DNA of 64,000 nt from Candidatus Methanoplasma cognatum (GTDB lineage Archaea > Thermoplasmatota > Thermoplasmata > Methanomassiliicoccales > Methanomethylophilaceae), in assembly GCA_009777615.1 (NCBI GenBank), contig WRLM01000004.1, forward strand, positions 124,001 to 188,000, in the 5' to 3' direction. Positions 1 through 64,000 of this stretch are shown here, one piece after another. A program made the translations under genes and the position numbers. How positions within the stretch are numbered: position 1 is the stretch's first letter; each line of letters begins with the position of its first letter. The notes under the pieces are model-generated. The model was given only the letters and a program-made list of their open reading frames with translations. It searched no databases and was not told where the DNA came from.

Positions 1-178
1 CCAGACCGACGGTCTCCCCCGGGAGGTATTCGGACGTCTTAACGAACGCGGACTGGCCGATGTCACCATATGTCAGCTCGATGCTGCCGCCCGCCGCCTG
101 CTCCAGCACGCCGACGGCCGAACAGATGACCTCGGGACCTATGCCGTCCCCCGGAAGTACCAGTATCTTTTTTGTCAT
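1..178 (-). CDS. Isocitrate/isopropylmalate dehydrogenase family protein, N-terminal fragment
   Basis: Only the first 59 codons are inside the window; the gene runs off the left edge. The translation begins MTKKILVLPGDGIGPEV, and the GDGIGPE signature is the N-terminal nucleotide-binding motif of the isocitrate/3-isopropylmalate/homoisocitrate dehydrogenase family, which oxidatively decarboxylates 2-hydroxy acids with NAD(P). The visible part cannot separate these substrates. The ATG lies 5 bases after the stop of the deoxyhypusine synthase gene on the same strand, so the two are probably cotranscribed. The family call is firm; the exact enzyme is unknown. Confidence 0.85.
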   Translation of the reverse strand, partial: MTKKILVLPGDGIGPEVICSAVGVLEQAAGGSIELTYGDIGQSAFVKTSEYLPGETVGL

Positions 179-183
179 CTGTT

Positions 184-1125
184 TCAGATCCTGCTGATGA
201 CCCCGGCGTATATCATCGGAAGGGTGATGGTGGCGTCCCCCTCCACGGTCATCTTCTTCGCATCGGCCTTTACTTTCCCCCAGGACACGGCCTCCCTTAT
301 GCGTGCGCCGGACAGCGAACCGTCATATTCCTCGGCGGTCGTCAGATATATGCAGTAGTCCAACCCGCCTCTGAATTGGCTCCACCATATAACGTGGTGT
401 TTGGATATTCCGCCGCCGACTATTATCGCACCGATGGTCTTTGCCCCGTTGGTCAGCTCGCTTAGCATCTGCTCGTCGCCGAAAAGATCTATGCGCAGCT
501 TCCTGTGCGTCTGATAGTACATCCAGAGCTGGCATCCGAAGGACCCGTCCGTTATTCCCGGAACGACGATCGGGACCCCCATTTTATGGCATTGGTAAAG
601 AAGGCTGTCCTCGTCGTTCAACCTTGATCCGACGGCGTCTATTATCTCACGCGTGGTCATCGACTGGGTCTCCGCGAATATCTCATCGAACATAGGCAGG
701 AGGTTCTCTTCAAGAACCGCTCCGTAGCACTCGTCCGGGACCAGCACGTTCCCCAGTCTGCTGATCTCGTACTTCTCCCGGAGCATCTCATCGTCCATCA
801 TGAAATCCCCTTTGTAGTACTCGGCGTAGCTTCTTGACAGATCGTGATCGAGCGTTCCGCAGGTCGTTATGATAAGATCCACGAGGCCGTTCCTGACCAT
901 GTCGACGATGACCCCTCTCGTCCCCGTTGCCATTATGCAGGCAGGGAATGAGAGTATCTTCAGGCAGTCCTTGTCCTTCGCCATGGATTCTGCGATGCCG
1001 GTCGCGTCAGCAAGCTTCTGGGCGGTGAATCCCCCGGCTTCCCCCATCGCTCTGAGCAGCTGATCGGCGGTCATGTTCTTTGTTATTTTGATATCCCTGA
1101 CAGGGATAAGTTCTAGGTCCGTCAT
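184..1125 (-). CDS. dys: Deoxyhypusine synthase
   Basis: The 313-residue protein transfers the aminobutyl group of spermidine to a lysine of translation factor aIF5A, the first step of hypusine formation. The NAD-binding stretch with TTCGTLDHD and the C-terminal GGGISKHH followed by a GSLSGARIREAVSWGK-type segment match the family. The lysine in SKHH is at the position of the catalytic Lys329 of the human enzyme. The length fits archaeal homologues. An AT-rich TATA-like stretch (about 1163-1172) lies upstream of the start. The downstream gene begins 5 bases after this stop. Confidence 0.93.
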   Translation of the reverse strand: MTDLELIPVRDIKITKNMTADQLLRAMGEAGGFTAQKLADATGIAESMAKDKDCLKILSFPACIMATGTRGVIVDMVRNGLVDLIITTCGTLDHDLSRSYAEYYKGDFMMDDEMLREKYEISRLGNVLVPDECYGAVLEENLLPMFDEIFAETQSMTTREIIDAVGSRLNDEDSLLYQCHKMGVPIVVPGITDGSFGCQLWMYYQTHRKLRIDLFGDEQMLSELTNGAKTIGAIIVGGGISKHHVIWWSQFRGGLDYCIYLTTAEEYDGSLSGARIREAVSWGKVKADAKKMTVEGDATITLPMIYAGVISRI

Positions 1126-1321
1126 TTCAATAACCTGTTCCTTGTTTCACGTTCAGGCATTGTTCTATTTAAAATCTGTCGGTACTAAGCTTTCCCATGA
1201 GGTAATCTCCTCTCCCATCAGTTGGAGATTCTGCATTGAAACATTAACAAAGTCTGCATCGAGGCCGCAATGTGCGGCAACAGCAATATTATACATGTTA
1301 ACGGATTTCACGTACGTGTTG

Positions 1322-1783
1322 ATGATAGCAAGGGACAGACCCTATTCGGAACTGAGGGACAGCCTCGCGGGAAAGAAGGTCGCTATATGGACATGTAACA
1401 CATGTGCCAGATTATGTTTTGATATAGGCGGGGCGGAGTCTGCGGAGAGGCTTGCGTCCGCGCTCAGGGCCGACGGAGTGGATGTGTTGGGAATCCTGCA
1501 CACGAACGCTTCCTGCCTGCAGAAAAAGGTCCGGGAGAAATATGACGACGAGATCATAGGCGGGGCCGACGTCGTCCTTTCGCTGACCTGCAACATCGGC
1601 GCGCTTTGCGCAAAGAACGCCTTCGGGAAGGAGGTCCTCAATCCGATCGCCACGCTGGGGGCCGGTTTCGTAGGCGAGAGAAGAGAGATAATGGTGTGCG
1701 AGGACGAGGACGGCGGACTTGCGGTCAGAGAACTTTTAGACATAGCCAAAGAAAAAGGACTTTGGTGCGACCCTTACGCCTGA
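1322..1783 (+). CDS. MTHFR C-terminal (MetV-like) zinc/iron-sulfur protein
   Basis: This 153-residue protein starts MIARDRPYSEL and has the CNTCARLC motif near residue 23, more cysteines (about residues 60, 85 and 93) and an LNPIATLGAGFVGER-type segment. These fit the MTHFR_C family (MetV), which accompanies methylenetetrahydrofolate reductase in acetogens and some archaea. No MetF-like catalytic gene is next to it here. I chose ATG 1322 because a TATA-like element at 1286-1293 lies about 30 bases upstream, giving a nearly leaderless message; a longer reading from 1073 has no support. The role here is inferred as an electron-transfer or scaffold partner in C1 metabolism. Confidence 0.7.
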   Translation: MIARDRPYSELRDSLAGKKVAIWTCNTCARLCFDIGGAESAERLASALRADGVDVLGILHTNASCLQKKVREKYDDEIIGGADVVLSLTCNIGALCAKNAFGKEVLNPIATLGAGFVGERREIMVCEDEDGGLAVRELLDIAKEKGLWCDPYA

Positions 1784-1815
1784 TCCACTGCAGGCCGTTT
1801 TCGTACCTTTAAGGA

Positions 1816-1822
1816 TTATATA
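1816..1822 (+). promoter_or_regulatory. TATA box for the pyrophosphatase gene
   Basis: TTATATA preceded by AAGGA lies about 40 bases before the ATG at 1862. Transcription would begin near 1844 and leave a short leader containing GGGGT as a ribosome-binding site. Confidence 0.5.
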
Positions 1823-1861
1823 CAAAGAGTGGGTACAGAATATTATAGGGGTTAAATCGAA

Positions 1862-4021
1862 ATGATTGACATACTGGATTTAAACAATATGCTTTTCATG
1901 ATCCCCGTCGCTGCGGTCATCGCATTGATCTTCGCTCTGTATTTCTTCAGGAATATCTGGTCAAGAGACAAAGGCACTCCTGAAATGCAGAAGATATCCG
2001 ATGCGATAGAGACCGGCGCCATGGCATACCTTAGGCGCCAATACAAGACGATAGGGGCAATAAGCATAATTCTGGCAATCGTACTGGCACTTGCCGGATT
2101 CATAGAAGACTTTAAGGAATACCTCGGACCAATGGTCGCGGTTGCGTTCCTGATTGGTGCCGGATTCTCCATACTTTCCGGATACATCGGAATGAGGATA
2201 TCCGTTAAAGCGAACATCAGGACGGCTAGCGCTGCCGGGAAGTCGCTCAACGACGCTTTCGTCTGTTCGTTCCGCGGAGGTGCCATTTCTGGTATCGCTG
2301 TTTCCGCATTGAGTCTTGTTGGTCTGTTCACCGTCGTTTTCGTATACGATGCGTTGATCGATGGGACGATGACGAAGACCTTGCATGCGGTCGTAGGATA
2401 CGCGTTCGGTGCTTCCTTCGCAGCCCTGTTCGCACAACTCGGCGGCGGCATCTACACCAAAGCGGCAGATGTCGGCGCGGACCTTGTGGGAAAGGTCGAG
2501 GCAGGGATACCTGAAGATGACCCGAGGAACCCAGCGGTCATCGCAGATCTGGTCGGCGACAATGTAGGAGACTGTGCAGGCCGCGGTGCTGATATATTCG
2601 AATCCACCGCCGCCGAGATAATTGGTTCGATGGTCATCGGAACAGCCGTAATAGCGGCCGCCGGAGGGATAGGACTTTCCAACAACTGGGTATTCCTCCC
2701 CTTGGTCCTAATGGCATTCGGACTCATTGCATCGCTGGTCGGGATATTCGTCGTAAGGATGAAGGGCGAGGACACCGATGTGTTCAAAGCTCTCAACAAA
2801 GGGTATTACCTCACCATTGCGCTGGTTTTGGTGTTCCTGGCGATAACGACATACTTCTTGCTGGGCGAGGAATGCGAACTTTGGTACTATTACTTCGGGA
2901 CCGGAGTGGTCGGTATCGTGCTCGGGCTCGCTATAGTATATATCACACAATATTACACTGGCGACCACAAGCCTGTGAAAGGAATTGCGAAATCATCCGA
3001 GACCGGTCCGGCAACCAATGTCATAGAAGGCATATCCATCGGACTTGAGTCAACAGTGCTCCCAGTGGTGTGCATAGTGGCCGCCATCATAATCTCATAC
3101 ATGCTGGGTTACCATGCCGCACCCGCAGGCGCGGACCAAGTGGCCTTCGGTCTGTACGGGACAGCGGTAGGCACAATAGCGATGCTCGCATCCTCCGCAT
3201 TCATACTTGCGGAGGACACCTTTGGTCCGATAACCGACAATGCGGGCGGCATAGCCGAAATGTCCAACCAGCCGGAGGAAGTAAGGAAAAGGACCGACAA
3301 ACTAGATGCGGCCGGAAACACCACAAAAGCCCTCACCAAAGGGTATGCGATGGCTTCAGCGGCACTTGCGGCGTTCCTGCTGTTCGCGGCGTTCTTTGAG
3401 ATCGTTGCCGAGATAAGAGGAGAGTCCCTCTCAGATGTTTTCAACGTCAATATCGGGAACCCCATCATATTCTGCGGCGCACTTGTTGGAGCCGTGCTCG
3501 TGTTCTATTTCGCGTCTCTTGCCATAAGGGCGGTCGGAAAGGCAGCCGGGGAGATGATCGAAGAAGTACGCAGGCAATTCCGCGAGGATCCCGGAATAAT
3601 GGAAGGGACGTCCGAACCCAGCTACAAGGATTGCGTTGACATAGCGACCCGCGGCGCCCTGAGGGCGATGGTGCTTCCCGCACTGCTCCCTATTTTGGTG
3701 CCAGTAGTCTTTGGACTGATATACAGGTTCCTCTTCCCCGACGAAGCCTACATGGCGGTCGGGGCACTGATCATGGTAGGTACGATAGTGGGCATCCTCA
3801 TGGCCAACTTCCTTAACAACGGAGGAGGCGCCTGGGACAATGCTAAGAAGTACATCGAGGAAGGCCACCACGGCGGAAAGAAGTCCGTCGCCCATGCGGC
3901 GGCCGTTGTCGGAGACACGATCGGAGACCCCTTCAAGGACACCGCAGGGCCCTCCATACACGTGCTCGTGAAGCTGCTGTCCACGATATGCCTGGTCACG
4001 GCAGTCCTGTTCGTAGTGTAA
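1862..4021 (+). CDS. hppA: Membrane-bound proton-translocating pyrophosphatase, K+-independent type
   Basis: The 719-residue integral membrane protein has about 16 predicted helices. It hydrolyses pyrophosphate and pumps cations across the membrane. The signature DVGADLVGKVE (residues about 201-211) and GDNVGDCAGRGADIFES supply the PPi-Mg-binding acidic residues, with the C-terminal GDTIGDPFKDTAGPS as the second cluster. The GNTTKA motif has lysine at residue 489, the position where Lys marks K+-independent H+-pumping enzymes and Ala marks K+-dependent ones (established for the family). Full length and intact. It has its own TATA box and a strong hairpin terminator, so it is probably monocistronic. 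Confidence 0.96.
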   Translation: MIDILDLNNMLFMIPVAAVIALIFALYFFRNIWSRDKGTPEMQKISDAIETGAMAYLRRQYKTIGAISIILAIVLALAGFIEDFKEYLGPMVAVAFLIGAGFSILSGYIGMRISVKANIRTASAAGKSLNDAFVCSFRGGAISGIAVSALSLVGLFTVVFVYDALIDGTMTKTLHAVVGYAFGASFAALFAQLGGGIYTKAADVGADLVGKVEAGIPEDDPRNPAVIADLVGDNVGDCAGRGADIFESTAAEIIGSMVIGTAVIAAAGGIGLSNNWVFLPLVLMAFGLIASLVGIFVVRMKGEDTDVFKALNKGYYLTIALVLVFLAITTYFLLGEECELWYYYFGTGVVGIVLGLAIVYITQYYTGDHKPVKGIAKSSETGPATNVIEGISIGLESTVLPVVCIVAAIIISYMLGYHAAPAGADQVAFGLYGTAVGTIAMLASSAFILAEDTFGPITDNAGGIAEMSNQPEEVRKRTDKLDAAGNTTKALTKGYAMASAALAAFLLFAAFFEIVAEIRGESLSDVFNVNIGNPIIFCGALVGAVLVFYFASLAIRAVGKAAGEMIEEVRRQFREDPGIMEGTSEPSYKDCVDIATRGALRAMVLPALLPILVPVVFGLIYRFLFPDEAYMAVGALIMVGTIVGILMANFLNNGGGAWDNAKKYIEEGHHGGKKSVAHAAAVVGDTIGDPFKDTAGPSIHVLVKLLSTICLVTAVLFVV

Positions 4022-4032
4022 ACATGTTCCAA

Positions 4033-4056
4033 GCGGGCCAAGGCCCGCCTTTCTTT
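4033..4056 (+). terminator. Hairpin terminator after hppA
   Basis: GCGGGCC (4033-4039) and GGCCCGC (4042-4048) form a perfect 7-bp stem with a two-base gap, followed by CTTTCTTT. It sits 12 bases after the hppA stop. Confidence 0.75.
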
Positions 4057-4084
4057 ATATTATATGCGTGAGCGCAAGAATGGG

Positions 4085-4092
4085 TTTATATA
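4085..4092 (+). promoter_or_regulatory. TATA box of the rpo7 operon
   Basis: TTTATATA lies 37-44 bases upstream of the rpo7 ATG. Initiation near 4112 leaves a short leader with GAGAGGA just before the start codon. Confidence 0.6.
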
Positions 4093-4128
4093 CAAGAGCC
4101 TTAATCCCTGCATCCGAGAGGACCCGCC

Positions 4129-4701
4129 ATGTATATGCTGACAGAAGCTGAGAGGATCGTAAGGATCCCCCCCGCAGAACTTGACGAGGAGATAGAGAAG
4201 GTCATCGACGCCCTTACTTGGGACTCCTTTGAAGGAAAGATCGGAGAGGACAAAGAGATAACGGTCCTCATAAAGAACGTGAGGCCGCTGGGACCCGGAC
4301 GTATCGTCCACGGGGACGGAGCGGTGTATCAGACCGTCAAGTATGAGCAGGTGGTGTTCAAGCTCAAGGACAATGAGGTGATCGAAGGCGTCGTGGTGGA
4401 GATCCTCAAGTTCGGGGCATTCGTAAGATTCGGGCCGCTGGACGGCCTCCTCCACATAAGCCAGGTGATGGACGACCGCGTCGACATAGACGAGTCGAAC
4501 CAAAGGCTGGTGGGAAAGGATACGGGAAGGAACCTCTCATTGGGCGACGTGGTGAGGGCAAGGATCGTAAGCATTGACCTCAACGAAAAGAACCCCCAGG
4601 ACAGCAAGATCGGCCTGACGATGAGGCAGCCCGGACTCGGAAAGCTCCAGTGGCTTGAGGAGGACCGCAAGAAGAAACAGCAGGAAGGTAATGCCCCATG
4701 A
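4129..4701 (+). CDS. rpo7: DNA-directed RNA polymerase subunit Rpo7 (RpoE')
   Basis: The 190-residue stalk subunit of archaeal RNA polymerase pairs with Rpo4 and binds nascent RNA. The N-terminal half is the RNP-like tip domain. The second half (about residues 80-165) is an S1 domain, with VVEILKFGAFVRFGPLDGLLH as the recognisable strand-turn region. It is first in a five-gene operon in the usual euryarchaeal order: rpo7, spt4, dephospho-CoA kinase, S24e, S27ae. The stop overlaps the next start by four bases (ATGA). Confidence 0.96.
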   Translation: MYMLTEAERIVRIPPAELDEEIEKVIDALTWDSFEGKIGEDKEITVLIKNVRPLGPGRIVHGDGAVYQTVKYEQVVFKLKDNEVIEGVVVEILKFGAFVRFGPLDGLLHISQVMDDRVDIDESNQRLVGKDTGRNLSLGDVVRARIVSIDLNEKNPQDSKIGLTMRQPGLGKLQWLEEDRKKKQQEGNAP

Positions 4702-4889
4702 CCAACCAGACATACAGGGCATGCAAACAGTGCAACTTCTTGTCGGAGATCGACACATGCCCCCGTTGCGGAGGACAGACCTCGAAGGAGTGGCAGGGGT
4801 TCATCGCTGTGGTGGATTTCGAGAAATCGGACATCGCCAAGAGAATGGGGATAACGGCGAACGGCAGATATGCCCTTAAGGTCCGCTGA
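4698..4889 (+). CDS. spt4: Transcription elongation factor Spt4 (RpoE'')
   Basis: The 63-residue protein has a four-cysteine zinc finger: CKQC at residues 9-12 and CPRC about 13 residues later. This is the Spt4 fold, which binds the NGN domain of Spt5 and supports RNA polymerase processivity. It overlaps rpo7 by four bases, and the next gene begins one base after its TGA, so it is translationally linked on both sides. Size and position in the operon are standard for archaea. Confidence 0.93.
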   Translation: MTNQTYRACKQCNFLSEIDTCPRCGGQTSKEWQGFIAVVDFEKSDIAKRMGITANGRYALKVR

Positions 4890-4890
4890 A

Positions 4891-5400
4891 ATGGAAGCGG
4901 TAAGCAGAAAGGTCCCGGAAAAGAACAGAGAGCTCTTCAAAGAGCCGCTGGGCAGGGACCTCAAAGAAGAAGAACTGACGATCATCGGCAAAACGCCGAA
5001 GATGATCACGGTCGGCGACGTGGTGTCGCTGACAGTGGTTGAACACGGGATCATTCCCGACCTCTCCGTCTACGACGGAATGACGGAAAGGAAGGAAATG
5101 ACCGAGTTCGCAGCCCTTGTGAAGAACAAAGGGTGGGAAGAGACAGTGGTGAAGAACGAGGCCGGAACCATAACGGCCGAGCTGATAACCGCTGTGAAAA
5201 ACGCTTTGAACGGGAAGAAGGAGATAATCCGTGTGGAAGGGGAAGAGGACCTGGCGGTATTGCCGTGCATCCTTTTGTCCCCCGAAGGCACGAACATTAT
5301 CTACGGATGGCCCGGAAGAGGGATGAAGCTCATCGTGACCGATGAGAACGTCCGGAGGAAAGCTCAGCGCCTCATGGAAATGATGGAGGAGTTGGAATGA
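4891..5400 (+). CDS. GTP-dependent dephospho-CoA kinase (DUF359 family)
   Basis: The 169-residue enzyme phosphorylates dephospho-CoA in the last step of archaeal CoA synthesis, using GTP. Family landmarks in order are TVGDVVSLTV, HGIIPDLSVYDG, NEAGTITAEL and VEGEEDLAVLP followed by YGWPGRGM. The acidic pair in GEED is part of the active site known in the family. I prefer ATG 4891, directly after the spt4 stop; an upstream in-frame start at 4870 would overlap spt4 by 20 bases. It overlaps the S24e start by four bases. Confidence 0.9.
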   Translation: MEAVSRKVPEKNRELFKEPLGRDLKEEELTIIGKTPKMITVGDVVSLTVVEHGIIPDLSVYDGMTERKEMTEFAALVKNKGWEETVVKNEAGTITAELITAVKNALNGKKEIIRVEGEEDLAVLPCILLSPEGTNIIYGWPGRGMKLIVTDENVRRKAQRLMEMMEELE

Positions 5401-5882
5401 AGATAGAGATAACAAGCCAGAAAGAGAATCCTTTGCAGAAGAGGAAAGAGGTCTATTTCACGATAGACCACGCCGGAGAGACCACTCCGGGCAGGAACTC
5501 CGTAGCAGAGGACATAGCAAAGAAAATGAAGTCCAAAAGGGACTGCGTCGTCGTAGATAACATAGAATCCGTCTACGGCATAGGAAAGTCGAAGGGATAT
5601 GCCAAGGTGTATGACAGCAAAGAATCCGCTTTGTCATACGAGAACGGATACCTCCTGAAGAGGAACGGCATCGCCGCGGAGGCACCCGCACCAGCACCGG
5701 CAGAGGCCGGAAAGGCACCGGCGCCAGCGCCTGCGGCTGAACCCGCGCCCGCACCGGCGGCAGCACCTGTAGCAGAACCCGTAGCAGCACCTGTAGCAGA
5801 ACCCGCAGCAGAACCCGCACCGGCACCAGCGCCTGCGGCAGAACCCGAACCTGCGCCGGCAGCGCCGGCAGCTGAGGAGTGA
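5397..5882 (+). CDS. rps24e: 30S ribosomal protein S24e with a long Ala-Pro-Glu tail
   Basis: Residues 1-92 are a normal archaeal S24e domain ([13 protein letters not shown], then a segment ending [16 protein letters not shown]). Residues 93-161 are almost entirely alanine, proline and glutamate, including runs such as [19 protein letters not shown], which is not part of the family fold. The tail is encoded by imperfect GCA/CCG/GAA triplet repeats (about 5680-5870). It is in frame and ends just before S27ae, so it looks genuine and not a sequencing artefact. A flexible extension on the ribosome surface is inferred; its function is unknown. Confidence 0.93.
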
Positions 5883-5887
5883 TAATC

Positions 5888-6115
5888 ATGGCAGCAGCAC
5901 CGGCACCCGCAGCAAAGAAGAAGGATGCTAAACCAGCGGAGAAGAAAGGTCCGAAATCCGTCTCGAAGAAGGATGCGTACAAGGTCGACGGCGGCAAGAT
6001 CGAAAGAACGAAGCCCGTCTGCCCCAAGTGCGGACCAGGTATCTTCATGGCAGTCCACAAAGACCGCACCTCATGCGGAAAATGCGGATACACCGAATTC
6101 AAAAAGAAAGAATAA
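5888..6115 (+). CDS. rps27ae: 30S ribosomal protein S27ae
   Basis: The 75-residue zinc-ribbon ribosomal protein has CPKCGPG near residue 47 and CGKCGYTEF near residue 65. The N-terminal third is an Ala/Pro/Lys-rich extension ([11 protein letters not shown]) resembling the tail of the preceding gene. ATG 5888 is preferred because GAGGAG at 5874-5879 sits 8 bases upstream; the overlapping GTG at 5879 lies inside that site. It is the last gene of the rpo7 operon and is followed by a strong hairpin. Confidence 0.93.
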
Positions 6116-6165
6116 ACACGAATCTTCATTCGGCTCCCTCCCTCTCAAGTCGGGGCCACAGGATC

Positions 6166-6209
6166 GCCGGGGGAAGTATCTGGTCCCCCGGCAAAATATC
6201 TTATCTTTT
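6166..6209 (+). terminator. Terminator of the rpo7-ribosomal operon
   Basis: GCCGGGGGA (6166-6174) pairs perfectly with TCCCCCGGC (6184-6192) across a nine-base loop. A U-rich stretch ending ATCTTTT follows. Confidence 0.75.
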
Positions 6210-6227
6210 GATTGTACTTACCCACAC

Positions 6228-6304
6228 GGGCCAGTGGTATAGCTTGGATAGCATAGGGGCTTCCGGAGCCTTAGACCCGGGTTCGAATCCCGGCCGGCCC
6301 GCCA
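6228..6304 (+). tRNA. tRNA-Arg (anticodon CCG) with encoded CCA
   Basis: A cloverleaf fits from G6228 to discriminator G6301, with CCA encoded at 6302-6304. The anticodon stem is GGGGC/GCCTT around loop TTCCGGA, giving anticodon CCG. The T arm is CCGGG-TTCGAAT-CCCGG. A Gly(UCC) reading would break two anticodon-stem pairs, so Arg is favoured. Two odd points are an A.C mismatch in the acceptor stem (positions 6-67) and a second in the D stem (12-23, flanked by G.U pairs). A TATA-like AAAATATCTTAT at 6193-6204 is about 25 bases upstream. Confidence 0.85.
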
Positions 6305-6499
6305 ATTCCATAACAGAACGTGTGCCGGGCGAGGTTTAGACGGGACGTAACGGGAAGACAAGTCCTGCCGAGGCTATGTTCGAACACATTTAGCATAACT
6401 TCCGGGCGGACCCGAAAATGCAAATTCGGGACGTCGTATTCAATTCCTGTGCAGAAAATAGACAAATGAGTTGGCAAATATAGTCTCGGAGATTATCAC

Positions 6500-7156
6500 A
6501 TGGGTTTAGGCGATGAATTCAAAAAAGAAAACGGTCGCCCGTCAGGAACAGCCGCTATCGACAAAACATTCGGCTCGATGTATCCGGATCAAAGATCGTT
6601 GTTCATTCACAGCCCCATTCCGCACATATTTGCAGGAGGAGGTCCCTTGGATTGCGTAGGGGTCCATGACGCCGGAGATTTTTGGCATTTCGTGACCTAT
6701 GGCTTCTCAAACACTTATGATGTTGTTGGTGAGGGATCTGAAAAGACCGAATGGAGCGGTTTAGGCTTTGAATTGACCTTAAAACTCAAGAAGCAGCCCT
6801 TCATTGCCAGCCCCGAAGCTGCCGATTCCGAGATCCGCACAATTGTGGGGATATTTGATGTGTTAGCGAATTACGTGCGCAGCAGCAAATACGTTTTTCG
6901 CCCTTACGAGATCTTCTACAATGAACAAAGGGAAGGGTTCGACGCACGGCAGGTATCTAAATTGACAGGCTTTGCCACTCTGCCCGACATTGCGGGAACG
7001 ATCGAAACGCCCAACGGCAAGGTAGAATTCATCTGTTTGGTCGGTATGACCGACAAAGAGCTAAGAAGTATCTATGAACATAAACACACAGTCAAAGAAA
7101 TGCTGAGCCTGCTTGGATCTGATCTGACCGATTATTCTCGTAATGATGCCATATAA
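6500..7156 (+). CDS. Suppressor-of-fused (SUFU) domain protein
   Basis: The 218-residue protein matches the bacterial SUFU family: GPLDCVGVHDAGDFWHFVTY at residues about 48-67, then YDVVGEGSEKTEWSGLGFEL and an L-K-K-rich strand. In prokaryotes this domain is often an immunity protein against polymorphic toxins (established for the superfamily); no toxin gene adjoins it here. GGAG about 9 bases before the ATG supports the start. It lies just downstream of tRNA-Arg and faces a convergent operon of zinc-ribbon proteins. Its role in this archaeon is unknown. Confidence 0.8.
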   Translation: MGLGDEFKKENGRPSGTAAIDKTFGSMYPDQRSLFIHSPIPHIFAGGGPLDCVGVHDAGDFWHFVTYGFSNTYDVVGEGSEKTEWSGLGFELTLKLKKQPFIASPEAADSEIRTIVGIFDVLANYVRSSKYVFRPYEIFYNEQREGFDARQVSKLTGFATLPDIAGTIETPNGKVEFICLVGMTDKELRSIYEHKHTVKEMLSLLGSDLTDYSRNDAI

Positions 7157-7218
7157 GAGAATGGAGAGATCGGCAAGAAAGCCGCAATCCCAGCTCGCCG
7201 TTCGAGCGTTCCTGAGAG

Positions 7219-8556
7219 TCAGAACTTCATCCCGCATCCTTCGCAGTGTTCCGCATCCTCCGGCAATTCAATCCCGCACCAGCTGCAGAGACGCTTCTTC
7301 GGGGTATTCGGTTTTTTTGTTGTACCATCTACTCCCATTTCCACCAACCTGCGTTTCCATGATTCCGGGTTCGAATGGATCACGCGCCCGACGAAACTCG
7401 TGCGGACGTACTGCAGAGACGCGGTGCGTTTGGCCGCCATATAGTAATCGATGTAATTCGGGGCTTTCAACTCTCTATCGGCCAGGCGTATAACTTCGCG
7501 CTTGAAGCTGATGGCCTCCATCGCCCGGTTGATATTTTCCGCCGAAGTCTGGAAATTGCCGTTCGTGCGAAATACGAACGTGGCCACGTGTTCATCAGAC
7601 TGGACGGCAAATTCAACCGCACAATACTGATCGTTCGGAGCCGGCGCGATTATCCAAAAGAGATATGGGTCAGAAGGGACCGCATCGTCTATGCTGCTGT
7701 CCGCGGCCTCTGCAGAGTTATCGGCCTTTCTCCAGCCGATGCTGTTCTTCATGAAACCTATCCGTATCTGCGTTGCGTCGCATATCTCCTTGAATAACGC
7801 ATAGCTGTCCGCGGCGCGAGTCTGGGCCATTTTGGCATCCACATATGACGCGAATGACGGAGCGATCGCCGCAAGTTGTCCCATAGGAACCGCCGCCCCT
7901 TCGGGCATAAGCTTGGCGATCTGCGAGGCTTGTGCTATTGACAGAGACGGATCGATGTTGTTGACGGCCGCGATCGACTTCTCGCGCAACGCCCTGATGT
8001 TCTTTTCAACAGCCTCCGTGAACGGAACGGTGTCGTATCCCATTTTGGAAAAGGTATAGCTTTCTCCTGTGTTCAGCTTCAGCGTGAGTTCATGTTCGCC
8101 CTTATCTATTTTGTTCACAAAACATAAAGGAATACGCCGCGCATAGGTGTTCGGAGGAAGGGTGACGACGCAGTTCTCGTACACTCGGATCGGCACTTTG
8201 CTGCCGCTGAAAACAATGCCTCCTTCTATGAATCGATAATCTCCCGTCGTTGCCAGGATATGGTTTCCGGATATGAAAAATGCGCGAAGCACAGCTTTAT
8301 TGTATGCTTCGCAGAGCGCATCGAAGAAGGGCTGCGCCCAGTTTCCCATGCGGGAAAAGACATATTCCTCCTTCTCGGTCCTGACGGTGATGTTGTGATT
8401 AGCATACTCCAGCGTGTCCATTTTGACAAAGGGAATCTCCGCTGTGTCGAGCAATGCAGATGCGGTGAGAGAGTTCTCACCGATGGTCATCTTGACCTCG
8501 CCGTTCACGATAGGCGAAGCCGCTTGTGCCGTGTATTCTATTGGTGGGGTATCCAT
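7219..8556 (-). CDS. Unrecognised protein: duplicated beta-rich module plus C-terminal zinc ribbon
   Basis: I do not recognise this 445-residue protein. Two N-terminal segments look like copies of one module: one with YVFSRMGNWAQPFFDALCEA (about residues 66-85) and one with YTFSKMGYDTVPFTEAVEK (about 168-186), each after a beta-rich stretch. Such pattern suggests paired PH-like domains (inference). A mixed central region follows, and the last 25 residues form a zinc ribbon, CSWCG then CEGCG. There is no signal peptide or membrane segment. The ATG has a strong site, GGAGGA, 7 bases upstream. It is last of three same-strand genes whose products all carry zinc ribbons. Confidence 0.75.
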   Translation of the reverse strand: MDTPPIEYTAQAASPIVNGEVKMTIGENSLTASALLDTAEIPFVKMDTLEYANHNITVRTEKEEYVFSRMGNWAQPFFDALCEAYNKAVLRAFFISGNHILATTGDYRFIEGGIVFSGSKVPIRVYENCVVTLPPNTYARRIPLCFVNKIDKGEHELTLKLNTGESYTFSKMGYDTVPFTEAVEKNIRALREKSIAAVNNIDPSLSIAQASQIAKLMPEGAAVPMGQLAAIAPSFASYVDAKMAQTRAADSYALFKEICDATQIRIGFMKNSIGWRKADNSAEAADSSIDDAVPSDPYLFWIIAPAPNDQYCAVEFAVQSDEHVATFVFRTNGNFQTSAENINRAMEAISFKREVIRLADRELKAPNYIDYYMAAKRTASLQYVRTSFVGRVIHSNPESWKRRLVEMGVDGTTKKPNTPKKRLCSWCGIELPEDAEHCEGCGMKF

Positions 8557-8628
8557 ATCAATTCCTCCTTTTGCCGTGACCGCGGCGGTAAGTACCCCCT
8601 TCTATTCTTTCCGCCGCGTAATGCACGG

Positions 8629-9393
8629 TCAGCCCATCTTGCTCCCGCAATCGCCGCAGAACTTCGTTCCGGGCGGGTTGTCAAATCCGCATTCGGGGCA
8701 TTTTCCATCGGGAGCAGCCGCAGCCTGCTGCAGATTCTCACCGCAGTTGTTACAGAAGCGGACTCCCAGGGCGTTCTTCGCGCCGCATTTTGGACATTCT
8801 TTCTGTTCCATTGAGGTTCCGCAGTTGTTGCAGAACTTTCCGGTTCCCGCCGGCTTCCCGCAGGAAGGGCAGATGGTGGTCTTGCTCTCGATCTTACCCT
8901 GCCACACCGTGGCCGAGTCTCCCGCTTTGTCTATATCGCGCTGCATGGCCTTCGCATGGGCCTGCGCTACCGAGACCTCCTGGCGCGGCGCGCATTTTGT
9001 ACAAAGCGTCGCATCCTCGTTCCAGCAGTGGTCGCAGACATACGAGTTGCAGCCGGGGCAGCGGTGGAAGTGTTCTTTGGATTCGTTCTGTGCCCTCTCG
9101 AACGCCTGTTCGTGCTCCTTGTGCCATTCCGGAGGTTTTCCTTCGAATGTCTGTGACATGGCGTTGCTGCCCTGCTGGGCGGAACTGCCGACCGTCCTGG
9201 CTCTCCCTCCGGCAAGGTTCCCGATGATATTGGCGCCTTGTCCGAGCAGGCGGGTCCCTCTCTTCTTTTTATAGGTATCCGACTCGATAAAGCTGGACTT
9301 GTAGCCGTCGTTGCAGACATCGCAGTTGAAGGTGAACTCGAACCCGGCGTCGGTGCTGTTATCGTTGTAATTTCGTGTGAAAGCTTTCAGCAT
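8629..9393 (-). CDS. Multi-zinc-ribbon protein
   Basis: This 254-residue protein starts MLKAFTRNYND and has an unusual density of zinc-binding pairs: CDVC near residue 25, a central cluster with CPGCNSYVCDHCW and CTKC (about 115-140), and three C-terminal double-zinc-ribbon units (CPSCG/CNNCG, CPKCG/CNNCG, CPECG/CGDCG). A GQGANIIGNLAGG segment near residue 52 is hydrophobic and glycine-rich. ATG 9393 is chosen because GGGGGA precedes it by 7-8 bases; 22 upstream codons lack support. It begins right after the stop of the upstream zinc-ribbon gene. Function unknown; such ribbons commonly mediate protein contacts. Confidence 0.8.
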   Translation of the reverse strand: MLKAFTRNYNDNSTDAGFEFTFNCDVCNDGYKSSFIESDTYKKKRGTRLLGQGANIIGNLAGGRARTVGSSAQQGSNAMSQTFEGKPPEWHKEHEQAFERAQNESKEHFHRCPGCNSYVCDHCWNEDATLCTKCAPRQEVSVAQAHAKAMQRDIDKAGDSATVWQGKIESKTTICPSCGKPAGTGKFCNNCGTSMEQKECPKCGAKNALGVRFCNNCGENLQQAAAAPDGKCPECGFDNPPGTKFCGDCGSKMG

Positions 9394-9395
9394 TT

Positions 9396-9758
9396 TTATT
9401 TCCCCCTTGAAAAGAATGATTTTTTCGTGTTTTGGACCGATTTGCCGCAGGCAGTGCACCTGGAGTTCTCAAAGAATTGCGGTTTCCCGCATCGAGCGTT
9501 CGGGCACGGCACCATGAGCGATCCGCCGCAGGCATCGCATTTCTCGCTGCCCGCGAAGGTCTGGCCGCCGCAGGACGGACAAGGGACCATCAACTTTCTG
9601 CCGCATCCGGAACAGAGGTCATTTCCGCGTTGTATCGGCTTCAGACAGGACGGGCAGTGATATCCGAAAGGACTCGAACTGGCGCATTTGGAACAGTAGA
9701 CGCTGTCCCTTTCGATCATCTCACCGCAATGGATACAGGGTTGTTTGTACGTAGCCAT
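9396..9758 (-). CDS. Zinc-ribbon protein, first gene of the island operon
   Basis: This 120-residue protein starts MATYKQPCIHCGEM. It is a string of five CxxC-type knuckle pairs (CIHC/CSKC, CPSC/CSGC, CPSC/CDAC, then CPNARC/CTAC) with short linkers and a basic tail. GGGAGG 8 bases upstream fixes ATG 9758; the 9 extra upstream codons have no site. It is followed immediately by the multi-ribbon gene, suggesting translational coupling. There are no enzyme motifs. A structural or adaptor role shared with its two neighbours is inference. Confidence 0.8.
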   Translation of the reverse strand: MATYKQPCIHCGEMIERDSVYCSKCASSSPFGYHCPSCLKPIQRGNDLCSGCGRKLMVPCPSCGGQTFAGSEKCDACGGSLMVPCPNARCGKPQFFENSRCTACGKSVQNTKKSFFSRGK

Positions 9759-10214
9759 TATCGTCCCTCCCGCTGTGCGGTGCATCCGTAGTCAAGAAAA
9801 GATCGGATCTCTTTTTTTGTTGTTCCCGCATGCAGTCCGCGAGCAAAGCCGCTAGCCTCTCCTTCGTCAGTTGGCATACAGACTATATATATTTTGTATA
9901 ATTATTATTCTTTCGTTTCCTATCGGATACAAGCCCGCATTATGATGCAGAAAGAGAGGATAATGTTTTCAATAAGTCTCCATAAAGATACATTGCCGTC
10001 AGGCGCCGTAAGGCAAAGATCTATCCCGAAACAAGAGCGGAGCTCGGGCCCGATCGGACCATATCCAGTCTTCGGTTGCGGCCTGTCCGATGGGCGGTCC
10101 TGTGTCTGTCCGCCCCTCAAAAAGGCATTTTTACCCCAAAAATCACAGATAGTTATATATGCTTAATATGTGGATAAATATACCCAGCCTCTTATGAGGC
10201 AGGAAAGTGTTAGA
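9759..10214. other. Intergenic region with tandem hairpins
   Basis: No convincing gene lies here; a 90-codon reading at 9894-10166 has no family resemblance. AT-rich TATA-like sequence at 9881-9905 could serve the zinc-ribbon operon. Two adjacent perfect 6-bp hairpins occur: TCGGAC/GTCCGA (10054-10059 with 10085-10090) and GGGCGG/CCGCCC (10092-10097 with 10110-10115). They are followed by an A/T-rich stretch with AGTTATATATG (10151-10161), a likely TATA box for the next gene. The hairpins could belong to a terminator or a small RNA. Confidence 0.4.
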
Positions 10215-10451
10215 ATGGATGGAAAAGCAATACTCGATGCAATAATCGCATTGTTCCTGTACATCGTGTTCGCGATCATATACTTCATTATACTTGCGTT
10301 CATCATCAGGTTCGGCGCGGAGCTTGTTGCATCTGGAGATTGGAATATAAGCGTCGATATGCTTGCGGTCTCGGCAGCCATACTGTCTGGAGCCACGATC
10401 ATCGCCGGCGGCGGCCTCGCAGAGGCATTCAAGAAGGAAGTCTTAAAGTAA
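10215..10451 (+). CDS. Small two-helix membrane protein
   Basis: The 78-residue protein starts MDGKAILDAII. One long hydrophobic helix spans residues about 5-35 (ALFLYIVFAIIYFIILAFII), and a second weaker one runs at about 50-70 and contains GATIIAGGGLAEA. It has no recognised family. AGGAAAG about 7 bases upstream supports this ATG; a longer start at 10170 is possible. It is followed by a short gene for a Cys-rich peptide. Confidence 0.6.
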   Translation: MDGKAILDAIIALFLYIVFAIIYFIILAFIIRFGAELVASGDWNISVDMLAVSAAILSGATIIAGGGLAEAFKKEVLK

Positions 10452-10509
10452 GACCTTCTTTCTCCCGAAGAACGAAAAACCTTTTATTTTTCATCTTTAT
10501 TTGTTATCT

Positions 10510-10653
10510 ATGGTACCTGAAAATGTTGCTGACTGCAGCTGTCCCAAGACCGATTGTCCCCGCCACGGTAACTGCAACCAGTGCGTGCCTTATCACCGTG
10601 ATCAGAAGGGCGACCTTCCGTTCTGCCTGAGGCCGCTGGCGATCAAGAAATAA
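10510..10653 (+). CDS. 47-residue cysteine-rich protein
   Basis: This short ORF encodes MVPENVADCSCPKTDCPRHG followed by NCNQCVPYHRDQKGDLPFCL. The spacing CxC-x4-C-x5-C-x2-C-x4-H-x9-C looks like a compact metal-binding domain. Similar small proteins with a CPxxxCxRHGxCxxC pattern occur in anaerobic bacteria and archaea (recollection, not checked). It lies between a small membrane protein and the AcnX operon. Codon use is like its neighbours. Confidence 0.65.
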   Translation: MVPENVADCSCPKTDCPRHGNCNQCVPYHRDQKGDLPFCLRPLAIKK

Positions 10654-10691
10654 GAACATAGATTGATTAATCACCGTTCCATTGACCTATT

Positions 10692-11867
10692 ATGTATCTT
10701 ACCAGGGATGAAGAGGAGATGCTCGCCGGCGAAGACGGCGAGAGCTGCCGAAAGGCCATGGAGCTTGTTGTGGCGCTCGGTAAGATATACGGAGCGGAGG
10801 ATCTTATCGACATAACGTCAGCACATCTTTCGGGCGCGTCCTACAAGACGATAGGGGACGGCGGCGTGAAGTATCTGGAAGATATGGTGAAGGGAGGGGC
10901 GAGAGTTTCAGTCCCCTCCACGCTGAACCCGATCGGGATGGACAGGGAAAGATGGAAGGAGATGCACATACCTCCTGCGTTCGCGGAGAAGCAGCTGAAG
11001 ATAATCGATCTGTATAAGAGAATGGGGGTCAGGGCCACCTGCTCATGCACCCCTTACCTGGAGGACAACGTTCCCTCTTTGGGGGATCACGTCGCATGGG
11101 CTGAATCCTCCGCTTTATCGTTCGTGAATTCATACATCGGAGCAAGGACCAACAGAGAAGGGGGGCCGGGAGCGCTCGCGGCGGCGATAATAGGCAGGAC
11201 CGCAAACTATGGTCTCCACATAGACGAGAACAGAAAGCCCACGGTCGTCATAGACGCGGAGACCGACGGGTCGGTGTTCAGCTACTCGATGCTCGGGCAG
11301 GCCGTGGGGATGTCGATAGGCGGCGGCATACCTTATTTCAGAGGAGTCGAGCCAACCGTTGACGACGCGAAGACGATGTCTGCGGCGATGGCGGCCTCAG
11401 GTTCGGTCGCTTTGTATCACGTCGAAGGGGTCACTCCGGAAGCCGGGAACTTTGACATAAGCGGACTGGAAACAATATCGATAGGCAGAAAGGAGCTCAA
11501 GGATGCATATGACAAACTGAACACGGCGGAAGATGTTCAGCTCATAGCGCTGGGCTGTCCGCATCTGAGCCGGAAAGAGATGAAGGACATCGCCGCATTC
11601 CTAAAAGGGAAGAAAAAGAAGAACAAGGACGTTGAGATCTGGTTCTGCACATCTTCAAAGATACGCGAAGAATGTGCTGAGGAAGTAAGGATAATGGAGG
11701 AATTCGGCCCCGTATTGGCGGACACCTGCATGGTGGTCTCGCCGATAGAAGGGATATTCAAGAGGACCGGCACAAACTCCGCAAAGGCCGGCAACTATCT
11801 TCCCACGCTGTGCTCTCAGGATGTCGTGTGCAAGGACATCTCAAAGCTGATGGAGGTCGTGATTTGA
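10692..11867 (+). CDS. Phosphomevalonate dehydratase large subunit (AcnX / DUF521)
   Basis: The 391-residue aconitase-X catalytic subunit starts MYLTRDEEEMLAGEDG and carries LIDITSAHLSGASYKTIGDG, a CSCTPYLEDNVP segment and a late TNSAKAGNYLP segment, all typical of AcnX. In archaea this enzyme, with its small subunit and an Fe-S cluster, dehydrates (R)-5-phosphomevalonate to trans-anhydromevalonate 5-phosphate in the archaeal mevalonate pathway (established in Aeropyrum). The small subunit is encoded next, overlapping by four bases. The decarboxylase of the next step is not in this window. Other AcnX enzymes act on hydroxyproline derivatives, but the archaeal setting favours isoprenoid synthesis. 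Confidence 0.88.
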   Translation: MYLTRDEEEMLAGEDGESCRKAMELVVALGKIYGAEDLIDITSAHLSGASYKTIGDGGVKYLEDMVKGGARVSVPSTLNPIGMDRERWKEMHIPPAFAEKQLKIIDLYKRMGVRATCSCTPYLEDNVPSLGDHVAWAESSALSFVNSYIGARTNREGGPGALAAAIIGRTANYGLHIDENRKPTVVIDAETDGSVFSYSMLGQAVGMSIGGGIPYFRGVEPTVDDAKTMSAAMAASGSVALYHVEGVTPEAGNFDISGLETISIGRKELKDAYDKLNTAEDVQLIALGCPHLSRKEMKDIAAFLKGKKKKNKDVEIWFCTSSKIREECAEEVRIMEEFGPVLADTCMVVSPIEGIFKRTGTNSAKAGNYLPTLCSQDVVCKDISKLMEVVI

Positions 11868-12646
11868 TACTGCAGGGAAGGGCGATATCATCCGGAAGGG
11901 TCGAAGGAAAGGTCCTGAAGCTGAACGGGACGTTCAGTTTCCTCGGAGGCGTTAATGCGTCAACCGGAGACCTCAACGTCGGAGAAGGAAACATCGCGGG
12001 GAAGGTATTCGTTTTCCGCGGGGGAAAGGGGAGCACAGTGGGTTCGTTTGTCATGTACGACCTGATGGTCCACGGCAAAGCGCCGATAGCGGTCGTGAAC
12101 AGCACGGCGGAGACGATAGTCACCACCGGCGCGGTGATATCTTCGATACCGATGGTGGATATGATAGATATCGATGTTCTTTTTGACGGTGATGAAGTAA
12201 TCGTCGACGGAGACAGCGGAACCGTTGAGATAAAGGGAATCAAAGTGATCAAAACGGCGTCCTGCGCCCTTCTCAACGAGAGCGGAAAGGTCCTTCTGCT
12301 ACAGCGCCCGGAGGATGCGAGATCATTTCCGGGGTGGAGGTCACTCGTCGCAGGGAAGGTAGAGGTCGGAGAGGATCCGGAGGATACCGCCGTAAGAGAG
12401 ATAATGGAAGAGACGCAGATCTCTGTTTCAAAGCCTGTAGCGCGTCTGCCGCCCGTGTACGTAAGGGAAAAGGACGTCATATGGGAGGTCTACCCCTTCC
12501 TTTTCAGGGTGAGGGATCAGGACCCTAAGCTCAACAAAGAGAATGTGGGATATGAGTGGGTCATCCCGGATGATCTGAAGGGAGACATGTCCGCAGTCCC
12601 GCTGACGCATGAGGTCGTAAGCAAAATGTTAAAAGGGTTGGAATGA
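11864..12646 (+). CDS. AcnX small (swivel) subunit fused to a Nudix hydrolase domain
   Basis: The 260-residue protein starts at TTG 11864, overlapping the large-subunit stop, with GGAGGT 6 bases upstream; no ATG start fits as well. Residues 1-125 are the DUF126 swivel subunit of phosphomevalonate dehydratase (GRAISSGRVEGKVL, then GGKGSTVGSFVMYDL). Residues about 130-255 are a Nudix domain with box GKVEVGE-x7-REIMEETQI at about 163-184. The catalytic REUxEE is intact, but the usual last glycine is Gln. Swivel subunits are normally stand-alone. The fusion suggests a Nudix activity on an isoprenoid phosphate (inference). Confidence 0.85.
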   Translation: MILQGRAISSGRVEGKVLKLNGTFSFLGGVNASTGDLNVGEGNIAGKVFVFRGGKGSTVGSFVMYDLMVHGKAPIAVVNSTAETIVTTGAVISSIPMVDMIDIDVLFDGDEVIVDGDSGTVEIKGIKVIKTASCALLNESGKVLLLQRPEDARSFPGWRSLVAGKVEVGEDPEDTAVREIMEETQISVSKPVARLPPVYVREKDVIWEVYPFLFRVRDQDPKLNKENVGYEWVIPDDLKGDMSAVPLTHEVVSKMLKGLE

Positions 12647-12662
12647 GGGCGTGAGCCCGGTT

Positions 12663-15614
12663 TCATTGTTCGGCTGAGCTTATGCCTATGACGATGTCCT
12701 TCCCGGTCACGTCCCAGGTCTTCACTTCGTCTCCCCCCGGGCTGTCCGTGAAGACGAGCTTCTTCGCTCTGACCTCTGCCGATATGTGCTCCTCCCAGTT
12801 CTTGAAGAGGTCTATGAGATAGGGCTCCGCACTGACGTCGCAGTTGATGTACTGTTCAACGTTGAGTTTCATGTCCTTTCTCATCTGCTGGATCCTTCTG
12901 ATGAGTTCCCTCGCGTAGCCTTCGGCCTCTATCTCAGGAGTTACGTCGAAATCAATGAAGATCCGCCCGCCGTCGAATTCCGCGCCTTCCAGGCCCTCAA
13001 CGTCGCCGTCCGACGCCGCATACCTTATCTTCTTTATGTTCCCCTGCTGTGCCAGGACATCTTCGAAGACAGATATGGAATCATTTACGCCGTCGTCCCC
13101 TCTGATGAATATCTGTTTCAGGGGCCATCTGAGCTTACTCCCCATCTTCGCCCTCTCGGCGGCGACGACCTCGATCACATTCTGGATCAGATACATGCTG
13201 CGTTCCAGATCGTCGTCGATGAGGGTCTCGTCGCATGTGATCCAGTCCTCCATGTGGACCGACGGCTTCGTACCGCCCATATGCTGGTACACTTCCTCGG
13301 ATATGTGCGGCGTGAGCGGCGCCAGCAGCAGGGCGGTGTTCATGATGGATTGGTGCAGGGTGAAATAGGATGCCATTTTATCGTCGTACGAATCGTTCTC
13401 TTCGCTCCAGCTCCTGTCCCTGACCAGACGGACGTACCAGCGGGAGAGGTCTTCCATGATATAATCCTCGAGCGCTCTCGCGACCTTGTGGAGCTCCCTC
13501 GATTCAAGTCCCTGCGTAACGGCTTTCTTTACCTTTTCGGTTCTGGAAAGCATCCATTTGTCCTCTTTTCTCAGGTCCTTGCATACGCTCTCAGCGGTGT
13601 GGGCGGACGGATCGTAGTTGTCGATCATCATATAAGTGGATGCGAAATTCACGACGTTCCAGTATGTGTTAAGGACCTTCCTCGCGTTCTTGGGCCCGTC
13701 CTTTTGGAATGCGGTGTCCTCCCACGGCGCGTTAGCCCTTATCAGGTACAGCCTCAGGGAGTCGGCTCCGAGCTCGTTTATTATCTCCATCGGCTCTATG
13801 ACGTTGCCTTTGGACTTCGACATCTTCTGTCCCTTCGGATCGAGCACCCATCCGTGCATCATGACCTCGTCGTAAGGCGCGCGGCCGAACGAGACCACGC
13901 CGGCTCCCAGCTGGGTGTAGAACCATCCTCTTGTCTGGTCATGCGCTTCGATGATGAACCTTCCGAATCCCCAGGTGTCGAAATCCTCTTTCTTTGCCGG
14001 ATATGAAAGCTGCGCCCACGCCGCCACGCCGGAGTCGAACCAGACGTCCAGGACGTCCTTCACTCTGTGCATGACGGAACCGCATTTACCGCAGGTGAAC
14101 GTGACCTCGTCGATCCACGGCCGGTGGGTATCCATCCCGTCCTTGTATCCGTTCCCTTCGCGGAGGTCTTTGTACTGTCCCACTACATGCATCTCTCCGC
14201 ACTCGCATTCCCAGACCGGTATCGGTATCCCCCAGTATCTCTGGCGGGATACGCACCATTCCCTGGCTCCTTCGACCCAGTTCTTCTCTCTCGAACCCCC
14301 TGCCCATTCCGGCACCCATTTGACGCGGTCTATTTCGCCGAGCATCTGCTCTTTTATTTCGGGTATGCCGATGAACCATTGGCGGGTGTTCCTGTATATG
14401 ATGGGGGTCTTGCATCTCCAGCAGTGTCCGTACCTGTGTTTCGCTTTGTCGGAATTGAAAAGCAGTCCCTTCTCGCCGAGATACTTTATAAGGTCGTCGT
14501 TGGCCGCTCTCACCTTTTTGTCGGTCATCATCGGGAACTCCTTCGTGAACCTTCCCGACTCGCCCACGGGACAGAAGGGTTCGATCCCGTATCTTTTTCC
14601 GCTTTCGTAATCGTCAGGACCGAATCCCGGCGCAGTGTGTACCAGGCCGGTGTTGTCCTTCTCCACATAATCTGCGTTCAGGACCTTGAACGTCCACTCG
14701 CTTCTTTTGAGATGCTCGGGGCTTATGTCGAAGGGAGGGAGATATTCGAGACCTTCAAGCTCTTTTCCAGTCATGCGTTCGATCACTTCGAATCTCTCGT
14801 AGCCTCCTTTCTTCGATACGTACTCCGCCTGAGAGAGCATGCATATCACGATCTCCTCTTTATCATCCGATGCGAGCCTTATCTTCGCATATTCAAATTC
14901 CGGATGCGCGGCCACCGCCATATTGGACGGAAGGGTCCACGGAGTGGTCGTCCATATGATCAGTGAGACTCCGTTATCTTTTACAAGAGGGAACCGCACC
15001 ATCACCGAAGGGTCCGTCTCATCCCAGTATTCTATCTCGGCCTCGGCCAGCGCGGTCTCGCATCTCGGGCACCATGTGACCACTTTGCTGGAAGGTCCCA
15101 GCAGCCCCCGCTCATGCGCGCGCCGGACCGTCCACCATGCGGATTCCAGGAAGTCCGGTTTAAGCGTTTGGTAAGGGTTGTCCCAGTCCATCCAGACGCC
15201 GAGCTGTTTGAACTGATCAGTCATGCTCTCCCTGAGCTCGCTGGCAAATTTCTTGCATGTGTCGACGAACTTGCCGATGCCTATCTCCTCTATCTCCTTC
15301 TTAGAATGGACGCCTATCTTCTTTTCGACCTGGACCTCGATCGGAAGGCCGTGCATATCGAACCCAGGCTGATCGCGGACATTATAACCCTTCATCCTGA
15401 GATATCTTATCATTATGTCCTTCAGGGTCTTGTTCATCGCGGTCCCCAAGTGAATGGATCCCGTCGTATACGGCGGACCGTCGAGGAAGTGAAATCTCTC
15501 CCCTCCGGATCTCAGTTCTTTGGTCTTTTCGTAAGCTTTGGAGGAGACCCAGAATTCTTGGATCTCCTTTTCTATCGTTGGCGCATCATAGTTCGCGCGG
15601 ACCTGCTTTATCAT
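12663..15614 (-). CDS. ileS: Isoleucyl-tRNA synthetase
   Basis: This is a full-length 983-residue class I synthetase. The HIGH-like HLGTA lies near residue 57 (PPYTTGSIHLGTA) and KMSKSKGN near residue 600, with the editing domain between (TTTPWTLPSNMAVAAHP). The C-terminal half holds the anticodon-binding helices. It lacks a bacterial C-terminal zinc finger, as expected for the archaeal/eukaryotic-like type. GAGGA precedes the ATG, and a minus-strand TATA-like AAATATTTAA lies near 15675-15685. It converges with the AcnX-Nudix gene. Confidence 0.96.
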   Translation of the reverse strand: MIKQVRANYDAPTIEKEIQEFWVSSKAYEKTKELRSGGERFHFLDGPPYTTGSIHLGTAMNKTLKDIMIRYLRMKGYNVRDQPGFDMHGLPIEVQVEKKIGVHSKKEIEEIGIGKFVDTCKKFASELRESMTDQFKQLGVWMDWDNPYQTLKPDFLESAWWTVRRAHERGLLGPSSKVVTWCPRCETALAEAEIEYWDETDPSVMVRFPLVKDNGVSLIIWTTTPWTLPSNMAVAAHPEFEYAKIRLASDDKEEIVICMLSQAEYVSKKGGYERFEVIERMTGKELEGLEYLPPFDISPEHLKRSEWTFKVLNADYVEKDNTGLVHTAPGFGPDDYESGKRYGIEPFCPVGESGRFTKEFPMMTDKKVRAANDDLIKYLGEKGLLFNSDKAKHRYGHCWRCKTPIIYRNTRQWFIGIPEIKEQMLGEIDRVKWVPEWAGGSREKNWVEGAREWCVSRQRYWGIPIPVWECECGEMHVVGQYKDLREGNGYKDGMDTHRPWIDEVTFTCGKCGSVMHRVKDVLDVWFDSGVAAWAQLSYPAKKEDFDTWGFGRFIIEAHDQTRGWFYTQLGAGVVSFGRAPYDEVMMHGWVLDPKGQKMSKSKGNVIEPMEIINELGADSLRLYLIRANAPWEDTAFQKDGPKNARKVLNTYWNVVNFASTYMMIDNYDPSAHTAESVCKDLRKEDKWMLSRTEKVKKAVTQGLESRELHKVARALEDYIMEDLSRWYVRLVRDRSWSEENDSYDDKMASYFTLHQSIMNTALLLAPLTPHISEEVYQHMGGTKPSVHMEDWITCDETLIDDDLERSMYLIQNVIEVVAAERAKMGSKLRWPLKQIFIRGDDGVNDSISVFEDVLAQQGNIKKIRYAASDGDVEGLEGAEFDGGRIFIDFDVTPEIEAEGYARELIRRIQQMRKDMKLNVEQYINCDVSAEPYLIDLFKNWEEHISAEVRAKKLVFTDSPGGDEVKTWDVTGKDIVIGISSAEQ

Positions 15615-15791
15615 CGCTAATCCTCTTTTGCCCGGTATATCTTGCCGGGATGTAGTGGCAATCCACGTCCCGATTAAATATTTACCGCTTAGGACGACTC
15701 TGCTGAACAGTAGTCAGATCTGATGCCGCACCTGCAGTTATAATAACTGTACTGTGTATGTTCAAAAACGATTATCTTGTCGTCCGTGCCG

Positions 15792-16856
15792 ATGTCTGGA
15801 CAACGAAGCATACAAACGACAGATTCGGGGTTTTCGGAGTGGGTGGCTACCCTCAAGATGAAGATCCATTCTGCACAGAATAAATTAGTGTTCTCTGTCA
15901 ACTCGCAGGTGCTTGAGTTATACTGGGAGATTGGGCGGGATATAACAGAAAAACAACAAAACTCAAACTGGGGGAGCGGACTTGTCGAACAAGTGGCCGA
16001 AGAACTCAAGCGGGATTTTCCGGATGTCAAAGGCTTTTCGCGCCGTAACATCTATGCCATTTTGCAGTGGTATAAGTTCTATTCTCAAAGGTATCAATTT
16101 GTGCCACACGGCGTGGCACAATTACCGTGGGGCCATAACAGGCTTATTGTGACGAAGGTAAAGGACATCGACGAAGCTGAATTTTATTGCAAGGCAGCTG
16201 CTCAGAACGCCTGGGACAGGGACACTTTAGAGATACAGATCGAAAACGAATATCGCCTGAAAGCTGGGAATTCCACACACAATTTTAGCAGTACACTACC
16301 AGCAAAACACTCTGAGCTTGCAGAGCAGGTTCTGAAAGATCCGTACAACTTCGATTTCCTCGGTTTGGAGAACGATGCTTTGGAAAAAGCAATAGAGGCC
16401 GAACTTACAAAGAACATCACTCATTTCCTGCTTGAACTTGGAAGGGGTTTCGCATTCCTCGGCAGGCAGTATAAGATAGAGATCGGCGAGAACGATCATT
16501 TTCTTGATATGCTGTTCTACCATGTTGAACTGCGATGCTACATTGTGATAGAACTCAAGGCTGGCAGATTCATTCCAGAATATGCTGGCAAACTCAATTA
16601 TTACCTGTCGGCGGTTGACAGCCAATTACGAAAACAGGGCGATAATCCCACAATCGGCATTCTTTTGTGCAGAAGGAAAAACAAAATAGATGCGGAGTAC
16701 GCCCTGCGGGATGTCCGTAAGCCGATGGGCATCAGCGAGTATGTGCTGACGAACTCTGTCCCGGACGATATCAAGCTGAAACTGCCCTCTGTGGAAGAAC
16801 TTGAGCGCGAACTGGAGAAACAGCACCGTAATTCATCAATTGATAATCCCGAATAA
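15792..16856 (+). CDS. DUF1016 / YhcG-type PDDEXK nuclease protein
   Basis: The 354-residue protein has the N-terminal DUF1016 helical domain (LVFSVNSQVLELYWEIGRDI, then WGSGLVEQVAEEL) and a C-terminal PDDEXK-like domain (FLDMLFYHVELRCYIVIELK, with D and the E-x-K pair at about residues 240-257). Homologues associate with defence and restriction loci and with RhuM genes in bacteria. An upstream TTG at 15777 would add five residues. Base composition is AT-richer than the flanking ileS, consistent with transfer. A broken RhuM gene lies directly downstream on the other strand. Confidence 0.82.
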   Translation: MSGQRSIQTTDSGFSEWVATLKMKIHSAQNKLVFSVNSQVLELYWEIGRDITEKQQNSNWGSGLVEQVAEELKRDFPDVKGFSRRNIYAILQWYKFYSQRYQFVPHGVAQLPWGHNRLIVTKVKDIDEAEFYCKAAAQNAWDRDTLEIQIENEYRLKAGNSTHNFSSTLPAKHSELAEQVLKDPYNFDFLGLENDALEKAIEAELTKNITHFLLELGRGFAFLGRQYKIEIGENDHFLDMLFYHVELRCYIVIELKAGRFIPEYAGKLNYYLSAVDSQLRKQGDNPTIGILLCRRKNKIDAEYALRDVRKPMGISEYVLTNSVPDDIKLKLPSVEELERELEKQHRNSSIDNPE

Positions 16857-16914
16857 AACCTGCGCCTGTCAGGTTGTGCTTTGTGTCGGATGTGTTCAAC
16901 ACAGTTTTCAGGAC

Positions 16915-17222
16915 GCCCCTGTCCGATTTCACCCTGTAGCCGACCGACAAAACCACGTCGAGGCTGTAGTAAGCCACCTGGTATGTTTCCCATCTGCTGC
17001 AGTTGTCGCAAAATTTGCGACAGAGGATAACCCGCATAGTTCCTCCCTCAGCGCATTGTTGATGTGCTTGCAGATGGTCTTCACGTCCCTGCCGAATAGG
17101 AGGGATATCTGATGTCTGTTCAACCAGACCGTCTCGTTCTCGAACCGGACCTCCAGCTCGAGCGAGCTGTTCGGGTGATAGAGGATCATCTCCCACTTGT
17201 CGTGTTGCTGCTGCGGCCCCAT
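16915..17222 (-). pseudogene. Virulence RhuM family protein, frameshifted and truncated
   Basis: Starting at 17222 the reading matches RhuM: LELEVRFENETVWLNRHQIS, then LFGRDVKTICKHINNALREE and SVANFATTAADGK. The frame is then lost. The continuation TYQVAYYSLDVVLSVGYRVKSDRG, a clear RhuM segment, lies in another frame after a one-base shift near 16986-16990. Homology stops soon after, well short of the usual 300 or so residues. The gene is therefore dead or encodes only a short fragment. RhuM and DUF1016 genes are frequent neighbours of restriction systems. Confidence 0.8.
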
Positions 17223-17421
17223 TGTAACAGTTAGGCATCACTCCTTCCCTCCTGTAAAAGGCGCTGACTGCAGTCATCCACGTAGCGTGGGGGATAATGG
17301 TGTCCTTTGGGCTCGACATGAGGCAATACCCAAGAAGGGGGCAGGGCACCCATCGTCTAACGCTACCGGCGCGGGGCATTGGGCCGTCAGCCGGTTTTGA
17401 ATTTACATTATAATAAATGTC

Positions 17422-17454
17422 GAAAGGAGAAGGGGGTATTCCCCTCCTCCCTTC
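17422..17454. terminator. Long hairpin beside the adhesin 3' end
   Basis: GAAAGGAGAA plus a G run (17422-17436) pairs with the C-rich arm at 17441-17454 around TATT. The stem has about 14 pairs including two G.U pairs and one bulge. On the + strand TGTTTTTG follows. It lies 20 bases past the adhesin stop, so it probably ends that transcript; direction is uncertain. Confidence 0.5.
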
Positions 17455-17474
17455 TGTTTTTGAAAATATTTCAC

Positions 17475-20400
17475 TTAAGTTGCGTTCTTACGAAACAATA
17501 CGACCGCTCCTCCAATACATACCGCGACGATCCCAACGGCGACCACTGCTACCCACAGCAGGACATTGCCGTTGTCGCCGCCGCTTTCACCGGTGCCGAC
17601 CTCCAGCGTTATGGTGGCATAGCCGTCGGTGAACTCCGCCGTGTACTGGTAGATACCGGGGGCAAGCGTTCCGAGGTAGCTCTCATCGAATGTTATGAGA
17701 GTGTTCTCTCCCACTGTGTAGTCCGCAGTATCCACGACCTCGTTCACGAGCATCAGTCTCAGGAAATTGCTGCCAGGAGCGTCGATCCTCCATTCCGAAC
17801 CGCCGGTGCCATTCCACGGGCCGGGCTGTTCGGTTACGGGATACTCTGTCTGTCCGGACCTCGTATCCTTGACAGCTATGCTCAGGGACGGGTTCGGACC
17901 GCCGCTCATCGCAAAGGTCAAGGTATAAGCGCCTGCGCCCAGCGTCGAAAGATACTCCTTCTTGATCGTGTAGGAGTTTCCGCTTACCGTGTAGTCGGTT
18001 CCCGCGTTCAGGGTGTATGTCCCCAGCCTTATTGCCGATAACGTATAGATTCCGGGAGACAGAGTGACTACGATGTCCCTGTATTCAACGGAGGATGTGT
18101 TCTCATCGAACGAAGCGGATGACAGGCTGATGCTTGCGTTGGTATTATTTGTGCCACCGCCCCCTCCTCCGCTGCTCTTCGTGAAGGTCATTGTTATCAC
18201 CGCGCTGTCGGTCATCCCCGTCTTGACGGCGAATGCTTTGACCGTAGCGGTGGCAGAAAGGGTGAACGCTCCGGTGTAGAGTGTGCTTCCGATGGTAGGC
18301 ACAGAACCGTCCAGTGTGTAGTAGATATCCGCGCCCGCAGTCGCACAGGAGAGGCTCACATTCTGGGTCGCAGCGAACGTTCCGCCGTTAGGAGATGCCG
18401 TCGGCGTCTTTACCTGGAACAACGGCAGAGTCACGGTGCTGCTGACCGCTCCGCTGGCATTGTAACCGGGTTTATCCGCCATGCGCTTGTATCCTGTCAC
18501 AGTCTCGCCTGGCAGACAGCTCTTCGTGTTGACGGTGTTCCATGTAATTCCGTCAAAGCTGTATTCCGCGCCTGCTGTGAGGGGGATCGTCACGGTATAT
18601 GACGTATCGCCCACGCCGGCATAAGACAGCGTGAATGCTGCCGGCGGGTTCTGAGGCAGGTTGTCAGTGTTGACGGTCACCGTCGACGCGAGGGAAGCAT
18701 TGTTTGTCAATGTGTCCACGAACCTTATCCCCAGCAAAACATTCTCAGCGGCGGGCGATGTGTAAGTGTTCGTCGGAACCCATGTCGTGCCGCCGTCGAA
18801 GCTGTATTCAGCGCCCGTCACAGCGGTTATTGTCACAGTCTTCGGGAAGCCTCCCGATGAGATGCTGTAATCCAGCGGCGGGGCCGCTTGATTCAGTTTG
18901 CTGAATACCACAGCGCCGGTGTTACCGACCGCGCCGGCTTCCTGGGTGGCCGTCTCCTTCATTCTGACATAGAAGGTATGGCTTGACGAAGGCGCAATGC
19001 CGGAAAAGACATTACTGTCCTGCCATGTTACTCCGTCCGTACTGTACTCGGCGCCGGCTATCGGCGTCATTGTGTAGATGAAGGTCGTGTTATCATTTGT
19101 TCCGTAGGATCCGGTGACCGAAGCGGGAGCTGCGGGCCCTGCGATCTTGTCGATCGTCTGTCCTGCCAGGCTGTACGGAGAGTTTGTTATGGTGTAGTTG
19201 TTCGCCAAAGCTGTGCCGCCGAGGGTCACCGTCACTGTGACCGTCTTGCCCGTGCCTGCATTTGCGTTATCGAAGACACCTGATGCGGTGTAATCCGTTC
19301 CGAGGACAAGACTCTCGCCGCCTACCAGACCGGAGAACGTGACGCTGTTCACTGTTGCCGCTGTGGTGTTGTCATATGTCTTTGCGTTAATGGAGGCATT
19401 GGTTATGGTTATCCCCGCCTTGCTGATCGTCCCATTGGAGAACATAGGCTGCGCAGTCGGCACGAGGTACTTCCATGCGTCTGTGCCAGCTATACCGTAG
19501 CCTGCGGCAGTCACGCCGATGCTCGTTCCTGCATTCGCGCTGTTGAACACGACGGTGCCGTTCGATACTGTTACGTCATCGCTGTTTATCACGCCGCTCA
19601 GCGCAGGCTGAGCGGTTGCGGTTGCAGCCGCTGTCCCGTCATAGGTCTTGTTGCTGGCCGTGCCTGCGGCGGTCCATGTCAGCTGTTTCTTCGAAATCGT
19701 GAAGGATGCGCTTCCGATTCCGGCGTAGTCATTGCTGACGAGCGTGGCCGTCACAGTATACGTTCCCGGCTCGGTCGGCTTACTGGATGAACTGTACGGT
19801 GTGCTTGAACCATCGCTCAGAGTCCCGGTGTAGAACCAGGTGAAAGTGTTTCCGCCCGCGCCCGCCGATGCGCTCGGATTGCCGAGCGTACCGCCGTAGG
19901 TGATGTTCCCCAGCGCATTGACGGTTACGGTGACCGGGGTCTTGTCCACACACTGCAGTGTCACGGTAGCGGCTATTGTGCCGTAGTTCTGTGTCTGTAT
20001 CGAGATGTCTATTGTCGCCGTGAACGCGCTCCCGACAGGCATGCTGTTCACACTCACCATGAGAGTGTCGCCGCTGATGCTCGGTGACCCGTTGATTATG
20101 CTGCCAGTGTCGGTCACGGTGCCGACAGTATAGCTCACAGCGCCGAGATTGCCGGCGGGCACGGTGACGCCAAATGCCAAGGGGATGCCGAGGACGCCCG
20201 CCGCGTCGCCGTTCAGGAGATCCTTTGTGATGTCCGGAGCCGCGCCGGCGTAAGTCGCAGTGCCAATCGTCTGACCTGCCAGGCTGTATGGGGAGTTTGT
20301 TATGGCGTAGTTGTTCGCCAAAGCGGTTCCGCTGAGAGCTACCGTCACGGTGACCGTCTTGCCCGTGCCTGCATTTGCGTTATCGAAGACACCTGATGCG

Positions 20401-23400
20401 GTGTAATCCGTTCCGAGGACGAGACTCTCGCCGCCTGCCAAGCCGGAGAACGTGACGCCGTTCACTGTTGCCGCTGTGGTGTTGTCATATGTCTTCGCGT
20501 TGACAGAGGCATTGGCGATCGTTAACGATGCCTTGTCGATCGTTCCATTGGCGAAAGAAGGCTGTGCTGACGGTGCGGTGTATTTCCATGCGCCCGTACC
20601 GGCTATGCCGTAGCCCGAAGCCGTCACACCGATGCTTGTTCCTGCGTTCGCAGTGTTGAACGCAACGGTGCCGTTCGATACTGTTACGTCATCGCTGTTT
20701 ATCACGCCGCCCAATGTGGGCTGAGTGGCCGCCGTTGCGGTAGCGAACCCGTCATAGGTCTTGTCGGTGACGGTTCCGGATGTTGCCCATGTGAGCTGCT
20801 TCGGGAAGATTGTGAATGTCGCGCTTCCGCTTCCGGCGTAGTCATCGCTGACGAGAGTGGCCGTTACGGTGTAGTTACCGGGTTCGGTTGGCTTACTGGA
20901 TGAACTGTACGGTGTGCTCGAACCGTCGCTCAGCGTGCCGGTGTAGGACCAGGTGAAAGTGCTTCCGCCGTCGCTGGCGACAGCGCTCGGATCCCCGAGC
21001 GTGCCGCCGTAGGTGATGTCGGCGGGTGCGGTGACCGTTACGGTGACGGGAGTCTTGTCTACGCACTGTAGTGTCACCGTCGCGGCTATGGTCCCGTAGT
21101 TCTGTGTTTGGATAGATATGACGATTGTCGCAGTGAACGTGCTTCCCACAGGCATATTGTTAACACCCACTGTTAGGGTGCTACCGCTGACGCTCGGTGA
21201 TCCGTCAATGATGCTGCCCGCATCCGTCACTGTCCCTGTTGAATAGCTTACTGTGCCGAGGGTACCGACAGATACGGTTATGCCGAACGCCAGGGGGATA
21301 CTGAATGTATCCGCGAAGCCGTTCAGGACATTCTGGCTTATGTTCGGGGCCGGGCCGCTGTATGTCGCAGTACCGATGGTCTGTGCCGTTAGGCTGTACG
21401 GGGAGTTTGTTACCGTATAGTTGTTTGCCAATGCGGTGCCGCTGAGAGCTACCGTCACGGTGACCGTCTTGCCGGAGCCTGCGTCCGCAGTGTCGAAGAT
21501 GGCGGATGCGGTGTAATCGGTGTCGAGGGTCAGGCTCTCGCCGCCTGCCAAGCCGGAGAACGTGACGCTGTTCACTGTTGCCGCTGTGGTGTTGTCATAT
21601 GTCTTCGCGTTGACAGAGGCATTGGCGATCGTTAACGATGCCTTGTCGATCGTTCCGTTGGCGAAAGAAGGCTGTGCTGATGGTGCGGTGTATTTCCATG
21701 CGCCCGTACCGGCTATGCCGTAGCCTGATGCAGTGACGGCGATGTTCGTTCCGGCGTTCGCAGTGTTGAACGCGACTGTGCCGTTCGATACTGTTACGTC
21801 ATCGCTGTTTATCACGCCGCCCAATGTGGGCTGAGTGGCCGCCGTTGCGGTAGCGGACCCATCATAGGTCTTGTCGGTGACGGTTCCGGATGTTACCCAT
21901 GTGAGCTGCTTCGGGAAGATCGTGAATGTCGCGCTTCCGCTTCCGGTGTAATAGTCGCTCACGAGGGTCGCCGTTATGGTGTAGTTACCGGGTTCGGTCG
22001 GCTTACTGGATGAACTGTACGCAGTGCTTGTTCCGTCGCTCAGCGTCCCGGTGTAGAACCAGGAGAAAGTGCTTCCGCCGTCGCTGGCGACAGCGCTCGG
22101 ATCCCCGAGCGTGCCGCCGTAGGTGATGTCGGCGGGTGCGGTGACCGTTACGGTGACGGGAGTCTTGTCCGCGCATTGAAGCGTCACCGTCGCGGCTATG
22201 GTCCCGTAGTTCTGCGTTATTATGCTGATGGGTATGGTCGCTGAGAACGCGCTTCCGGCGGGCATGTTGTTCACGTACACCGTGAGGGTGCTGCCGCTGA
22301 CGCTTGGCGATCCGTCAATGATGCTACCCGCATCCGTCACTGTCCCTGTTGAATAGCTTACCGTGCCGAGAGTACCCACCGTTACCGAGGGGTTGAGTCC
22401 TGACAGCAGAATGAAGAAGGTGTCTGTCATGCCGTTTATGACAACCTGATCTATGTTAGGGGATGCGCCGCTGTATGTCGCAGCGTCGATCGTCTGGCCT
22501 GTCAGGCTGTACGGGGAGTTGGTTATGGCGTAGTTGTTTGCCAATGCGGTGCCGCTGAGAGCTACCGTCACGGTGACCGTCTTGCCGGAGCCTGCGTCCG
22601 CAGTGTCGAAGACGGCGGATGCGGTGTAATCGGTGTCGATGGTCAGGCTATCGCTGCCTGCCAAGCCGGAGAACATGACGCCGTTCACTGTTGCCGCTGT
22701 GGTGTCATCGTATGTCTTCGCGCTAATGGAGGCACCGGTGATCGTTAACGATGCCTTGTCAATAGTTCCGCTGGCGAAAGAAGGCTGTGCTGACGGCGCG
22801 GTGTATTTCCATGCGCCCGTACCGGCTATGCCGTAGCCTGATGCGGTGACGGCGATGTTCGTTCCGGCGTTCGCAGTGTTGAACGCAACGGTGCCGTTCG
22901 ATACCGTTACATCATCGCTGTTTATCACGCCGCTCAGCGTAGGCTGAGTGGCCGCTGTGGCGGTAGCGGACCCATCATAGGTCTTGTCGGCGACGGTACC
23001 GTCTGCATTCCATGTGAGCTGCTTCGGAGAGATCGTGAACGTTGCGCTTCCGTCGCCCTCGTAACTGTTGCTGACCAAAGTGGCAGTTACAGTATAGTTA
23101 CCGGGTTCGGACGGCTTATTGGGCGAACTGTACGTTGTGCTTGAACCGTCGCTCAGCGTCCCGGTGTAGAACCAGGTGAAAGTGCTTCCGCCGTTGCTGG
23201 CGACAGCGCTCGGATCTCCGAGTGTGTCGCCGTATGTGATGCCGGCGGGTGCGGTGACGGTCACAGTAGCAGGTATTTTTACTGTGCTCAGAACCTCCGC
23301 CGCGCCGTAGGTGACTGCGCCCGCAGATGCGCGGACGGCGCCTGTCTGGTCATAAGCAAGGGCAGCAAGGATGGCTGCTTTCTGTCCTGCATCAAAGCCG

Positions 23401-26400
23401 CTGAGATCTGAATCTGTTATCGCCGAGGCCGTGCCGTCTGCGATGCCCCCCTCAAGTACGGGGTAAGTGTTGGTCAGAGGATCGAAAACATTCGTCCCGA
23501 ACACATCCGCATGGGTCACGCCGGATTCCCCCTCGATAAGGTTACTTCCGGTGGTGAAGTCGATGGTTCCTAAGCTACTTTCGTAAGTCTGCAAAGGTGT
23601 CGTTCCCCCATACATGTTCCCGGTCACGATGCAGTTGTAAAGATACGCAGACATATTGTCGCCTGCAACAATCCCTCCTCCTATATTGTCAGTAACTGTT
23701 GTGTGGAAAATATATGTCTCCTCGGCGCAGCTGAGCGCGCCTATGTTGTCTGATATGTTCTCATAGAAGGTGTTGTTGACCAGGATCAGCGATGCGCTTC
23801 CATATCCGCTCACGCCGGCCCCGTTATGTGCCTTGTTGCCTGTGAATACACAATCTATCAGGATAACGTCCCCGCCAACCGCCGACACAACTCCGCCGCC
23901 ATCAATTTCTGCTTCATTGCCGATGAATACGCAGCCAGTAAAGGTAGCTTTCAATACACATGCTCCGCCTCCGAATCCGCCGCTGCCGGTGTCACTTGCG
24001 GCATTATCGGTAAATATACAATCGGTAAAGGCGGCATCTGTTACATACACTCCTCCGCCGTTACCGTTCGCCGTGTTGCCGGTAAAGGTGCAGTTGGTTA
24101 TTACGGAGATGCCGTCCAGCCCTGCCCCTCCGCCGTTGCTGCCGTCCGCTTCATTGCCAGTGAATACGCAACCTGTCAGGGAGGCATCTCCCCAGGCGAA
24201 CACTCCTCCGCCGGCGTAGGATGAGAAGTTGTCGATGAAGGTGCAGTCCATCACGGCGATATAGCCGCTATAGCCGACCAGTGCCGCCCCTCCCCCATGA
24301 CCGTCCGTGTACGCTATGTTGCCTATGAAGACACAGTCAGTCAGTGTAGAGCCGTTCCATACATAAACGCCGCCGCCGTGGGCCGCGGTGTTGTTAGTGA
24401 AAACACAGTTTTTCAGGTCCCCGTCATTATTCACAAACGCGCCGCCGCCGAATTCGACCGATTCATTGCTGATGAAGGCGCAGCCTTCCAGATCCGCATT
24501 GTTATACACAAACGCGCCGCCGCCGTAGTACGCTTCATTGTCGACGAAAACACAACCTTGCAGGTTCGCATCAATATATACATACAAGCCGCCGCCGTAG
24601 TCGCCTGCCGCATTGCCGATGAAGACGCAGCCTTCCAGATCCGCATTGTTATACACAAACGCGCCGCCGCCTCTGTATGCTCCGTTGCCGATGAAGACGC
24701 AGCCCTCCAGGTTCGCATCGTTATCCACATACGCGCCGCCGCCGTAGTTGCTTGCCGCATTGCCGATGAAGACGCAGCCCTCTAGGTTCGCATCGTTAAA
24801 TGCTGCCAAGCCGCCGCCGTAGTCGCCTGCCGCATTGCCGATGAAGACGCAGCCCTCTAGGTTCGCATCACCGACCACCACAGCACCGCCGCCGGCGCCC
24901 GCTGATGCGGTGTTACCGGCGAAAACACAGTTTGTCATTTTTGCATCGCCGCCTATATACACTCCGCCGCCACTGTCGGTCGTAGCATTGTGAACGAAAA
25001 CACAGTTTGTCAGGACAGCATCCCCATTCACTATCACCCCACCGCCGTAGCCCCCTTCATTAGCGACGAAAACGCAGGTTTGTGCGACGATCGAATCGTT
25101 GCTGCCTATGCCGCCGCCCATGTTACTACTGTCTGCATACCCGTTCATGATCGCAAGGCCGTAATAATAGGATGTTCCCGGCGTTCCAGACGGCACTGCG
25201 TGGGTGAACACCCTCGTCTCTCCGCTCCCGTCCACGATGACCTCAGGGTCGCCGTCGCTTCCTAGGCGGCCGACGATCATCACGTCGTTAAAGAAAGACA
25301 CCCCGCCGCCGGCGGTCGATGTCAGCCCAATATAGAACACGCTCGTGCCGTCGACAGTGTTGACGGCATCGAAATACACCACGCGCTTGTCAGGCAACGG
25401 CGCGGTAGCATACGAATCAGCCGCGCCCACGCGATTGCGGAGGGAGCCGGTCGTGTTGTCGTTATAGCTGTTGGTAACGATCCAGCTCATTGCAGTCCAG
25501 TTGACCGCGCCGTAGAGACATGCGGCGCCCGCATTCCCGCGGTAGTTGCCCGCAGCATCGGACTCGTGGCCGGCGATCACGTTTGCGCCGTCTGCCACTC
25601 CGGGTAGGGGCATTATGTAGTTGAATGTGAGGACATTGTCGCCGAACGCATCCGCATAGTTCGCGATCAGCTTGTTGTCGCCTGATACGCCTTGATTGGA
25701 ATCACCTCCCAAGGTGTCTGATGTCATAAGGCAGTTCTCAATCGTTATAGAACCGGAAACAACATTCACATTGTATGCAGTTGCCCCCCCGCTGTTGTTG
25801 GCGAGGGTACTGTGGTACAGGACCGCACTATAAATGGCAGATATAACGCCAGCATTGCCGCCGGAAACGGAATCTGCATAGAAGCTGCAGTTTTCGGCAT
25901 AGACATTCCCGGAATAGACCGTGCCTCCCGTTGAACTGTTGTCTGTAAATCCGCAATCTGTTATGGTGATGTCGTTGTAAGCATCCACTGCGCTTCCGTA
26001 AATTGCTTTGTTTCCAGTGAAGGTGCAGCTGGTAACAATGGCGTCGCCGTTGCTTACATACACCCCGCCGCCGTTGCTCGCTTCATTGCCGATGAATGTG
26101 CAGCCTGTCAGTTCGGCATCACCGTTGCTTACATACACCCCGCCGCCGTTGCTCGCTTCATTGCCGACGAATGTGCAGCCGGTAACAATGGCGTCGCCGC
26201 TGTCTACATAAATCCCGCCGCCGGAGGCGGATGTGGCCGTATTGCCGATGAATGTGCAGCCTGTCAGTTCGGCATCACCGTTTGCAGCGCCCAATCCCCC
26301 TCCTATGATCGAGGTGTTGCCGATGAATGTGCAGTTCGCTAATGTAGTGGCACCATCCGCAAAGGCGCCGCCACCGGCGCCGCCAAGAGATATATTATTT

Positions 26401-26864
26401 CTGAAAGCGCAGCCTGTCATGCACAGGCTGCTGGCAGAATACACTCCGGCGCCGTTCTCCGTTGTATTGCCGTTATCAAACGTCAGCCCGATCAGCGTCA
26501 GCGTACCGGTATTTGCCCAGCTTGTCAGCAGCCGGAATTCGCTGCTTGCGTTCTTGGTGATGACCACGCCCGCCATGCCGTTGATGGTTATGTCTTTTTG
26601 TACGAATTGGATAGAGTCTGTCAGCGTGATCTCTTCCACACTGGGATCAAAGGTAATGAAGTCGCCGTCCTGCGCGTCCGCCAGCATCTGCCTCAGAGAC
26701 CCGCTGCCGCTGTTGGCATCCGTGGTGACCACGAGTACATTCCCTCCATATCCTCCTCCTTCCGTCGTCGTGGATGTGAAGTTGAGAGTCGCCGCGACGG
26801 TAAGTAGCATCGAGGCCGCTATCACTATCGCCAGTACTTTGTTGCTATTTTTCATTCCGAACAT
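17475..26864 (-). CDS. Giant surface adhesin: beta-helix, MBG/YDG repeats, C-terminal membrane anchor
   Basis: The 3129-residue protein begins with a signal peptide (KVLAIVIAASMLLTVAATL). Residues about 45-1195 form a right-handed beta-helix built from units such as CVFIGNAAGDYGGG, like chlamydial Pmp repeats. Residues about 1196-2575 carry four copies of a 370-residue block with MBG-type (ITYGDTLGDPSA) and YDG-type (DKTYDGSATATAA) domains. Ig-like AEYSFDG repeats, a chitobiase-C-like segment (IYYTLDGSVPTIGSTLY) and X2-like domains follow. A helix at about 3098-3120 (LLWVAVVAVGIVAVCIGGAVV) plus RKNAT anchors it. AGGAGG precedes the ATG. Binding to host or gut glycans is inferred. Confidence 0.88.
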   Translation of the reverse strand: MFGMKNSNKVLAIVIAASMLLTVAATLNFTSTTTEGGGYGGNVLVVTTDANSGSGSLRQMLADAQDGDFITFDPSVEEITLTDSIQFVQKDITINGMAGVVITKNASSEFRLLTSWANTGTLTLIGLTFDNGNTTENGAGVYSASSLCMTGCAFRNNISLGGAGGGAFADGATTLANCTFIGNTSIIGGGLGAANGDAELTGCTFIGNTATSASGGGIYVDSGDAIVTGCTFVGNEASNGGGVYVSNGDAELTGCTFIGNEASNGGGVYVSNGDAIVTSCTFTGNKAIYGSAVDAYNDITITDCGFTDNSSTGGTVYSGNVYAENCSFYADSVSGGNAGVISAIYSAVLYHSTLANNSGGATAYNVNVVSGSITIENCLMTSDTLGGDSNQGVSGDNKLIANYADAFGDNVLTFNYIMPLPGVADGANVIAGHESDAAGNYRGNAGAACLYGAVNWTAMSWIVTNSYNDNTTGSLRNRVGAADSYATAPLPDKRVVYFDAVNTVDGTSVFYIGLTSTAGGGVSFFNDVMIVGRLGSDGDPEVIVDGSGETRVFTHAVPSGTPGTSYYYGLAIMNGYADSSNMGGGIGSNDSIVAQTCVFVANEGGYGGGVIVNGDAVLTNCVFVHNATTDSGGGVYIGGDAKMTNCVFAGNTASAGAGGGAVVVGDANLEGCVFIGNAAGDYGGGLAAFNDANLEGCVFIGNAASNYGGGAYVDNDANLEGCVFIGNGAYRGGGAFVYNNADLEGCVFIGNAAGDYGGGLYVYIDANLQGCVFVDNEAYYGGGAFVYNNADLEGCAFISNESVEFGGGAFVNNDGDLKNCVFTNNTAAHGGGVYVWNGSTLTDCVFIGNIAYTDGHGGGAALVGYSGYIAVMDCTFIDNFSSYAGGGVFAWGDASLTGCVFTGNEADGSNGGGAGLDGISVITNCTFTGNTANGNGGGVYVTDAAFTDCIFTDNAASDTGSGGFGGGACVLKATFTGCVFIGNEAEIDGGGVVSAVGGDVILIDCVFTGNKAHNGAGVSGYGSASLILVNNTFYENISDNIGALSCAEETYIFHTTVTDNIGGGIVAGDNMSAYLYNCIVTGNMYGGTTPLQTYESSLGTIDFTTGSNLIEGESGVTHADVFGTNVFDPLTNTYPVLEGGIADGTASAITDSDLSGFDAGQKAAILAALAYDQTGAVRASAGAVTYGAAEVLSTVKIPATVTVTAPAGITYGDTLGDPSAVASNGGSTFTWFYTGTLSDGSSTTYSSPNKPSEPGNYTVTATLVSNSYEGDGSATFTISPKQLTWNADGTVADKTYDGSATATAATQPTLSGVINSDDVTVSNGTVAFNTANAGTNIAVTASGYGIAGTGAWKYTAPSAQPSFASGTIDKASLTITGASISAKTYDDTTAATVNGVMFSGLAGSDSLTIDTDYTASAVFDTADAGSGKTVTVTVALSGTALANNYAITNSPYSLTGQTIDAATYSGASPNIDQVVINGMTDTFFILLSGLNPSVTVGTLGTVSYSTGTVTDAGSIIDGSPSVSGSTLTVYVNNMPAGSAFSATIPISIITQNYGTIAATVTLQCADKTPVTVTVTAPADITYGGTLGDPSAVASDGGSTFSWFYTGTLSDGTSTAYSSSSKPTEPGNYTITATLVSDYYTGSGSATFTIFPKQLTWVTSGTVTDKTYDGSATATAATQPTLGGVINSDDVTVSNGTVAFNTANAGTNIAVTASGYGIAGTGAWKYTAPSAQPSFANGTIDKASLTIANASVNAKTYDNTTAATVNSVTFSGLAGGESLTLDTDYTASAIFDTADAGSGKTVTVTVALSGTALANNYTVTNSPYSLTAQTIGTATYSGPAPNISQNVLNGFADTFSIPLAFGITVSVGTLGTVSYSTGTVTDAGSIIDGSPSVSGSTLTVGVNNMPVGSTFTATIVISIQTQNYGTIAATVTLQCVDKTPVTVTVTAPADITYGGTLGDPSAVASDGGSTFTWSYTGTLSDGSSTPYSSSSKPTEPGNYTVTATLVSDDYAGSGSATFTIFPKQLTWATSGTVTDKTYDGFATATAATQPTLGGVINSDDVTVSNGTVAFNTANAGTSIGVTASGYGIAGTGAWKYTAPSAQPSFANGTIDKASLTIANASVNAKTYDNTTAATVNGVTFSGLAGGESLVLGTDYTASGVFDNANAGTGKTVTVTVALSGTALANNYAITNSPYSLAGQTIGTATYAGAAPDITKDLLNGDAAGVLGIPLAFGVTVPAGNLGAVSYTVGTVTDTGSIINGSPSISGDTLMVSVNSMPVGSAFTATIDISIQTQNYGTIAATVTLQCVDKTPVTVTVNALGNITYGGTLGNPSASAGAGGNTFTWFYTGTLSDGSSTPYSSSSKPTEPGTYTVTATLVSNDYAGIGSASFTISKKQLTWTAAGTASNKTYDGTAAATATAQPALSGVINSDDVTVSNGTVVFNSANAGTSIGVTAAGYGIAGTDAWKYLVPTAQPMFSNGTISKAGITITNASINAKTYDNTTAATVNSVTFSGLVGGESLVLGTDYTASGVFDNANAGTGKTVTVTVTLGGTALANNYTITNSPYSLAGQTIDKIAGPAAPASVTGSYGTNDNTTFIYTMTPIAGAEYSTDGVTWQDSNVFSGIAPSSSHTFYVRMKETATQEAGAVGNTGAVVFSKLNQAAPPLDYSISSGGFPKTVTITAVTGAEYSFDGGTTWVPTNTYTSPAAENVLLGIRFVDTLTNNASLASTVTVNTDNLPQNPPAAFTLSYAGVGDTSYTVTIPLTAGAEYSFDGITWNTVNTKSCLPGETVTGYKRMADKPGYNASGAVSSTVTLPLFQVKTPTASPNGGTFAATQNVSLSCATAGADIYYTLDGSVPTIGSTLYTGAFTLSATATVKAFAVKTGMTDSAVITMTFTKSSGGGGGGTNNTNASISLSSASFDENTSSVEYRDIVVTLSPGIYTLSAIRLGTYTLNAGTDYTVSGNSYTIKKEYLSTLGAGAYTLTFAMSGGPNPSLSIAVKDTRSGQTEYPVTEQPGPWNGTGGSEWRIDAPGSNFLRLMLVNEVVDTADYTVGENTLITFDESYLGTLAPGIYQYTAEFTDGYATITLEVGTGESGGDNGNVLLWVAVVAVGIVAVCIGGAVVLFRKNAT
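19140..23275 (-). repeat. Four tandem 1.11-kb coding modules in the adhesin
   Basis: Equivalent points recur at 1110-1113-base spacing (for example 19888, 21001, 22111 and 23224 for the same MBG strand). Each module encodes MBG, then YDG, then a segment of about 100 residues ending NYGTIAATVTLQC. Long stretches differ by only a few bases between copies, most clearly in the two middle ones. Confidence 0.85.
24430..24880 (-). repeat. 72-75-base beta-helix coil repeats
   Basis: Six consecutive coils of 24-25 residues read DANLEGCVFIGNAAGDYGGG with small changes. A second shorter set with TGCTFIGNEASNGGGVYVSN lies at about 26030-26300. Near-identity at the DNA level points to recent expansion. 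Confidence 0.8.
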
Positions 26865-26922
26865 GATTCACTCCTCCTGAATATGTACTAAACTTTGTAA
26901 TCGGCACAAGTATCGTCTCGTC

Positions 26923-26944
26923 TCTATATAATTAATATATGCCA
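26923..26944 (-). promoter_or_regulatory. Promoter of the adhesin gene
   Basis: On the minus strand ATATATTAATTATATAG lies about 60-80 bases before the ATG at 26864. Initiation near 26900 gives a leader of about 35 bases ending in the strong site AGGAGGAGTGAATC. Confidence 0.55.
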
Positions 26945-27202
26945 ACAAATGCAGAGGCGGTCGCGCATGCTTCGAACACGGCTCATAACTAGGTATCAAG
27001 GCTGCGCAGGATCTTATTCGATTTCCTTTACTAAAAAGTGTGCTTTACGGAAAGCCGGCATCTTTTACAGGGTGGAAGGGCGGCTCTGCGCTTTCATGTG
27101 CGGATGCCGCGCAACAATCCTCAGAAAACGGCAGCCGCGTCCGGAGCAGAACAGGCGGCATCAGTCGGAATAAGGCCCTTATGGCATAATGGGTGTAGGA
27201 GG
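26945..27202. other. Intergenic region without a recognisable gene
   Basis: Between the adhesin promoter and the next stop I see only short unsupported readings on both strands. No tRNA, long hairpin or inverted repeat with terminal symmetry is evident. Confidence 0.4.
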
Positions 27203-28180
27203 TCAATCGCCCAGCCGATTCAGCAGCCTTATGCATAAAAAGGACAAATAGGGCGATACGGTCTTCTTCTGCCCAAAATCCCATTCTTTGCATTTTTGAT
27301 AAACGGATTCAGGAGTGAACATGCCGTTTTCGTCCCGCCTCTTTTTAATGATCTCGATCATTTCACAAAACCTTTCGTCGGATCTTACGCACTCAAACTT
27401 ACTGAGGCAGTCGGCGACGCCCACGATATCATACCACATCGCCGGCGCTTTCAGTTTGCGGAAGTCGGTGCCCATGTAGAACATATACGGATGTCTCTCA
27501 AGGCTGTTCTCCCAAAGAGAAAGAATAACCTCAGTACCTTTCCTGACGGCGTCGCTATTTCTGTATTCTTCAATTTCAGCCATAAGGTTCAGCATGATCA
27601 GCGTCGCGTAGGGGCAGCAGTCATCCTTCCTCCCCGGCCCTCTGAATGACCCATGTACTTCCGACACGGAGCAGGGGAAGCCATGTTCCCGGTTCAGGGC
27701 CGCTAACCGGTCCGCACCCTGCTTGATATGCTGCCGATAGTCTACATCGGCCTTAAGCAGCGCCGTCAGCAGCAGAGGGGCGTCGCACAGACACCAGCCG
27801 AACACGTTCTCGCCGTTTCCCCCGTAGTGCTTCGGTATGTTCGTCAGAGACTGGTATACTCCGGACCCGTCCTTGTGGTCCATGATCCGGTTCACTGCGT
27901 TCCTGATCTCAGGCACGTCCGTATCAAGACCGATGTCAAGCAGGAACAGAAGTTTATGTATGGGCAGGTCTGGGTTTTTATGATTGGTCACCAGCATACT
28001 GTGGAAGTCGGAAACATCCTTCAGATAACTTTGGATCCTCTTATCTTTCAGCATCTCTTGCCTGAGACCGGCTAGATCCTCTTTGCTTTCATTGAGTATG
28101 TTCGATCTGATTGCATACTGCAGCCACGGCTCGCTTATGGATAATAGTTTTTCGATCACCGTGTTCACCCTACGTTGCAA
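27203..28180 (-). CDS. Terpenoid-cyclase-like alpha/alpha toroid protein
   Basis: The 325-residue protein begins MQRRVNTVIEKLLSISEPWL. It has repeated helical hairpins with glycine-rich turns (VYQSLTNIPKHYGGNGENVF; GFPCSVSEVHGSFRGPGRKD) reminiscent of the prenyltransferase/squalene-cyclase toroid. Similar proteins in anaerobes are sometimes labelled only as prenyltransferase-like. I see no cyclase DXDD motif, so an enzymatic cyclase role is doubtful. It stands alone between the adhesin and the fen-rpe pair. Confidence 0.6.
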   Translation of the reverse strand: MQRRVNTVIEKLLSISEPWLQYAIRSNILNESKEDLAGLRQEMLKDKRIQSYLKDVSDFHSMLVTNHKNPDLPIHKLLFLLDIGLDTDVPEIRNAVNRIMDHKDGSGVYQSLTNIPKHYGGNGENVFGWCLCDAPLLLTALLKADVDYRQHIKQGADRLAALNREHGFPCSVSEVHGSFRGPGRKDDCCPYATLIMLNLMAEIEEYRNSDAVRKGTEVILSLWENSLERHPYMFYMGTDFRKLKAPAMWYDIVGVADCLSKFECVRSDERFCEMIEIIKKRRDENGMFTPESVYQKCKEWDFGQKKTVSPYLSFLCIRLLNRLGD

Positions 28181-28274
28181 TGCGGCTCAGCATCATCTGT
28201 ATGAACGGAGTTTTGCTATATATTGCTGCTGTTCTTCTTATCTTACTATTAGATGATATGAAATGCCGCTGAGT

Positions 28275-29303
28275 TCAGAACCAGGAATCAAGGCTGCGCT
28301 GGCTCTTCCTTGATCTCATGCTCTTTCTGGACGCTTCGATCCTGTCCAGGGTGCTTTCCACCCTATCTCTGGAGAAGTCGTACCCCTCCAGCATCTCGAT
28401 GACCGCCCCCCTGTCCATCTCGGCGGGCTGGGCGGAATAATCGTCCGTATATCCGCTGCTCAGGAAGATATCCCTTATCTCTTGGAAGGAAGGTATCTCT
28501 ATCGACAGATGCGACATCGCGCCTTCGAGGTCCCCGTGGTCCTTGATGAGTTTCAGACTCTTCTTCGGACCTATTCCCGGAACTCCGGGGTTGAAATCTG
28601 TCCCGATCAGTATGCACATATCTACAAGCTGCTCCCTTGTGACGCAGAGAGAATCAAGAAACTCCTTTGAGTCGATGATCTCCGTCTTCACGTCCTTGTA
28701 CTGATCCTTTCCCGGGATCTTCCTTCTGCCGGTGATGGTCATGTTCCTTACCAGAGTGGGGGTCCCGAACAGTATGGAATCGAAATCCTGCGACGCGGAC
28801 GCCCACACGTCTCCTTTTAAACACATGTATGCGGCCTGGGCCTCGCCGTCGGCCGGGGCGTCTATTATCGGGAGGCCGAGGTATGATATCAGTTCTTTCG
28901 ACGATTCTCTGATCTCTTTGGTCATACGCGATGTCTGTTGCGCTTTGGAGAATGCTTTCTTAAGGTCGCCCTCCTCGATAGCGTACTCCCATTCCGCCAT
29001 CGCTTTATCGCGTCTCTCTTTCCTTTCAGCGAGCGTGGCCATCTTCAGCTCATGCGGTTTCCCGTCAAAAACGAAAGAAGGTTCTATCCCCTGCGCTATT
29101 AAATTAGAGGTTCTGTACAGGATCCCTGACAGGTGAGACGTCACCCTCCCGCTCCCGTCGCAGAGAGGGGACCCGTCCGGCTGCCTGATTATGGAAAGGA
29201 ACTGGTATATCGTGTTGTAGGCGTCGACCGCCACGCTCTTCCCCTCCAGTTCGGACAGCTCCGCCGTATCTGGTTCGATCAGTCCGGAAAGATTCACACC
29301 CAT
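28275..29303 (-). CDS. fen: Flap endonuclease 1
   Basis: This is a 342-residue structure-specific 5' nuclease for Okazaki fragment and repair processing. The N-terminal region has AVDAYNTIYQFL and the XPG-I region has DAPADGEAQAAYM. A helix-hairpin-helix lies at about residues 235-260 (IGTDFNPGVPGIGPKKSLKL). The last residues QRSLDSWF form a PCNA-interacting PIP box. It starts 9 bases downstream of the rpe stop, so the pair is probably one transcript. Confidence 0.96.
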   Translation of the reverse strand: MGVNLSGLIEPDTAELSELEGKSVAVDAYNTIYQFLSIIRQPDGSPLCDGSGRVTSHLSGILYRTSNLIAQGIEPSFVFDGKPHELKMATLAERKERRDKAMAEWEYAIEEGDLKKAFSKAQQTSRMTKEIRESSKELISYLGLPIIDAPADGEAQAAYMCLKGDVWASASQDFDSILFGTPTLVRNMTITGRRKIPGKDQYKDVKTEIIDSKEFLDSLCVTREQLVDMCILIGTDFNPGVPGIGPKKSLKLIKDHGDLEGAMSHLSIEIPSFQEIRDIFLSSGYTDDYSAQPAEMDRGAVIEMLEGYDFSRDRVESTLDRIEASRKSMRSRKSQRSLDSWF

Positions 29304-29312
29304 TTTCAGACC

Positions 29313-29978
29313 TCACTTTCCGGCGTCCGGCCCGTATGTTTTCCAGAGGGCTATCTCTTTTCCCATATCCTTAAGACCGAACAGAGAACTCCCGGCCGCA
29401 AGCACGGTCGCGCCGGCGTCAACGCATCTTTTTCCCGTTTCGCGGTTGATCCCGCCGTCGACGGATATCTCCAGCTTCGGGTTCTGAGATTCGGCGTACT
29501 CCCTTATTCGGGCGATCTTCGATAGCCCAATCTCTTGAAAACTCTGTCCGCCGAAGCCGGCCTCCACAGTCATGATGAGTACAAGATCCACAAGGTCAAG
29601 GTAAGGATCCAGACTCTCCACCGGGATCCCCGGGTTCAGGGTGATTCCCGGTCTCACTCCGAGATCCCTGATCTCTTTCAGGGTCTCTTTCACATCCCCT
29701 CCCGCGTCCACGTGTATCGTGAGCATGTCAGAGCCGGCCTCCGCGAATCTTTTCACATATTTCTTAGGCTCTCGGATCATAAGATGGACGTCAAAAGGAA
29801 TATTCGTCACTTTTCTTATAGACTCGATCACAGGCGGACCCATGGTTATATTAGGCACGAAAACGCCGTCCATGACGTCGAGGTGCGCCCAGTCCGCGCC
29901 GGCGGTCTCTATTCTCCGGATCTCCTCCCCCAGTTTGGAGAAATCTGCGGACAGCAGGGACGGCGCGACCTTTGTCAT
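29313..29978 (-). CDS. rpe: Ribulose-phosphate 3-epimerase
   Basis: The 221-residue TIM-barrel enzyme interconverts ribulose 5-phosphate and xylulose 5-phosphate. It starts MTKVAPSLLSADFSKLGEEI and has HLDVMDGVFVPNITMGPPVI with the metal-binding His and Asp, VHLMI, TVEAGFGGQSF and SVDGGI with the second catalytic Asp. The ATG at 29978 matches the family N terminus; a reading with 34 more upstream codons is unlikely. Upstream gene of the fen pair. Confidence 0.93.
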   Translation of the reverse strand: MTKVAPSLLSADFSKLGEEIRRIETAGADWAHLDVMDGVFVPNITMGPPVIESIRKVTNIPFDVHLMIREPKKYVKRFAEAGSDMLTIHVDAGGDVKETLKEIRDLGVRPGITLNPGIPVESLDPYLDLVDLVLIMTVEAGFGGQSFQEIGLSKIARIREYAESQNPKLEISVDGGINRETGKRCVDAGATVLAAGSSLFGLKDMGKEIALWKTYGPDAGK

Positions 29979-30073
29979 GGCAGGGCTATCGCTCTTCTCT
30001 GATTTATATTTGGATGCGGCTTGTTTTGAGTCATAACAAGAAAATAATATATCCCACAGGGCGATTAAGCGAT

Positions 30074-30286
30074 ATGGCATTGACGAAGCACGATAAGGCG
30101 GCGGATGTTTGCGGCGTGGTCAACTGTGACAAAGAGGCTGAGAGATCCATAAGCCTGAAACAGTTCTCGCGGTCTTCGCTGAAGCTCAAGGACCCCGGAG
30201 TAAGAAGCGCGCACCTCTGCAAAGAGCACTACAAAGAATTCAAGAAAGAGACGAAGACAAGCAGAGAGCTTGATCAATATCACTGA
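30074..30286 (+). CDS. Small conserved zinc-finger-like protein
   Basis: The 70-residue basic protein begins MALTKHDKAADVCGVVNCDK and has a C-x4-C pair near residues 13-18 and a C-x2-H pair in AHLCKEHYKEFKKETK. It looks like a short archaeal zinc finger, but I cannot assign a function. It is divergent from rpe and lies 10 bases before the RNase Z start, suggesting cotranscription. Confidence 0.7.
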   Translation: MALTKHDKAADVCGVVNCDKEAERSISLKQFSRSSLKLKDPGVRSAHLCKEHYKEFKKETKTSRELDQYH

Positions 30287-30296
30287 ACGGGGAACC

Positions 30297-31241
30297 ATGC
30301 TGGAGATCCTGTTCCTTGGCACAGGGGCAAGCATCCCCTCGAGAGAGAGGGCGATGCCTTGCGTGGCGGTCCGCTGCGGCACGGAGATAATTCTCTTTGA
30401 CTGCGGGGAAGGGACCCAAAGACAGATGATGATCTCCCCGCTCTCATTCATGAAAGTAAAGGGGATATTCATCACGCATATGCACGGCGACCATTTCCTC
30501 GGACTTCCGGGGCTCCTCCAGACGATGGGCCTCTCCGGAAGAAAGGACAGGCTGCTGGTGTGCGGTCCGGAGGGACTGTCTGCGGGCCTTGACGCGATCC
30601 TTTCCGTATGCGAAGGGGACATCGGATATGAGCTTGAGGTAAGGGAGCTCTCTCACGGAGAAAGGATGGAGTTCGACGGGTTCACCGTGTCGGCTTTCAG
30701 GACGGATCACACCGCGCCGTCCTTCGGCTACAAGCTGTCCGAGAAGGATGCGAAGGGCAGGTTCAATAAGAAAAAGGCGATGGAGCTGGGTCTGAGTCCC
30801 GGCCCCGACTATTCTAAACTGCATGCCGGCGAAACGGTGAGGGGCGTGACCCCCGAAATGGTCATAGGTCCGTCAAGGCCGGGATACAGCGTGGTCTATT
30901 CGGGCGACACCGTTCCGTGCGCAGAACTGTCGGACGCCGCCGCGGGGGCGGACATACTCATACACGAATCCACCTTTTCCGAAAAGGAATCAAAGCTCGC
31001 GTCGGACCATAAGCACTCCACTTCCGTCCAGGCGGCCGAAACGGCCGAAAGATGCGGCTGCGGGATGCTGTTCCTGATACACATAAGCAACAGATACGAT
31101 GACAAAGGGATCATAGAGGAAGAGGCCAAGGCGGTGTTCGGGAACTCCGTCGTCCCGGGTGACATGGACATGTATACGGTATCGGACAGAACGCCGAAGG
31201 AAGGCCGCGGCTTCCGCCGTCTCCCGCCAAAAGGCTCATAA
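30297..31241 (+). CDS. rnz: Ribonuclease Z
   Basis: The 314-residue metallo-beta-lactamase nuclease removes tRNA 3' trailers. It begins MLEILFLGTGASIPSRERAM and has ITHMHGDHFLGLPGLLQTM, the zinc-binding HxHxDH motif, at about residues 60-66. It later has FRTDHTAPSFGYKL, YSGDTVPC and a terminal HKHSTS. ATG 30297 fits the family start, which begins with a beta strand at LEILFLG. Intact and of normal size. Confidence 0.94.
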   Translation: MLEILFLGTGASIPSRERAMPCVAVRCGTEIILFDCGEGTQRQMMISPLSFMKVKGIFITHMHGDHFLGLPGLLQTMGLSGRKDRLLVCGPEGLSAGLDAILSVCEGDIGYELEVRELSHGERMEFDGFTVSAFRTDHTAPSFGYKLSEKDAKGRFNKKKAMELGLSPGPDYSKLHAGETVRGVTPEMVIGPSRPGYSVVYSGDTVPCAELSDAAAGADILIHESTFSEKESKLASDHKHSTSVQAAETAERCGCGMLFLIHISNRYDDKGIIEEEAKAVFGNSVVPGDMDMYTVSDRTPKEGRGFRRLPPKGS

Positions 31242-31333
31242 TAAAAATAAAATAATACACGCCTATTACTTTATTAATAAGGCATGATAAATGCCAGCAA
31301 AACGGATTTTATGTGCACGAAGAAGGGACAAAA

Positions 31334-32560
31334 ATGGCCAAGAAGAATATCCACGTGAACGGCGTCGATGAGATACCGCTGCCTAAAAGGAACATTGAGA
31401 TCGTAGAAAGGAAAGGAATAGGACATCCGGACAGCGTTGCCGACGCTCTCGCCGAAGAGGTGAGCAAAGCTCTCTGTAAGATGTATGTCAAAGAGTATGG
31501 GCACATCCTCCATCATAACACAGATGAGACCCAGATCGCCGCAGGCGAGTCGGCCCCAAGATTCGGCGGGGGCCACGTCATAGATCCGTCATTCATTCTT
31601 TTGGTGGGCCGTACGACCACCCATATCGACGAAGGGAAGGACCGCAAGTCCCTTCCCTGCAAGCCGACCGCCCTCAAGGCCGCCAGAAAGTATCTGGACA
31701 AAACGTTCCCGAATCTGGACGTGGATTCGGAGGTCATACTGGATGCAAAATTCGGAATGGGGTCCGACGACCTCACCGGAGTGTATAAAGCATCGGGCCA
31801 TCTGGCGAATGATACTTCCTTCGGCGTCGGATATGCGCCGTACTCGATAACGGACAAGCTTGTCCTGAAGACCGAGGAATACATAAACGGCGCTCTGAAG
31901 AAGAAGCTGCCGGAGAGCGGGCAGGACGTCAAAGTGATGGCGTCCAGGATCGGCAACGAGGTGACGCTCACGGTGGCATGCGCGATGGTCGACAAGTACA
32001 TAGAAGATGCGGTAGCGTACAAATCGGCGGTGGAGCATCTGCACAGCGCGACGCTCGACAACGCACTGAAGGTCGTAGGTTCGCAGAAGGTAGATATCAA
32101 ACTCCATGTCAACACCGGGGACGACTACAAGAAAAAGGTCTACTATCTGACATGTACGGGTATGTCCCAGGAAATGGGCGACGACGGATCCGTAGGAAGG
32201 GGCAACAGGTGCAACGGTCTTATAACACCATACCGGCCCATGTCAATGGAGGCCACCTCCGGAAAGAATCCCATCACTCACATAGGGAAGATATACAACA
32301 TAATGTCCAAGCTGATCGCGGATGACATCGCAAAGAACATCGGAGGGGATGCGGAGATACGCGTAAGGCTCCTTTCACAGATAGGTAAGCCGGTATCCGA
32401 GCCGCTCAATGCGTCTATAGATATAGTGACCGTGGGCGCCGATTCCGATCCCAGGCTCACTAAGTGGAAGTCGGACGCTGAAATGATCGCAAAGGACTGG
32501 TTGGACAACATAGATAAAGTCACAGAGCTTATCATCAACGGAAAGGTCAGGACATTCTGA
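31334..32560 (+). CDS. mat: S-adenosylmethionine synthetase, archaeal type
   Basis: The 408-residue enzyme makes SAM from ATP and methionine. It belongs to the divergent archaeal family: [48 protein letters not shown] and [23 protein letters not shown] 31334 has AAGGGA 5 bases upstream; an in-frame GTG at 31313 would add seven residues. An AT-rich promoter region (TTTATTAATAAG near 31270) precedes it. A wHTH-DUF4443 gene follows after 26 bases. Confidence 0.95.
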
Positions 32561-32586
32561 CCGCCCACATCATCTGAGGAGTCGAA

Positions 32587-33171
32587 ATGAAGATAATGGA
32601 AGTTCCGCAGTTCGGGCCGATGTTCAGATTCAATGACGCAAGCATATACTGGGCCCTCCACGTCCTGTCAGACGGCAAGAGAGTGGGCAGGAAGAAGCTG
32701 GCCGAGATGGTGGGCATCGGGGAAGGAAGCATGAGAAGGATCATCGACACGCTGAAAGACTGGAACTTCGTAATAGTGAAACAGACCGGCATAACGATAA
32801 CGAAGGCCGGTCAAGCGTTCCTCAATCAGATCCCGATAAGGGTCGTGAACGTAGAGATAGGCGAATCGGCCGTCGGAGATTATTCCCAGGGCATTCTCGT
32901 TATGGGAGTGGCCGAGAAGGTGCACAACGGTATGCAGCAGAGAGACGCCGGGATCAAGGTCGGAGCGATCGGCTGCACCACCGTCGTCATCAGGGACGGG
33001 GTCCTGATGATACCGCCGGACTGGAACATAGACGAGAGGAACCCGGACCTTGCGTACAGGATACGTAAAGAAACAGGCATAACCCAGAATGATGTGATCA
33101 TCGTGGGGAGCGCCAATAAGAGGACCCTCGCGGCGGAAGCGGCGATAAACGCGGCGTTCGAACTAATTTGA
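32587..33171 (+). CDS. Winged-helix plus DUF4443 regulator
   Basis: The 194-residue protein has an N-terminal winged helix (about residues 15-78: LADMVGIGEG-like recognition region, RRIIDTLKDWNFVIVKQTG). It continues into a C-terminal DUF4443 domain with GAIGCTTVVIRDGVLMIPPD and VIIVGSANKRTLAAEAAINA. The combination suggests a ligand-responsive transcription regulator (inference). It follows SAM synthetase closely, so it may respond to a product of that pathway. No operator is obvious. Confidence 0.75.
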   Translation: MKIMEVPQFGPMFRFNDASIYWALHVLSDGKRVGRKKLAEMVGIGEGSMRRIIDTLKDWNFVIVKQTGITITKAGQAFLNQIPIRVVNVEIGESAVGDYSQGILVMGVAEKVHNGMQQRDAGIKVGAIGCTTVVIRDGVLMIPPDWNIDERNPDLAYRIRKETGITQNDVIIVGSANKRTLAAEAAINAAFELI

Positions 33172-33192
33172 AACCTTTTACAAACCACGACA

Positions 33193-34149
33193 ATGTCAAT
33201 AAAGCATCTTTTCAGTTATTCGGTGTGTCAGCCCCTTGATGAGCTTCCGCGCGGCGGGGACGGCCTGAAAGATATAGGATGCGACGGCGTGGAGCTGTTC
33301 ACTCTTTTTGAAAAGGTGCCGCAGATATACAGGAAGATATCGCCGTCGGTCCATCTTCCATTCGCTATCGATTGGTACAGCGGATGGACCGGCACAGCCG
33401 ACCTCGGTGAGTTCACCGAAGAGAATGTGAGGCCCGTCATGTACGGGAGGGACAGGGACGAGATCGTGAAGAACCTAAAGGCCGCCATAGAGCATGCGGC
33501 GGATATAGAGCCGGCATACGGGGTCCTTCACGCAGGCAATACGAATCTGGACGAAGTGATGCTCAGAAAGCAGACCGGCGACAGCAGGGAGATCCTCAGA
33601 GCGTTCTGCGAGATGGTGAATCAGGTGGTCTCCAGATTCAAAGGCGGCGAGCCGCCTTTCAAACTGGCCTTCGAGAACCTGTGGTGGCCGGGGCTGAGGC
33701 TGCGGGACCCCTGGGAGTACAGGCTCATCAGTTCCCGCTTGGAGTTCGACAACTGGGGGTTCTGTCTCGATACGGGCCATTTGATGAACACGCTTCCGGA
33801 CGCATATGACGAACCCACATGCGTTGAGAGGTTGCTAGAGATATTCGACGGGTATCCGGATGACATGAAGGAGCGTATAGGCACAATGCATCTGCATCTT
33901 AGCACCAGCGCGGAATACAGGAACACCTTCGAAGAGGCGATAAGGCCTCCGGGCGAGACCATGGCCGATACCATATCCAGATCATATCCCCACATAGCTA
34001 AGATAGATCAGCACAAACCATTCTCCACAGACGGATGCAGACTGCTCGTGGACGCTCTTTCCCCCGATTTCGTGACCCATGAGATGATGGGATCGAGAAC
34101 GGACGATGTGATCGGGGACTTCCTTCAGCAAAGGTCGTTCTTCCCCTGA
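33193..34149 (+). CDS. TIM-barrel sugar phosphate isomerase/epimerase-like protein
   Basis: The 318-residue protein begins MSIKHLFSYSVCQPLDELPR. Motifs of the xylose-isomerase-like/AP-endonuclease-2 superfamily include HLPFAIDWY, VLHAGNTN, LAFENLWWPG with the metal-ligand Glu, CLDTGHLMN and MHLHLS. The substrate cannot be read from sequence. It follows the DUF4443 gene by 21 bases. The hydrolase/isomerase fold call is secure, the reaction is not. Confidence 0.75.
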   Translation: MSIKHLFSYSVCQPLDELPRGGDGLKDIGCDGVELFTLFEKVPQIYRKISPSVHLPFAIDWYSGWTGTADLGEFTEENVRPVMYGRDRDEIVKNLKAAIEHAADIEPAYGVLHAGNTNLDEVMLRKQTGDSREILRAFCEMVNQVVSRFKGGEPPFKLAFENLWWPGLRLRDPWEYRLISSRLEFDNWGFCLDTGHLMNTLPDAYDEPTCVERLLEIFDGYPDDMKERIGTMHLHLSTSAEYRNTFEEAIRPPGETMADTISRSYPHIAKIDQHKPFSTDGCRLLVDALSPDFVTHEMMGSRTDDVIGDFLQQRSFFP

Positions 34150-34160
34150 GGTGACGAATC

Positions 34161-34171
34161 TTATAAATAAT
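34161..34171 (+). promoter_or_regulatory. TATA box of the L40e gene
   Basis: CTTATAAATAA lies about 38 bases before the L40e ATG. The short leader contains AGAGGAA as a ribosome-binding site. Confidence 0.55.
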
Positions 34172-34203
34172 ACTTCAATAATGGACTGCCAGAGGAATAA
34201 AAA

Positions 34204-34353
34204 ATGGCACGTTTCAAAGAGGCTGAGCACAGGCTCCTTGAGAAAACTGTATGCATGAGCTGCTATGCTACGAACCCTAAAAAAGCAGACAAATGCCGCA
34301 AATGCGGTTACAGCAATCTCAGGCCCAAAGCCAAAGAGAGCAGGAAACAGTGA
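34204..34353 (+). CDS. rpl40e: 50S ribosomal protein L40e
   Basis: The 49-residue zinc-finger ribosomal protein is too short for usual ORF cut-offs. It begins [20 protein letters not shown] and has C-x2-C (CMSC) and C-x2-C (CRKC) 14 residues apart in a very basic chain. Promoter, ribosome-binding site and a strong terminator frame it as a single-gene unit. Confidence 0.93.
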
Positions 34354-34384
34354 GCACGCCCTTTGCGACCCTGTCCGCAGTAAA

Positions 34385-34417
34385 AACGAAGGCCGGACGG
34401 CTTTCGTTCATTTGTTT
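34385..34417 (+). terminator. Terminator of rpl40e
   Basis: AACGAAGGCC (34385-34394) pairs over ten positions, one of them G.U, with GGCTTTCGTT (34399-34408) around loop GGAC. CATTTGTTT follows. Confidence 0.75.
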
Positions 34418-34469
34418 AATATAGTTCAATAATGGTTAAGGTATCGCCTGATACCGGGAAGTATGAAGG

Positions 34470-35375
34470 ATGAGGGTTCTGATAGTAGATGACAATGCTG
34501 CCCTTCAGGAGATCCTGACTGAGGTCGTCACCGATGCCGGCCATTCGGCCGAGGTCGCGTCTACCATAGACAGGGCGTTATCTCTCATCGCATCGTTCCG
34601 TCCCGACGTCATTCTTTTGGATACGGACATGCACGAGGGGCGAGGTCTCATACTTTTGGACAGGATGCAGGACAATTCGCCATCCGTCGGCACGCCCGTC
34701 ATAATAATAAGAAGCTGGAACAGGCAGATACCTCGGGACAGCCCCGTCGCCACAGGCCGCATAGAAAAACCATTCACTGCGCAGGATGTCCTGGAAAGCA
34801 TAGAAAAAGTGAGGGCGGAAGGGACAGATACAGGAGAGGCGCCCGTCGTCCCGGCAGCTAAACAGTCCGAGACCGATCAAGAGCCGCCGGGAGAGACACT
34901 GGCGCAGAAAGGGGTCTCGTACGGCAGCTCATACGTCATGTTCCGGAGCAGCTCGAATGAGATCCATGATCTGATATCGGCGTTCGGCAGCGAGGGCTGC
35001 GATGTGCTGGTCGTGACGACCAGAAAGAAAAAGACGGTCATGAAGAGATTCAGGAACAGCAACATAAACGTTCTGACAATGACGATAAGGCTGCTTGGAG
35101 GCCATTTTGATATATACGGGCTGGGCACGATGATCGATAACGTGGAAGAATTCATAAGAGGCGCCGGCAGGCCGGTCGTCGCATTCGACGATCTGAATAA
35201 GATAATGGACAGGAACGGAGTGAATTCCACCCTTACGGCGATACACCAGCTAGTTACAAAAAAATACGACAAGGACCACACATTCCTTGTTTCTTTAGAC
35301 CCAAAAAAATTCACAAAGAAGGACAAGGAGATATTACTTAACCATATGGTAAATCACGACCCAATCGGAGAATAA
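34470..35375 (+). CDS. Response regulator: receiver domain plus DUF835
   Basis: The 301-residue protein begins MRVLIVDDNAALQEIL. Residues 1-112 form a receiver domain with the acidic pair DD, the phospho-acceptor Asp in DVILLDTD (near residue 52) and the lysine in EKPFT. After an acidic/proline linker (about 118-145), residues 150-301 are a DUF835 domain, common in archaeal signalling proteins. No histidine kinase is nearby. TTTAATATAG at 34415-34424 is the likely TATA box. The enolase start comes 2 bases after its stop, so they are cotranscribed. Confidence 0.82.
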   Translation: MRVLIVDDNAALQEILTEVVTDAGHSAEVASTIDRALSLIASFRPDVILLDTDMHEGRGLILLDRMQDNSPSVGTPVIIIRSWNRQIPRDSPVATGRIEKPFTAQDVLESIEKVRAEGTDTGEAPVVPAAKQSETDQEPPGETLAQKGVSYGSSYVMFRSSSNEIHDLISAFGSEGCDVLVVTTRKKKTVMKRFRNSNINVLTMTIRLLGGHFDIYGLGTMIDNVEEFIRGAGRPVVAFDDLNKIMDRNGVNSTLTAIHQLVTKKYDKDHTFLVSLDPKKFTKKDKEILLNHMVNHDPIGE

Positions 35376-35377
35376 GC

Positions 35378-36643
35378 ATGAAGATCGAAAAGGTATGGGC
35401 AAGAGAAGTTCTGGACTCGAGGGGGAATCCCACCCTTGAGGCGGAACTCACAGTGGGCGGGAAGAGAATAACGGCGATAGCTCCGTCAGGGGCCTCCACC
35501 GGCACATGGGAAGCATATGAGCTGAGGGACGGGGGAGACAGATACGGGGGGAAAGGCGTCCTGAAAGCGGCGGATAACGTAAAGAATGAGGCGTCAAAGG
35601 TGCTGGTGGGTATGGATCCCTCGGACCAAAGGGCGATAGATTATGCCCTCATAGATCTGGACGGCACCGATAACAAGACCCGGCTGGGCGGGAACGCAAC
35701 GACCGCTGTCTCACTGGCAGCGGCCAAGGCAGGCGCTTTTTCGCTTGGCATAGATGTGTATGAGCATGTGGGAAACGATCATGTCACTATTCCCGTGCCC
35801 ATGTTCAATATCATCAACGGAGGGAAGCATGCGGGCGGAGGCCTCAAGATACAGGAATGTATGATAGTCCCTGCCGGTGCGGCATCGTTCTCGGAATGCC
35901 TGAGAATGTCCTCGGAGATATACATGGAACTTAAGTCCATCCTGAAAAAGAGATACGGGACAAGCGCCGTCAACATCGGCGACGAAGGCGGTTTCGCGCC
36001 GCCGCTGAAAACGACCGAGGAAGCGATGGACATAATAGTGGAATCGATCTCCGGAGCGGGGTATTCGCCCGGTGACGAAGTATCCCTGGCGATCGATGCT
36101 GCATCTTCAGAGTTCTACGACGACGGCATCTACGAGGTGGACGGCCAAAAGCTCACCGCTTTGGAGCTGGCGGATCTGTATGCGTCCCTGGCCGAGAAAT
36201 TCCCTCTGATCAGCATAGAGGACCCGTTCTTTGAGGATGATTTCGACGCCACCGCCGAGCTGACCTCCATGATTGGCAAAAAAGTGCAGATAGTAGGCGA
36301 CGACATATTCGTCACTAACACCGGACGCCTGTGCAAAGGGATAGAGATGGGCGCCGCGAACGCGATGCTCCTGAAGGTCAATCAGATAGGCACCATCACA
36401 GAATCCGCAGACGCTGCTCAGATGAGCTTTGACAACGGATACGGCGTGGTGGTCTCCCACAGGTCGGGAGAGACCGAGGACACGACCATAGCGGACCTTT
36501 CGGTGGGGTGGGGGACAGGGCAGATAAAGACCGGGGCGCCGGCCAGAGGAGAGCGTACGGCAAAGTACAACAGGCTGCTCAGGATAGAAGAGGATCTCGG
36601 CTCAAAGGCGGTCTTCCCGGGAAAGAAAGCATTCAGGCTGTGA
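35378..36643 (+). CDS. eno: Enolase
   Basis: The 421-residue glycolytic/gluconeogenic enzyme converts 2-phosphoglycerate to phosphoenolpyruvate. It has the N-terminal SGASTGTWEAYELRDG, NIGDEGGFAPPL with the catalytic Glu region, the Mg-ligands in LAIDAASSEFY and SIEDPFFEDD, and the C-terminal SHRSGETEDTTIADLSVG with GAPARGERTAKYNRLLRIE. Complete. It follows the response regulator directly and precedes NAPRTase by a few bases. Confidence 0.96.
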   Translation: MKIEKVWAREVLDSRGNPTLEAELTVGGKRITAIAPSGASTGTWEAYELRDGGDRYGGKGVLKAADNVKNEASKVLVGMDPSDQRAIDYALIDLDGTDNKTRLGGNATTAVSLAAAKAGAFSLGIDVYEHVGNDHVTIPVPMFNIINGGKHAGGGLKIQECMIVPAGAASFSECLRMSSEIYMELKSILKKRYGTSAVNIGDEGGFAPPLKTTEEAMDIIVESISGAGYSPGDEVSLAIDAASSEFYDDGIYEVDGQKLTALELADLYASLAEKFPLISIEDPFFEDDFDATAELTSMIGKKVQIVGDDIFVTNTGRLCKGIEMGAANAMLLKVNQIGTITESADAAQMSFDNGYGVVVSHRSGETEDTTIADLSVGWGTGQIKTGAPARGERTAKYNRLLRIEEDLGSKAVFPGKKAFRL

Positions 36644-36647
36644 TAAT

Positions 36648-37835
36648 CTGGAAAAACTGTTCATCGCGGATGAGAAGGATGTGCGGGACGGACGCACCAT
36701 GGACATATACTTCGAGCGCACAAAGGAGATCCTCGAAGAATCAGGACTCTCCGGGACGAAGGTATGCGCGGAGATATCCGGCGGTTCCCTGCCGAAAGGC
36801 TGGGAGTGGGCCGTTTTCTGCGGGCTTGAAGAAGTGATAAGACTCACCGAAGGTCTCCCCGTATCGATATCGGCGGTTCCGGAAGGAACGATATTCAGGA
36901 CTAGGACGGCAGGCAGCGTAAGGGTGCCCCTCATGAACATATTCGGCGCGTATACGGATTTCGGGGTCATGGAGACCGCGATACTCGGGATGCTTTGTCA
37001 GCCGTCGGGCATCGCCACCGCGGCCGCGCGCACCAAGATCGCGGCAAAGAACAAGACCGTTCTGGCATTCGGCAATAGGAGGATGCACCCCGCCATATCC
37101 GGAGTTCTGGACAGATCCTCATACGTAGGAGGATGCGACGCGGTGTCGTCAAAGATAGGAGGGGAAATAATCGGCAGCGAGCCCATCGGGACGGTCCCCC
37201 ACACACTGATGCTGCTGATGGGGAGCAACGACGCAGCTTTCAGAGCATTCGACAGAGTAATAGACAAAGGCGTCCCCAGGATAATGCTCATTGACACGTT
37301 CTCCGACGAGAGAGCGGCCGCGCTGGAAGCATGCGCTTCCATCAAAGACCTTAAAGGCGTCAGGTTAGACACCCCCGGCTCCAGGAGAGGCAACTTCAAA
37401 GAATTGATAAATGAGGTACGCTGGGAACTGGACATGAACGGGCATAAGGATGTCGATATCATAGTCTCCGGCGGGCTGGACGAGTCATCTATCGCTAAGA
37501 TCGTGGATACGTCCGTATCCGGGTTCGGGGTCGGGACATCCATCAGCAACTCCCCCACATTGGACCTTTCCATGGATGTTGTGGAGAAGAACGGACAGCC
37601 GGTATCAAAGAGAGGCAAATTCGGCGGGAGGAAGTTCACATACAGGTGCCCGCAGTGTTTCGAGATGGGTGTGTCCCTGAGACAGGACGACAGAATAAAG
37701 TGCGGCTGCGGCTGCGAGATGGACATGATAGAAAAGGAAGTTCTCAGCGGCGGCGTAAGGGTCGGCAGGGAGAGAACGCCGTCAGAGATCCGCGAAACCG
37801 TGCTTGAACAGCTCAGGACCATCGGAGAACTTTGA
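36648..37835 (+). CDS. Nicotinate phosphoribosyltransferase, archaeal type
   Basis: The roughly 395-residue enzyme makes nicotinate mononucleotide in NAD salvage. It has RDGRTMDIYFERTKEIL near the N terminus, MLCQPSGIATAAARTKIAA, FGNRRMHPA, IVSGGLDESSIAKI and GFGVGTSISNSP, then a C-terminal zinc ribbon (CPQC/CGCGC). The family N terminus (F-x-A-x-E-x-x-x-x-G-x-T-x-DIY) begins upstream of the first GTG (36681). The only nearby fitting codon is CTG 36648, reading LEKLFIADEKDV. I therefore place the start there; GTG 36681 is the conventional alternative. Linked to eno. Confidence 0.85.
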   Translation: MEKLFIADEKDVRDGRTMDIYFERTKEILEESGLSGTKVCAEISGGSLPKGWEWAVFCGLEEVIRLTEGLPVSISAVPEGTIFRTRTAGSVRVPLMNIFGAYTDFGVMETAILGMLCQPSGIATAAARTKIAAKNKTVLAFGNRRMHPAISGVLDRSSYVGGCDAVSSKIGGEIIGSEPIGTVPHTLMLLMGSNDAAFRAFDRVIDKGVPRIMLIDTFSDERAAALEACASIKDLKGVRLDTPGSRRGNFKELINEVRWELDMNGHKDVDIIVSGGLDESSIAKIVDTSVSGFGVGTSISNSPTLDLSMDVVEKNGQPVSKRGKFGGRKFTYRCPQCFEMGVSLRQDDRIKCGCGCEMDMIEKEVLSGGVRVGRERTPSEIRETVLEQLRTIGEL

Positions 37836-38147
37836 ACGCAGAGCCGGAACCTCCGCAAAAAACCTCTTTTATGTACTATATAAAGGTTTCTCAATCAAAA
37901 ATGAGTAGGTAATGATATTTTTTGTAAGTATAAATATGGCGGAAAACCAACTAACAGAAAGCTTATATGTACACTCATCATAGGTACAATTAGCATTTGT
38001 CTGTTGCACATTGGGTGGGATCTGTGACGCAAAGACAGCACAGCATGGGAGTGAATTAATTTGAGTCGCAGCCTTATATTCAGTGCGCCAGACCCTCTGG
38101 GTAACGCCAGCATCCGTACGCTGGATAACACTGGCCCAAGGACTCTT
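37836..38147. other. Intergenic region with promoter only
   Basis: About 310 bases without a supported gene. AT-rich at 37870-37940 with several TATA-like strings. CTTATATTC at 38068-38076 lies about 75 bases before the next ATG. A TTG at 38061 would extend the next gene by 29 codons. Confidence 0.4.
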
Positions 38148-38333
38148 ATGAAAATTTGCTGCCCATGCGGAAAAATCGTGGACCTTGACAGGAAGGAAAT
38201 GAACGTCAAGATATTGCTGAAGAAGGAGCTTGAGTGCACCGCATGCAGGAACGCCCGCATAGCAAAGGAGATCGATTTTCTGAATGATCTTTTTGACGGG
38301 AACCTCGCAGCCGAAGAAGACCAATTCTGCTGA
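38148..38333 (+). CDS. Small zinc-ribbon protein of unknown function
   Basis: The 61-residue protein starts MKICCPCGKIVDLDRKEMNV. It has CCPC near residues 4-7, CTAC near residues 33-36, and a C-terminal helical segment with EIDFLNDLFDG. This looks like a small treble-clef or ribbon with a helical tail. Not assignable to a named family by eye. An upstream TTG start (38061) exists but its extra residues look non-coding. It is convergent with topA, with a shared hairpin between. Confidence 0.65.
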   Translation: MKICCPCGKIVDLDRKEMNVKILLKKELECTACRNARIAKEIDFLNDLFDGNLAAEEDQFC

Positions 38334-38367
38334 TTTCCACGGAGTTCTATATAAGGCAAAGAAATAT

Positions 38368-38387
38368 TACGAATGTATTCATTCGTA
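38368..38387. terminator. Hairpin between convergent genes
   Basis: TACGAATG (38368-38375) pairs perfectly with CATTCGTA (38380-38387) around TATT. It lies between the small zinc-ribbon gene and the topA 3' end and could serve both strands. Confidence 0.55.
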
Positions 38388-38440
38388 TGTAAAAAAAGCA
38401 GTGCCAAGACGTCGAACACTTTTTATGGAGGCGGTCATCC

Positions 38441-40795
38441 TCAAGCGGTCTTTTCCTCTGCTTTTGCAGAGGTCTTCTTCTTTGGGGGGGAGGCCTTGAC
38501 ACCGTCTTTTTTGACAGGTGTCCTAGGCTTCCGGCTGCCGCGTGTCGCGCAGTCGGGGTTGATGCATTCCCTGGAGCCGTTGAACAGTACGATAGGGGAG
38601 CCGCAAATTTCGCACTGCTCCCATACGGGCGTCAGCATACCTCTCGGTCTGAGGGGATATGTCTGAGTGCACCCCGGCCACCCGGAGCAGCCCGCGAAAC
38701 GCCTTCCCGCTTTGGAGAATGTTATCCTTATCGTACCTTCTTTGCATGCGGGGCATCTGCCGAGATCGTTCTTATCCGTGTTGCTCTTGCATTTCGGGTC
38801 TATGCACTGCATAGAAGGCGGAACGCCCTTCCTTATGATCTTCAGTTGCGCCAGGCCACATTCTTGGCAGGTAGTTTCCGTTGTCTGTATAAGCGCGCCT
38901 CTCGGAAGGGGGTACGCCCGTGCGCATTCCGGAAAGCCGTCGCACCCGATGAAGTTCCCGTTCTTCGATCTCTTGATCCTCATGTTGCTGCCGCAGGTAG
39001 GGCACAGTCCAATGAACTGCTGCGTCCTCAGGGCGGAGCGGATCTCATCGCCGAACTGTTCCTTTTCCGAGGATATCCCTTTGGCGACCTCGAACAGCAT
39101 GTTCTGCGATTCTTTCACGACACCTTCCAGCGTGTTATTCCCCTCGCTGATGTCCACCATGTCAGACTCCAGCCGGGACGTCATCTCCGGTTCGGTGATC
39201 CCGCCGCCGTGTTTTTCAAGGGATTTCGTGAGCGCGGTGCCGCTGGCGGTAGGTACCATGTTATTCCCCTGCACGTAATTCCTTGAGAACAGTTTGCTTA
39301 TGATCTCGTGTCTTGTGCTCTTTGTCCCCAGCTGCAGCCTGTCCATCTCCTGGATCAGGGATCCCTGGTTGTACCTGAAGGGAGGTCTGGTCTCGGAGTC
39401 CTCGAGGTTCATAGACCTGACGTCGATATCATCGCCGACCTTCAGTGCCGGAATTCTGATCTCAACGGTCTTAAGATATTTTTTATAATATTTCTTCCAG
39501 CCCAGTTCTTTCTGGACATAGCCGCGGGCCTTGAACATCTCTCCGCCGACGTCTATGGCGCAGTCCGTCTCCTCGGCCTCAGCATTGGGTCCGACGGTCG
39601 CCAGGAATCTTCTTACGATAAGTTCGTAGAGTTTCCATTTGTCACCTTTCATCTTGTCGGAACTGGCGCCCGCCGTCGGATAGATCGGAGGGTGATCGGT
39701 GGTCCTCTTCTTTCCCTTAGAAGGGAAGATATTTGTCTGGCCGAGGATCTCCTCGGCCTCGCTTTTGAAATCGGAATCCTTGAGTTTCTCCAGCACCCCT
39801 CTCAAACTGAGACTCTTGGGATACTCTGTGTTCTCGGTGCGCGGATATGAGATATATCCTCCCATGTAGAGGTCTTCGGCAAGCTTCATCGCCGTGGTCG
39901 GAGGGATACCTATCTTGTTGGCCTCCACCTGCATGAGGGTGGTGTCGAAAGGGGACGGGCGGTACTCTTCTTTTTTTGAGACCTCGTATGAGATTATCTT
40001 CCCCTTTTTAACTCCCGACAGGCCTGACATGACCGCATCCGCGTCCTCTTTGTTCCAGAACGGGTTCCTTTCGTGCTCTCCTTTGAAAGCGAGCATTCCG
40101 AATTTTCCTATGATGTTCCAGAACGGGACCGGAACGAAGCTCTCTATCTCTTCGTGCCGATCGACCAGCAGCTTAAGGGTTGGGCTCTGCACTCTCCCCA
40201 CGGACATGAAGTTCTTCCCAACCTGTCCGGCGGATAATGATACGAGCCTCGTAAGCACCGCGCCCCACGAGAGGTCGATGATCTGTCTTGCCTCGGCGGC
40301 GTCAGCTAATTTTCTGTCAGGGGACGTGAGTTCGGAGAAGGCCTTTTCCACTTCCCCCTTTGTCAAAGCGCTGAACTTTGCGCGTTTCACTTTGGACATA
40401 TCGGCGCCGACGGCGGTCACCGTTTCCATCCCTATCAGTTCGCCTTCTCTGTCAAAGTCTGTGGCGATGATGATCTCGTCGGCGGTCTTAGCGAATTCGT
40501 TGATCTTGCTCAGTATGGATTTCACTTTTACTTTCTTCACGGGTTCTGTGTAGACCATGTCGACCGGGGATATTCCGCCCCAGTCGTTGTATTCTTCAGG
40601 GTAATCCAACTCTATGATATGGCCTCTGAGGCTTACCACTGTATATTCGTCCCCGCCGGCGTCATTATCGGCCGGCGTAGTGAATTTGAGGACAGTGACC
40701 CCTCCTCCCGATTCGGAACTGGTCTTTCCGTCGGACAATATGGTGGAGATCCTTCTTGCGGCGTTCGCTTTCTCCGTGATTATCAGTTTTCTCAT
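38441..40795 (-). CDS. topA: DNA topoisomerase I, archaeal type
   Basis: The 784-residue type IA topoisomerase relaxes negative supercoils. The TOPRIM domain has IIATDFDREGELIG. The active-site tyrosine lies in GGYISYPRTENTEYP near residue 316. Three or four C-terminal zinc ribbons follow (CPTC/CARA-type, CQECG, CPACK, CEICG) and then a basic, Lys/Ala/Pro-rich tail. I start at the ATG of MRKLIITEKANAARR. A minus-strand TATA-like TTAAATAA lies about 25 bases upstream, so the message is leaderless there. Six more upstream codons are unsupported. Confidence 0.94.
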   Translation of the reverse strand: MRKLIITEKANAARRISTILSDGKTSSESGGGVTVLKFTTPADNDAGGDEYTVVSLRGHIIELDYPEEYNDWGGISPVDMVYTEPVKKVKVKSILSKINEFAKTADEIIIATDFDREGELIGMETVTAVGADMSKVKRAKFSALTKGEVEKAFSELTSPDRKLADAAEARQIIDLSWGAVLTRLVSLSAGQVGKNFMSVGRVQSPTLKLLVDRHEEIESFVPVPFWNIIGKFGMLAFKGEHERNPFWNKEDADAVMSGLSGVKKGKIISYEVSKKEEYRPSPFDTTLMQVEANKIGIPPTTAMKLAEDLYMGGYISYPRTENTEYPKSLSLRGVLEKLKDSDFKSEAEEILGQTNIFPSKGKKRTTDHPPIYPTAGASSDKMKGDKWKLYELIVRRFLATVGPNAEAEETDCAIDVGGEMFKARGYVQKELGWKKYYKKYLKTVEIRIPALKVGDDIDVRSMNLEDSETRPPFRYNQGSLIQEMDRLQLGTKSTRHEIISKLFSRNYVQGNNMVPTASGTALTKSLEKHGGGITEPEMTSRLESDMVDISEGNNTLEGVVKESQNMLFEVAKGISSEKEQFGDEIRSALRTQQFIGLCPTCGSNMRIKRSKNGNFIGCDGFPECARAYPLPRGALIQTTETTCQECGLAQLKIIRKGVPPSMQCIDPKCKSNTDKNDLGRCPACKEGTIRITFSKAGRRFAGCSGWPGCTQTYPLRPRGMLTPVWEQCEICGSPIVLFNGSRECINPDCATRGSRKPRTPVKKDGVKASPPKKKTSAKAEEKTA

Positions 40796-40960
40796 TCGCC
40801 AAAGCGACATCATAAGGATTATTTAACCGTTGGGAAGTCGAAACATTCCTGATCCAAGCGATAAAGAACCCGTGAAGTATCACAAGACATTGTTTTTGCA
40901 GGAAGTATTAGGTGCTTAACAGTATGTAGTGGTAAAGCGAATAGTCTACTTACGAGTAGT

Positions 40961-41086
40961 CTAATCATGAGTAGTATACGCATACTCTAACTCATGATTT
41001 TTATAATGTGCATGGCACTCCAATTCAAGGCCCACTCTCTTTCCAAGTTCGCGCATGCCGTTCGGGATGTCTGGCACGCGGTGCAT
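40961..41086 (-). CDS. Possible 41-residue His-rich protein downstream of nikR
   Basis: An ATG-started ORF encodes MHRVPDIPNGMRELGKRVGL followed by ELECHAHYKNHELEYAYTTH and D. The first half has GC-rich third positions like the local genes. The ORF sits 33 bases after the nikR stop on the same strand. Five of 41 residues are His, with a CHAH cluster that could bind metal (inference). There is no clear ribosome-binding site and no family known to me. It may be a chance reading. Confidence 0.3.
   Translation of the reverse strand: MHRVPDIPNGMRELGKRVGLELECHAHYKNHELEYAYTTHD
40963..40999. promoter_or_regulatory. Nested inverted repeat between topA and nikR
   Basis: AATCATGAGT (40963-40972) and ACTCATGATT (40990-40999) are perfect 10-base inverted arms. 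Inside is a second palindrome, AGTAT-ACGC-ATACT (40973-40986). The nearby AGTCTACT-TACG-AGTAGTCT (about 40943-40962) is another near-palindrome. Operator or RNA hairpins are both possible. Confidence 0.5.
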
Positions 41087-41118
41087 CTTGACGGATTCTG
41101 AAAACCAGGACCTGCCGG

Positions 41119-41559
41119 TCAATGTCTTACTCCGATGTGGTGCATATGGCCCGTCGCCTGCGCCGCCATGGTGAGTTTGCACCTGAGAACACCTTTTATC
41201 GAGGATATCTCGTTGGCAAGCACCTTTAGCTGCCCAAGCTCCCCCTCGACAATCAGGACCTCCATGCACCTGTCGTGGTCGAGGTGAACATGTATGGAAG
41301 TGTTGATGTTCTGCATCTTGCCGTGCTGAAGTTCGGTGAGCTTCTCCGCTATGCCGGTGGTGTGGTGGTCGTATATCATCACGATCACGCCGCTCATGAA
41401 CTCTCTCTCGTTCTTCCATTCGTTTTCGGCAAGGGAATCGCGTACTAGGTCCCTGATCGCTTCCGACCTGCTCACATATCCTTTTTTAGAAATTACCTTA
41501 TCAAAATCCTTCAGCAGTTCGGGTTCCAGAGAGACGCCGATGCGCGTTACGCCTTCCAT
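41119..41559 (-). CDS. nikR: Nickel-responsive regulator NikR
   Basis: The 146-residue protein has an N-terminal ribbon-helix-helix (TRIGVSLEPELLKDFDKVIS, then GYVSRSEAIRDLVR) and a C-terminal ACT-like domain with the nickel site: His near residue 88 in LQHGK, then HVHLDHDRC. It represses or controls nickel uptake and enzymes when nickel binds. A minus-strand TATA-like AAAATTATTA lies about 25 bases upstream, giving a nearly leaderless start. No nickel transporter is adjacent. The nearest nickel-linked gene in the window is hypA. Confidence 0.93.
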   Translation of the reverse strand: MEGVTRIGVSLEPELLKDFDKVISKKGYVSRSEAIRDLVRDSLAENEWKNEREFMSGVIVMIYDHHTTGIAEKLTELQHGKMQNINTSIHVHLDHDRCMEVLIVEGELGQLKVLANEISSIKGVLRCKLTMAAQATGHMHHIGVRH

Positions 41560-41874
41560 GCCCGCTAATCAGGATTCACGTTAATAATTTTAACTCAAAA
41601 AATATAGAGGTCACCATAGTACTTCATCTTTTACAGACCTCCCGTCTATCCAGCGGACGGCATGCAACCCATTGATCAGAGGCCGCTTTGGGGTGTGGGT
41701 ACCCCTTAAGGAAATAGATGAACGCGCGAGGACGCACGGAGCGGTACGCATGATCATCCAATTCGGGTTATCCGTTGCTGTTCATCGGGACATGGTCATT
41801 CGCCGAAGAAGGTGCGAATATCTATCAGTAGGCGGCGGGCCACTGCATTTATCTCTGGAAAGTAGTTATGCCGG
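41560..41874. other. Divergent promoter region of nikR and the Asn-synthase-like gene
   Basis: No supported gene; a 68-codon reading at 41672-41878 begins at TTG and shows no family features. The left end carries the nikR TATA box. TTTATC near 41847 lies about 26 bases before the ATG at 41875 and would give a leaderless message. Confidence 0.45.
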
Positions 41875-42666
41875 ATGATGACCGACAACCTCGGACCGCT
41901 GAGAAAAGCTTTTGAGGAAGCGATATGCAACGCAGTCTCCGGCAAAGAGATCGCCATCGCCTTTTCCGGAGGGCTGGACTCAGGGGTAGTCGCCGCCATT
42001 GCGAAGGGACACGCGAAGAGAGCGACCCTTTATACGGCGGGTTCGGAAGGCTCGCACGATGTCAAAGAAGCGGGAACTGCCGCCGCTGAACTGAACATGC
42101 GGCTGGTGATCATACCGATCACAGAGCACGATGTAAAGGAAAGCCTGAGGGAGATGATACGAATAACGGGAATGAGGGACCCGGTCACCTTGTCGTTTGA
42201 GATCCCGCTGTTCCATGTGTGTAAGAACTGCGAGGAGGACGAGATCATCAGCGGCCAGGGAGCGGACGAGCTGTTCGCAGGCTATTCGAAGTACATCGGC
42301 CTCGGCGATGACGTTTTGAAAGAAAAGATCGCCGAGGACATGAGAAAACTGTTCGGCAGCACCCTTCCTCATGAAAGGATGATGGCAGAGCACTTCGGAA
42401 AAAAGATACATTATCCTTTTCTGGATGAAGCAGTGATGAGAGAGGCCGGGCGTTTCTGCCTGACGGCCCCGACAGATGATCCTCAGTCAAGAAAGAGGGC
42501 CCTCAGGGAACTTTCCCATTCGATCGGACTCACAGGCATCTCCGTGAAAGAGAAGAAGGCGGCCCAATACGGCTCCGGCGCAATGGCCATAATAAGAAAG
42601 ATGTGCACGGACAGCGGTATGACATATACGGAACTCATCGAGGTCCTTTGCGGGGAGGCGGAGTAA
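41875..42666 (+). CDS. Asparagine-synthase-like PP-loop ATPase without glutaminase domain
   Basis: The 263-residue protein has the PP-loop IAIAFSGGLDSGVVAAIA near residue 30, GQGADELFAGYSKY near residue 125, and HYPFLDEAVM, as in the synthetase half of asparagine synthase B. The N-terminal glutamine amidotransferase domain is absent. It may therefore use ammonia directly or adenylate a different substrate (inference). It is followed by folC after one base, so the two are coupled. ATG 41875 or 41878 are equally possible. Confidence 0.8.
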   Translation: MMTDNLGPLRKAFEEAICNAVSGKEIAIAFSGGLDSGVVAAIAKGHAKRATLYTAGSEGSHDVKEAGTAAAELNMRLVIIPITEHDVKESLREMIRITGMRDPVTLSFEIPLFHVCKNCEEDEIISGQGADELFAGYSKYIGLGDDVLKEKIAEDMRKLFGSTLPHERMMAEHFGKKIHYPFLDEAVMREAGRFCLTAPTDDPQSRKRALRELSHSIGLTGISVKEKKAAQYGSGAMAIIRKMCTDSGMTYTELIEVLCGEAE

Positions 42667-42667
42667 C

Positions 42668-43990
42668 ATGGGCGGAGATATGCTGTCCTGGCTCTATTCA
42701 TTCGTCCTGCACGGGATAAAGCTGGACCTTGAGAACACAAAGGACCTGCTGAGCAGGCTCGGGGATCCTCAAAATGAGATGAAACACATACACGTGGGAG
42801 GGACGGACGGAAAAGGTTCCATATCGTCATGCATCGCATCCATACTGATATCGTCCGGCGTCAGGACCGGGCTGTACACATCCCCTCACATAGAAGAGTT
42901 CAATGAGCGGATAACCGTTAACGGAGAGAGGATAACGGACGCGGAAGCGGAAGAGATTCTGGGACAGATGAAAGTATGCGTCGAAGAGATGGAGGCCGAC
43001 GGGAAGGTTCCGACATTCTTCGAAGTGTCGACAGCCATGGCGTTCCTTTATTTCAGAAACAAAGGCGTAGAGTATGCTGTGGTGGAAGTAGGCATGGGCG
43101 GAAGGCTGGATTCCACCAACGTGATCATGCCGGAAGTGAGCGTGATAGGGAACATAAGCATGGATCACGAGGAATTTCTGGGAGACACGATAGAGAAGAT
43201 CGCGTTCGAGAAAGCGGGGATAATTAAACCGTGCGTGCCCTGTGTCACATTGAACGGCGACCCTGTGTTCAGCGTCCTGAAGAAAGCGGCGGCGGAGAGG
43301 GGCGCGCCCCTCACCCGCATCCTTCCGCAGGACATATGCATAGAAAAGACGAGCGGGGACGGAACAGATTTCCTTTACAAAGAGGAAAGATATAAAGTGT
43401 CCATACCAGGCAGCCGTCAGGCCGATAACGCCTCGATGGCAATAGAGGCCGTATCAAAATTAAAGATATACGGCCAGTGCGTAAGATGTAATATCAAGAA
43501 AGGCCTTAGGGAGGTCAGGTGGCCCTGCAGACTCGAGAAGATAAGGGGACTCCCGATAATAGTGGACGTCACCCACACGACGGCAGGCTCTGAAGCGCTG
43601 GCCGAGGATGTCCTCTCCATGTACGGAAAAGTGGATCTGGTGATAGGGATGCTGAAGGACAAAGACCTTCAAGGCATGGCGGAAAATCTCTGTAAGGTCG
43701 CCGACAGGGTGCTGGTATCTCCCCTAAGGATAGAGAGGTCAGCAGATCCCGAGACCGTAAAGGAGATATTCGCAGGGAGATTTCAAGACATAAGGGTCTG
43801 CGGCAGCGTTTCAGATGCGATGGATATGGCGATGTTAAGGAAAGACGGCAGGAATATACTGGTCACCGGATCCTTCCACACCGCCGAGGAGGCAGTCTCA
43901 TGGATAAAAAAGACGTACCCAGGATATTGGACATACTCTCAAAGGAATATGACAGGGGAGCCTATCCGGGAAGATCGTCGGAAGGCCTGA
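42668..43990 (+). CDS. folC: Folylpolyglutamate synthase / Mur ligase family protein
   Basis: The 440-residue Mur-ligase-type ATPase has the P-loop HVGGTDGKGSISSCIASIL near residue 40, YTSPHIEEFNERI and VEVGMGGRLDSTNVI, all matching FolC. It adds glutamate residues to folate-like compounds; in archaea the acceptor may be a pterin coenzyme or related cofactor (inference). The 3' end overlaps the endonuclease III gene by 91 bases, an unusually long overlap. The C-terminal 30 residues lie in that region and are not conserved in the family as I know it. Confidence 0.88.
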   Translation: MGGDMLSWLYSFVLHGIKLDLENTKDLLSRLGDPQNEMKHIHVGGTDGKGSISSCIASILISSGVRTGLYTSPHIEEFNERITVNGERITDAEAEEILGQMKVCVEEMEADGKVPTFFEVSTAMAFLYFRNKGVEYAVVEVGMGGRLDSTNVIMPEVSVIGNISMDHEEFLGDTIEKIAFEKAGIIKPCVPCVTLNGDPVFSVLKKAAAERGAPLTRILPQDICIEKTSGDGTDFLYKEERYKVSIPGSRQADNASMAIEAVSKLKIYGQCVRCNIKKGLREVRWPCRLEKIRGLPIIVDVTHTTAGSEALAEDVLSMYGKVDLVIGMLKDKDLQGMAENLCKVADRVLVSPLRIERSADPETVKEIFAGRFQDIRVCGSVSDAMDMAMLRKDGRNILVTGSFHTAEEAVSWIKKTYPGYWTYSQRNMTGEPIREDRRKA

Positions 43991-44565
43991 ACCCGGAGTG
44001 GGAGCCGGACCCCTTCCATGTGCTCATAGCCACGATCCTTTCTCAGAGGACCAGGGACGACAACACCAGGAAAGCATCCGACAGCCTTTTCGGGAAATAT
44101 GATTCCGTCGAGGAGCTGGCCGAGGCCGATCCGGACGACGTTGCGGCGCTGATACGTCCGGCGGGATTCCCTAAGCAGAAAGCGAAAGCGATTGTCGACT
44201 GCTGCGCGATCCTTAGGGACGAGTACGGATGTCGCATACCCGAAGAAACGGAAGCGCTGCTGAAACTGCCGATGGTGGGAAGGAAGACGGCCGCTTGCGT
44301 CAGGGCATATGCCATGGGGATCCCGGCCGTTTGTGTGGATACCCATGTGCACAGGATATCCAATCTCATGGGGCTGGTGGAAACGAAGGACCCGTGCGAT
44401 ACGGAAACGGAACTGATGAGGATAACTCCTGAGGACAGATGGATAGACATCAACAAATATCTCGTGAGGCACGGGCAGTTGGTATGTCTCCCCAACCGTC
44501 CGCGCTGCGATATGTGCTCAGTTCGGTCTATGTGCGGCCACTACAAAAATGATAGGCACCCCTGA
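43900..44565 (+). CDS. nth: Endonuclease III
   Basis: The 221-residue DNA glycosylase/AP lyase removes oxidised pyrimidines. It has the helix-hairpin-helix with LPMVGRKTAACVRAYA (catalytic Lys in RKTA), DTHVHRISNLMGL with the catalytic Asp, and the iron-sulfur cluster cysteines near the C terminus (CLPNRPRCDMCSVRSMC). GAGGAGG just before ATG 43900 supports this start although it is inside folC. No later in-frame ATG would preserve the domain. Confidence 0.95.
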   Translation: MDKKDVPRILDILSKEYDRGAYPGRSSEGLNPEWEPDPFHVLIATILSQRTRDDNTRKASDSLFGKYDSVEELAEADPDDVAALIRPAGFPKQKAKAIVDCCAILRDEYGCRIPEETEALLKLPMVGRKTAACVRAYAMGIPAVCVDTHVHRISNLMGLVETKDPCDTETELMRITPEDRWIDINKYLVRHGQLVCLPNRPRCDMCSVRSMCGHYKNDRHP

Positions 44566-44603
44566 CGCATATTTAGTTATCCGTAAAAAATGTATGGCGG
44601 CTA

Positions 44604-44609
44604 TTTATA
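44604..44609 (+). promoter_or_regulatory. TATA box of the aquaporin gene
   Basis: TTTATA lies 22-27 bases before the ATG at 44631, so transcription should start at or next to the start codon. Confidence 0.55.
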
Positions 44610-44630
44610 ATCGGCAAATTATTCATACAC

Positions 44631-45332
44631 ATGGGATACGAAACTGACCTTCCCAGAAAAATGGTAGCCGAGTTCCTCGGAACCATGGGGCTGATCATAG
44701 CTGTGATCGGCTCGGTAATGCTTGTAGATTTGAAATTCGATTCGTCTGAACCTGTATTCAACGCCCTCGTCCAAGGTCTTGCAGGCTTCTTGGTACTCTT
44801 CGCGATGATAGAGGCGCTCGGAAAGATTTCCGGCGGCCACTTCAACCCCGCAGTGACCCTGGCCATGATCGCGACCAAGGATACCAAGGCGGCGACAGGC
44901 GCATTCTATATGGTTGCGCAGGTGTTCGGCGGCCTGGCGGGAGTGTTCCTTCTTAATATATCATTCATAGGCAGCGGCGTCGATTCGGTGCTGCTGATAA
45001 GCGAAAATGCCCTCGCCAGCAATTATATTGTGCTTTCAGAGGTCCTGTGTACATTCCTGCTTGTTGCGGTAGTGTTCGGATGCGTCCGCAGCGGGTCAAA
45101 TAAGACCTCGCTTGCGGTAGGAGCTACCGTCGGCGGTCTCATAATGGTAACCTCCAGCACATTCTACGCAAACCCGGCGGTGGATCTCGCCAGGATGTTC
45201 GCCCAGTCGGCGGACGGGATCGAGCCTCTTACAGCAGCGTACTTCATCATTGCGGCAATAATCGGCGCGCTGATCGCGGCGGGAGTTTTCAGCTGGCTTT
45301 ATCCGAAAGATAAGCCGACCGATACCGAATAA
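44631..45332 (+). CDS. Aquaporin / glycerol facilitator (MIP family)
   Basis: The 233-residue channel has six predicted membrane helices and two half-helix NPA boxes: GGHFNPAVTLAMI near residue 66 and FYANPAVDLARM near residue 182. It conducts water or small neutral solutes across the cytoplasmic membrane. Pore-lining residues are not fully decidable by eye, so water versus glycerol selectivity is open. It is a single gene with its own TATA box and terminator. Confidence 0.9.
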   Translation: MGYETDLPRKMVAEFLGTMGLIIAVIGSVMLVDLKFDSSEPVFNALVQGLAGFLVLFAMIEALGKISGGHFNPAVTLAMIATKDTKAATGAFYMVAQVFGGLAGVFLLNISFIGSGVDSVLLISENALASNYIVLSEVLCTFLLVAVVFGCVRSGSNKTSLAVGATVGGLIMVTSSTFYANPAVDLARMFAQSADGIEPLTAAYFIIAAIIGALIAAGVFSWLYPKDKPTDTE

Positions 45333-45344
45333 ACATACTTCACG

Positions 45345-45380
45345 CATCGGGGCGGACTTCCCGCTCCGATGATCTTTTTT
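45345..45380 (+). terminator. Terminator of the aquaporin gene
   Basis: CATCGGGGCGG (45345-45355) pairs with CCGCTCCGATG (45361-45371) over 11 positions, one G.U, around a five-base loop. ATC and six T residues follow. Confidence 0.8.
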
Positions 45381-45424
45381 CACTCTGCGTTCCGGATCTG
45401 TGCGGGAGCAGCGGACAGATTGGG

Positions 45425-45430
45425 TTTATA
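45425..45430 (+). promoter_or_regulatory. TATA box of the hypA operon
   Basis: TTTATA lies 23-28 bases before the hypA ATG, predicting a leaderless transcript. Confidence 0.55.
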
Positions 45431-45452
45431 GTCGAAGGATGATACCTCCCCG

Positions 45453-45833
45453 ATGCATGAGGTTTCTGTAATGGCCGATCTTATGTCCGCCATCAAAAAG
45501 GAACTGGAGAGATACAATGTCGTCTCGGTCAGGGAAGTGACCTTGACGATCGGAAAACTCACCAACCTCGGGGCCGAACAGATGGAATTCGCCTATGAGA
45601 TAATGTCCAAGGATTCAATTCTGGAAGGTTCCAGACTTGTGATAGAGGAAGAGATCATTCAGGTCAGATGCGGGAAGTGCGGGTATGAAGGCCCCGTAAA
45701 GAACATTGATATGGGAGAAGACTCGCATTTTCAGATACCCGTACTTTCATGCCCCGAATGCGGCGGCGCCGTGGCTGTAACAGCGGGAAGATCGTGCTGT
45801 GTCAGATCCATGGAGATAGAGGAGGCGGACTGA
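45453..45833 (+). CDS. hypA: Hydrogenase nickel insertion protein HypA
   Basis: The 126-residue nickel chaperone delivers Ni to [NiFe]-hydrogenases. It has the N-terminal MHEVSVMADL with His2 (nickel ligand), and a zinc domain with CGKCGYEG and CPECGG (about residues 73-110). The length is slightly above the usual 115 or so. Its stop overlaps the HypD start by one base (TGATG). No hydrogenase structural gene is in the window. Confidence 0.94.
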   Translation: MHEVSVMADLMSAIKKELERYNVVSVREVTLTIGKLTNLGAEQMEFAYEIMSKDSILEGSRLVIEEEIIQVRCGKCGYEGPVKNIDMGEDSHFQIPVLSCPECGGAVAVTAGRSCCVRSMEIEEAD

Positions 45834-46915
45834 TGTTCAAATACAGGGATGAGGGAACGGCAAAGAAGATATTATCCGCCATAAAAGAGACGGGCATCGA
45901 GAGCAGATTCATGCACGTTTGCGGCACTCATCAGGACACGATAGTCCGATTCGGCCTCGAAGAGATGCTTGCGGAAGCGGGAATAGAGATATGCCAGGGA
46001 CCGGGGTGTCCGGTGTGCGTGACCACGAGCAAAGAGATCGCCGACGCAATAACTCTCGCCCGCAACGGTGTCACCGTGACAGCGTTCGGAGACATGATGC
46101 GCGTTCCGACCACGATAGGCTCCCTTTTTGACGCTAAAGCGGACGGTGCGGACGTCAGGATAGTATATTCGATAGAGGACGCCGTCAGAATGGCATCCGA
46201 ACAGACGAAGCCTCTTGTTTTCGTATCCGTCGGATTTGAAACCACCGCACCGTCGACCTGCGTCCCGCTGAGCAAGGGAGGTCTGCCGAAGAACTTCAGC
46301 ATTTACAGCTGCCACAGGATATGCCCTCCGATACTGGAAGCGATATTCGAGATGGGCGAAATGAGCATGAACGGCATGATAATGCCCGGGCATGTTTCAG
46401 TAATAACAGGGCTGGAACCCTTCAGGCAGTTCTCGGACAGATACCGCATGCCGCAGGTCGTAGCGGGATTCGAGCCTCTGGACATACTCATGGCGTCGTA
46501 CATGCTGACAAAACAGATAGAGGAAGGCCGCTCCGAGGTCGAGAACGAATATACGAGACTGGTGAAGGAGAACGGCAATCCCATCGCAAGGAAACTAATG
46601 GAAGATACCTTTATTCCGGCGGACAGAGAATGGAGGGGGTTCCCCATCATATCAAAGAGTGCGCTGGCACTTAAACCTCAGTATTCCGAACATGATGCGA
46701 CAGCGGTCCATGCAGACATACTCGCTCTGACCCCGGAGGTAGAAGCGGAAGCGGCCGGATGCATGTGCGGAGAGGTACTGAGAGGGCTTATAAAGTCAGA
46801 AGACTGTCCGATGTTCGGTGCCGTGTGCAAGCCGAAGAGTCCGATGGGGCCTTGCATGGTCTCGGAGGAAGGAAGCTGCAGTATTGCCTACAGATTCTCC
46901 AGAGGGAAGGAGTGA
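45833..46915 (+). CDS. hypD: Hydrogenase formation protein HypD
   Basis: The 360-residue protein handles the Fe(CN)2CO moiety during [NiFe]-hydrogenase maturation with HypC. It has FMHVCGTHQDT near residue 25 and ICQGPGCPVCVTT near residue 55. The C-terminal cysteine cluster (GCMCGEVLRGL, then CPMFGAVCKP) binds a 4Fe-4S cluster. It is tightly coupled to hypA and followed after one base by a gene of unknown function. Confidence 0.95.
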   Translation: MFKYRDEGTAKKILSAIKETGIESRFMHVCGTHQDTIVRFGLEEMLAEAGIEICQGPGCPVCVTTSKEIADAITLARNGVTVTAFGDMMRVPTTIGSLFDAKADGADVRIVYSIEDAVRMASEQTKPLVFVSVGFETTAPSTCVPLSKGGLPKNFSIYSCHRICPPILEAIFEMGEMSMNGMIMPGHVSVITGLEPFRQFSDRYRMPQVVAGFEPLDILMASYMLTKQIEEGRSEVENEYTRLVKENGNPIARKLMEDTFIPADREWRGFPIISKSALALKPQYSEHDATAVHADILALTPEVEAEAAGCMCGEVLRGLIKSEDCPMFGAVCKPKSPMGPCMVSEEGSCSIAYRFSRGKE

Positions 46916-46916
46916 T

Positions 46917-47459
46917 ATGAAGACAGACGGAACAAACCTGAGATCGGTGCTGGTGATCACAAACGATTCGACCGTGTTTCTGAAAAAAGGTTTAGCCACG
47001 GCGTTCGAGATGTTCGGCGGGCACGTGGAGGAAATAAAAAAACTGGTGGCAAGGCTCGATACCGCCAAAAAAGACGGGAGGAAGATGTGTGATGTCTCCT
47101 TTGGTCTCATCTCGACAAGGTTCGGGTTTGTTCCGGGGAATTATGTCATAACGAATTATGACGACGTCATGTCCAACAAGAAGGACTATGAAAGGGTTCA
47201 AAAGGAGAAGAACTACCTCGAACAGCTGAATCAGGTATCGATATATTTTGACAGGATCGTTCTCTGCGTGCCGAAGGACATGTTCGCTATGATGCTGGAA
47301 GATGAGACATTTATGCATGGTAAGGTCATAGCGGTCACGAGCCCCATATTCGAAGAAGAATGCACCAAGAGGGGCTGGGTCTATCTGAAAAGGCCGGGCC
47401 CGCGCCTGGGAGCGGAGAATGCCGAGAAGGTGTTCAAGATCATAGAGAAGGAGTCCTGA
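46917..47459 (+). CDS. Conserved-looking protein of unknown function in the hyp operon
   Basis: I cannot name this 180-residue protein. It begins MKTDGTNLRSVLVITNDSTV. It has a central segment SFGLISTRFGFVPGNYVITN and a later FDRIVLCVPKDMFAMMLEDE, an alternating alpha/beta pattern suggesting a small Rossmann-like fold. The SFGLIST-R-G pattern resembles DUF6884/YaaA-like proteins (weak). It starts one base after the hypD stop, so it is probably translated with hypAD. A role in hydrogenase maturation is only inference. Confidence 0.65.
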   Translation: MKTDGTNLRSVLVITNDSTVFLKKGLATAFEMFGGHVEEIKKLVARLDTAKKDGRKMCDVSFGLISTRFGFVPGNYVITNYDDVMSNKKDYERVQKEKNYLEQLNQVSIYFDRIVLCVPKDMFAMMLEDETFMHGKVIAVTSPIFEEECTKRGWVYLKRPGPRLGAENAEKVFKIIEKES

Positions 47460-48143
47460 TCAAAGGGATCTCTTCTTCGCCTTCAGTCTTTCCTTGTCTT
47501 CTTTGCTGACCCTGAAGGAATCAGATATCTTCTGTACGGCCTTGTTCCTTATCTCTTTGTCAAGCGTATCTGAGAACAGCAGAGGTTCTGTCCTGTCCGG
47601 GTATCTCATGAAACAGTACGAGAGCGTCCATGCGGCCCCCATCTTGTAGTAGTATCCGTTGTGATGTTTAGTTGTCATCAGCCTCAGCACTTCATCTATG
47701 TGCTCATCGTCAAGAAAATGTGACAGCATCATCACCGCGGACACTCTCATCTTGAATTCGTCGCCGGTATCGACCAGTTCCAGGCAGTAATTCCAAAGTT
47801 TTTCCCCCTCCGGCCCTTTTTTCATTTTCCACTCCATGCAGAACAGGTCGCAGACTGCCCAGTTGTCTATCTCAGGGACGAACCCTTTCGTCAGACCCAG
47901 GCGTTCATCGAAGCTCATCTTTGCGCCTGCTATGACCAAAGCCTTCAGCATGCGCTCCTCGTAGAATGCCGCCGGTTCGTCCAGGAAAGACCTCCAATCT
48001 TCTCCGCATATTTTCTTTGAGATGCTCCTGATGACGGGCATCCTCACGCCAAGTATGTCTCCCGCTCCGGGGATCATCTTTGCATGGTACTCCCGCAGCT
48101 TCGGATCGGCATTGTCGGCCAATTCTTCCCTCACGGGTGTCAA
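47460..48143 (-). CDS. DNA alkylation repair protein (AlkD family)
   Basis: The 227-residue HEAT-like helical protein belongs to the AlkD family of alkylpurine DNA glycosylases. Features include GAGDILGVRMPVIRSISKKI, WAVCDLFCMEWK with the conserved Trp-x-x-x-Asp, and YYYKMGAAWTLSYCF. Its start overlaps the Ogt stop by four bases, so both repair proteins are made from one message. Its stop abuts the stop of the convergent gene with no gap. Confidence 0.85.
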   Translation of the reverse strand: MTPVREELADNADPKLREYHAKMIPGAGDILGVRMPVIRSISKKICGEDWRSFLDEPAAFYEERMLKALVIAGAKMSFDERLGLTKGFVPEIDNWAVCDLFCMEWKMKKGPEGEKLWNYCLELVDTGDEFKMRVSAVMMLSHFLDDEHIDEVLRLMTTKHHNGYYYKMGAAWTLSYCFMRYPDRTEPLLFSDTLDKEIRNKAVQKISDSFRVSKEDKERLKAKKRSL

Positions 48144-48607
48144 CGCTTGATCCCCTCGATATCCATCAGCTTCCTTTTCAGCGCGAGTCCGCCGGCGAAC
48201 CCGCCGAGTCCGTCCGCAGCAACGACCCTGTGGCAGGGTATTATCAGCGGTACGGGGTTGGCGCCGCAGGCGCTGCCGACCGCCCTGTAGGCATTCGGGC
48301 GGCCGATCCTTACTGCAAGATCCTTGTATGAAACCGTCTCCCCATAAGGTATTTTGCGCAGCTCATCCCAAACACTCTTTTGAAAAGCGGTCCCCTCCGC
48401 TTTGAAAGGAAGGTCGAATGTCATTCTCTTCCCGGTCAGATACTCGTCTATCTGACGTGCGGCCTCGGCAATGACGGGGCACTCCTCGCTCTCTCTGAAA
48501 GGAAGGTTGCTGTTCGGAAGATATATTCCGTCGATGTTCCCCCCTCCGTCATCGGAAATGCTCACTTTTCCGATCAATGTCATGTATGTATGTATCCTTC
48601 CTGCCAT
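48140..48607 (-). CDS. ogt: Methylated-DNA-protein-cysteine methyltransferase
   Basis: This is a suicide repair enzyme for O6-alkylguanine. It has FQKSVWDELRKIPYGETVSY, the helix-turn-helix with AYRAVGSACGANP, and the active site LIIPCHRVVA with the acceptor Cys. I chose the ATG giving MAGRIHTYMTLIGKVSISDD because HTYMTLIG aligns with the family N terminus; alternatives are 48583 and 48628. It is linked to the AlkD gene by a four-base overlap. Confidence 0.9.
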   Translation of the reverse strand: MAGRIHTYMTLIGKVSISDDGGGNIDGIYLPNSNLPFRESEECPVIAEAARQIDEYLTGKRMTFDLPFKAEGTAFQKSVWDELRKIPYGETVSYKDLAVRIGRPNAYRAVGSACGANPVPLIIPCHRVVAADGLGGFAGGLALKRKLMDIEGIKR

Positions 48608-48657
48608 AGATAGTAATTTTTTCAACAATACTTATTTTCTCCTATCATATCCGAGAG

Positions 48658-49584
48658 ATGATGATAGTGTGCGCCAGCCGCAGAACGGACATTCCCGCCT
48701 TCCATTCCGAATGGCTGATGAACCGCATCCGCGAAGGATACGTACTCGTCAGGAACCCAATAGCCAAGAATATAGTCCACAGGGTGGACCTGTCGCCGAA
48801 GAACATCGACCTCCTTCTTCTGATGACGAAGGACCCCCGGCCGATGGCGCCGTTCTTGGGGGAGCTGAAAGAAAGGAATGTGAACTTCCGGTTTCAGGTT
48901 ACGATCACTCCCTACGGCCGCGATATCGAGCCAGGCGTCCCCCCGAAGGCCGACGTCGCGGAAGCGTTCAGAATGATATCCGACGCAATAGGAAAGAACA
49001 GAATGGTGTGGAGATACGACCCGGTCATTCTGAACAAAAAGTTCGATATAAAATACCATCAAAGGAAATTCGACGCGATATGCGGGGAACTCGCAGGATA
49101 TACCGACAGGTGCATCTTCAGTTTTGTTGAGATACACGGGAAGCTGAAAAGGCTGTCCGAGGACGGAACGATAAGGAAAGTTTCTCCCGAAGAGGCCGAC
49201 GGGATCGGGAGGGCCTTCTCTGAAACTGCAAAGGACAGCGGAATGGAGCTGACCCTCTGCTGCTCCGAATATGATCTTTCCGGATACGGGATATCGTCCA
49301 AAGGCTGTATCGACAAGGAACAGATGAAAGCCATGGGCGTCCCTTTCGAAGAGCCGCAGACACCCATCCGGGAAAGGTGCATGTGCGTGAAGAATGTTGA
49401 TATAGGGGAATATGACACATGCGATCATGACTGCGTGTACTGTTACGCGAACCGCAATACGGACAAGGCCAGAAAACAGAAACAGTACGATCCGAAAAGC
49501 GAGATGCTGTACGGCAGCCTGCGGGGATGCGATGTGATCGTAGAGTCAGCGTCAAGGAAGAACTCGAAGATCACTGATTTCTGA
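48658..49584 (+). CDS. DUF1848 family protein with C-terminal cysteine cluster
   Basis: The 308-residue protein starts MMIVCASRRTDIPAFHSEWL. It has QVTITPYGRDIEPGVP, VWRYDPVILNKKFDIKYHQ and a C-terminal cluster of six or seven cysteines: RCMCVKNVDIGEYDTCDHDC then VYCYAN. DUF1848 proteins are TIM-barrel-like and suspected to carry an Fe-S cluster (family knowledge). It is divergent from ogt-alkD by about 50 bases. A role linked to DNA repair is inference from context. Confidence 0.8.
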   Translation: MMIVCASRRTDIPAFHSEWLMNRIREGYVLVRNPIAKNIVHRVDLSPKNIDLLLLMTKDPRPMAPFLGELKERNVNFRFQVTITPYGRDIEPGVPPKADVAEAFRMISDAIGKNRMVWRYDPVILNKKFDIKYHQRKFDAICGELAGYTDRCIFSFVEIHGKLKRLSEDGTIRKVSPEEADGIGRAFSETAKDSGMELTLCCSEYDLSGYGISSKGCIDKEQMKAMGVPFEEPQTPIRERCMCVKNVDIGEYDTCDHDCVYCYANRNTDKARKQKQYDPKSEMLYGSLRGCDVIVESASRKNSKITDF

Positions 49585-49714
49585 ATCTTCTGTCTGCAGA
49601 TCGCGTGTTTTGTATCTCAAAAACAGCATTTCTCTCATTTTCCGAAATGATCTTTGAGCATCCAGGCATATCTGGGGGGTCAAATGATAAATATGGTTTC
49701 AATTATCAGATGTC

Positions 49715-50716
49715 ATGGGATACGCAACGGCGGATGTTTCTTTCAGCAGAAGGGTGAATCTGATCTTCAGATTCAGTTATACGTTCCCTTTTTTCATGGC
49801 GTCCGTATGCGGATCGCTGTTCGCATATCTGTTCTACGAGCCTCCTCTGCACGTCGTGGTGCTTATGCCGGTCGTCGTTCTCCTGCTTGCGGTGTTCGTC
49901 AACTTCTCCAACGACTATTTCGACCACAGGTCCGGCGTGGATAAGATAAGGTTCAGCGAGAAGGAGGAGATGATGAAGGCGATGGATTCGAAACTCCTGA
50001 AGAAGATATATTGGGAAGGGAATCCCTTCGACAACGGCCTTGTTTCAGACAAACAGGGTAAAATCATAATGGCAGCGCTCGTCGGCATATCTGTTGTGCT
50101 GGCCGTTCCGATAATCCTGCACGGCGGGTGGATCGTCGCGGTGTTCGGCGCCGCCGGGATATTCCTGTCGTATTTCTACACAGCACCTCCGCTTGATCTT
50201 GGCGCAAGAGGCCTTGGCGAAGCGGACGTTGCAGTTTCGTTCTTCATGCTAGTGTTCTGTTCGTTCTATGTGGCAAACGTCGATTTTGACTGGGGGACAT
50301 TCGCATTCACAGGAGTCTTCGACATCGAGATACTCGTCTTTGCAGTGATAGTCGGAACTCTTGTGGGAATGATGAGACTCACAGACTCGATGTCCGGTCA
50401 GGAGGCGCACATCGCAAACGGTGAGAAGAGCATCTCAGTACGCTTCGGGATCGACGGCGCGGTTAGGATGGCGAAAGTGCTGATAATTTTCGTTTACGTC
50501 ATGGTCGCTTTGATGGTGTACTTCAATCCCTTGTATGCGCTGCTGTTCCTGACGCTGCCGCTGATGCTGAAGGCGTGGAGGACCATGAATGAGAAAGGCG
50601 AGCACTGGAGACTTAAGATCCCGCCGTTCTTCTTCGGCACAGCTTTCCTTACGGAAGTGCTTTTCATCATCGCCGCCACAGTAAAATTCCTATTTGATGT
50701 GGGATCACTTTTTTGA
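49715..50716 (+). CDS. UbiA-family prenyltransferase
   Basis: The 333-residue membrane protein has about eight or nine helices. The first Asp-rich motif is VNFSNDYFDHRSGVD near residue 63 and the second is MRLTDSMSGQEAHIANG near residue 223, both used to bind prenyl diphosphate and Mg. Its pattern is closer to MenA-type enzymes than to the archaeal lipid enzyme DGGGP synthase (impression only). AAATATGG near 49690 as TATA places the transcript start at the ATG. The 3' end overlaps the opposing radical SAM gene by 12 bases. Confidence 0.82.
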   Translation: MGYATADVSFSRRVNLIFRFSYTFPFFMASVCGSLFAYLFYEPPLHVVVLMPVVVLLLAVFVNFSNDYFDHRSGVDKIRFSEKEEMMKAMDSKLLKKIYWEGNPFDNGLVSDKQGKIIMAALVGISVVLAVPIILHGGWIVAVFGAAGIFLSYFYTAPPLDLGARGLGEADVAVSFFMLVFCSFYVANVDFDWGTFAFTGVFDIEILVFAVIVGTLVGMMRLTDSMSGQEAHIANGEKSISVRFGIDGAVRMAKVLIIFVYVMVALMVYFNPLYALLFLTLPLMLKAWRTMNEKGEHWRLKIPPFFFGTAFLTEVLFIIAATVKFLFDVGSLF

Positions 50717-51625
50717 CATGGCGAATATCGAAGACATTTCGCTGATCGTCGACACGCTGCCTCTTTTTATCAGATAATACTCTCTGACCGCCGCGAACCC
50801 GCACTGTTTGCATGACGGCGTGTCGTGCATGGGACAGCCGTTGTGGTGCGACCCGTCGGGGATGATGAAAACGGTGACGTGGTACGGACACTTCCCGCTC
50901 CAGTCCTCTTCTGTCAGAAGTTCAAGGCCGCGCTTCGAGTTCAGTATCGGATACCCGTTCTTCTTGAGCTCCCTTATCTTATCCACGGCCGCCTTCTTCT
51001 CTTCCGGCGTCAGCGCTATTTCATAGGGAGGGGGAGTGATGAAATTGAATATCACTCCAGCCAGTTTTTCGTTGTCCTTGACGATCCTCGCCGTATCTTC
51101 TATGCATCCGATATTATCTTTCTGAAGGACCATGTTGGCGTATATCGAACCGTTGAAATCTGCGAGAGATATGTTCTCCATGAGCTTGTCGAATACACCT
51201 TCCCCTCGGATCATGTCATGTATCTCTTTCGGGCCATCCAAGCTCACGGATATAACATCCGATTCGGTGAAGAATTTGTTCATTCCGTTGGTGGTATATC
51301 CGATGTTGTTGTACCCGATCTCCTTCGCCGTTTTGATAAGGTCGCCGAGGTCTTTTTCTCCATCGGACCACATGGTCGGCTCGCCGCCTTCGAAATAGGC
51401 TATCCTGGCGCCGTTCTTGAACTGAAGCTTCAGATCTTCCGTTATCTCTTCATACGAGAGTCTGTTCTTTCCGATGCCTTCGGTGATATTGCGGTGTATG
51501 CTGCAGTGCTTGCATCTGAGGTTACACTCGTAACCTATTATGAGTGTGTTCACCAGCGGCGCCTTGCTTCCGAATAAGGATCCCAACCACCATTTTGCAT
51601 AACCGAACATCTCGCCTGCTGCCAT
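50705..51625 (-). CDS. Radical SAM protein
   Basis: The protein of about 306 residues starts MAAGEMFGYAKWWLGSLFGS. It has the cluster motif CNLRCKHCS (CxxxCxxC) near residue 34 and EGGEPTMWSDGEKDLGDL. Its C-terminal half has further cysteines (CPYH, CPMHDTPSCKQC), partly like HpnH/SPASM-type proteins. The function is unassigned. I use 51625 because a minus-strand TATA-like ATTTATAC (51647-51655) would start transcription there; starts at 51643 and 51631 are in frame. Convergent with the UbiA gene; a link in lipid or cofactor modification is speculative. Confidence 0.8.
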   Translation of the reverse strand: MAAGEMFGYAKWWLGSLFGSKAPLVNTLIIGYECNLRCKHCSIHRNITEGIGKNRLSYEEITEDLKLQFKNGARIAYFEGGEPTMWSDGEKDLGDLIKTAKEIGYNNIGYTTNGMNKFFTESDVISVSLDGPKEIHDMIRGEGVFDKLMENISLADFNGSIYANMVLQKDNIGCIEDTARIVKDNEKLAGVIFNFITPPPYEIALTPEEKKAAVDKIRELKKNGYPILNSKRGLELLTEEDWSGKCPYHVTVFIIPDGSHHNGCPMHDTPSCKQCGFAAVREYYLIKRGSVSTISEMSSIFAMSKK

Positions 51626-51857
51626 ACTCATCGTATATTTCATTCCGTATAAATGGGATTCGTATGGGGTTCAGAGGGGACCAGAGCCCAAAATTAAGCA
51701 TTCACAGGTTGGGTACTGAGGCCGGAATGGAAGTATCGCTCACAAGTTAGATCATCTTACTGCCCATTCAAAAGTACGAACGCAACACATAAGGAAACGC
51801 ATTCACACCTTCCAGAAGACACCGGCCAGCCTTATTTATGTTCCTAAAGTACCTGGA

Positions 51858-54440
51858 TTATTGAGGGGGAGCACCTTTTTTAATATATTCCGATGCCTTG
51901 TCATGGTCTCCTATTTTCAAGTACGTGGCGCCTATATTGTTGTATGATCCTACAGTGTCCGGGTGGCTTACGCCCAGCACCCTTTCCATTATCTCCAGTG
52001 CTTTGAAGTGATATTCAAGCGCCTCATCATAATCTCCTTTGCCACAGTACGCAACGCCTATGTTGTCGTATGACTTCGCTGTGTCTGGGTGGTCTTCGCC
52101 GAGCACCTTTTTCATTATCTCTAGCGTCTTGAGGTAATACTCCAGCGCCTCATCATAGTCTCCTTTCATATTGTACGCAACGCCTATGTTGCCGTATGAT
52201 CTCGCTGTGCTTGGGTGGTTTGCGCCGAACTCCTTTTCATTTATCCTCAGCGCCTTGAAGTGATACTCCAGCGCCTCATCACAGTCTCCTCTCATATTGT
52301 ACGCAATGCCTATGTTGTCGTATGATCTTGCTATGTCTTGGTGGTTTGCGCCGAACTCCTTTTTCATTATCTCTAGCGCCTTGAAGTGATAATCCAGCGC
52401 CTCATCATAGTCTCCTTTCATATTGTACGCAACGCCTATGTTATCGTATGATTTCGCTGTGTCTGGATGGTCTTCGCCGAACTCCTTTTTCATTATCTCT
52501 AGCGCCTTGAAGTGATACTCCAGCGCCTCATCATAGTCTCCTTTGCTCCAGTACGCAACGCCTACGTTGCCGTATGAACCCGCTGTGGCTGGGTGGTTTG
52601 CGCCCAGCACCTTTTTCACTACCTCTAGCGCCTTGAAGTAATACTCCAGCGCCTCATCATAGTCTCCTAATTCACTAAGATACCGTCCCGCTAAACTATG
52701 CGTTGAGAAGGCATATGGATATCCACCCGCCATGTTTGCCGCAGATATCAGAACAGGCAGAGTCCGCATCTTCTCCGGCCAGTTGCTGTATATATCATCG
52801 CCGCCAAAGAATGTTTCCAATGAATCAAAGAAGACCTTGCATTTGTTCTCATCGGGTTCAAGCTTTTCTCGTAGCAGATCTGCGATCAGCGGATGTACGG
52901 ATATGAAGTTCTTACCTAAGGTTTTGTCAAATGATACATCGACCCACCTCTGGTCTTCCAGAGATGCGAACACATCATCGCTGTTACTGTGATCCATCCC
53001 CGAAAATTCCCTGAATCTTTCCCGAGGCATGCCTGATGCGGGAAGCATGGATGCGATTCTGAGAACATTTTCTTCATCATCTTTCAGCGATAACAGGCCG
53101 AACAACTTAAGAAGATGTTCGTGGACTATTGCAGTATCATCCTCTCCGTCTTTTGTTTGTTTTATTTTTCTCTCAAGGCCGGACATTCCGGACGACATTA
53201 TTTCAAGAAGATCTTTCGGTTCCGTTTCATAATTGTTGATATGGCCAGCCATCAATCCTATTGTGAGTGTGTGGTAATCTATGTGCCGCAATAATTTGCG
53301 AATATCCGATCCCCTGCTTTTTATCCAATCTTCCCCAGTCCTTAAGGATTTGGAGAACAGCTTGAATGAATCCTCCTCAGAGAGCGCATCCAGTTCCAAA
53401 CTATGATGTGGTTCGGAGCAGTATTTTCTTTTCCGGCTTATAAATATCTTCTTGAAGTTGTATGATGAGACGTGATTCAAACATTTGTCACTGGTGACGT
53501 TGAAGTTATCGATTATCAGCAGTGTCTGGGGATTTTTATTCAGATCTGACATCTTTTTTCTGAACAGCTCCTCCTCATCTCCTATTTCGCGCTCAATTAC
53601 TCCTTCTACTTTCAATTTCCAAGCTATAGTGCGTTTAAGGTCCCCCTCGTAAACAAGCCATGCCACTGATCTTCTGCCAGACTCATTTTCTTCTTTCATC
53701 CACTTCTTGGCGAAGTCCCTACACAGTTCAGACTTCCCTATCCCGCCCATACCACATACGAAAATGGTGTTATGTTCCTCTATCAGCGAAGATAATTTGA
53801 GTGTTTCTTCATTTCTACCCATAAAATTTGACGTGGGCTCTAAAAATGTTGTTTCAACGGGGTTTGTTTCAACAGCGGTCGATCTGTTCTCAAGGATCTC
53901 TACTGCATGGTCAATCTTTTCATCTATAACATCAATCTTTTTGATGATTTCCTTTAGACTTTTCCTGACTTCTTTGAGATCATTTTTGATATGGCGTTGT
54001 ACGCTTGTGTCCCTCATCATCTTTTTCATTTCTTTGTTGGACCATATTTTTGCACGAATGTTGGATATTAGGCCTTTGATCTCATTCCTCACCTGTTCTT
54101 TGTCTTCTTTGGCCTTGATTCCTTTCATGTCCAACAAAGCAAGTTGTCTTTCGAGACGGATACTGCGGACAAATACGCATGTGCAGATGAGTTTTTGATT
54201 TTCTGCGCTGCGGATCACCTTTATAGTATTCCCGCCGATACTCACTCCAGAAAGTTCGGAGAGGGTTAACATGATATCCTCTATCATAAGCTCTTTTTCA
54301 TCAGCAGTGAGGTCCTTTCCCATGTATTTTTTGAGTCTTCCAATGATCTTTGAAGAACCTGCTTCAGCCACTTTCTCAATAGCATATGTGCCTAAAGCTA
54401 GACCAAGCACTTCCGCAATTGGGATCAGTTCCCCCACCAT
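51858..54440 (-). CDS. STAND (NB-ARC-like) NTPase with C-terminal TPR array
   Basis: The 860-residue protein is AT-richer than its neighbours. Residues 1-190 are helical with coiled-coil character and no known effector motif. The P-loop FVCGMGGIGKSELC lies near residue 230, Walker B TLLIIDNF near 313, and KIFISRKRK as a sensor. Residues 587-855 hold about six or seven kinesin-light-chain-type TPRs (YDEALEYHFKALEIMKK, then NIGVAY). TATA TCTATATAAACC on the minus strand (54473-54484) precedes the ATG. The layout resembles NLR-like immune receptors; ligand and effector are unknown. Confidence 0.82.
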   Translation of the reverse strand: MVGELIPIAEVLGLALGTYAIEKVAEAGSSKIIGRLKKYMGKDLTADEKELMIEDIMLTLSELSGVSIGGNTIKVIRSAENQKLICTCVFVRSIRLERQLALLDMKGIKAKEDKEQVRNEIKGLISNIRAKIWSNKEMKKMMRDTSVQRHIKNDLKEVRKSLKEIIKKIDVIDEKIDHAVEILENRSTAVETNPVETTFLEPTSNFMGRNEETLKLSSLIEEHNTIFVCGMGGIGKSELCRDFAKKWMKEENESGRRSVAWLVYEGDLKRTIAWKLKVEGVIEREIGDEEELFRKKMSDLNKNPQTLLIIDNFNVTSDKCLNHVSSYNFKKIFISRKRKYCSEPHHSLELDALSEEDSFKLFSKSLRTGEDWIKSRGSDIRKLLRHIDYHTLTIGLMAGHINNYETEPKDLLEIMSSGMSGLERKIKQTKDGEDDTAIVHEHLLKLFGLLSLKDDEENVLRIASMLPASGMPRERFREFSGMDHSNSDDVFASLEDQRWVDVSFDKTLGKNFISVHPLIADLLREKLEPDENKCKVFFDSLETFFGGDDIYSNWPEKMRTLPVLISAANMAGGYPYAFSTHSLAGRYLSELGDYDEALEYYFKALEVVKKVLGANHPATAGSYGNVGVAYWSKGDYDEALEYHFKALEIMKKEFGEDHPDTAKSYDNIGVAYNMKGDYDEALDYHFKALEIMKKEFGANHQDIARSYDNIGIAYNMRGDCDEALEYHFKALRINEKEFGANHPSTARSYGNIGVAYNMKGDYDEALEYYLKTLEIMKKVLGEDHPDTAKSYDNIGVAYCGKGDYDEALEYHFKALEIMERVLGVSHPDTVGSYNNIGATYLKIGDHDKASEYIKKGAPPQ
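51900..52680 (-). repeat. 126-base TPR-coding direct repeats
   Basis: About six copies at 126-base spacing encode the 42-residue TPR units of the STAND protein. Adjacent copies differ by few bases, indicating recent tandem duplication and possible repeat-number variation. Confidence 0.8.
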
Positions 54441-54542
54441 TTGACATTACCAGCCATACATAGCAATATATGGTTTATATAGACAGCGAAACGTCAAACA
54501 CATATGGAGCGATCAACGCCGAGGCCAGGTTCGAGCGTAAGA

Positions 54543-54567
54543 AAAAGGGGGGTGAGCTCCGGCTCAC
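54543..54567 (-). terminator. Terminator of the M18 aminopeptidase gene
   Basis: On the minus strand GTGAGC-CGGA-GCTCAC forms a perfect 6-bp stem followed by CCCCCCTTTTTC. The stem overlaps the stop codon region of the aminopeptidase. Confidence 0.65.
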
Positions 54568-55976
54568 TTCTTTTCCTGTTTGCAGCAGTAGAACGCATGT
54601 ATCGCTTTGTACAAGAGGTACACGTCGGTTTTTGAGGTAACTTCGAAAGGCGAGTGCATGGAAAGCACAGGCACCCCGATGTCTACCGTATCCAGATTGT
54701 GGAGGGAGATATCAGAGGCAATGGTTCCGCCGCCGCCTATGTCCACCTTTCCGAGCTCTCCCACCTGCCACGGTATTCCGGACTCGTCCAATATCCTTCT
54801 GATGAAACTCATCGTCTCCGCTGAAGCGTCGTTCGTTGAGTACTTACCTCTGCTTCCTGTGTACTTAGATACAACGGGCCCGCGGTTCAGGAAAGAACAG
54901 TTGTTCTTTTCGAACACATCTCCGAATGCCGGATCGATCGCCGCGTTGACGTCGCAGGATAAGCAGAATGATCTTTTCAGCACGTGGCGTACCTGGAGAC
55001 CGTAAGCGGACACGAAATCCTCAAGGAAATCCCTGAAGAAGAACGACCTCATCCCCGTATTCCCGTCGGAACCTGTCTCCTCTTTGTCCGCGAAGACAGT
55101 GACCGTAGTGAATTCCGGCTCCTCGCAATCGATCTCCGCCATGAAGTTGGCGAAGGCGCAAGCGCTGTCGTCCTGTCCGTACGCTCCGACCATCGACCTG
55201 TCGAGGCCGACGTCGACCGGTTTGAAGGCCGGGACGGCGCATAGTTCCGCGCTTAGGAAATCTTTCTCGACGATCTTGTACTTCTCAAAGAGCAGATTCA
55301 TTATGTTCAGCTTCACTTTGCCCGATACCCTCTCATCTTTGAATGGCCAGCATCCCACAAGTATGTTCAGCTGTTCCCCCTCGATGACCTCGGCGGCGGA
55401 TTTCTTCATTTGATTCATGGCGAGATGCGGGAGCAGGTCCGTGACGCAGAATACCGGGTCCCATTCTTCCTCCCCCATCCTGACCTTTATGGTCTTCCCG
55501 TTCGTGAGCGATATAACGCCGTGCAGCGACAGAGGGATGGCCGCCCATTGGTATTTCTTTATCCCTCCGTAGTAGTGCGTCTTGAAATATGCCAGGTCGG
55601 TGTCTTCGAACAGGGGGTTAGGCTTGAAATCGAGCCTCGGGCTGTCGATGTGGCTGACCCCGATCCTGAGGCCGTCCGCCACCGGCCTCTTTCCGACCGT
55701 TACCATTATCAGGGATTTATCCCGGTTGTTCATGTAGAATTTGTTTCCGGGAGAATACTTCTTCCCAAGCTGGAACTCTTTATACCCCCTTTTTTTCAAA
55801 AGAGGGATAGCGTTGTCTACGACCTCCCTCTCTGTTTTGCAAGACAGGAATTCTTTGTATCCTTCGCAGAACACTTTGGCCTCGTCAAGAAGGAATTCGT
55901 CGGTCTCTCCTATGTTCTTTGATCTCATCAAAAGTTTCTCTTCCAGTTTCTGCCCCTCACTCCTTCTTTCTACCAT
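54564..55976 (-). CDS. M18 family aspartyl aminopeptidase
   Basis: The 470-residue zinc aminopeptidase removes acidic N-terminal residues. Its metal-binding segments in order are GVSHIDSPRLDFKPNPLFED, YGQDDSACAFANFM, DKEETGSDGNTGMRSFFF with the catalytic Glu pair, CDVNAAIDP and LSMHSPFEVTSKTDVYLLYK with the last His. AGGGG about 7 bases before the ATG supports the start. It is a single gene with its own terminator. Confidence 0.92.
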   Translation of the reverse strand: MVERRSEGQKLEEKLLMRSKNIGETDEFLLDEAKVFCEGYKEFLSCKTEREVVDNAIPLLKKRGYKEFQLGKKYSPGNKFYMNNRDKSLIMVTVGKRPVADGLRIGVSHIDSPRLDFKPNPLFEDTDLAYFKTHYYGGIKKYQWAAIPLSLHGVISLTNGKTIKVRMGEEEWDPVFCVTDLLPHLAMNQMKKSAAEVIEGEQLNILVGCWPFKDERVSGKVKLNIMNLLFEKYKIVEKDFLSAELCAVPAFKPVDVGLDRSMVGAYGQDDSACAFANFMAEIDCEEPEFTTVTVFADKEETGSDGNTGMRSFFFRDFLEDFVSAYGLQVRHVLKRSFCLSCDVNAAIDPAFGDVFEKNNCSFLNRGPVVSKYTGSRGKYSTNDASAETMSFIRRILDESGIPWQVGELGKVDIGGGGTIASDISLHNLDTVDIGVPVLSMHSPFEVTSKTDVYLLYKAIHAFYCCKQEKK

Positions 55977-56028
55977 GATACCCCTATATGCTGGTCATTA
56001 CTTGATGTTTGTGTATGTTATATACTTC

Positions 56029-57897
56029 TCATGACCCCGCTGTTTTTAGTGTAGATGCCAGTTTCGACGTCCTCAGCGTCCTTACTGAATTCAGAATGGC
56101 AATGACGGCAACGCCGACATCGGCGAAGACAGCCTCCACAAGCGTTATGTGACCCAGCGCGCCAAGCGTCAAGAACAGCACTTTGACGCCTATCGCGAAT
56201 ATTATGTTCTCGATCGAGATCGACCTGGTCTTCTTTGCTATCTTGATGGCGATGGGGACCTTTGAGGGCATATCATCCATTATAACAATGTCCGCGGCCT
56301 CTATCGCGGCGTCGGAGCCCATGGCACCCATCGCGATGCCCACATCGGAACGTGCCAGAGACGGAGCGTCATTTATCCCGTCCCCGACGAAAGCAACGGA
56401 TCTCCCCTCCGACAGCAGCTGTTCGACGATCCCGATCTTGCCGGCGGGAAGGAGGTCGGTATATACCATTTCGATGCCCAGCGACCCCGCGACATGTTCT
56501 CCGGTGGCCTTTACGTCTCCGGTAAGCATCGCAACGTCCTTTATCCCCGCATCCTTCAGTAACGATACTGCGGACCTTGAGTCATATCTTATGCGGTCCG
56601 ATATAACAAAGCATCCTCTGTGCTCTCCGTCTATGGCGATGTGGACGGCGGTCCCGAAGTCGCCAGGTCTCTCAAAGACAATGCCGTTCTTTAACATCAG
56701 CGATTCATTTCCCACCAGAACCTCATGTCCGTCCACTTCGGCGGCGATCCCGCTGCCTGCGGTCTCTTCGGCAAGACCGACCGCCGATCCGTCTATGTCT
56801 CCCTCATAGGCTTTCCGTATGCTAACGGCGATAGGGTGATTGGAATGGAACTCCGCATGGGCGGCGAACCTCAGCAGCTCTTTTTCTTCTATGCCGTTGG
56901 GTATGATCCTCTCCACATCGAAGGTCCCTTTGGTGAGGGTCCCGGTCTTGTCGAACACGACCGTATCCACGCCGGCAAGGGCCTCCAGGTAATTTCCTCC
57001 TTTGACAAGTATCCCCATGCGGGAGGCACCGCCGATCCCGCCGAAGAAGGCCAGCGGTATGGAGATGACCAAAGCGCATGGGCAGGATATCACGAGGAAT
57101 GTGAGCGCACGGTATATCCACACCTCGAACGAGGCGCTGAGTATCAGCGGAGGGACTACCGCAAGCAGAAGGGCGGAAAGGACGACCACCGGAGTATAAT
57201 ATCTGGCAAACTTTGTCACGAAATTCTCCGATTTGGATTTTGCTCCGTAGGCGTCCTCTATCATGCTGATGATGCGGGAAGCGGTCGAGTCCGCATACAA
57301 AGAGGTCACTCGTATCGTCAGGGCCCCGTTGGTTGAAATGCAGCCGCTAAGCACAGCGTCGCCGGCCGAAGCCCTTCTGGGAATGGATTCCCCTGTTATC
57401 GACGAGGTATCGACCATCGACGACCCTTCTTCCACCGTTCCGTCGAGAGGCACCCTTTCCCCCGGTCTGACAACGATGAGATCGCCGATACCCACATCCT
57501 CCGGCTTGGCTGATACGACAGCTCCGTCCTTCAAAAGGTTCACGTCCTCCGGCAGAAGGTCCGTAAGCGAGGATATGGACCTTCTTGAACGGTCGACGGC
57601 ATACTCTTCGAACAGCTCTCCCACTTGGTAGAAAAGAAGGATCGCGATGCCTTCGGGAGCCTCTCCTATCGCGAAAGCGCCCAAGGATGCGACCGTCATC
57701 AAGAAGTTCTCGTCGAACGGCTGCCTGTTGTAGATCGCTTTGAGAAAACGGATGAATACCAGGTACCCCACGGCGACGTACGATGCGGCGAGTATCATCA
57801 AGGCTAAGGAGTGATCAAAGCCCGCGAACAGTCCTATCACGAGCAACGTGCCGGAGATGAGGATCCGCGCGATGGCGGCGGCGCCGAACAACTTCAC
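56029..57897 (-). CDS. P1B-type heavy-metal ATPase (Zn/Cd/Pb class)
   Basis: The 622-residue efflux ATPase has SITGES, the membrane metal motif SCPCALVIS near residue 275, DKTGTLTKGTF with the phosphorylated Asp, the HP dipeptide in SNHPIAVS and GDGINDAPSLA. Lys in the seventh helix (KVLFLTLG) and ADVGVAV in the eighth mark the Zn/Cd/Pb subgroup (family rule). It lacks the N-terminal HMA domain usual in this group. That domain is a separate upstream gene overlapping by four bases. Regulated by the ArsR gene at the head of the operon. Confidence 0.93.
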   Translation of the reverse strand: MKLFGAAAIARILISGTLLVIGLFAGFDHSLALMILAASYVAVGYLVFIRFLKAIYNRQPFDENFLMTVASLGAFAIGEAPEGIAILLFYQVGELFEEYAVDRSRRSISSLTDLLPEDVNLLKDGAVVSAKPEDVGIGDLIVVRPGERVPLDGTVEEGSSMVDTSSITGESIPRRASAGDAVLSGCISTNGALTIRVTSLYADSTASRIISMIEDAYGAKSKSENFVTKFARYYTPVVVLSALLLAVVPPLILSASFEVWIYRALTFLVISCPCALVISIPLAFFGGIGGASRMGILVKGGNYLEALAGVDTVVFDKTGTLTKGTFDVERIIPNGIEEKELLRFAAHAEFHSNHPIAVSIRKAYEGDIDGSAVGLAEETAGSGIAAEVDGHEVLVGNESLMLKNGIVFERPGDFGTAVHIAIDGEHRGCFVISDRIRYDSRSAVSLLKDAGIKDVAMLTGDVKATGEHVAGSLGIEMVYTDLLPAGKIGIVEQLLSEGRSVAFVGDGINDAPSLARSDVGIAMGAMGSDAAIEAADIVIMDDMPSKVPIAIKIAKKTRSISIENIIFAIGVKVLFLTLGALGHITLVEAVFADVGVAVIAILNSVRTLRTSKLASTLKTAGS

Positions 57898-58115
57898 ACC
57901 CTTCTGAGTTTTACGCCGGATTCGATCCGTTTTATGGCTTTTTCAATTTTAGGTTCTATGGATCCGATCTCGGCTTCATCGGCTTCGACCGTCAGCCGCA
58001 GGGTCATGAAAACGAGCTTCGCTGAAACAACACCGTCGATCTTGTTGATCGCATCCTCTATCTTGGCCGCACATAAAGCACAGCAGAGATTCTCTAAACG
58101 ATATACGTACTTCAT
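57894..58115 (-). CDS. Stand-alone heavy-metal-associated (HMA) domain
   Basis: The 73-residue ferredoxin-like metal-binding domain begins MKYVYRLENLCCALCAAKIE. The CCALC stretch supplies the CxxC site near residue 11, and DAINKIDGVVSAKLVFMTLR is the usual following helix-strand. It overlaps the ATPase start by four bases and lies 3 bases after the ArsR stop. It is probably the detached N-terminal domain of the pump, acting as a chaperone (inference). Confidence 0.85.
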   Translation of the reverse strand: MKYVYRLENLCCALCAAKIEDAINKIDGVVSAKLVFMTLRLTVEADEAEIGSIEPKIEKAIKRIESGVKLRRV

Positions 58116-58118
58116 ATG

Positions 58119-58469
58119 TCATTCCCTCATATGTTCCAGCGCAATATCCAGCAAGATCCTGACGTGATGGTCGTCAAGCGAATAGTAGATGTTCCTGCCT
58201 GCCCTTCTAGCCTTCACAAGATGCGCCTGTCTGAGTGTCTTCAGCTGATGCGACACCGCCGATACGGACATTCCTAGAAGTTCGGATATGCAGCAGACGC
58301 AGACCTCACTGTCTCCGATAGACCATAATATCTTCAGACGGGTAGGGTCGGAAATGACCTTGAAAAGATCGGACAGTTCTTGCACGCTTCTCTCATCCAG
58401 CATGTGTTCCTTCGCATCCTTCGTTATACGATCGTGCTCATCCCCGAGGTGGCCTTTGTCGTTATTCAT
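58119..58469 (-). CDS. ArsR/SmtB-family metal-responsive repressor
   Basis: The 116-residue winged-helix protein begins MNNDKGHLGDEHDRITKDAK. LSDLFKVISDPTRLKILWSI is the family start and EVCVCCISELLGMSVSAVSH is the CxC metal site plus recognition helix. The C-terminal LDDHHVRILLDIALEHMRE gives the D-x-H/H-x2-E alpha5 site seen in SmtB and CadC. Both alpha3 and alpha5 sites are therefore present. It heads the efflux operon, with an inverted repeat over its promoter. Confidence 0.92.
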   Translation of the reverse strand: MNNDKGHLGDEHDRITKDAKEHMLDERSVQELSDLFKVISDPTRLKILWSIGDSEVCVCCISELLGMSVSAVSHQLKTLRQAHLVKARRAGRNIYYSLDDHHVRILLDIALEHMRE

Positions 58470-58486
58470 GTTGTCACCATATTTGA

Positions 58487-58510
58487 ATATTTGAACAACT
58501 ACTCAAATAT
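58487..58510. promoter_or_regulatory. Predicted ArsR/CadC-type operator
   Basis: ATATTTGA (58487-58494) and TCAAATAT (58503-58510) are perfect 8-base inverted arms 8 bases apart. The half-site TCAAATA matches known CadC-type operators. A further ATTTGA half-site lies at 58481-58486. The site covers the predicted TATA/start region of the minus-strand operon. Confidence 0.75.
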
Positions 58511-58620
58511 AATTTTACAATATAAAGGTTTTCATCCGGTCACGCAGAACTCTTTATTACTGCCGTTCATATTTCCTATGCGGTGATTCGGCGGAGACAG
58601 GTTTAGGGACGTTGACAAAA

Positions 58621-59577
58621 ATGCAGCCAGTCCTGATAATCGCCGTGGCGCTGGCGGGCATACTTATCGGGCAGGCGGTGTTCTTCTCGGAGAACATGGG
58701 AGGTCTGATAGAGCCGTTCCTGATGGTGCTTCTGTTCTTCATTTTTTTGAAAGTGGATATAAGGGAGATAGGACACTCGTTCAGGAACATACGTTTTTCT
58801 TCAACCTCTGTTCTGATCAACTTTGTTTGGACGCCGTTCGTAGCCGTTCTCTTAGGATATGCGTTCCTCGGAGGGTCCATGGACATGATGATAGGGTTCC
58901 TGATGCTGCTGGTCACTCCGTGCACCGACTGGTATCTGGTGTTCACGGGAATGTCGAAAGGGAACGTACCGCTCAGCACATCCATACTCCCGCTGAACCT
59001 CATTCTGCAGGTCCTTCTGCTCCCGCTGTATCTTTTCCTGTTCTTGGGAACAGGCTCGTCATTTGATATCAGTTCCATATTGGTGAGTATAGTATTCGTC
59101 CTCGCGATACCCTTCACCGCGGCGAATTTGGTCAAGATCGCGATGAACGCCCGGGGCAAGAAGAACGCAATGGAAGAAAAAATAGCGAAGCACGGTGACA
59201 ACCTGCAGCTGGCCTTCTTGTGTCTGGCAGTGTTCGCGATGTTCGCCTCCTGCGGCGGCCTGATCGTGGACGACCCGATGGTCCTGGTGCAGATGCTCAT
59301 CCCGCTGGGGATATTCTTCATACTGAACTTCATCATCTCAAGGGCGGTAGGAAAGGCGATCAAACTGTCATTCGACGATACTACGTCGCTCACATTCACG
59401 ACAATGGCCAGGAATTCCCCCCTTGCTTTGGCGATAGCGGTGGCGGCTTTCCCGGATTCGCCCCTTATTGCTTTGGTCCTGGTCGTCGGCCCTCTGATAG
59501 AGCTTCCCGTTCTTTCCTTAGCTTCTACAATTGTCCTGAGGATGCGGAAAAAAGAAGATTCGGCCGCGACCCCGTGA
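58621..59577 (+). CDS. Acr3-like / bile acid:sodium symporter family transporter
   Basis: The 318-residue membrane protein has about ten helices and contains TPCTDWYLVFTGMSKGNVPL followed by STSILPLNLILQ, as in Acr3 arsenite exporters, and FTTMARNSPLALAIAVAAFP in a late helix. The TPCT cysteine is the one essential in Acr3 (family knowledge). A TTG at 58612 would add three residues. It is divergent from the ArsR operon, with about 150 bases between, so coregulation by the shared operator is possible. Other anion substrates cannot be excluded. Confidence 0.85.
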   Translation: MQPVLIIAVALAGILIGQAVFFSENMGGLIEPFLMVLLFFIFLKVDIREIGHSFRNIRFSSTSVLINFVWTPFVAVLLGYAFLGGSMDMMIGFLMLLVTPCTDWYLVFTGMSKGNVPLSTSILPLNLILQVLLLPLYLFLFLGTGSSFDISSILVSIVFVLAIPFTAANLVKIAMNARGKKNAMEEKIAKHGDNLQLAFLCLAVFAMFASCGGLIVDDPMVLVQMLIPLGIFFILNFIISRAVGKAIKLSFDDTTSLTFTTMARNSPLALAIAVAAFPDSPLIALVLVVGPLIELPVLSLASTIVLRMRKKEDSAATP

Positions 59578-59652
59578 CCTGTATTTTAAAAATAATGTAA
59601 TACAGTAAGTTATAAATGCAGCACAAACACATGATCGATAGGAGATGGATAT

Positions 59653-60024
59653 ATGGGCAAATTCGTCATAAAACCGGCAAAGAATGGAGTGATGTTCAAT
59701 CTTGTGGCAAATAATGGTAGGGTTATATGCACATCTCAGACATACGCGAACGAATCCTCTTGCCTCAGCGGCATAGAGAGCGTAAAGACCAACAGCAGGT
59801 CCAAGATAGAAGATCAGACCGTAGAAGGTTACAAAAAACTTACAAACCCAAAGTATGAGATATTTTTTGACAAGGGCGAAAAGTACCGTTTCCGCCTTAA
59901 AGCGATGAACGGAGAGATAGTCGCGGCGTCCCAGGGATACAAGAGCAAAGAATCTTGCACCAAAGGGATAGCCAGCATATCAAAGAATGCCGCCGACGCT
60001 CTGATAATCAAAGAAGAAGAGTGA
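59653..60024 (+). CDS. DUF1508 (YegP-like) protein, two repeats
   Basis: The 123-residue protein starts MGKFVIKPAKNGVMFNLVAN. It consists of two copies of the YegP motif: FNLVANNGRVICTSQTYANE and later FRLKAMNGEIVAASQGYKSK. This small beta-rich family has no established function. AGTTATAAAT near 59610 is a likely TATA box, and GGAG precedes the ATG. Followed by a strong hairpin. Confidence 0.87.
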   Translation: MGKFVIKPAKNGVMFNLVANNGRVICTSQTYANESSCLSGIESVKTNSRSKIEDQTVEGYKKLTNPKYEIFFDKGEKYRFRLKAMNGEIVAASQGYKSKESCTKGIASISKNAADALIIKEEE

Positions 60025-60039
60025 ACTCCGCATGGGTAA

Positions 60040-60071
60040 CGGCGGGGTCGCCCCCGCCGGATCATTTTCTT
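60040..60071 (+). terminator. Terminator after the DUF1508 gene
   Basis: CGGCGGGG (60040-60047) pairs perfectly with CCCCGCCG (60052-60059) around TCGC and is followed by GATCATTTTCTT. Confidence 0.75.
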
Positions 60072-60072
60072 A

Positions 60073-61398
60073 TCAGGTCAGCCGCGGCTCGTCATTTTCA
60101 GTTTGGCTGCGATTCTGCATGCGCCTGTATGCCCACAATATCAGCGGCGGCGCTATGACCGACGTGGCCAAGACCATCAGTATGACGGAAGTGAACATCG
60201 AATTGGAGAACACTCCCAGCGCAAGACCTATGCTGGCGACGATTATTCCCACTTCGCCTCTCGGTATCATGCTTACGCCTATGAGCATGGAGGAATCCTT
60301 CGAGAGCTTTCCTTTCCTTGCGCCCCAATATCCGCTTACGAACTTTGTGAGCACAGCGACGACCGTCAAAGCGGCGAGCAGAGGCAGCAACCCCAGATCG
60401 AAATCGTCGAATCTGACCATCATACCCACATATATGAAGAAGAACGGAAGCATGAATGAGGTTACCGCATTGAAATTCTCTTCACAGGGTATTGTTTCTT
60501 TGAACTCAGCGAACAGCATCCCTGCGATGAATGCGCCTATTATTCCTGCCAGACCGATGGTCGTAGAAAGGGCGGCCATTCCTAAACATACCAGAACGGC
60601 TATGCCGAGTATGCTGAGCTCGGAGGGATGCGACCGCTTTTCGTGGAATTCCGAAACATCGCAGCCGACGGCAATGTCTCCGTGCATGTCCGCACTCCTG
60701 TATCTCTCTATCATCTTGCGTTTTCTGCGGTCCGCTATTTTTCTTATGTAAGAGACGAACCCGAATGCGGCGATCAGGAAAATGGCGACTATGGCTGTGT
60801 TGGCGACTATGGACGCCATATCGATCCCCGGCGTTACGATGCCGCTTATCACCGCAAGCAGAGACAAACACAGTATATCGTCTATCACCGCCGCACCGAT
60901 GATCACTTTGGCTTCCACACTGCCCATGGCGTTCATGTTCCTGAGCACTTCGATCGTTATCCCGGTGCTCATCGCGAACATCGCGGTGCCGATGAGAAGG
61001 GCGAGGTTGAAATTGTTCGGGTCGAATGCCAGCATCAGCGCCAGGCCTCCGAGCAGAGGTATCACTATACCCAGCACGGCGACGTACATCGCGGCTCTGC
61101 CGACTTTCATAAGATCGCTGAATTTTGTTTCCAGGCCTACTATGAACAGCAGGAATATTATTCCCAGCTCACCCATCACATGCAGGAAGTGGCCATCGTC
61201 GTGCATGAACTCATCGGGATCGAAATGCAGGAGATCGCCTATTCCGGGGAAGAACAGTATAAGATTTATGAAGATCACTCCGGCCAGTATCTCTCCCGTG
61301 ATGGACGGGATCCTGAAACGCTCGAACAAACTTCCCAAAACTTTCGCTGCCAGAAGCAATATGAATATCTGTATGATGATATATCCGATGGTTTCCAT
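60073..61398 (-). CDS. CPA2-type cation/proton antiporter
   Basis: The 441-residue membrane protein has about 12 helices, FRIPSITGEILAGVI near residue 30 and GELGIIFLLFIVGLETKFSD near residue 75, as in KefB/NapA-type exchangers. DDILCLSLLAVISGI near residue 170 is the paired acidic transport site, and MIPRGEVGIIVASIGLA lies near the C-terminal end. There is no RCK domain. The ion (Na+ or K+) is not decidable. Single gene, convergent with the DUF1508 gene. Confidence 0.9.
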   Translation of the reverse strand: METIGYIIIQIFILLLAAKVLGSLFERFRIPSITGEILAGVIFINLILFFPGIGDLLHFDPDEFMHDDGHFLHVMGELGIIFLLFIVGLETKFSDLMKVGRAAMYVAVLGIVIPLLGGLALMLAFDPNNFNLALLIGTAMFAMSTGITIEVLRNMNAMGSVEAKVIIGAAVIDDILCLSLLAVISGIVTPGIDMASIVANTAIVAIFLIAAFGFVSYIRKIADRRKRKMIERYRSADMHGDIAVGCDVSEFHEKRSHPSELSILGIAVLVCLGMAALSTTIGLAGIIGAFIAGMLFAEFKETIPCEENFNAVTSFMLPFFFIYVGMMVRFDDFDLGLLPLLAALTVVAVLTKFVSGYWGARKGKLSKDSSMLIGVSMIPRGEVGIIVASIGLALGVFSNSMFTSVILMVLATSVIAPPLILWAYRRMQNRSQTENDEPRLT

Positions 61399-61596
61399 TT
61401 CTCATATCCCCCGCATCATGCCAATTCCAAGCGGTAAGCCTAGTCTTCTCCTTTGTTTTTTAAAGAAAGGGTCGCGTCAGGCGGCTGTTCATGATCTCTA
61501 ATGAGGAGGCCAGAGACATTATTTGCGTATTTATAGTTTACTTATCAACTTGCTTTCAGGAAACTCTGAGCACACAGGAAAGCCCTTATCAACTGT

Positions 61597-62067
61597 CTAA
61601 GGGAATTGTTCCTTCAGAGAGAGTTCTTCCATTTTGTGCTTGATCTTTGACAGCGCCTGCTCCATTACCGTAAATTCTTCATCCGTAAGATCATCCAGGA
61701 GGAGTCCGAAAAGTTCGTCGAACGCCGCGGCGGCCATTCTTTTTGCCTCCGTGCCTTTCTCCGTCAATATGATAGAATGTTCCTTTCCAGATTCGGCGAT
61801 GTTTTCGACGAACCCATTTCCGAGAAGATGCTTGACCGCCCGGGTGGTAAGAGATTTGTGCACTCCGACCCTTTCCGTCATCTCTTTCAGGGATACCCCG
61901 CTCTCGCCGTCAAGGATCATAAGAAAAATAACCTGGCTTTCAGTAAGGCCGGTCTCCCCCATGCGTTCCGTGATGAATCTGCTTATGAAGGACTTGAAGG
62001 GTTGGGGATTCATATCGAAAGATCCGTTCATAAGGGTCCTTGATCGTGCAGCGTTCTCCCTGACCAT
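61597..62067 (-). CDS. MarR-family transcriptional regulator
   Basis: The 156-residue winged-helix protein has ERMGETGLTESQVIFLMILD, the recognition region VGVHKSLTTRAVKHLLGNGF, and the wing with SGKEHSIILTEKGTEAKRMA. The start at 62067 is supported by ACTATAATAAAC on the minus strand (about 62093-62104), which sets the transcript start at the ATG. Later starts at 62031 and 62013 are in frame. Its targets are not visible; the antiporter downstream is one candidate. Confidence 0.87.
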   Translation of the reverse strand: MVRENAARSRTLMNGSFDMNPQPFKSFISRFITERMGETGLTESQVIFLMILDGESGVSLKEMTERVGVHKSLTTRAVKHLLGNGFVENIAESGKEHSIILTEKGTEAKRMAAAAFDELFGLLLDDLTDEEFTVMEQALSKIKHKMEELSLKEQFP

Positions 62068-62353
62068 ACTCAGCGGGAGGGACTTTGCCGTTTATTATAG
62101 TTGCTTACCAAATATTCTTACCCAAGAACAAGGATCACGAGCCGCGGCCGCACGGCATCCGTATCTGAGGAACATTTCACCATTGAGGTCTCCGGACATT
62201 CTTGCTTCTCAAACTTGGAGACCGCGTTCTTGTGTTGAGCTACTGTATATAGTTTGTAATGTACTATGGTGTTAAGTAAAGAGGACACAGCGGTAATACG
62301 CAAGAAAACCCGGTCGATGTCCGAGTAAAAAACATAAGAGGAGAGAGATACTA

Positions 62354-63829
62354 ATGGCACAAAAAAGCTTATTGATCATCGCGGTTCTTCTCGTCACGGC
62401 GGCGGTCGTCATCGCCGCAGTAGCGATACCGAAGAACTCCGATCAGGATTCCGAGAATAATTGGACCGCTCCGACCATTCCGCCGATAGGGGCTTTTGAC
62501 GGTGTCGGGCCGCGCGGCAATAATTATGATGACCCGGCGGGCGGGATTTATGTTTCCCCCAGCGGTAACGACCAGACTGCGGACGGCTCTATAAACAGGC
62601 CCTATAAAAGCATCAACACCGCTTTGGGAGTCGCCGAGCCTGGCGACACCATAATCCTGCGCAGCGGCGTCTATAAAGAAGGGTACAATGTACGCGTTCA
62701 AGTATCGGACATCACCATAAAGTCTGCAAAGGGCGAATGGGCGGTGATCGACCTGACGACCTTCGATCCCGGAAACGAAGAACACTCGGCGATCGAGTTC
62801 TACGCCGAAGACAGGAACGGCGGCGTTGTGTCGAACTGTCTGCTGCAGGCTGTGGAAGTAAGAGGGGGATATTACGCCGTTTGTTTTGAGACCAAATGGG
62901 AATGGGGCCAGAGCGACCGGAGGGGAGTACACGACATCATCGTTGAGGACTGCGTACTGCATGACTCCAAGAACGACGTGGTCAAAGTAAAACCGAACTG
63001 CGACAACATAACAATTCGATACAACGAAATATACAACTCGGGGCGGGATTACGTCAAACACCCGGATTTCACAACAGGAGAATGTAACTCCGAGGGCATA
63101 GACAACGTCAACGGCGACAATATGAAAGTGCAGAACAATTACATCCACGATATCTGTTCGAACGCGATATACGCCAAAGGAGGCGCGATCAACTCGCTGA
63201 TCGAGAACAACCGCATAGAACGCGCGTACGGGGCCGGGATCATGGCCGGGTTCGATACCAGCCCGCAGTATTTCGATACTTCCGTGAACTCGCAGTATTA
63301 TGAGAACATCAACGGCGTGATACGCAACAACCTGATCATCCACACGGGCTGGGAAGGCATAGGTCTGTACGGCTCCAAGGATGCCCAGATCTACAATAAC
63401 ACACTGGTTGACGTGAATTACGCCCAGAACTACCACAGTGCGATCTATTTTGGTCTCACCTATCAGGATTGGGAAAGCTATGCAGGCCGCCCCGCCAATA
63501 TCGACCCGAACATCCACCATAACATCGTAAGCCAGCCGGCCACGTTCACCCAGCGTCCGATGATAGAGATCCGTTACTCCTCCGATCTTGGCGGGATGTC
63601 GGCACTGTCCGGAAATCCAACTATGAGCAATAACTGCTATTACATAGATGGTAAAAATGCAGAATTTGTGGACATGCGGTCGGCCGGCATCAACCCGAAC
63701 ATGGGGCTTGCCGAATGGAAATCCCGTATCAGCGGCGACAGCGGCTCGATAGAGGTCAATCCCGGCCTTGACGCAAACTACAAGCCGACCAATTCTCTGT
63801 GCGCGGGGATGGGGTGTAATTTCCTTTGA
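62354..63829 (+). CDS. Secreted right-handed beta-helix protein
   Basis: The 491-residue protein has an N-terminal membrane/signal helix (SLLIIAVLLVTAAVVIAAVA) and then a DUF1565-type segment, GIYVSPSGNDQTADGSINRP with YKSINTALGVAEPGDTI. From about residue 130 to 420 come PbH1 coils (CVLHDSKNDVVKVKPNCDNI, RYNEIYNSG, NNTLVDVNYAQNYHSA). The fold is pectate-lyase-like. Catalysis on polysaccharide or a purely structural surface role cannot be separated. GGAGAGAG precedes the ATG. TATATAG at about 62248 is far upstream, implying a leader of about 80 bases. Confidence 0.82.
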   Translation: MAQKSLLIIAVLLVTAAVVIAAVAIPKNSDQDSENNWTAPTIPPIGAFDGVGPRGNNYDDPAGGIYVSPSGNDQTADGSINRPYKSINTALGVAEPGDTIILRSGVYKEGYNVRVQVSDITIKSAKGEWAVIDLTTFDPGNEEHSAIEFYAEDRNGGVVSNCLLQAVEVRGGYYAVCFETKWEWGQSDRRGVHDIIVEDCVLHDSKNDVVKVKPNCDNITIRYNEIYNSGRDYVKHPDFTTGECNSEGIDNVNGDNMKVQNNYIHDICSNAIYAKGGAINSLIENNRIERAYGAGIMAGFDTSPQYFDTSVNSQYYENINGVIRNNLIIHTGWEGIGLYGSKDAQIYNNTLVDVNYAQNYHSAIYFGLTYQDWESYAGRPANIDPNIHHNIVSQPATFTQRPMIEIRYSSDLGGMSALSGNPTMSNNCYYIDGKNAEFVDMRSAGINPNMGLAEWKSRISGDSGSIEVNPGLDANYKPTNSLCAGMGCNFL

Positions 63830-63844
63830 AACTCTAACAAAATA

Positions 63845-63886
63845 AAGTTGGGTACGCATACAGCCGACCCAACTTCGATCTTTTTT
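63845..63886 (+). terminator. Terminator of the beta-helix protein gene
   Basis: AAGTTGGGT (63845-63853) pairs perfectly with ACCCAACTT (63867-63875) and is followed by CGATC and six T. The remaining bases to 64000 hold no gene that I can support. Confidence 0.8.
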
Positions 63887-64000
63887 CCGCAGATGGAACG
63901 CGAACCAGATGCATGGGCGAGGGAATGATTTGAAAATGACCGCCCAATTAAAAGTTGGTCCGCGTATTCAGGTTTGCAAACATTCGAACAACACGGACCG

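What the first reader, a model, noticed from the sequence alone, without database searches (positions are those of the whole stretch)
11864..12646. AcnX small subunit fused to a Nudix hydrolase
The swivel subunit of phosphomevalonate dehydratase is normally a separate protein of about 130-140 residues. Here it continues in frame into a Nudix domain with an intact REUxEE catalytic core, right after the large-subunit gene. A physical link between the archaeal mevalonate pathway and a Nudix activity suggests control or salvage of isoprenoid phosphates, for example hydrolysing isopentenyl diphosphate, or sanitising a side product.
Basis: partly seen in the sequence, partly recalled or inferred. 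Interest (0 to 1): 0.62.

Follow-up and report, generated by a model that had tools for sequence, protein, structure and literature searches.

The report
Mevalonate-pathway subunit fused to Nudix hydrolase
In a whole order of methane-producing archaea, the small subunit of an enzyme that makes membrane-lipid precursors is joined to an intact Nudix hydrolase; the fusion is real and old, but relatives that lost the lipid enzyme keep the Nudix half, so it probably does a separate job, perhaps on nucleotides, rather than controlling lipid synthesis.

Summary
ORF 11864-12646 (TTG start, overlapping the AcnX large-subunit stop) encodes 260 aa: an AcnX swivel domain (aa ~1-124, PF01989, 1e-22) joined without a linker to a Nudix domain (aa ~128-250, PF00293, 8e-19). 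It is neither an assembly error nor unique. In Methanomassiliicoccales, 132 of 147 genomes carry it full length in one frame (all 30 genera, several closed genomes), and it occurs in a few other Thermoplasmata families. Nudix residues R148, G164, E167, E179, E182, E183 are identical in 58/58 fusions. The swivel keeps the residues that catalyse in the crystallised phosphomevalonate dehydratase (PMDh) and is the genome's only copy, so it is very likely the working PMDh subunit.

The proposed isoprenoid control is not supported. Where PMDh was lost (Ca. Sysuiplasma; genera g31/g37) or a separate swivel exists (f12, bin33), the fused swivel decays while the Nudix site stays intact. Other PMDh users lack the Nudix. 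Stand-alone relatives sit next to the NMN deamidase PncC in Dehalococcoidia and are fused to an IF-2B domain in Hecatella, favouring an ADP-ribose-like substrate. DMAPP-to-DMAP supply for prenyl-FMN remains possible. No paper found mentions the fusion. New architecture of known parts; substrate untested.

The parts
10692..11867 (+). AcnX large subunit (phosphomevalonate dehydratase large subunit), 391 aa
   Evidence: PF04412 E 1.8e-151; 7CNR chain A E 2e-104. Residues of TkAcnX-L that bind the cluster or substrate (C110, C283, C342, N79, E129, S130, S131, K361, Y365; PMC8184944) are identical in the alignment; N53 is T and V49 is A here.
11864..12646 (+). Fusion gene: AcnX swivel (small subunit) + Nudix hydrolase, 260 aa, TTG start overlapping the upstream stop (TTGA)
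   Evidence: order-wide full-length matches; model pLDDT 96
11864..12235 (+). Swivel / DUF126 domain, aa 1-124, the only DUF126 copy in the genome
   Evidence: PF01989, one copy in G000, 7CNR_B E 1.4e-29 by sequence and 51% identity by fold
12029..12046 (+). GSTVGS motif (aa 56-61): S57, T58, V59 correspond to TkAcnX-S Ser62, Thr63, Val64 (catalytic base / carboxylate binding)
   Evidence: alignment (PDB file numbering is one higher than the paper's), residue roles; invariant 58/58
12245..12646 (+). Nudix domain, aa ~128-260
   Evidence: PF00293 aa 131-239 E 7.6e-19; fold matches 3GRN, 1VC8, 3EES
12353..12421 (+). Nudix box G164-I186 (GKVEVGEDPEDTAVREIMEETQI)
   Evidence: G164, E167, E179, E182, E183 invariant in 58 fusions and in the 36-row alignments
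12663..15614 (-). Isoleucyl-tRNA synthetase gene, convergent; synteny marker that locates the decayed copy in Ca. Sysuiplasma
   Evidence: translation (named by inspection); homologue found convergent beside the fusion in many loci of the order and beside the decayed copy in L181

Best explanation
The gene makes a two-job protein. Its N-terminal swivel domain assembles with the AcnX large subunit encoded just upstream to form phosphomevalonate dehydratase (mevalonate 5-phosphate to trans-anhydromevalonate 5-phosphate, with a [4Fe-4S] cluster): inferred from conserved active-site residues and from being the only copy. Its C-terminal domain is an active metal-dependent Nudix pyrophosphohydrolase: inferred from invariant catalytic residues and fold. 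The Nudix belongs to a family that is otherwise stand-alone in archaea and Dehalococcoidia, was joined to the C-terminus of the swivel in an ancestor of Methanomassiliicoccales and some relatives, and does a job of its own, most likely on an ADP-ribose- or NAD-like nucleotide diphosphate. The fusion probably gives shared expression and a fixed 1:1 ratio rather than control of the pathway. Shown by computation: architecture, conservation, distribution, decay of the swivel with retention of the Nudix. Inferred: both activities, the Nudix substrate, and the reason for the fusion.
For: Architecture and fold. Order-wide full-length fusion in 132/147 genomes, all 30 genera, with catalytic residues invariant in 58/58. 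Swivel looks functional: S57/T58/V59/L27 equal TkAcnX-S Ser62/Thr63/Val64/Leu27, and it is the sole DUF126 even in family-f7 genomes where the large subunit lies on another contig (G184, G308, G374, G399). Nudix is independent of PMDh: in g31/g37 genomes G150, G335, G227 no AcnX large or small subunit passes the cut-off, and in Ca. Sysuiplasma (G401) no DUF126, UbiX or UbiD is found and no AcnX large subunit lies upstream, yet a Nudix remains behind a swivel remnant; in the sequences read (L181, L102, L104) the catalytic core is intact and the swivel has lost SFLGG and GSTVGS. f12 and bin33 have a separate intact DUF126 and a decayed fused one. Family f8 runs PMDh with a stand-alone DUF126 and no full fusion match. 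Nucleotide context: in Dehalococcoidia and similar bacteria the stand-alone relative lies within 150 bp downstream of PncC/CinA-C (PF02464) in 18 loci, with CinA within 3 kb in 24; PncC is elsewhere fused to an ADP-ribose pyrophosphatase domain (PMC3680494). In Ca. Hecatella the Nudix is fused to an IF-2B domain.
Against: The substrate is not shown by anything here. Sequence scores to known Nudix types are weak and scattered (dihydroneopterin triphosphate, MutT, NudI, Idi-1). Context of distant relatives may not carry over: the window's own family has a fast-diverged Nudix (branch 1.94) with fixed changes (S149P, A160S, S163A, D224N, H227N), which could mean a new substrate. Retention of the linkerless fusion across a whole order is longer than mere convenience would need.
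Confidence: 0.5

Rival explanations
1. Cofactor feed: the Nudix domain cleaves DMAPP to DMAP, the co-substrate of the flavin prenyltransferase UbiX, so the protein that makes trans-anhydromevalonate phosphate also supplies the precursor of prenyl-FMN, the cofactor expected for the next enzyme, the UbiD-family decarboxylase.
For: E. coli Nudix enzymes NudB/F/I/J dephosphorylate DMAPP to DMAP for prFMN (PMC12359138). The own genome has UbiX, a UbiD-family decarboxylase, IPK and Idi-2. In bin33 (G402) a UbiD-family gene, a gap of AcnX-large size, DUF126 and UbiX follow each other; in G238 UbiD pieces, AcnX large and the fusion follow each other, so the Nudix sits where UbiX sits.
Against: Ca. Sysuiplasma keeps the Nudix with no UbiX or UbiD found. 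Family f8 runs PMDh, UbiD and UbiX without the fusion. IPK may supply DMAP by its reverse reaction (own knowledge). Stand-alone relatives lie in NAD/nucleotide contexts.
Confidence: 0.17
2. Flux valve: the Nudix hydrolyses IPP (or GPP/GGPP) to the monophosphate, opposing IPK and adjusting the isoprenoid pool next to PMDh, as some plant Nudix enzymes do.
For: Intact site; IPK in all 42 genomes tested and Idi-2 over its cut-off in 38 of them, including those that lost PMDh, so the substrate pool exists wherever the Nudix persists.
Against: No isoprenoid-specific sequence signal; stand-alone relatives also occur in Dehalococcoidia, in nucleotide contexts; its absence from f8 and most of g31 shows it is dispensable.
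Confidence: 0.12
3. Idi-1-like isomerase: the Nudix fold is that of type I IPP isomerase and the domain isomerises IPP to DMAPP.
For: Weak profile match to isopentenyl-diphosphate isomerase (1.4e-7, 31.4 bits against a cut-off of 127) and Idi-1 structures among the Foldseek hits.
Against: Idi-2 is present in the own genome and in all order genomes tested, and the full REUxEE hydrolase core is kept. The active-site cysteine of type I isomerases (own knowledge) has no counterpart among the invariant residues of the Nudix half.
Confidence: 0.02
4. Sensor or scaffold: the Nudix domain binds a nucleotide and tunes PMDh allosterically, without needing turnover.
For: The model predicts a well-defined, linkerless contact between the domains (pTM 0.87); Nudix-derived sensors such as NrtR exist (own knowledge).
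Against: All catalytic residues are invariant, which a pure sensor would not need; the Nudix persists without PMDh.
Confidence: 0.1

Closest known systems
Archaeal phosphomevalonate dehydratase, AcnX type IIb (A. pernix Ape_2087.1/Ape_2089; T. kodakarensis AcnX, PDB 7CNR/7CNS)
   Same: Two-gene AcnX large and small subunits; same Fe-S and substrate residues, apart from N53T and V49A in the large subunit
   Different: Known small subunits are stand-alone (~130-140 aa); here the small subunit carries a C-terminal Nudix hydrolase
Stand-alone Nudix hydrolases of the DWEHxEY / WAxVSGY type in Thermoplasmatota, Nitrososphaeria, Bathyarchaeota and Dehalococcoidia
   Same: Same family as the Nudix half (alignment A3: 35-63% identity to the first row, same invariant residues)
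   Different: Not fused to a swivel; neighbours are PncC/CinA-C or a PIN-ATPase-KH protein, or the Nudix is fused to IF-2B
[quoted passage not shown]
   Same: Also a fusion that involves the AcnX swivel
   Different: Swivel fused to the large subunit, not to a Nudix; substrate residues differ
NadM-Nudix and COG1058-PncC fusions of NAD recycling
   Same: A pyrophosphatase fused to a metabolic enzyme
   Different: Partners are NAD enzymes, not a mevalonate-pathway subunit

Membership tests
AcnX type II / phosphomevalonate dehydratase small subunit | DUF126/AcnX swivel domain over the curated cut-off | tested here: met
   PF01989 80.1 bits vs 27
AcnX type II / phosphomevalonate dehydratase small subunit | Residues equal to TkAcnX-S Ser62, Thr63, Val64, Leu27 | tested here: met
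   S57, T58, V59, L27, each invariant 58/58
AcnX type II / phosphomevalonate dehydratase small subunit | Partner large subunit with three Fe-S cysteines and substrate residues | tested here: met
   Adjacent gene; C, E, S, K, Y residues conserved; phosphate-binding N53 is T
AcnX type II / phosphomevalonate dehydratase small subunit | Dehydration of mevalonate 5-phosphate | not testable with these tools
   No assay
AcnX type II / phosphomevalonate dehydratase small subunit | Rest of the modified mevalonate route in the genome (UbiD-family decarboxylase, UbiX, IPK, Idi-2) | tested here: met
   the decarboxylase is identified only as UbiD family
Nudix hydrolase | Nudix fold | tested here: met
   PF00293 68.5 bits vs 21.1; Foldseek 3GRN E 2e-12
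Nudix hydrolase | Nudix box Gx5Ex7REUxEExGU | tested here: met
   All catalytic positions present; the late G is Q in the window; core glutamates invariant 58/58
Nudix hydrolase | Mg/Mn-dependent cleavage of a diphosphate linked to another moiety | not testable with these tools
   No assay
ADP-ribose pyrophosphatase | Match to a curated ADP-ribose diphosphatase model over cut-off | tested here: not met
   TIGR00052 17.7 of 79.6 bits, PRK10729 16.9 of 248; the support is from the context of distant relatives only
Type I IPP isomerase | Match over the curated cut-off | tested here: not met
   31.4 of 127 bits; Idi-2 present instead

The most novel reading that the evidence does not exclude
The fusion is a metabolic short circuit: the Nudix half turns DMAPP into DMAP at the site where the substrate of the UbiD-family decarboxylase is made, so one protein both makes that enzyme's substrate and feeds synthesis of its prenyl-FMN cofactor; in the window's own family the Nudix has been re-tooled for this (fixed changes on a long branch).
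Probability: 0.13. Interest if true: 0.72.

Novelty: new variant of a known kind. Interest (0 to 1): 0.42.

Why it matters
It is an order-wide, ancient architecture for a key enzyme of archaeal membrane-lipid synthesis that no paper found in the held library mentions. The lineages that lost PMDh act as natural separation experiments: they show which half is kept for what. The protein also offers a direct test of where archaea get DMAP for prenyl-FMN, which I did not find addressed for archaea in the held papers, and it points to an uncharacterised Nudix family shared by archaea and Dehalococcoidia that is probably tied to NAD or ADP-ribose turnover.

Tried and rejected
Assembly error or local frameshift: rejected by 132 genomes with one frame. 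Fusion unique to this genome: rejected. Degraded Nudix site: rejected. Nudix as replacement for a missing isomerase: rejected for this order, Idi-2 present. Strict co-occurrence of Nudix and PMDh: rejected in both directions. Literature searches for the fusion, for Nudix with aconitase X or phosphomevalonate dehydratase, and for Nudix with eIF2B in archaea returned nothing. A first profile scan of genome contigs failed for lack of conserved words and was rerun with fewer rows. PDB sequence search gave no substrate-specific relative. Plasmid search gave only distant Nudix genes.

Full report
Observation. The ORF at 11864-12646 (+) starts with TTG, overlaps the stop of the upstream gene in TTGA, and codes for 260 aa. 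Pfam finds the AcnX swivel domain at aa 24-98 (1.1e-22) and a Nudix domain at aa 131-239 (7.6e-19); the upstream gene is the AcnX large subunit (1.8e-151). The junction has no linker: stand-alone small subunits in relatives end at the equivalent of aa ~124 and stand-alone Nudix relatives begin a few residues later. AlphaFold2 with 63 sequences gives pLDDT 96.2 and pTM 0.87, and Foldseek returns two separate domain matches, the T. kodakarensis AcnX small subunit and Nudix hydrolases.

Is it more than chance or an artefact? Yes. Within the order, 139 of 147 genomes match the fusion profile, 132 of them full length in one open frame; matches occur in all 30 genera. The other seven are six partial matches, several at contig ends, and one apparent frameshift; the eight genomes without a match are 61-91% complete. 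Record titles of relatives name the order Methanomassiliicoccales. Across 58 fusions the Nudix residues R148, G164, E167, E179, E182, E183, R201, W207, E226, W232 do not vary.

The swivel half works as a PMDh subunit (inferred). Its nearest solved relative is the small subunit of T. kodakarensis AcnX. Ser62, Thr63, Val64 and Leu27, which in that structure contact mevalonate 5-phosphate, lie by it, or are substrate-specific positions (PMC8184944), correspond to S57, T58, V59, L27 here, all invariant in the 58 (PDB file numbering is one higher than the paper's). The large subunit keeps the three cluster cysteines and the E/S/S/K/Y/N79 set; N53, one of the phosphate ligands, is T. The genome has one DUF126 copy, and it also has Idi-2, UbiX, a UbiD-family decarboxylase and IPK. 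In most f7 genomes with AcnX the large subunit lies on another contig, yet the fusion is still the only DUF126.

Where else? A phylum-wide search and a scan of named genomes show the fusion in several further Thermoplasmata families (f7, f10, f11; MAGs RS_9_17, KMA_Bin13/14, Aciduliprofundum sp. ARK-15). Elsewhere in the phylum the small subunit and the Nudix relative are separate genes. A maximum-likelihood tree of Nudix domains puts nearly all fused and formerly fused copies in one group (83/87, with two stand-alone rows inside), consistent with one main fusion; the bin33 fusion pairs with a stand-alone copy (100/100) and may be separate or a step of fission.

Natural separation experiments. 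In Ca. Sysuiplasma (G401) the profile search finds no DUF126, and UbiX and UbiD are not found; the gene still lies next to IleRS with no AcnX large subunit upstream; its swivel has lost SFLGG and GSTVGS, while the Nudix core RELKEE is intact. In f7 genera g31/g37 no AcnX large or small subunit passes the cut-off, yet G150, G335 and G227 keep a Nudix behind a swivel remnant. In f12 and bin33 a separate intact DUF126 exists and the fused one has decayed. Conversely, family f8 has PMDh with a stand-alone DUF126 and no full fusion match. So the swivel is kept only where PMDh needs it and the Nudix has a job of its own. Caveats: the missing genes rest largely on MAGs, and the AcnX large subunit was not searched genome-wide in G401.

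What might the Nudix do? Library scores do not name a substrate; the closest solved sequences are 3GRN (M. mazei MutT-like) and NudI. The context of stand-alone relatives is more telling. In Dehalococcoidia and similar bacteria the gene follows PncC/CinA-C (PF02464) within 150 bp in 18 loci, and CinA lies within 3 kb in 24. PncC is the NMN deamidase, which in many bacteria is fused to a different, COG1058-type ADP-ribose pyrophosphatase (PMC3680494); a Nudix beside a PncC is therefore a likely stand-in. In Ca. Hecatella the Nudix is fused to an IF-2B-family domain. In other Thermoplasmatota it follows a PIN-ATPase-KH gene, in a region with Trm5-, GGR- and GGGPS-like genes. This favours a nucleotide diphosphate substrate, by inference only; curated ADP-ribose models are not reached.

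The best rival is that the Nudix makes DMAP from DMAPP for prenyl-FMN. E. coli NudB/F/I/J have that activity (PMC12359138), and in bin33 UbiX directly follows DUF126 at the place the Nudix takes in the fusion. Against it stand Ca. Sysuiplasma, which lacks UbiX and UbiD but keeps the Nudix, and f8, which should need prFMN but lacks the fusion. The window's own family has a rapidly diverged Nudix (branch 1.94) with fixed changes S149P, A160S, S163A, D224N, H227N, so a changed substrate there is possible.

Verdict. Known parts in a new arrangement; no paper found in the held library mentions it.

Noticed in passing
G161:C1:1664079-1665724 and G183:C30:38596-40197 (family codes f26, f34): Single-frame AcnX (large and small domains in one 546-610 aa frame) in archaeal families f26 and f34, resembling the bacterial type I arrangement.
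   Followed up: no
G184, G238, G374, G399 (f7 genera g33, g54): No Idi-2 above the cut-off although PMDh and IPK are present; which isomerase they use is open.
   Followed up: no
L138:3420-4847: Nudix domain of the same family fused to an IF-2B domain in Ca. Hecatella orcuttiae.
   Followed up: partly
L133, L148, L169, L173, L178, L189, L194, L195 and other Dehalococcoidia-type loci: Conserved pair PncC/CinA-C then Nudix, close together on the same strand; a candidate NAD-recycling pair.
   Followed up: partly
G402:C1:2575587-2579291: UbiD-family gene, gap of AcnX-large size, DUF126, UbiX in a row: a candidate operon for PMDh, its next enzyme and that enzyme's cofactor.
   Followed up: partly
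window:7219-9785: Cluster of minus-strand ORFs whose translations contain several CxxC zinc-ribbon-like motifs upstream of the AcnX genes.
   Followed up: no
window:15777-16856: 359-aa ORF that looks like a DUF1016/PDDEXK nuclease-type protein (by eye, not searched).
   Followed up: no
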